Below, piece after piece: positions 1 to 36,590 of a DNA stretch of 36,590 nucleotides. This DNA comes from Thermoproteota archaeon (GTDB lineage: Archaea; Thermoproteota; Thermoprotei; Thermoproteales; Thermocladiaceae): NCBI GenBank assembly GCA_013154355.1, contig JAADCU010000090.1, positions 1 to 36,590 on the forward strand, in the 5' to 3' direction. The position numbers and the translations under genes are program-made. The notes beneath the pieces were generated by a model. The model saw nothing but the letters and a program-made list of their open reading frames with translations. It did no database searches and was not told the DNA's origin. Numbering within the stretch: position 1 is the stretch's first letter; every line of letters begins with the position of its first letter.

Positions 1-838
1 CCTTCTCAAGTACCTTATGATCAACATTTATCTTTGATAACTTTAGAGCTAGATCTCTACTCATGAGCCAGGGATGATAATATCTTCCCTGTTCATTACC
101 TAAGAACTCTAGTATTGATCTAGTACCTGTAACATACCTCTTCAATGCTGCCTTAACCTCTGCTAGATCCCTAACTATCTTATTAATATCTTGTTGAACA
201 ATGTCTAGTATGGTCTTCTGAGCATTCTCACTACGGCTACTCACGAGATTGAGTGCATAATTATGCTTTATTCCACATATTCCACTATGTGGGTCTCTAA
301 TAAATGTAGTATTCATTGACCAATGATATCTTCTTGCAAGCTTGATGTTCGGATTCATTCCTTGTTGAATTATTACCCAGGAACCATCTTCTCCAACGAT
401 GATGGAGTGATGATATAGCTGATAACCGTCCTGTAGAGCTACATTATCTACCTTAGCTACGAGTCTAGAGATCAGTTTAAGATTCTCCTTATCAATGTTG
501 AAGCTATCTGGTAATGAGTCTATCTCGTTAGGAACTTTTAGAGCAAGCTTACCTTTACCTCCTAGTACACGTATTGGCAAGTTAGACCTATTTAGAGCTT
601 CTCTAAGTACTGCACATGTTACAGTCGTGCTTCCTGAGCTATCCCAGTCCATTCCTATTATATTGTTAAATGCTTGAAAGAATATTGGATTACTAAATCT
701 TAACAATGTTTCTTTTATGCCAAACTCCTCTAACATTATCCTAATTATTAGATATGATAGCTTCTTCATTCGTTCAAATAACCATCTAGGTACGTAACCA
801 TCATGAAGTGGTAGGTCAGCAATGCCTGTTAATCCCAT
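1..838 (-). CDS. DUF763 family protein (3' end outside window)
   Basis: Reading the minus strand from the ATG at 838 gives an open frame of 279 codons that runs off the window without a stop. It carries the DUF763 family hallmarks in order: TGIADLPLHDG at the N-terminus, FFQAFNNIIGMDWDSSGSTT around residues 54-75, LGGKGK near 92, LQDGYQLYHHS near 137, then QQGMNPNIKLARRYHWSMN. DUF763 is widespread in archaea and thermophiles; its biochemical function is not known to me. The dense invariant charged and aromatic motifs suggest an enzyme or nucleic-acid protein, which is inference. A TATA-like element at 863-870 fits a near-leaderless start. The C-terminal portion lies beyond position 1. Confidence 0.88.
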   Translation of the reverse strand, partial: MGLTGIADLPLHDGYVPRWLFERMKKLSYLIIRIMLEEFGIKETLLRFSNPIFFQAFNNIIGMDWDSSGSTTVTCAVLREALNRSNLPIRVLGGKGKLALKVPNEIDSLPDSFNIDKENLKLISRLVAKVDNVALQDGYQLYHHSIIVGEDGSWVIIQQGMNPNIKLARRYHWSMNTTFIRDPHSGICGIKHNYALNLVSSRSENAQKTILDIVQQDINKIVRDLAEVKAALKRYVTGTRSILEFLGNEQGRYYHPWLMSRDLALKLSKINVDHKVLEK

Positions 839-862
839 CTATCTTAATCTTCTTCAGACATG

Positions 863-870
863 ATAAATAT
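863..870 (-). promoter_or_regulatory. TATA-like element for the DUF763 gene
   Basis: An AT-rich ATATTTAT element on the minus strand is centred about 29 bases before the ATG at 838. This is the spacing expected for an archaeal TATA box with a very short leader. Confidence 0.4.
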
Positions 871-954
871 TATTAACGTTTCTTCGAGGTCGTATACATA
901 TACGATACGTCTACAAGCTATGACTTAATAGTTCTCTACTATCTACTCTATGTA

Positions 955-1320
955 ATGCCTAACATATACATGGGACGTGACTCCTGTTATGCACGTTATG
1001 AGAAGATGTACGTCTCTTCAGGACCTATGGATCTAAGAAGAGCAGCAGCACACCTGTATCTACATCTTAGAGATCTTGAGAGAGGTTGGACCTATGATCA
1101 TGAGTGTCGTAGGATACGCATGGATGAGGAACTATTTAAGGCACGTAGTAGGTATCTAGTCAAGATCTGTTATGAACAGGTTAAGGATGAGAAAGAGTGT
1201 GAAAAAGTTAGGGAACTAGTAGAGTACGTCATAGCGAGAAAGAGATTGCCTACCTGGGCTCAGGAGCTTGCTGAGTCAGCTATAGTTAAGGTGTCTACTA
1301 TAGAGGACTTCTTCAAGTAG
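955..1320 (+). CDS. Hypothetical protein, 121 aa
   Basis: I do not recognise this small protein. It is predicted helical and strongly charged, with no membrane segment or signal peptide. A central helical stretch (about residues 24-90) is rich in Arg, Glu and Leu and contains several Cys (C12, C51, C72, C82). A TATA-like TTAATA at about 924-930 lies near -29 from the ATG, supporting this start; in-frame ATG codons at codons 6 and 26 are alternatives. Its stop codon directly abuts the stop codon of the convergent inositol-1-phosphate synthase gene, with no intergenic base. Coding is supported by the tight packing and the promoter, but no function can be assigned. Confidence 0.65.
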   Translation: MPNIYMGRDSCYARYEKMYVSSGPMDLRRAAAHLYLHLRDLERGWTYDHECRRIRMDEELFKARSRYLVKICYEQVKDEKECEKVRELVEYVIARKRLPTWAQELAESAIVKVSTIEDFFK

Positions 1321-2394
1321 TTACCTATCTCTCTTACCCTCTATGAACTCCTCTACCCATTTTCTAGCTACTTCAGGCGGTGCATGTATTGGTGGATTCT
1401 TGAATGCCCATGCACATAGGCTATATACTGGTCCTCCAACGTTTCTGTCTAGTGCTAGCTTCATTATCCTTATAACGTCCACCATGATTCCAGCATTGTT
1501 CCATGGATCGTATACCTCTAGGTCGACTCTTATCCTGATAGGTACTCCAGCTAGTCCACAGGCCTCTATCAACATGTGAGCTATCTTCTTGCTCTCTAGG
1601 AATGGTATGTATGCTACAGGTGCTATATATGCTGGGAACTCCTGTCCTTCAGCCATCTTGAGGACAGCCTCGGTCTTAGTCTTCTCCTTCTGCTCTCTCC
1701 TATACATTAGGTTGAGGAAGTCTGGTGTTCCTCCGATGTTTATCTGGTATGTATTCTTTATCTTGACTCCTCTGATGTGGAGTAGATGTATTATTGACTT
1801 ATGAAGCACTGTTGCACCAACCTGGTTCTGAATATCATCACCAGCGAGTGGAAGCTTCTTTTCTTCAAACTTTTTCGGTATCTCTGGGTGGTTTGCTATC
1901 ATTGCTGGCATAGCATTCACGAAGGCGCATCCAGCACGTAGACAAGCTTCTGCATATGCTTCTGATGCCTTCTGAGCTCCTGTAGGTAGGTAGCTTATTA
2001 CTATGTGAGCATTAGCTGCCTGAAGCTCTTTGACCACGTCTTCTAGAGTGGTCTCTGTGACAGGTATGAACGTGTTCTTAAGCTGCTCAGCTACGCCATC
2101 AAGTAGTACTCCAGGTTTTACCTTGACTCCGAGTGGTGCTACGTCAGTCACCTTGAGAGCGTTGTTTGGTGGTGCAAATATTGCCTCTGCAAGATCCTTA
2201 CCTATCTTTCTCTGATCTACGTCAAATGCTGCTACGAACTTTATATCCTTTATAGTGTAGGGTCCAACCTTCTCGAACACTACTCCTGTAGGTCTCTCAT
2301 CTTTAGCAACTGCCTGATAGTAGTAGACTCCCTGTACTAGTGCGCTAGCGCAGTTTCCTACACCTACTATGGCTACGTTTATACTCGTCTTCAC
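1321..2394 (-). CDS. ino1: Myo-inositol-1-phosphate synthase
   Basis: The 357-aa protein converts glucose-6-phosphate to L-myo-inositol-1-phosphate using NAD. In hyperthermophilic archaea the product feeds di-myo-inositol-phosphate (a compatible solute) and inositol ether lipids. The N-terminus carries the Rossmann loop VAIVGVGNCASALVQG. The family core motifs follow: ISYLPTGAQKASEAYAEA, FVNAMPAMIANHP, the catalytic-domain GDDIQNQVGATVLH near residues 185-198, and NIGGTPDFLNL. Its length is typical of the short archaeal/actinobacterial form. The start is GTG at 2394, with a TATA element centred about 27 bases upstream, so the mRNA is probably leaderless. The same AT-rich element can serve the divergent kinase gene. 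Confidence 0.95.
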   Translation of the reverse strand: MKTSINVAIVGVGNCASALVQGVYYYQAVAKDERPTGVVFEKVGPYTIKDIKFVAAFDVDQRKIGKDLAEAIFAPPNNALKVTDVAPLGVKVKPGVLLDGVAEQLKNTFIPVTETTLEDVVKELQAANAHIVISYLPTGAQKASEAYAEACLRAGCAFVNAMPAMIANHPEIPKKFEEKKLPLAGDDIQNQVGATVLHKSIIHLLHIRGVKIKNTYQINIGGTPDFLNLMYRREQKEKTKTEAVLKMAEGQEFPAYIAPVAYIPFLESKKIAHMLIEACGLAGVPIRIRVDLEVYDPWNNAGIMVDVIRIMKLALDRNVGGPVYSLCAWAFKNPPIHAPPEVARKWVEEFIEGKRDR

Positions 2395-2415
2395 GGTGTT
2401 ACATTCTCATGACAC

Positions 2416-2425
2416 TTTTTTAAAA
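2416..2425. promoter_or_regulatory. Shared TATA element between ino1 and the kinase gene
   Basis: The near-palindromic TTTTTTAAAA lies about 27 bases before the ino1 GTG on the minus strand and about 34 bases before an in-frame GTG (2455) of the kinase gene on the plus strand. It overlaps the ATG at 2425, which argues against that ATG being the true kinase start. Confidence 0.45.
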
Positions 2426-2454
2426 TGTATCTCCTCTCAAACATCAGGAGAAGT

Positions 2455-3039
2455 GTGAGATGGATAGTGTTTGAGGGACCTGACTGTGTAGGAAAGAGCA
2501 CCATAATACGAGAACTATCAAAAATACTTCAGGAACATGGTTGGAAAACATTCATCACATCAGAACCATCAAGCTCACCCATAGGTAAGCTCATAAGAGA
2601 CTGGTTGTTAAAAGAGAAGATCTATCCTCCACACGTCTATGCTCTTCTCTTCACATCGGACAGATATTATCATTATCATAATATTGTGAAGAAGATGCTC
2701 GAAAAAGGATACATAGTTCTACAAGAACGTTATAAACTATCTACAATAGTGTATCAATCAGAGATGGGAGTAGATGAAGAATGGTTAATAGAAATCAACA
2801 AGTACGTACCTGATCCTGACCTAGTCATAGTGCTGGATGCAGATATTGAGACTCTTAGAAGAAGGCTCGAGACCAAGTCTCAGAGAGAAATATTTGAGAA
2901 CGATATATCAATGATATGTAGAGTACGTCAGAAGTATCTAGAGATCGCTAGAAGGCTAGGTCTGCCCATAGTAGACACGTCTAGAGACCTAGAGACTGTT
3001 CTTCAACAGGTCTATAAGCTCGTAATGAGCATTCTCTAG
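2455..3039 (+). CDS. tmk: Thymidylate kinase-like P-loop kinase
   Basis: A P-loop kinase of the thymidylate kinase family, expected to phosphorylate dTMP to dTDP. The Walker A motif EGPDCVGKST sits about eight residues after the chosen start. A TSEPSSSPIGKLIRDWL segment follows, then LLFTSDRYYHYHNIV with the conserved DR-type motif, an LQERYKLSTIVYQ segment, and VIVLDADIETLRRRLETKSQREIFEN as the LID/adenine region. The frame also has an ATG at 2425, but GTG 2455 places the P-loop at the usual distance from the N-terminus and lies downstream of the TATA element. Some residues differ from canonical TMPKs (TSEPSSSP in place of TREPGGTP), so a related nucleoside-monophosphate kinase is possible. 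Confidence 0.85.
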   Translation: MRWIVFEGPDCVGKSTIIRELSKILQEHGWKTFITSEPSSSPIGKLIRDWLLKEKIYPPHVYALLFTSDRYYHYHNIVKKMLEKGYIVLQERYKLSTIVYQSEMGVDEEWLIEINKYVPDPDLVIVLDADIETLRRRLETKSQREIFENDISMICRVRQKYLEIARRLGLPIVDTSRDLETVLQQVYKLVMSIL

Positions 3040-3338
3040 ACTATGTCCTTTATCTGCTCTAGTATGCTTATGACTTGCCAGAATATTACTCTGCTAAATA
3101 GTGGCATGTTAGGATCCATGAGCACGTCATCTAGTATGCTTATGACCATGGATGCCTTGACTCCAGGGCTCAGCGAGGGATTCATGAGTACTCTTATGGC
3201 CTCGCTAGCTGCTCTTCTGATGTTTCGAGGTACTCCCATGTCCTGTACTACTCTTGTAAGATAGTACAGTGCCTGTTTCAATCTCTCCTCGATCTCTGCC
3301 TTGCTCACGCTTCCTCTAGAGGTGTTGCTACTCGACAT
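3036..3338 (-). CDS. UPF0147 family protein
   Basis: A 100-aa all-helical archaeal protein of the UPF0147 family, of unknown function. Recognisable family elements are DMGVPRNIRRAASEA around residues 33-47, LSPGVKASMVISILDDVLMDPNMPLFSRVIFWQVISILE in the second half, and the repeated helical hairpin layout. The N-terminal 15 residues are Ser-rich. The gene overlaps the 3' end of the thymidylate-kinase-like gene by four bases tail to tail. A clear TATA box (3361-3370) is centred 27 bases before the ATG, giving a leaderless mRNA. Confidence 0.88.
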   Translation of the reverse strand: MSSSNTSRGSVSKAEIEERLKQALYYLTRVVQDMGVPRNIRRAASEAIRVLMNPSLSPGVKASMVISILDDVLMDPNMPLFSRVIFWQVISILEQIKDIV

Positions 3339-3360
3339 CTAACTTAGACTATCGTGTCGG

Positions 3361-3370
3361 TCTTATAAAG
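3361..3370 (-). promoter_or_regulatory. TATA box of the UPF0147 gene
   Basis: Minus-strand CTTTATAAGA is centred about 27 bases before the ATG at 3338. It is a near-consensus archaeal TATA box. Confidence 0.6.
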
Positions 3371-3456
3371 CCTAATCTACCGTCTAGTTAACAATGCTCA
3401 TCGATGTATTGATAGAATAAGATTAATATGTTTCTCAGACAAGTATACCTTGCAAC

Positions 3457-5850
3457 ATGCCTGATATAGAGCTATGGCTGTTAGATATTACCTATGCCAT
3501 AGGCAAGAAGGGACTCGAGCTCAGGATATATGGAATAGATAGAGATGGTAACAGGACTCTCCTCATAGATAGAGGATTTCGACCATACTTTTATGCACTA
3601 CTCAAGAAAGATCAAGATCCAGCAACAGCAGAGGAGAAGATAAGGAAGAGGCTCGAGGCCAAGGGAATAATAGGAACTGAAAGACATGTGAAGAAGCTTT
3701 TTGGAAAAGAGAGAAACGTAGTCAAGATAATAGCAAAGATTCCTGAGAAAGTTAGAGAACTTAGAGAGATCGTGAAAGAGATGCCTGAGGTAGAAGACGT
3801 AGTCGAGGCCGATATAAGGTTCTACATGAGGTACCTCATAGATCACGATCTTCGACCAAGCTCATGGATAAGAGTAGACGATGTAGAGGAGATAGATAAG
3901 AAGGAGTATCCTGATCAGAAGGTTGATAAGATAGTTCTAGCTAAGTCTCGACCATATACCCTACATGATAGAACTGACATACCTAAGACTAGGACGGTAG
4001 CATTCGATATCGAGGTATATAATCCTCGAGGAACTCCTCACCCTGAGCGTGACCCTATCATAATAATATCATTATATAATGATGAGGGAAAACTTACACA
4101 GTTCATCGCTGATGATGATAAGAATGATAGAAAAATAATTAAGGAATTCGTAAACTATATACAGGAATATGATCCAGACATCATACTTGGATATAACTCA
4201 AACAACTTTGATTGGCCATACCTAGTGAAGAGATCTGAGAGGATAGGAGTTAAGTTAGCTGTAACAAGAACAGGTGGAAAACCTGAACAAAGCGTTTATG
4301 GTCACTGGTCTGTCATAGGTAGAGCAAATGTCGATCTCTACAACATTATTGAAGAGATACCTGATATAAAGATCAAGAGTCTAGACTATGTAGCAGATTA
4401 TTTTGGAATTCTTCCAAGAGATAAGAGGATCCTCATACCTGGACATAGAATATATGAGTACTGGGATGATAAGAACAGGAGAGAGCTCTTAATAAAGTAT
4501 GCTGAACAGGACGTGTATAGTACATATAAGCTAGGTGAGAAGTTCGTACCATTTCTCATACAGTTATCATACATATCAGGTCTACCCCTAGATCAGGTTG
4601 GTGCAGCATCAGTAGGAATGCGTGTAGAGTGGATGATAATGTTTAGAGCATTCAAGCTAAACGAGCTTGCACCTAACAGAGTGGAGAGACCCTATGAGAG
4701 CTATAAGGGAGCTATAGTGCTTGAACCTAAGCCAGGTCTCCACACTAATGTAGCTGTCCTAGACTTCACAAGCATGTACCCTAACATAATGGTTAAGTAC
4801 AATGTATCACCAGACACGTATATAGATCCTTCAGAATGGGATAAGTATCCAGAATACTATGAGGCTCCTGAAGTCAAGCACAGGTTCAGGAAAGAGCCTC
4901 CAGGACTATATAAGCACATCCTGGTCGAGCTAATGAGCAAGAGAAAGGAAGTTCGTGAACAGATGAAGAAGATTCCTAAAGATAGTCCAGACTACATAAT
5001 TCTTGACGAGAGACAGAAAGCTCTGAAGATAATGGCTAACGCAATGTATGGATACTGTGGATGGGTTGGAGCAAGATGGTATAAGAGAGAGGTAGCTGAG
5101 GCAGTCACAGCATGGGCTAGACATATAATGAAGACTGTTCTAAACTATGCAAAGAAGATAGGTCTAGAAGTAATATATGGAGACACTGACAGCCTCTTCG
5201 TACGTAACGATCCTGAAAAGATAAATAAGCTGATAGAGTTCGTTGAGAAAGAGCTAGGATTCGAGATTAAGCTAGAGAAAGTCTATAAGAAGATAATATT
5301 CACAGAAGCAAAAAAGAGATACGTAGGTCTCACAGAAGACGATAGGATAGACATCGTAGGATTTGAAGCTGTGAGAGCTGACTGGGCTGAGATAGCTAAG
5401 GAGACTCAGGAGAAAGTTGCAGAGATAGTTCTGAAGACTGGGAACATAGATGAGGCAATAAGGTACGTTCACTCAGTAATAAAGAAATTGAAAAACTACG
5501 AGTTCGATATAGATGACGTAATAATATGGAAGACACTTGACAAGAACTTGAACGAGTACAAGACGATAACACCTCACGTATATGCTGCAAAGAAGCTTGT
5601 TGAGGCAGGTTTCAAAGTGTCTAAAGGAGACACCATAGGCTATGTTATCGTCAAGTCTGGGGGAGGAAAGATAGCTTATAGAGCAAAACCATACATACTT
5701 GTCAAAGATATTAGAGAGATAGACGTGGACTACTACATTGAGCATCAGGTAATTCCAGCAGCAATGAGAATATTACAGGTCTTCGGTGTGAGAGAAGATA
5801 TGTTACTTAGTGGGAAGAGAGCTAAATCTATAACAGAGTTCTTCAGCTGA
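3457..5850 (+). CDS. polB: Family B DNA polymerase with 3'-5' exonuclease
   Basis: A 797-aa replicative-type family B DNA polymerase. The exonuclease domain has motif I AFDIEVY (D184, E186), motif II GYNSNNFDWPYL near 247, and motif III YAEQDVYST near 350. The polymerase domain has region II DFTSMYPNIM (from D436), region III KIMANAMYGYCGW (from K524) and region I YGDTDS (574-579, catalytic D576 and D578). All catalytic residues are present and there is no intein. The sequence closely resembles the roughly 800-aa Pyrodictium-type enzyme (PolB3 group) from memory. The extreme C-terminus, KSITEFFS, resembles a PCNA-interacting peptide. A TATA-like TTAATATG at about 3422-3429 precedes the ATG. 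The gene ends eight bases inside the convergent DnaG gene. Confidence 0.97.
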   Translation: MPDIELWLLDITYAIGKKGLELRIYGIDRDGNRTLLIDRGFRPYFYALLKKDQDPATAEEKIRKRLEAKGIIGTERHVKKLFGKERNVVKIIAKIPEKVRELREIVKEMPEVEDVVEADIRFYMRYLIDHDLRPSSWIRVDDVEEIDKKEYPDQKVDKIVLAKSRPYTLHDRTDIPKTRTVAFDIEVYNPRGTPHPERDPIIIISLYNDEGKLTQFIADDDKNDRKIIKEFVNYIQEYDPDIILGYNSNNFDWPYLVKRSERIGVKLAVTRTGGKPEQSVYGHWSVIGRANVDLYNIIEEIPDIKIKSLDYVADYFGILPRDKRILIPGHRIYEYWDDKNRRELLIKYAEQDVYSTYKLGEKFVPFLIQLSYISGLPLDQVGAASVGMRVEWMIMFRAFKLNELAPNRVERPYESYKGAIVLEPKPGLHTNVAVLDFTSMYPNIMVKYNVSPDTYIDPSEWDKYPEYYEAPEVKHRFRKEPPGLYKHILVELMSKRKEVREQMKKIPKDSPDYIILDERQKALKIMANAMYGYCGWVGARWYKREVAEAVTAWARHIMKTVLNYAKKIGLEVIYGDTDSLFVRNDPEKINKLIEFVEKELGFEIKLEKVYKKIIFTEAKKRYVGLTEDDRIDIVGFEAVRADWAEIAKETQEKVAEIVLKTGNIDEAIRYVHSVIKKLKNYEFDIDDVIIWKTLDKNLNEYKTITPHVYAAKKLVEAGFKVSKGDTIGYVIVKSGGGKIAYRAKPYILVKDIREIDVDYYIEHQVIPAAMRILQVFGVREDMLLSGKRAKSITEFFS

Positions 5851-7186
5851 TCGTAGCCTCCTGCTGCTTAACTATCTCATCTATCGTTACTATCTTCATG
5901 TTCTCAGGCATCTTAGCTATGCCTCCTATCCTTGAAGCAATGATCAACTTAACGCCTTTGCCAGCAGCTGTATCTACTAGTCTCTGAGTACATACTCCAT
6001 CCATCACTATTGCTTTAACGTTGTCAAGCTGCTGTAATGTATCTATGAGGTCCTTGACAGGTACTCTCTTTATCTCGTTCCAAGACTCGTCATAGAGTAC
6101 TGCCTCTAGTGTTCCTGTAAGCTTCTTAACTTCTTCAAGCACGTGTGGCGGAATCTCTATCTTCTCAACTGTCTCTTCTGGAGCCTCAGCTTTAACTTCC
6201 TGTTGAGGTGGTACCTGTACAGGTACTGGCTGTGCCTGTACTGGCTTCTGTTCTACCTCTACCTGCACCTGCTGTGGCTTAGTCTCAAGTTTCTGTTCTC
6301 TCTTCTCAACCTCTATCTGTGGTCTCTCTACAGGTCTAGGCTTGATCTCCTCCTTTATCTGTGCTAGGTACTCTTCTACCGGTATCTTGTTTCTGAGGCA
6401 TTTAGCTATCTCCTTAGCAGTAAGCTCTTCAACTTCTTTTCCTGGTGGTGCACGTGCTATGTAGTCGATATCTGCTACCTTTATTAGCTCTCTTAGAAGC
6501 ATCTCTCCACCTCTATCACCATCAACGAAGGCTATAGTGGTCTTCTTACGAGATAGCTCTATTATGGTCTTAGGTATTCCACCGCTAGCTCCTTCAACAG
6601 CTATGACGTTTCTATAGCCATGTCTCAGTAGGTTCAACACATCTGCACGTCCTTCAACAATGATTATAGTATCTGCACGATCAACGTCTGGACCCGCTGG
6701 AAGACCTTCAGGGCCATATCTCACTAGCTCTGCCTCGCTCACAGCTTCGATTAGCTTGTTTATGAGCTCCTTACTGTCAGGAAGGACCTCATGCTGTATC
6801 TTCATAGCAAGCTCTTTAGCTCTCTCAAGTATGCGCTTTCTCTTCTCTTCTCTGAGATCCTTTATCTCTACTATCTTCACCTTAGCAGCATACGGGCCAA
6901 CCCTATCAACGGTCTCTAATGCTGCAGCTATGAGAGCTGTCTCGTACCTGTTCAGGTTAGATGGTACATATATCTTACCAATGGTCTTGTCACCTCTCTT
7001 CTCTATTTCAACCTCTATTCTTCCAACTCTTCCCATCATCTGAAGCTCTCTTAGATCAAGGTCAGCTCCTAGCAGTCCCTCAGTCTGGCTAAATATTGCT
7101 CCTATTATGTCTGGCTTGTCGACAGATCCCTGTACCTCAAATGACGCTACGATCAGGTACTTTGCAGCTATGGTCAAGGCTCCCAT
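5843..7186 (-). CDS. dnaG: DnaG-type primase (archaeal, exosome-associated)
   Basis: A 447-aa archaeal DnaG. Residues 1-110 form the archaeal N-terminal region (KYLIVASFEVQGSVDKPDIIGAIFSQTEGLLG). The Toprim domain covers about 170-260, with E178 (IIIVEGRADVLNLL) and D222/D224 (FVDGDRGGEML). A Pro/Gln/Val-rich low-complexity linker spans about 295-350, and a conserved C-terminal domain follows (PPHVLEEVKKLTGTLEAVLYD to the end). In crenarchaea DnaG is known as an RNA exosome subunit with primase activity. The start ATG has a strong Shine-Dalgarno (AGGAGGT, 7191-7197). It sits tail to tail with polB. Confidence 0.95.
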   Translation of the reverse strand: MGALTIAAKYLIVASFEVQGSVDKPDIIGAIFSQTEGLLGADLDLRELQMMGRVGRIEVEIEKRGDKTIGKIYVPSNLNRYETALIAAALETVDRVGPYAAKVKIVEIKDLREEKRKRILERAKELAMKIQHEVLPDSKELINKLIEAVSEAELVRYGPEGLPAGPDVDRADTIIIVEGRADVLNLLRHGYRNVIAVEGASGGIPKTIIELSRKKTTIAFVDGDRGGEMLLRELIKVADIDYIARAPPGKEVEELTAKEIAKCLRNKIPVEEYLAQIKEEIKPRPVERPQIEVEKREQKLETKPQQVQVEVEQKPVQAQPVPVQVPPQQEVKAEAPEETVEKIEIPPHVLEEVKKLTGTLEAVLYDESWNEIKRVPVKDLIDTLQQLDNVKAIVMDGVCTQRLVDTAAGKGVKLIIASRIGGIAKMPENMKIVTIDEIVKQQEATIS

Positions 7187-7190
7187 GGCT

Positions 7191-7197
7191 ACCTCCT
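7191..7197 (-). promoter_or_regulatory. Strong Shine-Dalgarno of dnaG
   Basis: Minus-strand AGGAGGT lies four bases before the ATG at 7184-7186. It is notable because most single genes in this window appear leaderless, and it fixes the DnaG start. Confidence 0.65.
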
Positions 7198-7288
7198 GAG
7201 CGCTCTACGTGCTTCACCTAATCTTAAATGTTTCTTTACATTTAGAAGAATTCGTTAAATCATAGACTAGTTAACTAGGTAAGAGAAC

Positions 7289-8209
7289 ATGTTAAATAGA
7301 GAAGATTTAGAAACCTTGAGAAAGGTTGGAGATATAGTACATAGGACACTGAACAGAGCCCTCAACATAGTACGACCAGGAATGAAAGTGCTCGACCTAT
7401 GCGAGGACCTAGAGAACTACATACGTAGCCAAGGCGCTAGACCAGCCTTTCCAGTAAACGTGAGCATAAATGACGTAGCAGCACACTATACAGCAAAAAT
7501 AGGTGATGACCTCACAATACCAGAGAAGAGTGTCGTGAAGATAGATGTTGGAGCACACATCGAGGGACTCATAGTTGATGCAGCAGTAACAGTAAGCTTT
7601 GACCCAATATATGATAACCTACTCAAAGCAGCATTAGAAGCATTAAAAACAGTAAAACACGTACTAAGACATGGAGTACCAGTCAGAAAGATTGGAGCAG
7701 CAATAGAGAAGACCATAAGAGCACACGGCTTCAAGCCCATTGAGAACCTTACAGGACATCTCATAAGAAGATATGAGCTTCATGCTGGAAAATCCATACC
7801 AAACATAGATAATGGAGACGAGAGACACATACTTGAGGGAGAGATATATGCTATAGAGCCATTCGCGACAAATGGTGCTGGAGTAGTCATAGATTATCCA
7901 ACATATACCATATATAGACTTCAGATATCCTCCGCAAAACAGTTAAAGAAAGTGCAGAAAAAGTATGGAAACATCATTAATGATATAGTTCAGATAAACG
8001 ACCATCTACCATTTACTCCAAGATGGTTGAAAGATAAGTACAGCAACATAATGGACATAATTGAGAAACTAGTAGAGGAAAAGATACTCTACGCATATCC
8101 TATGTTAGTAGAGGAGAAGCATGGATATGTATCACAGTTTGAAGATACATTCATAATTCTATCTGACGGCTGTGAAGAGCTTGCACATACATTAGATCTT
8201 TTCAGATGA
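7289..8209 (+). CDS. map: Methionine aminopeptidase, type II
   Basis: A 306-aa type II methionine aminopeptidase removing N-terminal Met. All metal ligands are visible: D86 (KIDVGAHIEG), D97 (LIVDAAVT), H157 (LTGHLIRRYELHAGKSIPN), E190 (IYAIEPFATNGAG) and E285 (QFEDTFI). The substrate-pocket His is H66 (AAHYTA). The helical insert typical of type II enzymes lies between H157 and the C-terminus (about 205-275). Length matches archaeal enzymes of about 295-305 aa. Its last 18 bases overlap the convergent pyrE. Confidence 0.96.
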   Translation: MLNREDLETLRKVGDIVHRTLNRALNIVRPGMKVLDLCEDLENYIRSQGARPAFPVNVSINDVAAHYTAKIGDDLTIPEKSVVKIDVGAHIEGLIVDAAVTVSFDPIYDNLLKAALEALKTVKHVLRHGVPVRKIGAAIEKTIRAHGFKPIENLTGHLIRRYELHAGKSIPNIDNGDERHILEGEIYAIEPFATNGAGVVIDYPTYTIYRLQISSAKQLKKVQKKYGNIINDIVQINDHLPFTPRWLKDKYSNIMDIIEKLVEEKILYAYPMLVEEKHGYVSQFEDTFIILSDGCEELAHTLDLFR

Positions 8210-8794
8210 TTCTAAACATATTCTAGAGTATGCATCTCTTAGCCACTCATCAGTTATTCCAAGATCGCTCCTCCTGTATAAACATCTAAGTTCTATACCT
8301 TCTCGCTCAAGATTCTCTCTACATCCCTCTTCTCGATCAACAATAACCATGGCTTTTCTGACTTTTCCTCCAAGTTCTCTAATCACTTTTGCTACCTGAA
8401 GAATGGTTGACCCAGTAGTACATACGTCATCTATGATTATTACCTCACTATTCTTGATATTATCTACAGGGCCTACAAGTGAGCCTCCTAGACCATGTTC
8501 TTTAGGTCTCTCTCTAAGTATGATCATTGGTTTCCTAGATAGTAGAGACAATGTGACTACTAGTGGAACAGCTCCTAGAGCTTTACAGGCAAGCATATCA
8601 AATTTCTCAGATTTCAGAAGCTCCTCATACATGAGCTTAGATACTATCTCAAGACATTCAGGATCTCCAAACAGTATCCTACGAAGATCTATGTAGTAGG
8701 GACTTATCTTACCGCTCGATAGTCTGAAGCATCTGTCTCTTGCCTTAACTATGCAGGATAGTACACACCTATATGCTAGATCTCTTAAGTTCAT
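8192..8794 (-). CDS. pyrE: Orotate phosphoribosyltransferase
   Basis: A 200-aa type I phosphoribosyltransferase. The PRPP-binding motif is VIIIDDVCTTGSTILQVAKVI (about residues 115-135). The N-terminal LSSGKISPYYIDLRRILFGDPE is the OPRT substrate-binding signature, and LACKALGAVPLV and ILRERPKEHGLGG supply the PPi loop and the flexible catalytic loop. It makes OMP from orotate and PRPP in pyrimidine synthesis. No other pyr gene is adjacent in this window. Its ATG shares one base with the stop of the upstream small gene (TAATG), so it is probably translated as part of the run starting at 11933. Confidence 0.92.
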   Translation of the reverse strand: MNLRDLAYRCVLSCIVKARDRCFRLSSGKISPYYIDLRRILFGDPECLEIVSKLMYEELLKSEKFDMLACKALGAVPLVVTLSLLSRKPMIILRERPKEHGLGGSLVGPVDNIKNSEVIIIDDVCTTGSTILQVAKVIRELGGKVRKAMVIVDREEGCRENLEREGIELRCLYRRSDLGITDEWLRDAYSRICLESSEKI

Positions 8795-9075
8795 TATATC
8801 ACGTATTCTTTTGGTATATCTTCTTCACATGTTGTTTTAGCTGGATATCTTACTCTAAGCGCTGCTCTCAGTACATAGTCTAATGTTAGTTCTAGAAGTT
8901 TCACTTTAACATCTTCAGGAACTCTCAAAGTCATCCATAGAGTATTGATGAACTTAGCTATAGATAGAGCAAACTCCTCACTTACAATATTTGTCCTCTT
9001 CTCCATGTTCTCTATGCTTCTCTTAAGATCATCTATCATCTTAACTATCTTAGCTAGATTATCTACCTCAGACAT
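8794..9075 (-). CDS. Hypothetical helical protein, 93 aa
   Basis: Not recognised. The protein is predicted all-helical with an N-terminal amphipathic, possibly coiled-coil stretch (residues 1-35, VDNLAKIVKMIDDLKRSIENMEKR) followed by a more hydrophobic helical segment (35-78). There is no signal peptide or catalytic motif. It overlaps the 3' end of the isocitrate dehydrogenase gene by 13 bases and the start of pyrE by one base, so it is embedded in the operon and very likely translated by coupling. It could be an accessory or structural protein; no function can be assigned. Confidence 0.72.
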   Translation of the reverse strand: MSEVDNLAKIVKMIDDLKRSIENMEKRTNIVSEEFALSIAKFINTLWMTLRVPEDVKVKLLELTLDYVLRAALRVRYPAKTTCEEDIPKEYVI

Positions 9076-10310
9076 CGCATCGTCTCTACTATCTCTCTCT
9101 TAAATTCCTCCGTTGTTAATGGCTTAACGTTCCTGTATCTTGCTAGGTCAGGAGTTACCTTTCCACTTCTTATGACTTCCTGCAGAGCTCTCTTTATCAG
9201 GTCTGAAGCCTCAAGCCAGCCCATATATTCTAACATCAGACAAGCTGATAGTATTGTTGCTGTTGGATTAGCTATTCCTCTACCAGCTATGTCGGGTGCT
9301 GTTCCATGTACTGGTTCAAATAATGCTGCACTATCTCCAATATTTGCACTTGGCGCAACAGATACGCCACCAACAAGTGCTGCTGCCGCATCACTTAGAT
9401 AGTCTCCGTTAACGTTTGGACATACTATGACGCTGTAGTTTCTAGGATTAAGTATCAACTGCTGTAGCATGTTATCCATTATCCTATCATTGACTAGGAT
9501 CTTGCCCTCGGGAATAGCTCCTCCATAGACCTCTCTAAGCTCATCCTCAGTAATTACGTGATCCCTGAACTCAGATAACGCGACTTCATAGAACCAGTTT
9601 CTGAAAGCTCCTTCAGTAAACTTCATTATATTACCCTTATGAACAACAGTAACAACCTTCCTACCTGTCTGTATAGCATACCTCAGTGCTAACCTGCTGA
9701 TCCTCATGCTCTTGAACCTGCTCATCGGCTTTATACCTATTCCTGCATCATCAGGTATATCTACATTGAGCTCTCTACGTAGAAACTCTCTAAGTTTTCT
9801 AGCCTCCTCACTGTTCCAGGGCCACTCTATTCCAACGTATAGATCGTCAGTGTTCTCTCTAAATATGACTAGGTCTATACCTTCTGGATCTCTTAAAGGT
9901 GATGGTAGGCCTTCAAAATATTTTACAGGTCTAATATTAGCGTAGAGGTCGAATCTCTGTCTAATATATACGTTTATGCTTCTCCATCCACCTCCAGGAG
10001 GAGTATATAGAGGACCTTTGAGTAGGACTCTTATTATCTCTAGAAGTCTTATAGTCTCTTCAGGAAGTCGAGTACCATAGATCTTCTCAGCCTCATCACC
10101 AGCATATAGTTTTACCCATACTATCCTCCTAGACGAGCCATAGCATAGTCGTACAGCCTCGTTCACTATCTCTATAGTTGGTTTAACTACTTCAGGACCT
10201 ATGCCGTCTCCCTCTATGTACGCTACTATAGGCTTGTCTGGAACTTTCCATCTTCCTCCTTCTATCTTGATTAGCTCTCCCTCTTCTGGAAGCTTTATGC
10301 TCATTCTCAT
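9063..10310 (-). CDS. icd: Isocitrate dehydrogenase, probably NAD-specific
   Basis: A 415-aa dimeric-type isocitrate dehydrogenase. Visible motifs are IEGDGIGPE (33-40), the isocitrate loop TPPGGGWRSINVYIRQRFDLYANIRP (S111, N113, R117), FRENTDDLYVGIEW (150-163), VVHKGNIMKFTEGAF (K225), and NVNGDYLSDAAAALVGG with the metal aspartates. The coenzyme loop reads HGTAPDIAG, with D340 and I341 where NADP-dependent enzymes such as that of E. coli have Lys and Tyr. From established structure-function work this predicts NAD specificity. It catalyses oxidative decarboxylation to 2-oxoglutarate. The ATG directly abuts the stop of the radical SAM gene upstream. Confidence 0.95.
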   Translation of the reverse strand: MRMSIKLPEEGELIKIEGGRWKVPDKPIVAYIEGDGIGPEVVKPTIEIVNEAVRLCYGSSRRIVWVKLYAGDEAEKIYGTRLPEETIRLLEIIRVLLKGPLYTPPGGGWRSINVYIRQRFDLYANIRPVKYFEGLPSPLRDPEGIDLVIFRENTDDLYVGIEWPWNSEEARKLREFLRRELNVDIPDDAGIGIKPMSRFKSMRISRLALRYAIQTGRKVVTVVHKGNIMKFTEGAFRNWFYEVALSEFRDHVITEDELREVYGGAIPEGKILVNDRIMDNMLQQLILNPRNYSVIVCPNVNGDYLSDAAAALVGGVSVAPSANIGDSAALFEPVHGTAPDIAGRGIANPTATILSACLMLEYMGWLEASDLIKRALQEVIRSGKVTPDLARYRNVKPLTTEEFKREIVETMRCLR

Positions 10311-11933
10311 CTAGTGATTATTCTTAAACTTATTTATCATCCACCCTATGACTAGCCTTCCTAACGTTATAGGATTGTTTAGGTCTACTGATCTAGCCAT
10401 CTCTAGAAGCTTTGTGAAGTTTCTCCTCACTTCCTCTTTAACGCTTATTAGAGATCTTACACTGTTACCTATAAATTTCCTCATTATGTTTCTAGCAAAC
10501 TTATTCTTTATCCTACTAACAAAGAGGTCAAGTATCGATAATGTGTAATCTATATTATGATCAAGCATCTGATATATAACTTCAACATATATGTCTTCTG
10601 TTAATGCTCTAACGTTTGCAAAATCTTTGTCTTCTAGTGCTGATCCTCCCATAGGTACGAATAGTAGTGGAAAGATCCAGCACCTCCTACCTTTCAATCT
10701 CTTTATCAGGTCTATCGTCGCCTTAACATCGTCCTCAGTCTCCTCTGGGAGACCTAGAATCAGTGTATAACATGGATACCAGTGGCATCTGTTCATTATT
10801 TCTGTAGCTTCCTCAGCAAGTTCTGGCCACTGCTCAATTCTGAAAGGTGCTGCCTTACCTGCCATATAGATCTTGAGCAGTCTTGGACTGCCAGTCTCGA
10901 GACCTACCTGAGGAAAAGCACAGTCATCAAGATGACCATTCTCTCTAGCCCACTCTTCAACTATGTCTGGTGCCTGTACTGTTGCTGCAATAGATACGTG
11001 ACAGAAGTCTCCTCTCACTTCATTATCTTTCAATATCTTCATAAGTTTTCGAAGAGCATCTTTATTAACTATTACTCCTCTAGCACCATAGAGAAGTCCA
11101 TCCTCTGTTACAAGGCTCTGCAATCTATATCCTGCACGTTTATTCACCTTTACCTCTCTATCTATGACGTCAAGAGGAATTGAACGAAAGTTGAACATCG
11201 TTGGATTACAGAACCTGCATCTACGTGGACAGCCTCTAGTTATCTGAACCATTCCTCCACGAGATGGTCCACGAATAGGAGGGATAAGCTCTAGAGGTAC
11301 AGATCCTCCGTCAACTTCTCCTTCAATCCTTTCTCCATTCAGAATGTTTCTACATATCTCAGGAAATATGAGCTCTCCCTCTCCATGTACGAGAACATCT
11401 ATTCCTAGATCTCTATAGATATCTTTAAGCTGCCACGTTCCTGGACCACCAGCTATGAATGTGAACTTGTACCTCTCTTTCAATTTTCTTATCTTGTCTA
11501 CAAGCTCGAGAAAAAGTCTACAAGTCCATGTACGTCCTCCGCCAAAAAGTGCACGTAACGTGTAGCTCACAGGTGCCATGCCCATCGGATCGAGAACATG
11601 TATAGCAACTATCCTCGTGTTAGGGCCAACAAACTTGTGAAATACTTCGGGAGTAGTGATGATGAAGTCCTCATCCGTGAACCCGCTCATGTATAGAGCA
11701 GCCTCAATCTTTCTCAGAGCATATGGAAGAATCTCCGGTCTACCATTCTTAGATACTCTCAGTCGAGGAGCAACGAAGAACTTCGCAATAGGTGATGGAA
11801 GTATACGCTCAGGTAAGCATAAGAGGAATCCTAATGCATTAAAATCACTATAATTCGTCATTGTCGCTCGATCAGACGTTATGACTATAGGATAACCACC
11901 TTCGTGAGAAGCCGTATACACCCTTATTAACAT
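10311..11933 (-). CDS. Radical SAM protein with probable B12-binding-like N-terminal domain
   Basis: A 540-aa radical SAM enzyme. The [4Fe-4S]/SAM motif is TRGCPRRCRFCNP near residues 233-245 (CxxxCxxC). The preceding about 100-200 residues (IVAIHVLDPMGMAP to FIAGGPGTWQLKDIYRDLGIDVLVHGEGELIFPEI) form a Rossmann-like domain of the cobalamin-binding type. The DxHxxG cobalamin motif is not clear, so B12 binding is uncertain. Downstream, QVGLETGSPRLLKIYMAGK and LILGLPEETEDDVKATIDLI are typical of the TIM barrel. This pattern is shared with the MiaB/HemN-like and B12-radical-SAM superfamilies; the substrate is unknown. It heads the radSAM-icd-unknown-pyrE run. Confidence 0.88.
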   Translation of the reverse strand: MLIRVYTASHEGGYPIVITSDRATMTNYSDFNALGFLLCLPERILPSPIAKFFVAPRLRVSKNGRPEILPYALRKIEAALYMSGFTDEDFIITTPEVFHKFVGPNTRIVAIHVLDPMGMAPVSYTLRALFGGGRTWTCRLFLELVDKIRKLKERYKFTFIAGGPGTWQLKDIYRDLGIDVLVHGEGELIFPEICRNILNGERIEGEVDGGSVPLELIPPIRGPSRGGMVQITRGCPRRCRFCNPTMFNFRSIPLDVIDREVKVNKRAGYRLQSLVTEDGLLYGARGVIVNKDALRKLMKILKDNEVRGDFCHVSIAATVQAPDIVEEWARENGHLDDCAFPQVGLETGSPRLLKIYMAGKAAPFRIEQWPELAEEATEIMNRCHWYPCYTLILGLPEETEDDVKATIDLIKRLKGRRCWIFPLLFVPMGGSALEDKDFANVRALTEDIYVEVIYQMLDHNIDYTLSILDLFVSRIKNKFARNIMRKFIGNSVRSLISVKEEVRRNFTKLLEMARSVDLNNPITLGRLVIGWMINKFKNNH

Positions 11934-12127
11934 ACAGCAAAGCTACATAAATAACTTAGGTAACAGGGCATTTACTGTACATTTAACAACTGTAGAATAA
12001 GGAAGCCATCTGCTCACTGTCTCATATAGAGATTATTCAATATACAGAATAGATAATTGAAATGAAGTCATGAACATAGAACCATACAAGAGATATAGCA
12101 TCTTGATATCATCTTAGACAACAACCG
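11934..12127. other. Intergenic region, no gene seen
   Basis: This 194-base AT-rich stretch lies between the radical SAM gene start and the stop of the unknown gene at 12128. A TATA-like CATAAATAAC on the plus strand (reverse TTATTTATG, 11946-11955) may drive the radical SAM operon. I found no open frame with family resemblance, tRNA or clear C/D-box pair. Confidence 0.4.
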
Positions 12128-13084
12128 TTACATGTAGACAAGCCAGAAACACTCTCTAATCACCATCTCTACGACAACATCGATCCAGGACCTATACGAG
12201 AGCGATGGAATAGAAAGAATGCGCATAGACAAGCTATTCATAGACTGAGACACGATGCTGAACAACATCGACACCTTATCCATAACATTATTATGAGGTC
12301 CAACACATTGAAATGCTATTGGAGGCCTCTTATAGAGAGATATTACTTTAACATATACATCATCTATCGTGAATGTCACAACAGTAGGAGAGATCGATCT
12401 TCGAACTATCTCACTACCTGAAGGACCAAACTTAACTACTTGTAGATCTTTAAGCTTAAACGAGATCCACGAAGGAAAACTATAGATATCACTAAGTCTT
12501 CCTGTGACTATGCTAATCGAAGAATATATACAATGCCTCAATATACACACTGGATCTCTAAATATAGTATCGATACCTTGAAATCTTGATGGTGCTCCAT
12601 AACCAATCATGATGTCCGGCCTATCTATATGTTGAATACCATATACGACTCTTATAGGCCTATATCGTCTTTTAAACTCTACTCTCTGCTTAATATATCT
12701 CATAATATCGCTATCAATATCGATTTTGTCCTCTTCTACATACATTGGAATATTCTTGATCTCAGCTATCTTAGTCTCTATAGGTCCCATGCCTAGCACG
12801 TAGTCACCTCTTTCAATTCCATCGATCTTGTAAGATAGAAAATCTATCCTTAGATCATATGACGATAGATCAAGATTAGATAACTTCTCGAATCTACAAC
12901 CCAGTGATGTCAGGTTTCTCTCAGTGATAGGAACATCGAAACTTAGCAACTCATCTTTAAAGGCTTTATCCTCTCTTGTGTATGCTATTGTAACATCATG
13001 ATCAGTGCTGATCTTCAATATATAATATGCTAAAACTAATATTTGAGGATCATCACCAGCTATAAGAATCCTCATGCGTCTCAT
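12128..13084 (-). CDS. Hypothetical protein, 318 aa, Rossmann-like N-terminus
   Basis: Not recognised. The N-terminus (MRILIAGDDPQILVLAYYILKISTDHDVTIAYTR) looks like a beta-alpha-beta nucleotide-binding start, but the canonical GxGxxG is replaced by GDDPQ. The middle contains an SYDLRIDFLSYKIDGIERGDYVLGMGPIETKI stretch, and the C-terminal 60 residues are hydrophobic-helical. Two ATG codons exist (13084 and 13075). A TATA box at 13103-13113 (minus CTTTATAGAAT) is centred 24 bases before 13084, favouring that start. Its 5' end overlaps the divergent methylase gene by 11 bases. It may be a crenarchaeal FAD/NAD-type protein; function unknown. Confidence 0.7.
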   Translation of the reverse strand: MRRMRILIAGDDPQILVLAYYILKISTDHDVTIAYTREDKAFKDELLSFDVPITERNLTSLGCRFEKLSNLDLSSYDLRIDFLSYKIDGIERGDYVLGMGPIETKIAEIKNIPMYVEEDKIDIDSDIMRYIKQRVEFKRRYRPIRVVYGIQHIDRPDIMIGYGAPSRFQGIDTIFRDPVCILRHCIYSSISIVTGRLSDIYSFPSWISFKLKDLQVVKFGPSGSEIVRRSISPTVVTFTIDDVYVKVISLYKRPPIAFQCVGPHNNVMDKVSMLFSIVSQSMNSLSMRILSIPSLSYRSWIDVVVEMVIRECFWLVYM

Positions 13085-14060
13085 ACTTGAGGCATTACCA
13101 GGATTCTATAAAGTAGTATCAGAAGAGCTCAAACTGAAGGGAGTAGAGGGAGAGTTTAAAAGAGTTAACGAGACTACACACCTACTAGATCTAAAAAATG
13201 ATGAACAATTACCATTACTGAGAAAGCTACAGACGATAAATAATATTGAGAAGATACTAGTAGAGATACCATATGTAAAATCTATAAAAGAATTTAGAAG
13301 AGAATGTAGAAGATCATTAATAGAACTTAGAGACTATATAACAAAATCTACAGTAGTATCTGCCAGAGTTAAAGATGTAAAAAGAAGAAGACTTCTAGTA
13401 ATTTTGAGAGAAATTCAAAGAATATTTAAATGTAGTCTTTCAAGATCTGTAGGAGATCTAGATCTAGTAATAAGATTTCTAGATGATAAGTATGTAGTAT
13501 CTCTGAACATAGGAACATTTCAACCTCTCTACAGGAGGTGGTACACATATCATAAGTCAAGAGCATCGCTTCATCCTTCTATTGCAGCAGCAATGTCAAT
13601 AATAGCTGGAGAACAATCCAGAATTCTTGATCCATTCTGTGGAAGCTTAACAATTCCTATAGAGTATTTAAGAATGTGGAGAAGATCATATGCAACATGT
13701 ATAGATATAGATAAGAAGACTATCATAAACTCTATAAAAAATGCTATATTATCAGGAACATATGATAGAATGTTCATCATTGTTGAAGACTTCTTCAGTG
13801 CTCATCTACGAGAACAATATGATACAGTGATCACAGATCCTCCTCGAGGCTTAAGACTTGAGTCAAGTATAAAACTCTATAAGAAGTTTATAGAAAAATC
13901 GATAAATATCCTGTCAGAGAATGGAAAGATAGTTACGATAGTTTTCAAAAGAGATCTCAAGACAATCCTTAAAGAGATCCCTAAATATCTTAGTACTAAT
14001 ATACCTCTAGAGACTGTGCAAGGTGGTTATAAGGTATGTATACTAGAGATCACGAAGTAG
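13074..14060 (+). CDS. THUMP-type RNA methyltransferase (Trm14/UPF0020-like)
   Basis: A 328-aa protein with a THUMP-like N-terminal half (start LEALPGF, ferredoxin-like and THUMP elements to about 155) and a class I SAM methyltransferase C-terminal half. Motif I is ILDPFCGSLTIPIEYL (185-199), an acidic CIDIDKK follows at about 209-215, and motif IV is VITDPPRGLRL (252-262). This architecture is that of archaeal tRNA guanine-N2 methylases of the Trm14/Trm11 group. Motif IV has DPPR rather than the usual [D/N]PPY, so the base-stacking Tyr is missing and the substrate may differ. The 3' end overlaps the convergent cyclodeaminase gene by 11 bases. Confidence 0.85.
   Translation: MRLILEALPGFYKVVSEELKLKGVEGEFKRVNETTHLLDLKNDEQLPLLRKLQTINNIEKILVEIPYVKSIKEFRRECRRSLIELRDYITKSTVVSARVKDVKRRRLLVILREIQRIFKCSLSRSVGDLDLVIRFLDDKYVVSLNIGTFQPLYRRWYTYHKSRASLHPSIAAAMSIIAGEQSRILDPFCGSLTIPIEYLRMWRRSYATCIDIDKKTIINSIKNAILSGTYDRMFIIVEDFFSAHLREQYDTVITDPPRGLRLESSIKLYKKFIEKSINILSENGKIVTIVFKRDLKTILKEIPKYLSTNIPLETVQGGYKVCILEITK
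13103..13113 (-). promoter_or_regulatory. TATA box of the 12128-13084 gene inside the methylase coding region
   Basis: Minus-strand CTTTATAGAAT is centred 24 bases before the ATG at 13084. It lies within codons 10-14 of the divergent methyltransferase gene. Confidence 0.45.
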
Positions 14061-14991
14061 AGATCTCTAAATCAGATATGGCTTGTCTAACTATCTCCCA
14101 AGCCGCGTAGAGATCTAGTATAGATATTCCTACAGATTTGAATAGTACTTTACAATAATTTGATATGTTAGAGAAGTTTCTTAAAATATTTGAGATCTCT
14201 ACTATCTTCTCCTTATATTTCTCATAGTTTCTAAGATCAGCAACCTCGTTAAGAACAGAGCTTAATCTATCTACTATCACGATATCTGCTATTTCTATGG
14301 TATCCTCATCTACTGTAGCATATTCTCGTCCTGATACTCCTATGCTTATCACAAGCCATCTCTTTCTATTTTTAAGATATTTTCCTCTTATTACAGGTTC
14401 TCTAGATGTAGTACTTTCAATTATTATGTCAGCATCATGTGCTTCCTCTAAGTTTCTACATATTTCGTAGCTTATGTTAAGTTCTTCTAATGTTTTTATA
14501 TACTTCATTAATCTATCTATCGATCTATTATAGATGATTACTTTATTAAATCTTAGAAAATCTTTAAAGAATTTTATAATATGTTGTGCCTGATATCCTG
14601 TTCCTATGATAGATATTTTATCTACTTTCTCTGACCATAGTTCTGCAACAAGCGTACATAATGCTGCTGTTCTATATGCTGTCAATGTTCTACCATCAAT
14701 TACTGCTATAGGTTCTCCAGTATCTTCTCTAAATACTGTTACTATACTATTTATTGTTGGTAAGTTTCTCTCCTTATTTTCTGGAATGATGTTTACTATC
14801 TTTGTTATGAAGAGCTTAGAAGGATAAATACATGGCATTATGCCCCACCAATGATGGTCTATCTCTATGACTTGTCTATCAGGCATGATCACCTTATCTA
14901 TCTCTGTGAGAGCTTTTCTAACAGCTTCAAGTACTCTTTTTCTATCTACTCTTTCTTCTATGTATGTTTCAGTTATGGTGAGTATTCTCAC
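14050..14991 (-). CDS. Ornithine cyclodeaminase / alanine dehydrogenase family protein
   Basis: A 313-aa member of the OCD/mu-crystallin family. The substrate domain has GIMPCIYPSKLFITKIVNIIPEN (substrate Lys region), NSIVTVFREDTGEPIAVIDGRTLTAYRTAA with the conserved D and the TxxRTAA motif, and the NAD fold IIGTGYQAQHIIKFF near residues 128-142. Later DADIIIESTTSREPVIRGKYL and ISIGVSGREYATVDEDTIE correspond to the family's T-T/S-x-x-P and D-x-x-x motifs. Members act as ornithine cyclodeaminase, alanine dehydrogenase or imine reductase, which sequence alone does not decide. It starts six bases after the gatD stop, so it is probably cotranscribed with gatD. Confidence 0.88.
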   Translation of the reverse strand: MRILTITETYIEERVDRKRVLEAVRKALTEIDKVIMPDRQVIEIDHHWWGIMPCIYPSKLFITKIVNIIPENKERNLPTINSIVTVFREDTGEPIAVIDGRTLTAYRTAALCTLVAELWSEKVDKISIIGTGYQAQHIIKFFKDFLRFNKVIIYNRSIDRLMKYIKTLEELNISYEICRNLEEAHDADIIIESTTSREPVIRGKYLKNRKRWLVISIGVSGREYATVDEDTIEIADIVIVDRLSSVLNEVADLRNYEKYKEKIVEISNILRNFSNISNYCKVLFKSVGISILDLYAAWEIVRQAISDLEISTS

Positions 14992-14997
14992 ATAATG

Positions 14998-16344
14998 TTA
15001 TTTTGATAACTTCTCTATTAGCTCTCTCACCTCTAGACTTGTAACATAGTGATGAGGTTCTGTTCTCGGATTTATCTCATATGCTATAGGTGTCAACATT
15101 AGCCTACGTATCTCATCTATGTTTCCTGTCTTTGCAAGGACCCAGCATAGTTTCACGTATGCTGTCTCTGGGTGCATGTCTTCTGCAGGTATTACTCCAA
15201 GCTTGAGTAGCTCTACTCCTCTTCTGTACACGTTGAGGTTTACTCTTCCAAATATGGTCTGGCTTGCTATTACTACAGGTATCTCGTTCTCTATAGCTCT
15301 CTTTATCGGTTCTAGAAGCTCTTTTCTAACATGGCCAAATCCTGTTCCTTCTATTACGATTCCTCTGTACTTTCTATCTATCAGGTAGTGTATTATCTCC
15401 GGGTCCATTCCGGGATAGAACTTGACTAGCGCTACCCTGTTCTCGAACTTGTTGTCTAGAACTATCTCATCTCTACGATGTCTAGGTATGTACCTCTGTG
15501 TTCTCATCTCGAGTTTGAGTTCTTGAGGATATACATATGCTATTGGTTCACAGTTTATGCTTATGAACGCGTCTCTACGAGATGTATGCATTTTCCTTAC
15601 CTTTGTACCTCTATGTATAGCTATTACTCCATCATTAGTAGTATAGTGCATCACTACCACAGACTCTGCGAAAGGTGCCTTAATGCAGGTGAGAACTGCA
15701 GAGAGAAGATTCTCGAATGCATCACTTGAGGGTCTATCACTGCTTCTCTGAGAACCTACTAGTGCTACTGGACCAGGCATGTTACGTATGGCGAATGCTA
15801 ATGCTGCAGCAGAATAGTGCATTGTATCTGTACCATGTAGGACAACTACACCTTCAGAGCCTTCTAGAAAAGCCTTATGTACGCTCTCAGCAAGTTTAGA
15901 CCATGTCTCAGGTGTGAAGTCCTCACTGAAAACAGCCATGAGGTTGTATAGTTCTAGACTAGCTATGTTTCGAAGCTCTGGATAAAGCTCATAGAGATCT
16001 TCTAAGCTGAAGCTTGGATACACTGCACCTGTCACATAATCTACCTTAGACATTATCGTACCTCCTGTAGCAATGAGCCTAACTTTAGGAAGCTCACCAC
16101 CTGACCTGACTAGGTGACCTACAGGTATCTCAACGCTCCTAGTAGATTCCCTACCGATGACCTCTATACGCTCAATCCTCTCTACACTGATGCCAACATT
16201 ATAACCGTTAGGTAGCTTCAGAACAAGAACATCAGGACTAGCAGTCTCAGGACGTGGAAGGAGAATGCCAACGATCTCTGAACCATCTTTAGTGACTACT
16301 CGTACACGCGAGAAAGGTTCAGGAATAGGTACAGTAGTAACCAC
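14998..16344 (-). CDS. gatD: Glutamyl-tRNA(Gln) amidotransferase subunit D
   Basis: A 448-aa GatD, the glutaminase subunit of the archaeal GatDE enzyme converting Glu-tRNA(Gln) to Gln-tRNA(Gln). Residues 1-80 form the GatD-specific N-terminal beta-barrel (SRVRVVTKDGSEIVGILLPRPE). The asparaginase-like domain follows, with nucleophile region IATGGTIMSKVDYVTGAVYPSF (T96) and VVLHGTDTMHYSAAALAF (T172, D173). The C-terminal domain contains GIVIEGTGFGHV and PVVIASQTIFGRVNL. Length matches the family. GatE is not in this window. The start is GTG at 16344 with a TATA element at 16371-16380. Confidence 0.96.
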   Translation of the reverse strand: MVTTVPIPEPFSRVRVVTKDGSEIVGILLPRPETASPDVLVLKLPNGYNVGISVERIERIEVIGRESTRSVEIPVGHLVRSGGELPKVRLIATGGTIMSKVDYVTGAVYPSFSLEDLYELYPELRNIASLELYNLMAVFSEDFTPETWSKLAESVHKAFLEGSEGVVVLHGTDTMHYSAAALAFAIRNMPGPVALVGSQRSSDRPSSDAFENLLSAVLTCIKAPFAESVVVMHYTTNDGVIAIHRGTKVRKMHTSRRDAFISINCEPIAYVYPQELKLEMRTQRYIPRHRRDEIVLDNKFENRVALVKFYPGMDPEIIHYLIDRKYRGIVIEGTGFGHVRKELLEPIKRAIENEIPVVIASQTIFGRVNLNVYRRGVELLKLGVIPAEDMHPETAYVKLCWVLAKTGNIDEIRRLMLTPIAYEINPRTEPHHYVTSLEVRELIEKLSK

Positions 16345-16370
16345 GCTCTCGAGAACTGATGAATAAAAGG

Positions 16371-16380
16371 GTTTTAAAGC
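16371..16380 (-). promoter_or_regulatory. TATA box of gatD
   Basis: Minus-strand GCTTTAAAAC is centred about 31 bases before the GTG at 16344, in the 36-base gap after S30e. Confidence 0.5.
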
Positions 16381-16536
16381 TTATGCAGAGGCTGCCTGCT
16401 GAGCGTAGAGTATTCTCCTTCTATAGTTTCTCCAGTTTCTTCTCCTAGGTGGAAGATCCTTCTTAGGCTTTGGAGGTATCTTAGGCGTCTGGCTTCTGAC
16501 TTTTCCTGCCTTCGTAATCGAACCGTGGCTACCCAT
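16381..16536 (-). CDS. rps30e: 30S ribosomal protein S30e
   Basis: A 51-aa basic protein read from the ATG at 16536 to TAA at 16381. It begins [20 protein letters not shown] and continues with [14 protein letters not shown], the S30e signature of archaea and eukaryotes, where the protein is a small subunit component. The Arg/Lys-rich tail ([10 protein letters not shown]) is typical. The TATA element GGTTTAAAAACC at 16561-16572 lies about 31 bases upstream, so the gene has its own promoter. S30e is missed by length-filtered gene finders. Confidence 0.93.
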
Positions 16537-16560
16537 AGCTACTTTAGATATCTAGTAGGA

Positions 16561-16572
16561 GGTTTTTAAACC
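16561..16572 (-). promoter_or_regulatory. TATA box of the S30e gene (palindromic)
   Basis: GGTTTAAAAACC on the minus strand is centred about 31 bases before the ATG of S30e. Confidence 0.5.
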
Positions 16573-16577
16573 AGACT

Positions 16578-16880
16578 CTACCCAGAGCTACGTGGACCTA
16601 GAGCTCTACCACGCTTGAAGAAGTATGCTGGAACTAGACTTAGATATGATGCAGCTACAGCATAGGCACCATAGACGAGGTCAAGGCCATACTTAGCAAG
16701 CATTCCCGAACATATCACGACTCCTAGAGTAGATAGATAGAGTATCAGACCTATGAAATCGAGCACTATACTAATTATCAGATGATCAATGCTTCCAGTA
16801 GCACCATATATTATAGCACCTATCCATGATAGAACACCTATAGCAGCTATAAATATGTCCACACCAACTACATCAACCAT
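16578..16880 (-). CDS. Small membrane protein, 100 aa
   Basis: Not recognised. The frame opens at 16961, but the ATG at 16880 (MVDVVGVDIF) is preferred because a TATA element (minus AGTTTTAAAG, 16901-16910) is centred 25 bases before it. Three to four hydrophobic segments are visible: IFIAAIGVLSWIGAIIYG, LIISIVLDFIGLILYLSTLG, and LVYGAYAVAASYLSLVPAYFF. A basic tail (FKRGRALGPRSSG) is probably cytoplasmic. It is a probable integral membrane protein of unknown function, separate from its neighbours. Confidence 0.65.
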   Translation of the reverse strand: MVDVVGVDIFIAAIGVLSWIGAIIYGATGSIDHLIISIVLDFIGLILYLSTLGVVICSGMLAKYGLDLVYGAYAVAASYLSLVPAYFFKRGRALGPRSSG

Positions 16881-16932
16881 AGTATAGGACATGCAAGAAA
16901 CTTTAAAACTATTAAACCTAGAGAAAGAGAAA

Positions 16933-16944
16933 GATTTAAAAAAC
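16933..16944 (+). promoter_or_regulatory. TATA element upstream of tRNA-Leu
   Basis: GATTTAAAAAAC is centred about 33 bases before the mature tRNA 5' end, consistent with an archaeal RNA polymerase start a few bases upstream of the tRNA. Confidence 0.45.
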
Positions 16945-16971
16945 AACAAGCAAACACACAATTAGTCGAAA

Positions 16972-17059
16972 GCGGGGGTGCCCGAGCCTGGCCAAAGGGG
17001 GCGGGTTGAGGTCCCGCTGGCGTAGGCCTGCGTGGGTTCAAATCCCACCCCCCGCACCA
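16972..17059 (+). tRNA. tRNA-Leu (GAG)
   Basis: A complete class II tRNA. The acceptor stem is GCGGGGG (16972-16978) paired with CCCCCGC (17049-17055). The D arm is CCC/GGG with a GG in the loop. The anticodon stem GCGGG/CCCGC encloses loop TTGAGGT with anticodon GAG at 17008-17010. A long variable arm (about 17018-17031) contains GGC/GCC. The T arm is GTGGG-TTCAAAT-CCCAC. The discriminator is A and CCA is encoded at 17057-17059. There is no intron. It decodes CUC and CUU. Confidence 0.96.
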
Positions 17060-17080
17060 AGACCAGATAAACTATTCTAG

Positions 17081-18061
17081 TCATCTTCCTACTGCTGGAA
17101 TGTAACTTGGAGTCTGGGCACATATGCTCAATAATGCGTATACTAGGATAGAGTAACCTTCACCACTTTCCTGAGCATTAGAAGCCTCGTAACATTTTGA
17201 TGGTGGTCTTGGTCTAGGAGGAGGCCTAGGTGGTGGAGGTGGTCTTGGCCCTGTTCTAACTATGTATATTATCTTTACCTTTCCTCTCAAAATGTTTGAA
17301 ATTGGTCTTAACTTGACGAGAATCCTCACACGATCAGGTCGTAGTATCATTACTGCACTCATCATCCAGTACAGGTTAGGTATTTCTACATTACTGCGAC
17401 CTCCATTCAACTTTACTACTAAGCTTGTATTAACCTTCTTCACAAGTCTACAGATACCTCCTCTGCATTCTCCTTCTCTTCTTATCAAATTCTTTAGAAA
17501 GCCTCCAGACATGATGTATCTGATCAATGTTCTAAGTAGTCTATAGTCTACCTTAGATAGCTTTGTAATCTTATTAATGTCTAGTCTATATACTAGGTCT
17601 CTAATAACTCTACAGGTGCCTCCACTACATGTTTTCAATATAACTCTCTCGAAGCCTGTAAGTCTTATATATAGTATATCTTTACTAAAATATGTTCTAA
17701 GATTAAGATCCGTGAAGGATACTGTACGATATGTACATTCAGAGATTGTACAGATCTTCACATACTCTCTCAACCTTGTCACAGTTATAGTACACTCATA
17801 TGTGTTACCATGTTTTGAGCATTGATAAATTATATTTCTTCCACTTTCCCTTAAGATAAGATTGACATGGAGCTTACTATTATAATTCTCAACATCCTTA
17901 CTAAAGAGCACTATGACTCCACCATGAGCTCCAGGTCCGGGAGGAGGTGGCGGTGGAGGAGGAGGGGGTGGAGGTGCGTGTACTATGCATGTTATTGAGA
18001 GTAGTATCACAAGTACTGTTAGGAGAGTCAGTGCTAGTCTCTTAGGAACATGATTAGTCAT
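17081..18061 (-). CDS. Secreted proline-rich protein with cysteine-clasp repeats
   Basis: Not recognised by family. The 326-aa protein has a Sec signal peptide (basic VPKR then LALTLLTVLVILLSITCIVHA), followed by a run of 12 prolines (30-41). A roughly 230-aa domain follows, then a second Pro/Arg block (272-287) and a short hydrophobic C-terminal stretch (GYSILVYALLSICA). The central domain has four short Cys-pair units: C81/C90, C104/C109, C145/C150 and C199/C204; the last three are C-x4-C with hydrophobic flanks, like disulfide-clasped beta-hairpins. The domain is probably extracellular between flexible spacers. Its own TATA (TTTAAA near 18083-18088) sits about 25 bases before the ATG. It adjoins the secretion ATPase, suggesting surface-apparatus function (inference). 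Confidence 0.72.
   Translation of the reverse strand: MTNHVPKRLALTLLTVLVILLSITCIVHAPPPPPPPPPPPPGPGAHGGVIVLFSKDVENYNSKLHVNLILRESGRNIIYQCSKHGNTYECTITVTRLREYVKICTISECTYRTVSFTDLNLRTYFSKDILYIRLTGFERVILKTCSGGTCRVIRDLVYRLDINKITKLSKVDYRLLRTLIRYIMSGGFLKNLIRREGECRGGICRLVKKVNTSLVVKLNGGRSNVEIPNLYWMMSAVMILRPDRVRILVKLRPISNILRGKVKIIYIVRTGPRPPPPPRPPPRPRPPSKCYEASNAQESGEGYSILVYALLSICAQTPSYIPAVGR
17938..17976 (+). repeat. G-rich low-complexity tract (polyproline codons on the other strand)
   Basis: The plus strand carries at least eight GG or longer G-runs in about 40 bases, encoding the polyproline segment on the minus strand. It is a candidate for a G-quadruplex or R-loop on the template strand of the 17081-18061 gene, and a likely slippage site. 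Confidence 0.6.
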
Positions 18062-18097
18062 TGGAGTATGATTCTTCTAGTGTTTAAATGTTTTAGT

Positions 18098-19465
18098 CTA
18101 AGGTCCTGTACCTGCTTGTTGGGGTTGTAGTGCAATCTCAGGTCTTTTATAGAATTCTGATATAATATTTAACTGTTGCATATGAGATTTTCCTGCTAGT
18201 TCTCTCATTATCTGTTTTCTAATTTCTATATCTTCTCTACATATTTTTAAGCCTCTTGGAAGAACTATTTTTGAAACTATCCTACTCTTCCTACATAGTC
18301 TGATTCCGCTGCTCTCGTTTATGCTTGTGCGTACGCTCATCTTGACTATGGCTATCTCATCTATTATCTTTGAGCTTCCAATCATGTTTTCTATTCTTAT
18401 TTTTAGCTTATCGATGTTCTCTGCATGAAATGTGGTGACTCCACCGTGACCGCTTGTTACAGCATCTATCCATGCTGATACTTCATCTCTTGTTCTCACC
18501 TCGTTTACTATTACGTAGTCTGCGCCTATTCTTAGAGCATGTGCTATTAGGTCTCTCTTCGTTATAGATTGAACACCTAGACCATAGGCCTTTCTCTCGA
18601 ACAGTTTTACAACGTTATGTCCTGGTAAAGTCATCTCGTCGACATCTAGGATAAGTGCTTTAAATAATGTAGGATTACTACAGTATGTTACTGCATTTGC
18701 TAAACTTGTCTTGCCTCCACCCATAGGTCCTATTATGAGTATTGGAATCTTATTGTCGAACAGGTACCATAGTAGAGCTGCATTGTCAATAGATAACGTG
18801 TTTCTTTCAATCAGTTCTCCTAGAGTCCAGGGACGTCTTGGAAGAACTCTAACATGTATGTACGGGTCAGAGACTGGTCTAACAGAGACTGAGAAACGTA
18901 CTCTAAAATCTGGATCTGTTACAGAGATCATAGGCATATATGCTGTTATGGGATTTGAACTACGTTCAGAGATCTTATGTATTAGATAATTTACAAAATC
19001 TTCAAACCTATAAGTAACTTCTCTTTTTCTATTAAAAATTCCTGAAAATCTAAAGCATCTTGATAGCTCTATAGATACTTCACAGAGACCTAGATCTATA
19101 TGATATGCTCGAATAGATGATCTATCAATATAGATATCGCTAACCTTATCATAGAGTAGCAGAGGTGTGAGAGGACCATAATAGAGATACCATCTTTCCC
19201 ACAGCTTCTCAATTACGTCATAGCTTTCTCTCAGATACTCTCTACTGAATATTCTGAACATGTTATAAGATAGCATGTAGTTCTTAAGAGCTCCCTTCTC
19301 ATATATTACATATGGATCAGGAAGATCTATCTCTGGAACATCATCTATAATGTAGATAGTGAAAGATGAGCCTATAGATCTGACATCTATGTAAGACCTA
19401 ATGCAGAAGTCTATGATTGATAGTTCAACTCTCCTCCCAGCTGGTGTTGGTTTGCTAGCTAGCAC
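18098..19465 (-). CDS. Type II/IV secretion system ATPase (VirB11/TadA-like)
   Basis: A secretion superfamily ATPase (455 aa from the preferred GTG at 19465; 463 aa from TTG 19489). Counting from TTG: Walker A GPMGGGKTS (254-262), an LILDVDEM Asp-box-like segment (279-286), Walker B GADYVIVNEVRTRDE (322-336), and the His box SGHGGVTTFHAEN (346-358). The N-terminal half holds a VirB11/GspE-like domain with SDIYIDRSSIRAYH. These are the hallmarks of hexameric ATPases of type IV pili, Tad, archaella and type IV secretion. No TadC/ArlJ partner adjoins; divergent genes encode different membrane proteins. TATA at 19491-19500 is about 26 bases before the GTG start and overlaps the TTG region, so GTG is favoured. 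Confidence 0.88.
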   Translation of the reverse strand: MLASKPTPAGRRVELSIIDFCIRSYIDVRSIGSSFTIYIIDDVPEIDLPDPYVIYEKGALKNYMLSYNMFRIFSREYLRESYDVIEKLWERWYLYYGPLTPLLLYDKVSDIYIDRSSIRAYHIDLGLCEVSIELSRCFRFSGIFNRKREVTYRFEDFVNYLIHKISERSSNPITAYMPMISVTDPDFRVRFSVSVRPVSDPYIHVRVLPRRPWTLGELIERNTLSIDNAALLWYLFDNKIPILIIGPMGGGKTSLANAVTYCSNPTLFKALILDVDEMTLPGHNVVKLFERKAYGLGVQSITKRDLIAHALRIGADYVIVNEVRTRDEVSAWIDAVTSGHGGVTTFHAENIDKLKIRIENMIGSSKIIDEIAIVKMSVRTSINESSGIRLCRKSRIVSKIVLPRGLKICREDIEIRKQIMRELAGKSHMQQLNIISEFYKRPEIALQPQQAGTGP

Positions 19466-19490
19466 TGCTAAGTAAGAACATTTAACCAAC

Positions 19491-19500
19491 TTTTATAACG
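19491..19500. promoter_or_regulatory. Bidirectional TATA element between the ATPase and the membrane-protein operon
   Basis: TTTTATAACG (reverse CGTTATAAAA) is centred about 30 bases from the ATPase GTG at 19465 on the minus strand and about 28 bases from the ATG at 19524 on the plus strand, so it may be used in both directions. Confidence 0.45.
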
Positions 19501-19523
19501 TTACTATTGGGAGCCTTAGAGAC

Positions 19524-19580
19524 ATGAAAGTTAGAGATATAGCGAGCACATTCCTGAAGTGTCCAACACTCACCAACTAG
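19524..19580 (+). CDS. Possible 18-codon leader ORF
   Basis: An ATG placed where a leaderless transcript from the 19491-19500 TATA would begin opens MKVRDIASTFLKCPTLTN and then TAG. Its stop overlaps an AGGAGG motif (19579-19584), which would be a Shine-Dalgarno, but no ATG, GTG or TTG follows at the normal distance. The next canonical starts of the downstream gene are TTG 19627 and ATG 19633. It may be a translated leader peptide, or chance; the first residues also recall CBS-protein starts, so a gene remnant is possible. Confidence 0.25.
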   Translation: MKVRDIASTFLKCPTLTN

Positions 19581-19632
19581 GAGGAACATAGGATCAACTT
19601 ACATTAAGCTTCAAAGTGGCCACACGTTGAAC

Positions 19633-20346
19633 ATGAAGGTAAAAACTGTACATAAGACAGCTATAGTAGGCCCAGCTCCGAACAGATCATACAATCCAAG
19701 CATATTCATACCAGGCTCAATATGGTTAAGACTTCAGAACAGAGATATAACAGTTAAAAGTCTAGTAATACTAGGATGGAAAATACAGAGATCAAGAGAC
19801 GTCAAAATGCTAGAAAGCATCTTAAGCTACGATGATGAAGATGCTAGAAGAATAATAGACATACTATCAGTACTTAGCCCAGTAGAAGAGAAAAAGAAGA
19901 TACATCTGAAATTCATGTCAAGAGAGTCCGATATAGCAATAAGAATCTATGAACAACATCTAAGACTTCGTACAACAATAAGCAACTATCTGCTCTACCT
20001 CCTGATATTAGGAATGTACCTTAACTCGAGAGTAATACTAAACTATTCGACTTCTGATAAAGTTAGAACAGAAGCTGAGAAGGATGAGCAGGTTCTTAAG
20101 AAGATAATGGAGAGAATACTAGTGAAGAGATTAGAGAAAGAAAGCATCAATATATCAAAATCAGTAATCATCAAAAAACTTATGGAAATTAGTAAGAGAA
20201 ACTTCATAAGACATGCAAAAAGAATAGAAAGATTGCACAGTCCAGAAGACTTTGCAAGATACTTACTAGAACACATCATATTCAACATGAGACCTAGCAT
20301 AAACGCTAAGTACTATGTAAAGATATTTACAGGTGCAATAAAATGA
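19633..20346 (+). CDS. Hypothetical helical protein, first gene of the membrane operon
   Basis: Not recognised. It is 237 aa from ATG 19633; a TTG two codons upstream is an alternative. The protein is Lys/Arg/Ile-rich and mostly helical. An N-terminal segment with Pro and aromatic residues (NRSYNPSIFIPGSIWLRL) precedes helices. A hydrophobic stretch (SNYLLYLLILGMYLNSRVIL, about 112-132) could be a membrane or buried helix. The C-terminal half is highly charged (KKIMERILVKRLEKESINIS). Its stop overlaps the next ATG (ATGA), indicating translational coupling with the small membrane protein. It may be a cytoplasmic partner of the secretion ATPase and membrane channel (inference). Confidence 0.7.
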   Translation: MKVKTVHKTAIVGPAPNRSYNPSIFIPGSIWLRLQNRDITVKSLVILGWKIQRSRDVKMLESILSYDDEDARRIIDILSVLSPVEEKKKIHLKFMSRESDIAIRIYEQHLRLRTTISNYLLYLLILGMYLNSRVILNYSTSDKVRTEAEKDEQVLKKIMERILVKRLEKESINISKSVIIKKLMEISKRNFIRHAKRIERLHSPEDFARYLLEHIIFNMRPSINAKYYVKIFTGAIK

Positions 20347-20726
20347 GCACAAATACCACAATATCAGTAACAGGTATAAGCAAGAACATAGTTACACCAT
20401 TCTTAAAATATGCCTTCAACATAATATCGATAATAGGAGGAATCGCACTCTGGATGCTGATAATATATGGAGTAATCAAGGTAATAGAAAGTAAGATAGG
20501 ACCAACAGGCTGGTATAGAGCAACAGCATTAACAAATCTATTTGAAAACTTTAAGAGATTCATAATATCAATAGTATTATTCTACATAACAGTATACGTG
20601 ATAGCATACATAATGAGCTCAATGGGTGCTAACATATCCCCTACAGAGTTTGTAACAAGTCTTCTAGTAAACATGTTATTTAAACCATTCATAACACTAT
20701 ACAAATTAGTCATATCTACCAGATGA
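20343..20726 (+). CDS. Small membrane protein, pilin/CedA1-like candidate
   Basis: A 127-aa protein with a short polar N-terminus, two strong hydrophobic helices (FNIISIIGGIALWMLIIYGVI about 25-45 and FIISIVLFYITVYVIAYIM about 71-90) joined by a charged loop (KVIESKIGPTGWYRA), and an amphipathic third segment (SLLVNMLFKPFITLYKLVI). Two-helix small membrane proteins encoded just before a large polytopic protein recall the mating pilin/CedA1-like and VirB2/VirB3 components of DNA-transfer machines. No sequence signature proves this. It overlaps both flanking genes by four bases. No class III prepilin-type cleavage motif is visible. Confidence 0.68.
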   Translation: MSTNTTISVTGISKNIVTPFLKYAFNIISIIGGIALWMLIIYGVIKVIESKIGPTGWYRATALTNLFENFKRFIISIVLFYITVYVIAYIMSSMGANISPTEFVTSLLVNMLFKPFITLYKLVISTR

Positions 20727-23170
20727 ACACCATATACCTAATAATAACATTATCAGTATCAACATCAGTCATAATATATGTCCTACTAAGAAGAAAACAT
20801 AATATAAAGAACCTGATAGCATCTACAATAATATTAGTCATATTATACGCGATCATCATAGACCTAATACATAGACTAACATTAGCAGATATTCATAACT
20901 TAGAGCTTGTTAAAGAGCAGATTAAAGAACTTGGTATAATAGTAAACCTGATACTACTATCATACTCACTAATAATGACCATAATAAACATACTGCTCAG
21001 CCCAATAATAGCTGTATCTACAACATTGACTGGCTCCCTATATATGATATACTCATCGATCTTTAGTAAAGTGCTACCATCACTAGAACTCAGTCTCTCA
21101 ATTCTATCAAATATCTCTCAATTAGCAATACTAGTAATAACAAGTATCATAGATATCGTAATAATTAGCATAATATTATTAAAAATCTCTAAAATAATAA
21201 TACCAACAATACTAATAGATAGAGTAAGAATAATACCAATAATAATCATAATAACAACAATAATATTATCCCTGACATCAGTAATGTTGCTAAAATCAAT
21301 AAACATAAAAACTATAAAACATGACAAGACATTAGATCTCTTTAGAGAAAGTCTTAAAGAATATAACAATATTGTTAAAAGAAATTATACACTTATAACA
21401 ATAGAAACAGAATATCCATCACTAACAACGATCAAAGCAACATGCAAAAAAGATAATATAACATTAACAATCATAGGAATAGGAAACTTCAGGAACATAA
21501 TACCCTGTAAAACGTTCAAACTAAAAATATCCTCAATATTTTTCGATATAAAAACACAAGAATACGTATGTTCTAACAAATCTAAAGATAATATTACAAT
21601 AATGAACTGTAGAATAATATTTACAAAAAACTTTAATCTACTAAAAGCTTATGATAGATACTACATAGGATACTACATCACTAACTGTTCAAACATCATA
21701 GTTAACATATATTCAGATCGCATATACATCATTAATCCATCATCCTCTAACTGTCTAGTAGACCTTTATCTTCCTGACGATGTAATATCTGATCAACAAT
21801 TAGCAAACATATATAGGGTTAAGATAAGAAAGATTTTAGAATTCTTAAAAATCTATAACAATAAGACATTTTTAAATAATGTTAAATTGTTCTACAAATC
21901 TATTGGAGATATTTCATATTATTTTCATAACATCCTAGTGCTTAGAAATTATTCAAGCACTTCAATACTAATTGATAGTCACAGATTTGTAGAGTGGCCT
22001 ATGAACTTGTCATATGTATCCTACAATGAGTGGTTATATGAGAATTTTATTCGACTAACTAACTTTTCTAAGAACATAATCTCTTTGCCTATCTCTAACT
22101 TTTTACAGGATGAGTTTAATAAGATAATAATCTCGTTCATATACTCTATACTTCTCGATACATTAGGTCTCACTGTGTTATTCTGCGTAGTTGTAAACTT
22201 ATCAACTGTCGAGAATGTATTTTATAAGATCTTTATTAGAATATCTAAGTCTGTTCTATATGATTTTGTGTTAATACTCTATTTCAGGATCATTAGTAAT
22301 GTTATTGCAAGAAGAGTTATAAGGAGATTAACTTCAATTATAAGGAGTAAAAGATCTATAATATTTGTTGATCGTTATGATTCAAAAATTCATCATAAAG
22401 TTATTGATTTTTCTAGAAGGGTTAGAATGTTTTATGGAAGAAGATATAGAGGTTATGATATGGTATTTAGAAAATGTAGAGATATTGTTTATAGGAAAGT
22501 TGATTCAAGGATTGTAAGGGAGATTGATAGTTCTAGAGTACCTGTCTTTGATTTGAAGATTAGGAGGACTAGAAAGTTTAATATCGTGGTAGAGGATGTT
22601 ATACGTAGTCTATATGGAAAGTCTCTAAGTGAGTTGAAGTTAGGTTCTATTAAAGGTGATAGAAGATTACTGTTTTTAGTTTCTGCTGTTTATAAGAGTT
22701 ATGATAATATAATTGATCTGTCTCTAGATGTTAGGTTAGTTCCGCTGCATGTTCTAGTTCTTGCTCTTCGTAGGGATATATTATATGAAATATGTAAGTA
22801 CTCTGATGCTTTTTCTACTAGATTAAGAAGAATATTGAGCGAGGTTAATGATAGGAGATTTATGGAGGAGATGTTTAAAGTCTATGTTAAGGATCTATAT
22901 CATGTATCTCTTCTATTAAGTTCTAAGATTGATAGAAGAGTCAGTGCGAGGTTTCTAATCGATATTGGTAGGATTTATAATGATGTTGATAGGTTGTTTA
23001 TTTTTAGGTTTGTTAAGAATGTTGTAGATTATTATGTTGATAGGAGGTTCGTGTCTGAGCTTCTTAGGAGGTATGTTCATGTTCTTAGTGAGAGGTATCG
23101 TGATGATAGGTCTGTTATGAGACGTGAGCTTGCTAAGGTGAGGTATATTAGGAGACTTTTTAGGTTATGA
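20723..23170 (+). CDS. Large polytopic membrane protein, candidate secretion/DNA-transfer channel
   Basis: Not recognised. The 815-aa protein has an N-terminal membrane domain with helices at about 3-22, 31-50, 71-95, 131-156 and 168-191. A loop of about 275 residues (192-465) is rich in N-x-S/T sequons and Cys (C241, C262, C283, C296, C322, C344), so probably extracytoplasmic. A further helix lies at 466-493, probably another near 510-528. A roughly 285-aa C-terminal region is extremely rich in Arg, Asp and Tyr, probably cytoplasmic. The layout recalls VirB6/TrbL/CedA-type channel subunits, though much larger. Base composition switches sharply near 22,250 at the membrane/tail boundary. Overlap with the upstream ORF is ATGA. 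Confidence 0.75.
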   Translation: MNTIYLIITLSVSTSVIIYVLLRRKHNIKNLIASTIILVILYAIIIDLIHRLTLADIHNLELVKEQIKELGIIVNLILLSYSLIMTIINILLSPIIAVSTTLTGSLYMIYSSIFSKVLPSLELSLSILSNISQLAILVITSIIDIVIISIILLKISKIIIPTILIDRVRIIPIIIIITTIILSLTSVMLLKSINIKTIKHDKTLDLFRESLKEYNNIVKRNYTLITIETEYPSLTTIKATCKKDNITLTIIGIGNFRNIIPCKTFKLKISSIFFDIKTQEYVCSNKSKDNITIMNCRIIFTKNFNLLKAYDRYYIGYYITNCSNIIVNIYSDRIYIINPSSSNCLVDLYLPDDVISDQQLANIYRVKIRKILEFLKIYNNKTFLNNVKLFYKSIGDISYYFHNILVLRNYSSTSILIDSHRFVEWPMNLSYVSYNEWLYENFIRLTNFSKNIISLPISNFLQDEFNKIIISFIYSILLDTLGLTVLFCVVVNLSTVENVFYKIFIRISKSVLYDFVLILYFRIISNVIARRVIRRLTSIIRSKRSIIFVDRYDSKIHHKVIDFSRRVRMFYGRRYRGYDMVFRKCRDIVYRKVDSRIVREIDSSRVPVFDLKIRRTRKFNIVVEDVIRSLYGKSLSELKLGSIKGDRRLLFLVSAVYKSYDNIIDLSLDVRLVPLHVLVLALRRDILYEICKYSDAFSTRLRRILSEVNDRRFMEEMFKVYVKDLYHVSLLLSSKIDRRVSARFLIDIGRIYNDVDRLFIFRFVKNVVDYYVDRRFVSELLRRYVHVLSERYRDDRSVMRRELAKVRYIRRLFRL

Positions 23171-23226
23171 TTATGGTGATGAGTCTTCAGCCGGATGATA
23201 GATGATTTGAATCAGGTTTTGCTGAG

Positions 23227-24270
23227 CTATATCTCTACTATTATCTCGAGCCTGTTTATTATCTCTTGATATCTCTGTCTTATTGTTACGTCTGATTTTC
23301 CTGTTGCTTGAGCTACCTCTTTCTGTTTTCTCTTAGCGTTTAATATGTTCACAGCTATGTATATTGCTGCTGCAGAGATAGCATACTTATCTTTTCCATT
23401 TGTAAGTCTTGCTCTTCTACATTCTTCAAGTATCTTCCATGCTAATTTTGCTGTTGATGGTCTCAGTTCTGGTGGTACGTCTAGCTTCTCTATAACTGTT
23501 GATATGAACCTCTTTAACTCTGTCTCATTTGTAGTATTCTGTAGTGTGAAACCTGATGCTGCTAGTATGGTCTTTACTTCTGCCAGTATTCTTGCAAGTC
23601 TTCTTCTATCTATGTTAAATTCTTCAAGTATCTCTCTTATTCTGAATCCCAGGCCTCTGTTCTTACATGCTACGTATAGTAATGCTGCTGCTAGTTCTCT
23701 AAGTCTGTACATTCTCTTCTTTTTCTCAACTATCTTACCTTCTTTTACTGCTTTAGCAATATGTCTATACATGTGTACTACATCGTCTAGAAGATCGTGA
23801 GGTAGGCCAAGTTTCTGTGTTATATTTCTAACAAATCTCTGAAGTGTTAATATGTTTCTCTCTGTACTTGTTACTTTAAGTCTCTGATGTATTATGCTTA
23901 TCCTCTCTAAGACATTTCTAACCTTTGACGATGTTGGAGCTCTAGATAGATCTATCTCGTCTTGTCCAAGACCTCTGTTTGGATATTTTATGTCAGCTTT
24001 GTATAATCTCTCTTTCTCTTCTACCTCTTCAGGAGAGTAGACTCTGTACTCTGGCCTACTTATATCAGGTAGTCTCTCCTGTATTACGCTTCCACAGTTT
24101 GGACATATTACTTGTCCAGTTCTATAGTCTATTACTACTTTAGGATGACCACAGTACGGGCAGGTATATATCTCATCTATGTTTACTACAGTCTTCTCTC
24201 GTCTTCTATCTCCATGAAGCCTCTTCCTAAGGTTCTCAAATTTTGTTAGATTTCTCTCAATCATGTTCAT
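23227..24270 (-). CDS. tfb: Transcription initiation factor B (TFB)
   Basis: A 347-aa TFIIB homologue. The zinc ribbon is CPYC-x15-CPNC (C37, C40, C56, C59). A B-finger/B-reader region (DISRPEYRVYSPEE to GRGLGQDEIDL-like RGLGQDE) follows. Two cyclin folds come next, with the first at about 130-235 (RLKVTSTERNILTLQRFVRNI, LAAALLYVACKNRG) and the second at about 240-345 (LPPELRPSTAKLAWKILEECRR, AAAIYIAVNIL, EVAQATGKSDVTIRQRYQEI helix-turn-helix for BRE contact). It recruits RNA polymerase to TBP-bound promoters. The ATG overlaps the stop of gar1 by four bases, forming a gar1-tfb operon, an arrangement common in crenarchaea. Confidence 0.96.
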   Translation of the reverse strand: MNMIERNLTKFENLRKRLHGDRRREKTVVNIDEIYTCPYCGHPKVVIDYRTGQVICPNCGSVIQERLPDISRPEYRVYSPEEVEEKERLYKADIKYPNRGLGQDEIDLSRAPTSSKVRNVLERISIIHQRLKVTSTERNILTLQRFVRNITQKLGLPHDLLDDVVHMYRHIAKAVKEGKIVEKKKRMYRLRELAAALLYVACKNRGLGFRIREILEEFNIDRRRLARILAEVKTILAASGFTLQNTTNETELKRFISTVIEKLDVPPELRPSTAKLAWKILEECRRARLTNGKDKYAISAAAIYIAVNILNAKRKQKEVAQATGKSDVTIRQRYQEIINRLEIIVEI

Positions 24271-24554
24271 CTCCTTCTCTGTCTTCTCGATCTTGCCTTC
24301 TCTAGGTCAAGTGCTCTCACATATGCTGCTCTTCCTTTTACAGACTCCGGATTCTCTAGCACGCTCTTGTCAGGCTTGACTAGGCCAAACGGCTGTCTTA
24401 CAGGTCCTATCACATCATATAGTACTCCAAGCCTCCTCATTGAGTAATCATATACTGTTATGTAGAGGGGAGGCACAGATGTAAGCTTTAGTACAAGTTT
24501 CTTATCATGAGATACGTGAAGGACTTCTCCTATCTTCTTCAGTGCTGTAGACAT
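24267..24554 (-). CDS. gar1: H/ACA RNP protein Gar1
   Basis: A 95-aa H/ACA ribonucleoprotein subunit for RNA pseudouridylation with Cbf5, Nop10 and L7Ae. It carries a beta-barrel core KKIGEVLHVSHDKKLVLKL, PPLYITVYDYSMRRLGVLYDVIGPVRQPFGLVKP, and a basic tail (KARSRRQRRR). The frame extends upstream to an ATG at 24590, but that would place a 12-residue extension over the TATA box (24578-24586), which is centred 28 bases before the ATG at 24554, so 24554 is chosen. Cotranscribed with tfb. Confidence 0.92.
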   Translation of the reverse strand: MSTALKKIGEVLHVSHDKKLVLKLTSVPPLYITVYDYSMRRLGVLYDVIGPVRQPFGLVKPDKSVLENPESVKGRAAYVRALDLEKARSRRQRRR

Positions 24555-24577
24555 CTTTATTAGGATAGTTCTAAGGG

Positions 24578-24586
24578 ACTTATAAC
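24578..24586 (-). promoter_or_regulatory. TATA box of the gar1-tfb operon
   Basis: Minus-strand GTTATAAGT is centred about 28 bases before the ATG at 24554. It decides the Gar1 start. Confidence 0.55.
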
Positions 24587-24653
24587 CCATAAACTCTCAA
24601 ATGTTGCCCTATATTACCACGTGTTAAGAAGAGGATATAAGAGCACTAGGATA

Positions 24654-24663
24654 CCTTTAAAAC
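24654..24663 (+). promoter_or_regulatory. TATA box of the S8e-SRP19 operon
   Basis: CCTTTAAAAC is centred about 29 bases before the ATG of the S8e gene at 24688. Confidence 0.5.
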
Positions 24664-24687
24664 GGGGTCTGTAGTAGTCTACCAAGC

Positions 24688-25137
24688 ATGGTAAAGCTAC
24701 TAAGCTATTATCAGGGAAACGACCTTAAGAAACCTACGGGAGGATACAGGCCAAGACCATACAAGGTCAAGAGGAAATGTCTTGGAGGTGGTCCACCAAC
24801 GCTTACGAGACTTGGAGAGGAGTTCAGAGTTAAGGTAACTAGAGATTACGGTGGTACAAGAAAGATAAGACTTCTAGAGACAAACATTGCTAACGTATAC
24901 ATACCAGAGGAGAAGAAGTGCGTGAAAGCGAAGATCCTTAGAATACTTGAGACTCCCTCAAATCCTGAGTTTGCTAGAAGAGGAATAATAGTGAAGGGAG
25001 CAGTAATCGATACCGAGGTTGGAAAGGCCATAGTCACGTCGAGACCAGGTCAGGACGGCGTTGTGAATGCCATACTTGTTGAGCGTAAGACCATGGAGGA
25101 GAGAAGAGAGGAGAAGAAGAGAAAGAGGAAGTCCTAA
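24688..25137 (+). CDS. rps8e: 30S ribosomal protein S8e
   Basis: A 149-aa ribosomal protein of the small subunit. Family hallmarks are YYQGNDLKKPTGGYRPRPYKVKRK at the N-terminus, LGGGPPTLTRLGEEFRVKV, an RKIRLLETNIANV segment, SNPEFARRGIIVKGAVIDTEVGKAIVTSRPGQDGVVNAIL, and a highly basic tail. Archaeal S8e is usually about 125-135 aa; this one has a small N-terminal (MVKLLS) and C-terminal extension. The stop is followed three bases later by the SRP19 ATG, so the two are cotranscribed. Confidence 0.95.
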   Translation: MVKLLSYYQGNDLKKPTGGYRPRPYKVKRKCLGGGPPTLTRLGEEFRVKVTRDYGGTRKIRLLETNIANVYIPEEKKCVKAKILRILETPSNPEFARRGIIVKGAVIDTEVGKAIVTSRPGQDGVVNAILVERKTMEERREEKKRKRKS

Positions 25138-25140
25138 TAG

Positions 25141-25461
25141 ATGGTTCGTAGAAGAAAGAAAAGCATAATTCTCTGGACAGTATTCTTCGACTCTTCTAGA
25201 CCTCGTAGTCTTGGTAGGAAGGTTCCTCGCTCACTTGCTATTAGATGTCCAACAGTTGAGGAGCTTGAGGAGGCTGTTAAGGCTCTAGGATTCGAGTATG
25301 AGGTATGTAGAGAGAAGAAGTATCCTAGAACCTGGTTTCAAGATTCTTGTCAGGGATATGTGAAGATCTATAAGAGTCCTAACATGACTATATCACGTAC
25401 AAAACTTCTGAAGATGGTTGCTGAGAAACTTAGAGAGATTAGACAGAGAAGAACGAAGTAG
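25141..25461 (+). CDS. srp19: Signal recognition particle 19 kDa protein
   Basis: A 106-aa SRP19, which binds the S domain of 7S RNA and primes SRP54 binding for co-translational targeting. Recognisable elements are KSIILWTVFFDSSRPRSLGRKVPRSLAIRCPTVEELEEAVKALGFEYEV with the SRP19 RNA-binding loop, KKYPRTWFQDSCQGYVKI, and ISRTKLLKMVAEKLREIRQRR at the C-terminus. Length is typical for archaea. It follows S8e after three bases and precedes the transketolase N-terminal half by nine bases, suggesting one transcript. Confidence 0.93.
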   Translation: MVRRRKKSIILWTVFFDSSRPRSLGRKVPRSLAIRCPTVEELEEAVKALGFEYEVCREKKYPRTWFQDSCQGYVKIYKSPNMTISRTKLLKMVAEKLREIRQRRTK

Positions 25462-25470
25462 AAGCGAGTT

Positions 25471-26316
25471 ATGTTTAAAGAAGACTCTCGCACAGTGAGT
25501 CCGGGTAGAAGTGTACGTATGACCATCTCGAAATGTCTACGAACAATATCTGAAAAAGCTAGGACTTATCTGCTACTGATAGCACTGTACAATCCTGGTG
25601 TACATCTAGGCTCAGCTCTCTCAGTCATAGAGATACTTACAGCTCTCTACGGTAGTGGTAGAGTAAGCTTTCTAAGAGGGGATGTAGATAAGAACTGGCT
25701 CATACTTAGTAAAGGACATGCAGTACATGCAGTCTATGCCATAGCTGCAGCAATGGGATACCTATCCTGGTCAGAGCTAAGAAACTCTGGAACCATAGGT
25801 AGCCCATTACAGAACCATCCTGAGCTTGGAACCCCTGGCGTAGATGTTGCAGCTGGTTCTCTTGGACAAGGCGTGAGCATGAGTGTTGGGATCGCGCTTG
25901 GTCTACGTATGAGAGGTCTACATAATAGGAGAGTATATGTCATAATTGGTGATGGAGAGCTAGACGAGGGACAGACATGGGAAGCATTTACCACAGCAGC
26001 ACATTATGGTCTTACAAACTGGATACCTATAATAGACTTCAACAAGATCCAGCTAGATGGTAAGGTAGATGATGTAAAGAAGAAAGGTGACTTAAGAAAG
26101 AGATTCGAGTCACTTGGTTACCAGGTTGTTGAGGTTGATGGACATGACATAGATAGCATACTTGCAGTACTTGAAGATGTTGAGACAAGTGAAAAGATGA
26201 GCGTCATAATAGCACATACTGTTAGAGGTAGAGGTGTTCCACCTTTAGAGAACACGAATAGACAGAGAATGTTGAGAGAAGAGATTTTACAGGTACTTAA
26301 GGAACGTATGTCGTAA
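25471..26316 (+). CDS. Transketolase, N-terminal (thiamine diphosphate) subunit
   Basis: The TPP-binding half of a split transketolase (281 aa). Visible are VHLGSALSVIEILTALY, the thiamine motif GDGELDEGQTWEAF (160-172) ending at DFNKIQLDG (N191), the LSKGHAVHAVYA motif with the active His (near 82), and LGTPGVDVAAGSLGQGVSMSVG. The C-terminal half is encoded at 27001-27966. The start could be ATG 25471 or the ATG at codon 17 (MTISK), which is closer to the conserved region. It makes pentose phosphates; with crenarchaeal metabolism this likely supports nucleotide and aromatic biosynthesis (known role of archaeal transketolase). Confidence 0.93.
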   Translation: MFKEDSRTVSPGRSVRMTISKCLRTISEKARTYLLLIALYNPGVHLGSALSVIEILTALYGSGRVSFLRGDVDKNWLILSKGHAVHAVYAIAAAMGYLSWSELRNSGTIGSPLQNHPELGTPGVDVAAGSLGQGVSMSVGIALGLRMRGLHNRRVYVIIGDGELDEGQTWEAFTTAAHYGLTNWIPIIDFNKIQLDGKVDDVKKKGDLRKRFESLGYQVVEVDGHDIDSILAVLEDVETSEKMSVIIAHTVRGRGVPPLENTNRQRMLREEILQVLKERMS

Positions 26317-26317
26317 C

Positions 26318-26863
26318 TTACTTCTTTATGGTCTCCTTTATGAGTATCTCAGCTGAGGCATACACTGCAGAGAGTCCGCAGAATATTCCTTCGTATCCAG
26401 CAGCTCTGAGTAGTGGAACACTTTTTGCTGCTATTGCTGCGAATAGCATGAAGAAGAGTATTGTTAATGTTACGAAGACTACGCGAAGACTATTTGGTCC
26501 AGTCTTCATGACGACGATGGTGAGGTATAGTGTGAATATTCCCCACATGAACATCCATGCAGCTATCTCATGTGGGTCGGGAGTAGCTAGGTGAAGCCAT
26601 CCTGTTATAGCTGTCATGAGTGCGAGACCTATCCAGAAGAGTCCATATGCTGTGAATGCTGTTCCTCCAAATGTTGATCCTCTACGAAACTCTATTATGC
26701 CAGATATTACCTGTGCTAGTCCTCCAAAGAAGAATCCATAACACATCGTGAGTACTGCAGACTTCACTATTCCTGCATTAGCTAGGTTGAGTAGTACCGT
26801 TGTTAGGCCGAATGCTGCTAGTCCTAGTGCTGCTGGGTTTCCCCATTGATTGTTTGCGGACAT
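26318..26863 (-). CDS. Acetate uptake transporter family protein (YaaH/SatP/GPR1)
   Basis: A 181-aa six-helix membrane protein of the AceTr family. The N-terminal signature NPAALGLAAFGLTTVLLNLANAG matches the family NPxPLGLxxFxxTT motif. The second segment FFFGGLAQVISGIIEFRRGSTFGGTAFTAYGLFWIGLAL matches the second conserved stretch (GGxxQxxxGxxE, SYGxFW). Members move acetate or succinate, or in methanogens possibly CO2-related substrates. It lies on the opposite strand between the two halves of transketolase. A purine-rich GAGGAAAC precedes the ATG. Confidence 0.92.
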   Translation of the reverse strand: MSANNQWGNPAALGLAAFGLTTVLLNLANAGIVKSAVLTMCYGFFFGGLAQVISGIIEFRRGSTFGGTAFTAYGLFWIGLALMTAITGWLHLATPDPHEIAAWMFMWGIFTLYLTIVVMKTGPNSLRVVFVTLTILFFMLFAAIAAKSVPLLRAAGYEGIFCGLSAVYASAEILIKETIKK

Positions 26864-26961
26864 GTGTTTCCTCTCTATATACAGTGTCCTCTTATTGTTT
26901 TCTAAGAATTTGTAACGAAGGATACTTTAAGAATCTGAAGACGTCCTGACGTGATGAAAAC

Positions 26962-26972
26962 GTTATATTTAT
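26962..26972 (+). promoter_or_regulatory. TATA box of the transketolase C-terminal gene
   Basis: GTTATATTTAT is centred about 34 bases before the ATG at 27001. The leader contains GGAG at 26984-26987, about 13 bases before the ATG, so this gene has its own promoter. Confidence 0.5.
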
Positions 26973-27000
26973 GCTCTAGGTAAGGAGAGAAGAGACAAAC

Positions 27001-27966
27001 ATGTCAGTAAGCTCGCTAGCTGAGATATCTGAGCTAACTCCCCGTGATGCACTTGGCAAGGCCTTGGTAGAGCTTGGATCGATGTATAAGGATGTCGTAG
27101 TAGTGACTGCAGATGTTGGAGAAGCAACAAGAGCAAAATACTTCGGCGATAGATATCCTGACAGGTACTTCAACGTTGGAATAGCAGAACAAGACATGCT
27201 TGGAGTAGCTGCAGGACTAGCCTTGACTGGCTTCAGAGTGTATGCTGTAGCTTTCGCGATGTTCCTGATGAGAGCATGGGAGCAGGTGAGAAACAGCATA
27301 GTGAGAATGAACATACCGGTCAAGATAGTTGGAACACATGCTGGGTTCAGTGATGCATATGATGGAGCTAGTCATCAGTGTCTTGAAGATATAGCACTGA
27401 TGAGGATACTCCCGAACATGACTGTGATAGTTCCTGCAGATGCTCCAGAAGTATATAGAGCAGTCATAGAGTCTGCAGAACTTAGAACACCATGCTACAT
27501 AAGAGTGGGAAGAGACTATACTAGAAACATAACTCACACGTTAGACTACGAGTTCAAGATAGGTAAAGCGGTAGTGATAGAGGATGGTACAGATGTAGCA
27601 ATATTTACGACAGGTATGACGCTATGGATAGCATTAGAAGCGTATAACATACTCAAGGACATGGGATACGACCCCGCAGTAATACATTTTCACACTGTGA
27701 CACCACTCGACGTACATACTGTCGAGGAGTATGCTAGAAAGACTGGAGCAATAGTCACAATAGAGGAGCACTTGGTGAGAGGAGGTTTTGGTTCTCTCAT
27801 AGCTGAGACCGTAGTACAGACATATGCTGTACCGATGATAATGGTGGGAGCGTATGGTTTTGGAAGAAGTGCACGAAGTCCAGAAGAGCTCTACAGGTAC
27901 TATGGCATAGAGCCTAACGAGGTCGCTCTCAGAGCTATAGAGCTAGTGAAGCTTAGAAAGAAATAG
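27001..27966 (+). CDS. Transketolase, C-terminal subunit
   Basis: The 321-aa pyrimidine-binding and C-terminal domain half of transketolase. It shows VVVTADVGEATRAKYFGDRYPDRYFNVGIAEQDMLGVAAGLALTGFRVYAVAFAMFLMRAWEQVRNSI with the conserved Glu (AEQD) that activates thiamine, GTHAGFSDAYDGASHQCLEDIALMR, and the C-terminal alpha-helical fold (ATFTTGMTLWIALEAYNIL, TIEEHLVRGGFGSLIAETV). It partners with the product of 25471-26316. It is separated from that gene by an inverted acetate-transporter-family gene and carries its own TATA element. Confidence 0.93.
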   Translation: MSVSSLAEISELTPRDALGKALVELGSMYKDVVVVTADVGEATRAKYFGDRYPDRYFNVGIAEQDMLGVAAGLALTGFRVYAVAFAMFLMRAWEQVRNSIVRMNIPVKIVGTHAGFSDAYDGASHQCLEDIALMRILPNMTVIVPADAPEVYRAVIESAELRTPCYIRVGRDYTRNITHTLDYEFKIGKAVVIEDGTDVAIFTTGMTLWIALEAYNILKDMGYDPAVIHFHTVTPLDVHTVEEYARKTGAIVTIEEHLVRGGFGSLIAETVVQTYAVPMIMVGAYGFGRSARSPEELYRYYGIEPNEVALRAIELVKLRKK

Positions 27967-27999
27967 GTTTCTAAACCTCCAACCACATATTAGACGTCT

Positions 28000-29892
28000 G
28001 TGACAGTATCATCATTAATTAGGAAGTACTTCCCCTATGAGTCGTGGAGAAGGTTTCAGAGAGAGATTGCTGAGACAGTATATGATGGTCTTCTAAATCA
28101 GGAGATAGTATTCATAGAAGCACCTACAGGAATAGGAAAGACATGTTCAGTACTTGCAGGAGCACTAGCCTATGCAGAGGAGACTGATAGAAAGATAGTG
28201 TATCTTATAAGAACCAAGAGTGAGGCACAGGCACCATTAAGAGAAATAGAAAGACTTAGAAGAAGAGGAACATACATAACATGTACGGTACTGAGAAGCA
28301 GGCTCGACATGTGCTGCATGATTGAAAATAAGAGGGTACCGTATGACGAGTTTCTTGAAGAATGTAGATACTTGAGATATAGTAACAAGTGCCAGTACTA
28401 TGTTAATGCTCAGAAAGTAGATATAGATGATGTGATATCTAGACTCGAGGATGTTGACCTAGAAGTAGAGAAGATATGCTCATTCCTATGCAGTAGATGT
28501 CTATGTCCTTACGAGATCTCTAAAAGAATGCTAGAACGATCTAGGATGGTTGTGATGACATATCATTACATATTTAGCATAAATATAACAGAGAACATTC
28601 CTATAGATCTAGAGGACATAATACTCATAATCGATGAAGCTCATAATCTTCCAAACATAATCATAGATGCGAACTCCTTCTCCATAAGTGAGCTGACAGT
28701 GAAGGCATGTATAAGCGAGGTGAAGAAATATATATCTAATGAGGATAGAAAGAATCAGGCTCTCAAGATATTGAAGAACATTCTGACGTACATGAAGAGG
28801 TTTAAAGAGGAGAAGACGTATGATGAGCTCGAGAGAACATACATTCAGATAGAGATCTCTGATCTTCTAGCACTATTCGAAGGAATTGAAAATCTTAGAG
28901 ATGCGTACCTAGAGATACTGAGTAGAAAGAGAAGCAGTGGACTTGGAGTACCATTCTCATATCTCTCTAGAGTACTAGAGTTTCATAGAAAACTATCAAT
29001 GCTTGGTACACAGTTTGCAGCATTTATAACATGTAATGAAGGAATATTAGAGATATCCTGTAGATGTCTAGATCCAGCTGCTATAAGTTCAAAAATATTT
29101 GATAAGGTATGTGGAGCAGTACTAATGAGTGGAACATTACCTCCAGTAGATTATATGAGAGCAATGTTAGGCATAAATAGACCTATAAGAGAGATGAGAA
29201 TACCTTTTAGAGAATATGTTGGACCTGGAAACATAGTTGCAATAGTATATCCAGACGTGACTACAAGATATACCGAGAGAAGTGATAACATGTATAGAAA
29301 GATTGGTGAAATATTGACAAGAATATATAGGGAAGTTAAAGATAGTGCAATACTAAGCGTGTTTCCATCATACACCGTGTTGAAGACTGTGAGAAGATAT
29401 CTAGATCAGGATGTGAAGTACATAATGGAGCTCTCTACAACAACTATCTCTCAAGTAATGGAGAGACTACGTGAAGATAATCATCATCTAATAATGGCTG
29501 TTGCAGGAGGCAAATTAATGGAGGGGGTCGAGTTCAAGATAGATGGTAGAAACATTGTTAAGACAGTAGTGATCGTAGGAGTACCCTATCCTGAACCTAA
29601 CGATTTTCTAGAACTATTTAGAGAGGTAGTAAGTACAAGATTAGGATCTAGCGAACTAGCATGGGAGCTGACGTATCTATGGAACGCTCTCATGAAGGTG
29701 AAACAGGCGATAGGTAGAGCTGTAAGGTCAGAACATGATAGAGCATCGATAGTACTAATGGATAAGAGATACCTTGATAAGAGAATAATGAGCATACTTA
29801 AAGAATATCTTGGCTGTCTCGATATTGCATATAGCATGGAGGATCTCATTAGAAGAGTTAGAGACTTCTTAAGCGTTAAGCAACAGATATGA
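28000..29892 (+). CDS. xpd: XPD/Rad3-family DNA helicase with probable Fe-S cluster
   Basis: A 630-aa superfamily 2 helicase. Motif I is EAPTGIGKTCSVLAGAL (40-56), motif Ia-like VYLIRTKSEAQAPLREIERL, motif II IIDEAHNLPN, motif III LMSGTLPP, and motif VI QAIGRAVRSEHDRASIVLMDKRY. Between motifs Ia and II lie the candidate iron-sulfur cysteines (C105/C106, C122, C131, and C169 before PYEISKRML), as in archaeal XPD. Archaeal XPD unwinds DNA 5'-3'; a repair role is inferred, as TFIIH is absent in archaea. The start is GTG at 28000. Confidence 0.93.
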   Translation: MTVSSLIRKYFPYESWRRFQREIAETVYDGLLNQEIVFIEAPTGIGKTCSVLAGALAYAEETDRKIVYLIRTKSEAQAPLREIERLRRRGTYITCTVLRSRLDMCCMIENKRVPYDEFLEECRYLRYSNKCQYYVNAQKVDIDDVISRLEDVDLEVEKICSFLCSRCLCPYEISKRMLERSRMVVMTYHYIFSINITENIPIDLEDIILIIDEAHNLPNIIIDANSFSISELTVKACISEVKKYISNEDRKNQALKILKNILTYMKRFKEEKTYDELERTYIQIEISDLLALFEGIENLRDAYLEILSRKRSSGLGVPFSYLSRVLEFHRKLSMLGTQFAAFITCNEGILEISCRCLDPAAISSKIFDKVCGAVLMSGTLPPVDYMRAMLGINRPIREMRIPFREYVGPGNIVAIVYPDVTTRYTERSDNMYRKIGEILTRIYREVKDSAILSVFPSYTVLKTVRRYLDQDVKYIMELSTTTISQVMERLREDNHHLIMAVAGGKLMEGVEFKIDGRNIVKTVVIVGVPYPEPNDFLELFREVVSTRLGSSELAWELTYLWNALMKVKQAIGRAVRSEHDRASIVLMDKRYLDKRIMSILKEYLGCLDIAYSMEDLIRRVRDFLSVKQQI

Positions 29893-29897
29893 TCAAG

Positions 29898-30545
29898 CTA
29901 TCTCTCCTCACTCTTCTCTTCTTCTCTTTCTGATTTCTGCTGAGGCTGTGGTCTAGTGAGAGGAGGCTGTCTCTGCACTGTTGATCTAGGAATTATCTGA
30001 GTAGGCTGACTTGGAGTTGGTGGTCTAAGCACTGGCTCAGTTCTTGGAGGCTGAGGATACTGTGTTCTACCGCTCTCTATGCTCTCCTCAAATATTGCCG
30101 GTATCTGAGTAGGCTGAGGAGCTGGCTGCTGTGGTGCCGGTCCCTGAGTATATCCAGGAGTGGGCGGTTGTGGCTGTGGTGGTTGAGGAGCTCTTGGTGG
30201 TGGTGCTAGTGGTCCAAGCTGTGGTGGCTGTGGAGGCCTATACTGAGCTGGCTGTGGATATGGTGTATATGCTGGCTGAGATACAGGTTGTGGATATGGT
30301 GGAGCCGGCTGTGACCTACGTTGATAGAGCTGTCTTATTATTAGTACCTGTACAGCAACAACGACTGCAAGTAGGCAGGTTATCAAGATGTCCTCTATGG
30401 TCTGTATGAACACTCCATACGACATGTACGAGGTCTTGAAGAATGATAAGTTTAGTAGAGCTAGTACTACTGAGACAGCGGCAAGTACTACTGCTAGGGC
30501 TATCAGTGCTATATGTATTCTAGGTTCTCTATATGGAGCATACAT
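29898..30545 (-). CDS. Membrane protein with long Pro/Gln-rich tail
   Basis: Not recognised. A 215-aa protein with two N-terminal helices (IALIALAVVLAAVSVVLALLNLSFF about 12-36 and IEDILITCLLAVVVAVQVLIIRQLY about 50-74). About 120 residues of low complexity, rich in Pro, Gln and Tyr/Thr, with repeats of PQP, QPP and PPRAPQPPQPQ type, follow and end in a charged tail (KSEREEEKSEER). The basic RQLYQRR after the second helix suggests the tail is cytoplasmic, or the topology is uncertain. It may tether or scaffold. Its stop lies six bases after the helicase stop (convergent). A TATA-like TATAAAAT lies near 30580. Confidence 0.65.
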   Translation of the reverse strand: MYAPYREPRIHIALIALAVVLAAVSVVLALLNLSFFKTSYMSYGVFIQTIEDILITCLLAVVVAVQVLIIRQLYQRRSQPAPPYPQPVSQPAYTPYPQPAQYRPPQPPQLGPLAPPPRAPQPPQPQPPTPGYTQGPAPQQPAPQPTQIPAIFEESIESGRTQYPQPPRTEPVLRPPTPSQPTQIIPRSTVQRQPPLTRPQPQQKSEREEEKSEER

Positions 30546-30613
30546 TCATATCCACTGTCATCTTGCATCGCATTAAAGTATTTTATACTTGTCGCCTATG
30601 TGAGAAAATATGC

Positions 30614-31684
30614 TTAGCTAGCTAGAAGTTCTATAGGTATGTAATCTATATCAATACCAAAACATCTTGGATTAAGTATGCTTAGACCAGCCTTAGTTCT
30701 CCACTCGTCAGGTGCTCTTATTCCTACAACATTTACCTTACACCTGGTCAAGGAGTCATCATACATTATTGGAACATACTCGTCAGATAGTAGAGTAACT
30801 ATGTCAGGTACCATTCCTAGAGGTCTACCATTATCTCTTAACGCGATTATGGTACCATCTCTGACATAGAGAATCATGCTCATGCTAGACCATGAGTCTA
30901 CTCCTCTGATCTTGATTAGACCCATTATTGAGCCATCGATCTTCTCTAGATAACACTCCTCGATTACTCCTCTAAAGAGAACGTATCCTCCAAAGCTCTT
31001 GATTACTGATCTTACATCTTTTTCAACTCTCTTGATGAGCTTTCTGAGCTCTCTACCTATCCTTATAGTTCTGCTTATGGTTCCACAGAGATAGTTTCTA
31101 CGCACGTTACGAGACCTAGAGAATGATCCTATAACGACTATCGGGCTCAGGTGTGATGAGTATCTTCTACATAGCTTACTTAACTGTATAGGATTAATCA
31201 TGGGGTGCACATATATGCATTCTCCATCTGGAGACAGTATTAACGTTGGGTTCAGATTCTTATTCTTTGCAAAGTATATGCTATGTATGTAATCTATTAG
31301 TCCTCTACCTGCACAGTCACAGTCTAGTAGAGGTATGTTAAGCATTAGAGATACATGTATCGCAAATGCTACATCACATGTATCTAGTGCATGTGTTGAT
31401 ATGCCTACTATGTCCTCACTATAGATCGACTCTACATGTTGAGGAATCTTCTCTACACACCTCTCTATTTCTCTTATCTTGTCGATCTGGTTGAGATAGA
31501 CAGAGAATACTACTCCCCTACTCTTTAAAGCTTCTCTACACGTTATTACTTCTGGTAACCCAAGCTTTGTTAAGTCCTCTCTAACCAGGTTCACCACCTT
31601 CTCTATCCTGTATCCTGCTCCAGAGCTCAGTAGTGCTGCTCCTAGAAGTAGGTCATCTATATCGTCCTCATCTAGTACTAGCAC
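30614..31684 (-). CDS. DUF917 family protein (S-methyl thiohydantoin desulfurase-like/hydantoinase-associated family)
   Basis: A 356-aa protein of the DUF917 group. Support: an N-terminal LDEDDIDDLLLGAALLSSGAGY (family GAxxLGxGGG, degenerate here), PLLDCDCAGRGLIDYIHSI at the position of the family's PxxDxDxxGRAxP-type motif, GYVLFRGVIEECYLEK in the middle, and the C-terminal VVGIRAPDEWRTKAGLSILNPRCFGIDIDYIPIE, which closely follows the DUF917 C-terminal signature. Some motif residues are altered (DCDCAGR, SSGAG), so it may be a divergent paralogue. Family members include S-methyl thiohydantoin desulfurases near hydantoinases; no hydantoinase is adjacent, so substrate is unknown. Start is GTG 31684 with TATA at 31711-31718. 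Confidence 0.82.
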   Translation of the reverse strand: MLVLDEDDIDDLLLGAALLSSGAGYRIEKVVNLVREDLTKLGLPEVITCREALKSRGVVFSVYLNQIDKIREIERCVEKIPQHVESIYSEDIVGISTHALDTCDVAFAIHVSLMLNIPLLDCDCAGRGLIDYIHSIYFAKNKNLNPTLILSPDGECIYVHPMINPIQLSKLCRRYSSHLSPIVVIGSFSRSRNVRRNYLCGTISRTIRIGRELRKLIKRVEKDVRSVIKSFGGYVLFRGVIEECYLEKIDGSIMGLIKIRGVDSWSSMSMILYVRDGTIIALRDNGRPLGMVPDIVTLLSDEYVPIMYDDSLTRCKVNVVGIRAPDEWRTKAGLSILNPRCFGIDIDYIPIELLAS

Positions 31685-31710
31685 TATGCTCTATCTATAT
31701 GTTGGAGAGC

Positions 31711-31718
31711 CTATTAAG
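31711..31718 (-). promoter_or_regulatory. TATA-like element of the DUF917 gene
   Basis: Minus-strand CTTAATAG is centred about 30 bases before the GTG at 31684. Confidence 0.35.
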
Positions 31719-31785
31719 CGTTAACGTTTCATGTTGTTACCATAGTGTCGACCTTACCTACTGTACAGGTTACATAGGTGGAATA

Positions 31786-31795
31786 GCTTTATATT
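31786..31795 (+). promoter_or_regulatory. TATA box of the CBS/DUF294-like gene
   Basis: GCTTTATATT is centred about 27 bases before the ATG at 31818, fitting a leaderless transcript. Confidence 0.5.
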
Positions 31796-31817
31796 CTAGT
31801 CTCATATTCTTGTACAT

Positions 31818-33455
31818 ATGTTATCTCTTCAAGCATTATTTAACAAGATCGGAGTTGAAGCAAGTCCAGAGCTCATAGCACGTGTTAGAGAACTATCTAG
31901 AGAAAGAGAGCTCAAGAAGGGAGACTCTTTTCCGATACCTGCTGGAACCTTCATAGCTATACTTGACGGCATAATAGAGGTAGGGGGCGAACTTAACTGT
32001 GTAGGAGATGTAATATACTGTGAGGACACTATAGATCTGAAGTGTATAAGCAGCAGCTGCATACTACTAGAAATAGATAAGGAAGGATTATCAGTATTTC
32101 CACCACAGGTCAGAGATCGATTAATAAGGTTCGCAAAGGTTGTAAGATCAGAAGAGTATGTACCAGTTAAACTGTTCGTGAAGAGGATACCTATAACATT
32201 GAACCCAGACTCGTATCTCGTAGAGGCAGCTAGGCTCATGTATGAGAAAGGCGTGAGCTCGGTCATTCTAGTAGATCCAGAGGATAAGCCTGTCGGAATA
32301 GTTACGGATACCGATCTAAGAAAAGCATTAGCCCTAGGTATCGATCCTAAGACCAAGCTATGTGATGTAGCATCAAGATACGTCTTCACCGCACAGGAAG
32401 ATGAGCCTCTCAACGTAGCTCTCGAGAGAATGCTTGTACATGGTGTGAAACATCTAGTAATAGTGGACTCTCACGGCAAGGTCAGTGGAATGGTTACAGC
32501 ACGTGATCTCCTAGACGCATTTACAGCTGTCCCACTTGTCCTACTTAGAGAGCTTCAGAGAGACTCAACAGCTGATGAGGTGAAGACCACGTACTCAAGA
32601 ATAATAAAACAGGTAATAAACGTAGCAAAAGAACGCTCTGTTGATGTTCTTGAGTTTTCTAGAATATTCTCTATGGCGAAGATTCTCCTACTAAGAAAAC
32701 TTCTAGAGATAGAATGTAGACCTGTACATGACTCAATATGCGTATTCATTGAGCTACCATTAGCAACATATAGCCACGTTATTGGTGAGCCAGTTAGAGT
32801 ACATGTTGTAGGAGATGAGAAACAGATAAGTGATCACGTACTTAAGCTTAGGACAGAGATCTCGAGGATGCCGGACGTATCCGAGACAATGAGCATAGAG
32901 ACCTACTCTTGGCAGGACCTTGACTCAAATATAGACCTATTAACCTACGTTGAAGTCTTCTCACGTCACCTATGGGGTAAATGTCCAACAATAGTTATAG
33001 ATGATGAGAAGTATGCTAACATAATGAAGAAGCTTGCAAAACTATGCGCAGAGATAGAGATACCATTAGACATATTTGGAAAACTCAAGGTTAAGAACAT
33101 AGACATAGCTAGACACATAGTTCTACCACTAGAGAGAATGCTCGCAATGTTACATTATGCATGTCTAGGAAGCAAGATGAGAGCAAGACCTCATAGAGTA
33201 ATATCGATGCTACATGAGAGAGGACACTTAACAGAGGAGATAGTTAGCGACCTCATGTTCATATACTACGAGATGAAGAACCTTCTCATAAGAACCTGTG
33301 TAAGAAACTACCTAGAGAGAGGTGAGGTAACGTCAGAAGTTAACGTAGATGAGATACCTGAACCAGAGCTTGACCTGATAAGGCGTGGTCTGAGAATACT
33401 GAAAGAGTTGAAAGAGAGGACGCTATCTACAATAACGAGGTACGTAGTAGTATGA
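31818..33455 (+). CDS. CBS-domain protein with N-terminal cNMP-binding-like and C-terminal DUF294-type regions
   Basis: A 545-aa multidomain regulator. Residues 1-115 form a beta-rich segment resembling a cyclic-nucleotide-binding domain (GDSFPIPAGTFIAILDGIIEVGG, VIYCEDTIDL). Two CBS units lie at about 120-175 (SYLVEAARLMYEKGVSSVILVDPEDKPVGIVTDTDL) and 180-238 (PLNVALERMLVHGVKHLVIVDSHGKVSGMVTARDLLDAF). Residues 425-540 match the DUF294 C-terminal domain (IARHIVLPLERMLAMLHYACLG to LRILKELKERTLSTI). The intervening region (about 245-420) occupies the place of the DUF294 nucleotidyltransferase domain, but its GSxGRxEQ/DxD signature is not seen (about 312-335 reads LPLATYSHVIGEPVRVHVVGD). It is likely an adenylate sensor with a catalytically dead domain. 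Confidence 0.85.
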   Translation: MLSLQALFNKIGVEASPELIARVRELSRERELKKGDSFPIPAGTFIAILDGIIEVGGELNCVGDVIYCEDTIDLKCISSSCILLEIDKEGLSVFPPQVRDRLIRFAKVVRSEEYVPVKLFVKRIPITLNPDSYLVEAARLMYEKGVSSVILVDPEDKPVGIVTDTDLRKALALGIDPKTKLCDVASRYVFTAQEDEPLNVALERMLVHGVKHLVIVDSHGKVSGMVTARDLLDAFTAVPLVLLRELQRDSTADEVKTTYSRIIKQVINVAKERSVDVLEFSRIFSMAKILLLRKLLEIECRPVHDSICVFIELPLATYSHVIGEPVRVHVVGDEKQISDHVLKLRTEISRMPDVSETMSIETYSWQDLDSNIDLLTYVEVFSRHLWGKCPTIVIDDEKYANIMKKLAKLCAEIEIPLDIFGKLKVKNIDIARHIVLPLERMLAMLHYACLGSKMRARPHRVISMLHERGHLTEEIVSDLMFIYYEMKNLLIRTCVRNYLERGEVTSEVNVDEIPEPELDLIRRGLRILKELKERTLSTITRYVVV

Positions 33456-33467
33456 TAATACAGCTAG

Positions 33468-34376
33468 ATGACTAACATAGGAATTCTCACAAGAAATCCA
33501 CATGGCTGGGCAACACAGCAGTTAACAAAGGCAGCAGAAGACCTAGGCCATAGAGCAATCGCGTTCAGATTTCGTGACATAGTAACAGAGATAAGAGATC
33601 AAGTGAACATACTTGTTAGAGGCTCAAGATTAGAGAACCTAGTGAACATAGTGCTCGTGAGACCCATAGGAAAGTGCAGTCTTGAACAAGCAATATATAG
33701 GATGGACCTGCTTCACTTAATGAAGAAATATGTACCAGTCATAAATGATCCAACAAGCATCGAGATAGCTATAGACAAGTTCAGGACACTTTACCTCCTA
33801 GCTTTGAATGGTGTGAAAGTACCTTTAACATTTGTTACAGAGAATGAACATAGAATATACGATGTTAGAGACAGATTGCCACGAAGCTTAATTATAAAAC
33901 CATTATTTGGATCTAGAGGACATGGAGTATTCTCGATAAGAGCTAGAGAGAACTTAGAATATTTTGAAGATCTATTATGGAGAATAATGTTCTATCTCAC
34001 AGATATGAGAGCAGTACTCTATATACAGGAACAGGTAAGCGAGAAAGGTGAAGATTATAGATTATTCATTATAGGTGATAGAGTGATAGCTGGAATGGTC
34101 AGAATAGCTCAGAGAGGATGGAAAACAAATATCTCACTCGGTGGAAAACCAAGGCCTCTCAAGAAGATTCCTACAGAGCTTGAAGAGCTTGCATTAAGAA
34201 CATGTAAGATTATTGGATGTGAGATCGCGGGAGTAGACATCGTTAGAGGTGATGATGACGTCTTATATGTTCTTGAAGTGAATTCTCAACCTGGATGGAG
34301 AGGTCTTCAAGAATGTACTCGTATAAACATAGCGAGAGAAATTATAAGATATCTAGTAGAGAAAGCTAAGAGATGA
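33468..34376 (+). CDS. RimK-type ATP-grasp ligase, possible tetrahydromethanopterin glutamate ligase (MptN-like)
   Basis: A 302-aa ATP-grasp enzyme of the RimK family. Visible are VINDPTSIEIAIDKFRTLYLLALNGVKVPLT (92-121), the ATP-binding LIIKPLFGSRGHGVF (141-155, K144), YIQEQVSEKGEDYRLFIIGDRVIAGMVRIAQRGWKTNISLGG, and AGVDIVRGDDDVLYVLEVNSQPGWRGLQE (metal ligands E270, N272). In archaea this family includes glutamate ligases for tetrahydromethanopterin, F420 and lysine biosynthesis. It overlaps ftr by four bases (ATGA), suggesting addition of glutamate to a methanopterin-type carrier (inference). It follows the CBS gene by 12 bases. Confidence 0.88.
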   Translation: MTNIGILTRNPHGWATQQLTKAAEDLGHRAIAFRFRDIVTEIRDQVNILVRGSRLENLVNIVLVRPIGKCSLEQAIYRMDLLHLMKKYVPVINDPTSIEIAIDKFRTLYLLALNGVKVPLTFVTENEHRIYDVRDRLPRSLIIKPLFGSRGHGVFSIRARENLEYFEDLLWRIMFYLTDMRAVLYIQEQVSEKGEDYRLFIIGDRVIAGMVRIAQRGWKTNISLGGKPRPLKKIPTELEELALRTCKIIGCEIAGVDIVRGDDDVLYVLEVNSQPGWRGLQECTRINIAREIIRYLVEKAKR

Positions 34377-35326
34377 ACATGGAGAAGATTCTTGAAAAGC
34401 TTGATGATACTTTCGCAGAAGCGTTCCCAATGTACGTATCTAGAGTACTAGTTACTGCAGATAGTAAGAGATGGGCATTAATAGCTGGAAAATGTGCTAC
34501 AGGTTTCGCAACATCGATAATATTATCACCCTGTGAAGCTGGAATAGAGAAGCTGGTAAGACCTGAGAAGACTCCCGATAACAGGATAGGCGTGCTACTC
34601 CAGTTCTGGCATAGTGATCTCACACAGCTCAAACTCCAGCTCATACTTAGGCTAAGCCAGGTAGTGCTGACGTGTCCTACAACAAGAGTGTTCGACGGTA
34701 TCCCTAACTCGAAAAGAAAATTTACAATAGGTAACTCAATAGCAAGATTTGGAGATGGTTTTGAGAGAAGAGAGACAGTGTTTGGAAGAGATATGTGGAT
34801 AATACCTGTGATGGATGGAGAGTTCATGATAGAGAACAAGATAGGAGTCACTAAAGGCGTGGCTGGGGGCAACATAATAATACTTGGAAAAGATAGAAGA
34901 GGAACATTAGAAGCAGCTTGGAGAGCAGCATCAGCAATAAGAAGAACAGGACTAAGAGTGATACTTCCTTTCCCCGGTGGAGTATGTAGAGCAGGATCTA
35001 AGGTAGGATCTAGAGTGTATAAGAAGGTTAAAGCAACAACAAATCATCCATACTGTCCAACATTGAGAGATAAGATACCTGATACAAAGCTAAACAAGGA
35101 CGTGGAATGCGTATACGAGATAGTTATTAATGGATTAACAGAGAACGACGTAAAGCTAGCAATGGGTATAGGAGCAGTAGTAGCAGCATCTCACGACTCA
35201 ATAATAAAGGTGACATGTGGAAACTATGGAGGAAAACTAGGACCATACAAGCTAATGCTTAGAGATGCCGTAAACGAGGCATTAAGAACCTACTCACACA
35301 TTATTGAACATCTAGCTTTTTCATAG
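34373..35326 (+). CDS. ftr: Formylmethanofuran:tetrahydromethanopterin formyltransferase
   Basis: A 317-aa protein clearly of the Ftr family, transferring formyl between formylmethanofuran and tetrahydromethanopterin. Matching signatures from N to C: DDTFAEAFPMYVSRVLVTADSKRWALIAGKCATGFATSIILSPCEAGIE (11-58), ARFGDGFERRE, WIIPVMDGEFMIENKIGVTKGVAGGNI (142-168), LPFPGGVCRAGSKVGS (198-213), TTNHPYCPTLRD, and VYEIVINGLTENDVKLAMGIG with E249, the family active-site Glu position. The C-terminus CGNYGGKLGPYKLML (282-296) is present. Length is slightly above the usual 295-300. Start is ATG 34373 or 34379. The 3' end overlaps the convergent nucleotidyltransferase gene by 37 bases. Its presence implies methanopterin- and methanofuran-like carriers. 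Confidence 0.95.
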   Translation: MNMEKILEKLDDTFAEAFPMYVSRVLVTADSKRWALIAGKCATGFATSIILSPCEAGIEKLVRPEKTPDNRIGVLLQFWHSDLTQLKLQLILRLSQVVLTCPTTRVFDGIPNSKRKFTIGNSIARFGDGFERRETVFGRDMWIIPVMDGEFMIENKIGVTKGVAGGNIIILGKDRRGTLEAAWRAASAIRRTGLRVILPFPGGVCRAGSKVGSRVYKKVKATTNHPYCPTLRDKIPDTKLNKDVECVYEIVINGLTENDVKLAMGIGAVVAASHDSIIKVTCGNYGGKLGPYKLMLRDAVNEALRTYSHIIEHLAFS

Positions 35327-35832
35327 TCTGCCAAGGTATCGATATCGATAACATCATCGTTAGTAAACACGTTAATACAAGACCAGGATAGTATTATTCC
35401 TGGAACACACTTATCTGTAAATACTATAGATACTCCTAGTGGAGTACCATCAACATAGGATAACGTGACAAGATCTACGTCTGTTTCAACTCTATTAACA
35501 ATATTGAGGAAATGTTCAATATTTCTCACAATTATGTCACTAGGAAGTACTAGTAGAGGTCTAGGTCTAACAATATTAATAATATAACAGAAATCTTCAC
35601 AGTAATCTCTCGCCGGAAGAACTATCAAATCAACTCTAGAATCTCTCCTTAAAAGATTTATAAGATTCTTATGATATCTTGAAGTTACTATAAGAATATT
35701 CTTAAAATTTTTAACTAAAATATCTATTAATGTTAATATTATTGGTCTATTGCAGATCTTTAGAAGCATCTTCTCTGGATTACTGATCCTGGAGCCTCTA
35801 CCTCCAGCAAAGATTACTACACACTTCACCAT
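35290..35832 (-). CDS. CobY/MobA-like nucleotidyltransferase
   Basis: A 180-aa NTP transferase. The N-terminal signature VVIFAGGRGSRISNPEKMLLKICNRPII (5-32) is the nucleotide-binding loop with the conserved Lys (K21). ILIVTSRYHKNLINLL and LLVLPSDIIV (metal-binding Asp) follow. TPLGVSIVFTDKCVPGI and VIDIDTLADYEKA near the end resemble CobY of methanogens, which makes adenosylcobinamide-GDP. Alternative roles are molybdopterin guanylyltransferase or a C1-carrier side-chain enzyme, given its position between ftr and a DHPS-related gene. It overlaps the DHPS-related stop by seven bases. Confidence 0.82.
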   Translation of the reverse strand: MVKCVVIFAGGRGSRISNPEKMLLKICNRPIILTLIDILVKNFKNILIVTSRYHKNLINLLRRDSRVDLIVLPARDYCEDFCYIINIVRPRPLLVLPSDIIVRNIEHFLNIVNRVETDVDLVTLSYVDGTPLGVSIVFTDKCVPGIILSWSCINVFTNDDVIDIDTLADYEKARCSIMCE

Positions 35833-36590
35833 TTTCTCTTACATATTAAGACGTTGGTCGACATATCTTTTGGGTATTTTGATAATAATCTTGCTGCAGT
35901 AGTCATATGAAAAGCTCTTCTTAACTCACTAACACTTCCTCTAGTTTTAATGCTAGCCTCAGTTGTTAATACGAGATCTATCTCTAGTTCTGTACATGTT
36001 ACTGCAAGTAGAGCATTTACACCAGAGCTATCTGCATCTATGAGCTCTGTAACGTTTCCTATACCCATGAGCATTGGAACATCTCTGAAATGTTCTCTCA
36101 TATCTCTGTATCTACATAATGATTCTACGAATCCCATTAATGGAGGTTCCAATAATGGATCTATTACTGGTATTGCATTTCTTGAAACAACCTTATTAGA
36201 CATGTCTATAAAATACTTAACAAGATCGTTAGTAGACATGTAGGGATTTTCAGGTATTATTACGAGTCCTACATCTCTCATATCTAGGTTATCTAACTTA
36301 TCTAGAGAACCTCTCATAACACTTAACACGAGATCTGCACCTGCCTCTATTCCAGCCCTGATCTCTGAAGGTACTAGAGAATCAATACTAACACAGACAT
36401 TGCTTGGCAACTTATCTACTAATTCCTTCACGATCTTTCTAACAATGTCAGGTCTTGGGTCTCCAGCAACACATCCAACATCTATGAAATCTGCCCCCTC
36501 TTCTACATAATTATATGCTTGTCTTAAACATTCTTCAACATCTCTACGTGTTGAATCTATTATCTCAGCAACTATCTTCGTGGGAAGACC
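35826..36590 (-). CDS. Dihydropteroate synthase-related protein (5' end outside window)
   Basis: The frame is open from the window edge to TGA at 35826 (254 residues visible). An internal GTG at 36431 is not the start, because coding similarity continues upstream: LPTKIVAEIIDSTRRDVEEC and EGADFIDVGCVAGDPRPDIV, the DHPS-like TIM-barrel beta strands. Then VCVSIDSLVPSEIRAGIEAGADLVLSVM, VGLVIIPENP, PVIDPLLEPPLMGFVESL, VPMLMGIGNVTELIDADSSGVNALLAVTCTELEIDLVLTTEAS follow. This matches the archaeal dihydropteroate synthase-related family implicated in methanopterin biosynthesis. The full protein is expected to be longer at the N-terminus. Confidence 0.88.
   Translation of the reverse strand, partial: GLPTKIVAEIIDSTRRDVEECLRQAYNYVEEGADFIDVGCVAGDPRPDIVRKIVKELVDKLPSNVCVSIDSLVPSEIRAGIEAGADLVLSVMRGSLDKLDNLDMRDVGLVIIPENPYMSTNDLVKYFIDMSNKVVSRNAIPVIDPLLEPPLMGFVESLCRYRDMREHFRDVPMLMGIGNVTELIDADSSGVNALLAVTCTELEIDLVLTTEASIKTRGSVSELRRAFHMTTAARLLSKYPKDMSTNVLICKRKW

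What the first reader, a model, noticed from the sequence alone, without database searches (positions are those of the whole stretch)
17081..23170. Candidate undescribed secretion, pilus or DNA-transfer apparatus
A VirB11/TadA-type ATPase (Walker A GPMGGGKTS, His box GGVTTFHAE) is divergent from three translationally coupled genes: a helical charged protein, a 127-aa two/three-helix membrane protein and an 815-aa polytopic protein with a 275-aa extracytoplasmic loop. On the other side is a secreted Pro-rich, cysteine-clasped protein. The layout is ATPase plus small membrane subunit plus channel-like subunit. No TadC/ArlJ-like partner, class III pilin motif, VirB4/HerA ATPase or relaxase is seen, so it is neither a standard archaellum/type IV pilus nor a full conjugation system. 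It may be a distant Ced/Ted-like DNA importer or a new system; the grouping is inference.
Basis: partly seen in the sequence, partly recalled or inferred. Interest (0 to 1): 0.82.

Follow-up and report, generated by a model that had tools for sequence, protein, structure and literature searches.

The report
Archaeal Ted DNA-exchange pilus locus
The gene cluster encodes the pilus subunit and a candidate membrane channel of the known archaeal "Ted" DNA-exchange system, in an unnamed genus of heat-loving archaea, next to a type IV pilus motor that may link two surface machines.

Summary
The cluster is real, but it is not an undescribed apparatus. The 127-aa membrane protein (20343-20726) belongs to the TedC conjugative-pilin family. 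Its only meaningful PDB sequence hit is 8DFT, the Pyrobaculum calidifontis pilus. A template-free model of it also matches 8DFT first. The overlapping 815-aa protein (20723-23170) is TedA by position, topology and N-terminal profile similarity to the tedC-downstream genes of Caldivirga and Thermocladium-like genomes. Its VirB6 fold could not be tested. The VirB4-like TedB and its MinD/ParA partner are on another contig of the same assembly.

The ATPase (18098-19489) is an archaellum/type IV pilus (FlaI/CpaF)-type motor, not a close VirB11. Its TadC-like partner and three pilin-like genes lie on a third contig. The two gene trees agree in topology. In Vulcanisaeta-like genomes all these genes form one cluster. 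That suggests a type IV pilus working beside Ted, as Ups works beside Ced in Sulfolobales; this link is inferred.

ATPase, helical protein, TedC and TedA stay together in the genus's genomes, apart from contig breaks. The proline-rich secreted protein does not belong. In all five genomes of the genus, the gene after TedB encodes a truncated TnpB-like RuvC nuclease, a lead for the missing relaxase.

The parts
18098..19489 (-). FlaI/TadA(CpaF)-type secretion ATPase, 463 aa, of a clade found only in this archaeal family among the genomes searched; predicted type IV pilus motor
   Evidence: Pfam T2SSE 2.3e-17; nearest solved structures FlaI 4ii7 4.9e-22, GspE 2oap, CpaF, VirB11 only about 1e-4; trees
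18704..18730 (-). Walker A, GPMGGGKTS (residues 254-262)
   Evidence: sequence
18422..18451 (-). His box, GHGGVTTFHA (residues 347-356)
   Evidence: sequence
19490..19626 (.). 137-bp divergent intergenic region between ATPase and the tedC-tedA operon
   Evidence: sequence
19627..20346 (+). 239-aa charged helical protein, found only in this genus, first gene of the operon, function unknown
   Evidence: conserved in all five genus genomes; no significant Pfam or PDB match
20343..20726 (+). TedC, VirB2/CedA1-like conjugative pilin, 127 aa
   Evidence: only meaningful PDB hit 8DFT: 0.003 single sequence, 7.5e-4 and 1.4e-4 with profiles; AF2 model best match 8DFT, prob 1.00, TM 0.58/0.65; family members in Caldivirga and Pyrobaculum
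20723..23170 (+). TedA, candidate VirB6/CedA-like channel, 815 aa
   Evidence: follows tedC as in other Thermoproteales; N-terminal domain matches Caldivirga/Thermocladium-like TedA, hhalign 96.7%, 3.3e-10, controls under 1.2%
21308..22132 (+). extracytoplasmic loop of TedA, residues 196-470, rich in N-glycosylation sequons and the least conserved part
   Evidence: 9 of 11 sequons here; 42% identity to G003 against 54-71% elsewhere in the protein

Best explanation
The cluster is the tedC-tedA locus of the Ted (Thermoproteales exchange of DNA) system in an unnamed genus of the Caldivirga/Vulcanisaeta family. Shown by computation: the 127-aa protein is a TedC-family pilin; the 815-aa protein is the positional counterpart and an N-terminal-domain homologue of the protein encoded after tedC in Caldivirga and Thermocladium-like genomes; VirB4-like TedB with a MinD/ParA partner is on another contig; the ATPase is a FlaI/CpaF-type motor whose gene tree agrees with that of a TadC-like protein encoded next to three pilin-like genes on a third contig. 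Inferred: TedC polymerises into a lipid-containing mating pilus, TedA forms the membrane channel and TedB drives DNA through it. Also inferred: the ATPase and TadC-like protein assemble a type IV pilus that brings cells together or otherwise assists exchange, as Ups does for Ced. In Vulcanisaeta-like genomes both machines lie in one cluster; here only the motor gene has stayed beside tedC-tedA. The confidence given is for the Ted identity; I put the functional coupling of the pilus motor to Ted at about 0.5-0.6.
For: TedC: PDB hits to 8DFT only; the same profile finds TedC in 25 of 61 relatives and exactly one place in this genome; it reaches Pyrobaculum, including G027, whose protein carries the 8DFT chain; AF2 fold match. 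TedA: directly downstream and overlapping, as in Caldivirga and Thermocladium-like genomes; hhalign 96.7% with reversed, decoy and TadC controls under 1.2%. TedB: G000:C18, full length at 31%, best NCBIfam hits CedB and CD1110 VirB4-like. Motor: FlaI best; TadC-like partner and pilin-like genes at G000:C117; agreeing trees and identity correlation of 0.93. Joint cluster in Vulcanisaeta-like genomes, L050/L051. In Caldivirga the motor lies beside a small pilin-like gene. TedC and motor co-occur in 18 of 25 family genomes, Fisher p = 0.0055, not corrected for phylogeny. Conserved order in the genus.
Against: The motor and Ted are separable: nearly complete genome G015 has TedC and TedB without the motor; G018 and G023 have the motor without TedC; Caldivirga does not link them; Pyrobaculum has Ted without this motor clade. 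The 815-aa protein gives no hhalign match to the shorter TedA of Vulcanisaeta-like or Pyrobaculum genomes, and its AF2 model is unusable (pLDDT 43), so the VirB6 fold is untested. The TadC-like protein has no Pfam or PDB match; its TadC identity rests on its place beside the ATPase, its topology and the matching tree. No DNA transfer by Ted has been shown in any paper that I read.
Confidence: 0.87

Rival explanations
1. The ATPase is the VirB11-like energiser of Ted itself, acting with TedB on the TedC pilus and the TedA channel, as VirB11 does in bacterial conjugation.
For: It stays next to tedC-tedA through the genus, with no TadC-like gene or pilin in the locus, while both flanks rearrange in G002; it sits in the Ted cluster of Vulcanisaeta-like genomes.
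Against: It is closer to FlaI and CpaF than to VirB11. Its tree agrees with that of the TadC-like protein and it adjoins a TadC-like gene in the Thermocladium- and Vulcanisaeta-like genomes. Ted exists without it.
Confidence: 0.2
2. The motor's neighbourhood with tedC-tedA is only inherited synteny; the two machines have no functional link.
For: The two are unlinked in Caldivirga, and each occurs without the other in some genomes. The neighbouring TFB and Gar1 genes, unlikely partners, are retained in the same block.
Against: A contiguous single-strand cluster of both gene sets in Vulcanisaeta-like genomes and partial co-occurrence.
Confidence: 0.3
3. A categorically new secretion or pilus system, as the title of the finding proposes.
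For: The 239-aa protein and most of the 815-aa protein match no described family.
Against: TedC-family pilin with 8DFT fold; TedA-family N-terminal domain; TedB and MinD/ParA in the same genome; the only TedC in this genome is here.
Confidence: 0.03

Closest known systems
Ted system of Thermoproteales (TedA, TedB, TedC; PMC9905601)
   Same: TedC-family pilin, TedA overlapping downstream, VirB4-like TedB with MinD/ParA; TedB in a distal locus, which the paper also reports for some species
   Different: TedA of about 804-841 aa with a large sequon-rich loop; an extra 239-aa protein; a FlaI-type ATPase next to tedC-tedA (the paper's main text has no mention of VirB11, TadA or a secretion ATPase); a TnpB-like gene after tedB
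Ced and Ups systems of Sulfolobales (PMC11868833, PMC9905601)
   Same: pairing of a VirB2/B4/B6-like DNA importer with type IV pilus genes (ATPase, TadC-like, pilins)
   Different: no sequence-level Ced orthology tested; no evidence of DNA-damage induction; the pilus genes here were not tested for relation to UpsE/UpsF
Type IV pili of archaeal subclade 4G (PMC4858521, section 14)
   Same: Vulcanisaeta/Caldivirga pilus loci with an ATPase, a FleN/MinD ATPase and two extra membrane proteins (arCOG10497, arCOG10500), also found separately in several Pyrobaculum; the latter two may be TedC and TedA, an equation I could not test
   Different: here the TadC-like gene and pilin-like genes are split from the ATPase; assignment to 4G was not tested
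Bacterial VirB/VirD4 type IV secretion
   Same: VirB2-, VirB4- and VirB6-like parts
   Different: no relaxase, VirB8, VirB9 or VirB10 noticed (not searched for systematically); the ATPase is not VirB11-like

Membership tests
Ted system | TedC: VirB2/CedA1-like pilin homologous to Pcal_0765 | tested here: met
   8DFT hits, family search, fold match, G027 protein carries the 8DFT chain
Ted system | TedA: polytopic protein directly downstream of tedC, homologous to other TedA | tested here: met
   position and topology; N-terminal homology to Caldivirga/Thermocladium-like TedA
Ted system | TedA has a VirB6/CedA-like fold | tested here: inconclusive
   AF2 pLDDT 43; no match to the Pyrobaculum TedA profile
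Ted system | TedB: VirB4/CedB-like ATPase in the genome | tested here: met
   G000:C18 full length; CedB is the best NCBIfam hit
Ted system | MinD/ParA ATPase associated | tested here: met
   291-aa CbiA/ParA protein upstream of TedB
Ted system | forms pili and exchanges DNA | not testable with these tools
   needs cryo-EM and genetics
Type IV pilus (motor of the window) | T2SSE-family ATPase of FlaI/TadA type | tested here: met
Type IV pilus (motor of the window) | TadC/FlaJ platform partner | tested here: inconclusive
   polytopic partner with an agreeing tree found but no Pfam or PDB match
Type IV pilus (motor of the window) | pilins with class III-like signal | tested here: inconclusive
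   three pilin-like genes next to the TadC-like gene, one with RGISGALSIVILL; cleavage not testable
VirB11 (bacterial T4SS) | closest to VirB11 among secretion ATPases | tested here: not met
   VirB11 NCBIfam 65 bits against FlaI 96; PDB VirB11 about 1e-4 against FlaI 4.9e-22

The most novel reading that the evidence does not exclude
In this genus Ted is an integrated hybrid: a conjugation-type DNA-exchange machine (TedA/B/C) that works with a type IV pilus motor pair (the window ATPase and the TadC-like protein), and that makes its DNA substrate with a TnpB-derived RuvC nuclease encoded directly after tedB, in place of a relaxase.
Probability: 0.12. Interest if true: 0.85.

Novelty: new member of a known kind. 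Interest (0 to 1): 0.5.

Why it matters
How Ted obtains single-stranded DNA and what else it consists of is stated as open in PMC9905601. This locus and its relatives give two testable additions: a type IV pilus motor tied to Ted, which would mean the Ups-plus-Ced pairing of Sulfolobales has a counterpart in Thermoproteales, and a truncated TnpB-like nuclease in the tedB operon. They also offer a reading of the unexplained "extra membrane proteins" of the 2016 pilus survey (PMC4858521).

Tried and rejected
A new secretion system: rejected after the TedC and TedA matches. VirB11 identity of the ATPase: rejected. The secreted Pro-rich protein (17081-18061) as a component: rejected; its only detectable homologue is in G001, the same position in G003 holds an unrelated 527-aa protein, and no homologue was found at G002 or G004. 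DNA-binding role for the 239-aa protein: I saw a ribbon-helix-helix-like pattern by eye, but Pfam and PDB gave nothing. A TFB3-like regulator: the neighbouring TFB has a zinc ribbon and TFIIB repeats, and I did not look for a link to Ted outside the genus. Structure of the 815-aa protein: AF2 pLDDT 43, so no fold search was run. TedA against shorter TedA of Vulcanisaeta-like and Pyrobaculum genomes: no profile match.
Full report
What is there. The window is one 36.6-kb contig (G000:C103) of a 1.39-Mb, 69% complete archaeal assembly. The ORFs of the finding are as described. An ATPase gene on the minus strand is separated by 137 bp from three genes on the plus strand that overlap by ATGA.

Where it comes from. 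The closest named records are unnamed Thermoproteota/Thermoproteales MAGs, and the next genus is Caldivirga. I call the other genera of this family Vulcanisaeta-like and Thermocladium-like by inference only: genome size; TedB next to TedC in the latter, as PMC9905601 reports for Thermocladium; and seven ATPase matches in two of the former, the number that PMC4858521 gives for Vulcanisaeta distributa. G027 is P. calidifontis or very near it, because its TedC matches the whole 112-residue 8DFT chain at 7.5e-64.

The 127-aa protein is TedC. A single-sequence search of the PDB gave one hit, 8DFT, at 0.003. Profiles gave 7.5e-4 and 1.4e-4; a designed repeat protein ranks higher, but only by adding eight matches of about 4 bits or less each. 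The paper identifies 8DFT as the P. calidifontis pilus built of Pcal_0765 (PMC9905601). A profile of four genus sequences and two Vulcanisaeta-like ones found TedC in 25 of 61 relatives, once in this genome, and in Pyrobaculum-family genomes at up to 2e-11. The window protein is 42-45% identical to Caldivirga TedC. A template-free AF2 model (pLDDT 72) has 8DFT as its first Foldseek match, probability 1.00 and TM 0.58/0.65; the E-value is 0.025 and no other match exceeds probability 0.23.

The 815-aa protein is TedA. It overlaps tedC as the large proteins do in Caldivirga (1090-1102 aa) and Thermocladium-like genomes (913-914 aa). Those two are mutually homologous (hhalign 99.4%). The N-terminal 205 residues of the genus proteins match the combined Caldivirga/Thermocladium-like profile at 96.7%, 3.3e-10; reversed profiles, TadC and eight polytopic decoys stay under 1.2%. 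The sequon distribution fits an outside loop and an inside tail. The loop is the least conserved part against G003. No match was obtained to the shorter Vulcanisaeta-like or Pyrobaculum TedA, and the AF2 model is unusable, so the VirB6 relation is carried over from the paper and not tested here.

The rest of Ted. TedB is full length on G000:C18, downstream of a MinD/ParA gene and two small genes. TedB is also found in the other four genomes of the genus, in some as pieces at contig ends.

The ATPase. FlaI and CpaF structures are far closer than VirB11. It belongs to a clade of Thermocladium-like, Caldivirga and genus sequences, sister to Vulcanisaeta-like copies. A TadC-like protein has the same tree topology at the level of genera and paralogues, and the pairwise identities of the two families correlate at 0.93, part of which is shared species history. 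In the Thermocladium- and Vulcanisaeta-like genomes the two genes adjoin. In this genus the TadC-like gene is next to pilin-like genes (three in G000 and G003, two visible in G001 and G004) at another locus, and in Caldivirga the ATPase lies beside a small pilin-like gene. So the missing partner is elsewhere in the genome.

Are the two machines linked? In Vulcanisaeta-like G007 and G013 one array on one strand holds TedB, MinD/ParA, the ATPase, TadC-like, three pilin-like proteins, TedC and TedA. In G020 a Ted cluster without the pilus genes exists. Co-occurrence in the family is 18 both, 1 Ted only, 2 motor only, 4 neither (p = 0.0055, uncorrected; G001 is counted by its TedA fragment and some genomes are incomplete). 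The genus keeps ATPase, 239-aa protein, tedC, tedA, TFB and Gar1 together while both flanks rearrange in G002; in G001 and G004 a contig break falls inside the block. Against this stand Caldivirga, G015 and Pyrobaculum. I put functional coupling at about 0.5-0.6; PMC9905601 reports that Ups and Ced act together in Sulfolobales.

A lead outside the window. In all five genomes of the genus the gene directly after tedB encodes a 299-386 aa protein; the two members scanned carry the TnpB zinc-ribbon domain (PF07282, 2.4e-7 and 6.1e-6). It retains RuvC-I and RuvC-III aspartates in all five; a RuvC-II glutamate is readable in each, although the alignment misplaces it in one. It lacks the N-terminal half of TnpB. 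Its PDB matches are TnpB-type structures, best 1.4e-4. It has one copy per genome, always next to tedB, dN/dS 0.21-0.27. Outside the genus the profile finds only partial, weak matches, and in the other Ted loci fetched only a 383-aa ORF near TedB in G015. A second conserved protein of 244-252 aa follows. A role in making transferable DNA is speculation.

Novelty. The system is known; this is a new-genus member with a large TedA. The motor-Ted link and the TnpB-like gene are the new points. PMC4858521 already noted pilus loci with MinD and two extra membrane proteins in Vulcanisaeta and Caldivirga.

Noticed in passing
G000:C18 (L122 1937-2869) and L124, L126, L127, L123: Truncated TnpB-like RuvC/zinc-ribbon protein directly downstream of TedB in all five genomes of the genus, single copy, under purifying selection, followed by a conserved 244-252 aa unknown protein.
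   Followed up: partly
window 23227-24270: A divergent TFB (zinc ribbon plus TFIIB repeats) convergent with tedA in the genus; it scores only 142.6 bits against an NCBIfam cut-off of 384, and other TFB paralogues exist in the genus.
   Followed up: partly
window 17081-18061: Secreted Pro-rich protein with 11 cysteines and a poly-proline run; homologue found only in G001, while the same position in G003 holds an unrelated 527-aa protein.
   Followed up: partly
L101, L103, L106: In Pyrobaculum/Thermoproteus-like genomes a giant ORF of 2900 or more codons follows TedA, or lies near TedB, in the Ted locus; Pfam on one of them gave nothing convincing.
   Followed up: no
G021 and G020: Several broken or split copies of TedB, TadC-like and ATPase genes, suggesting decaying or duplicated Ted clusters.
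   Followed up: no
L131 5115-6266 (G015): A TnpB-like ORF (383 aa) lies near TedB in G015, which has Ted but lacks the motor.
   Followed up: no
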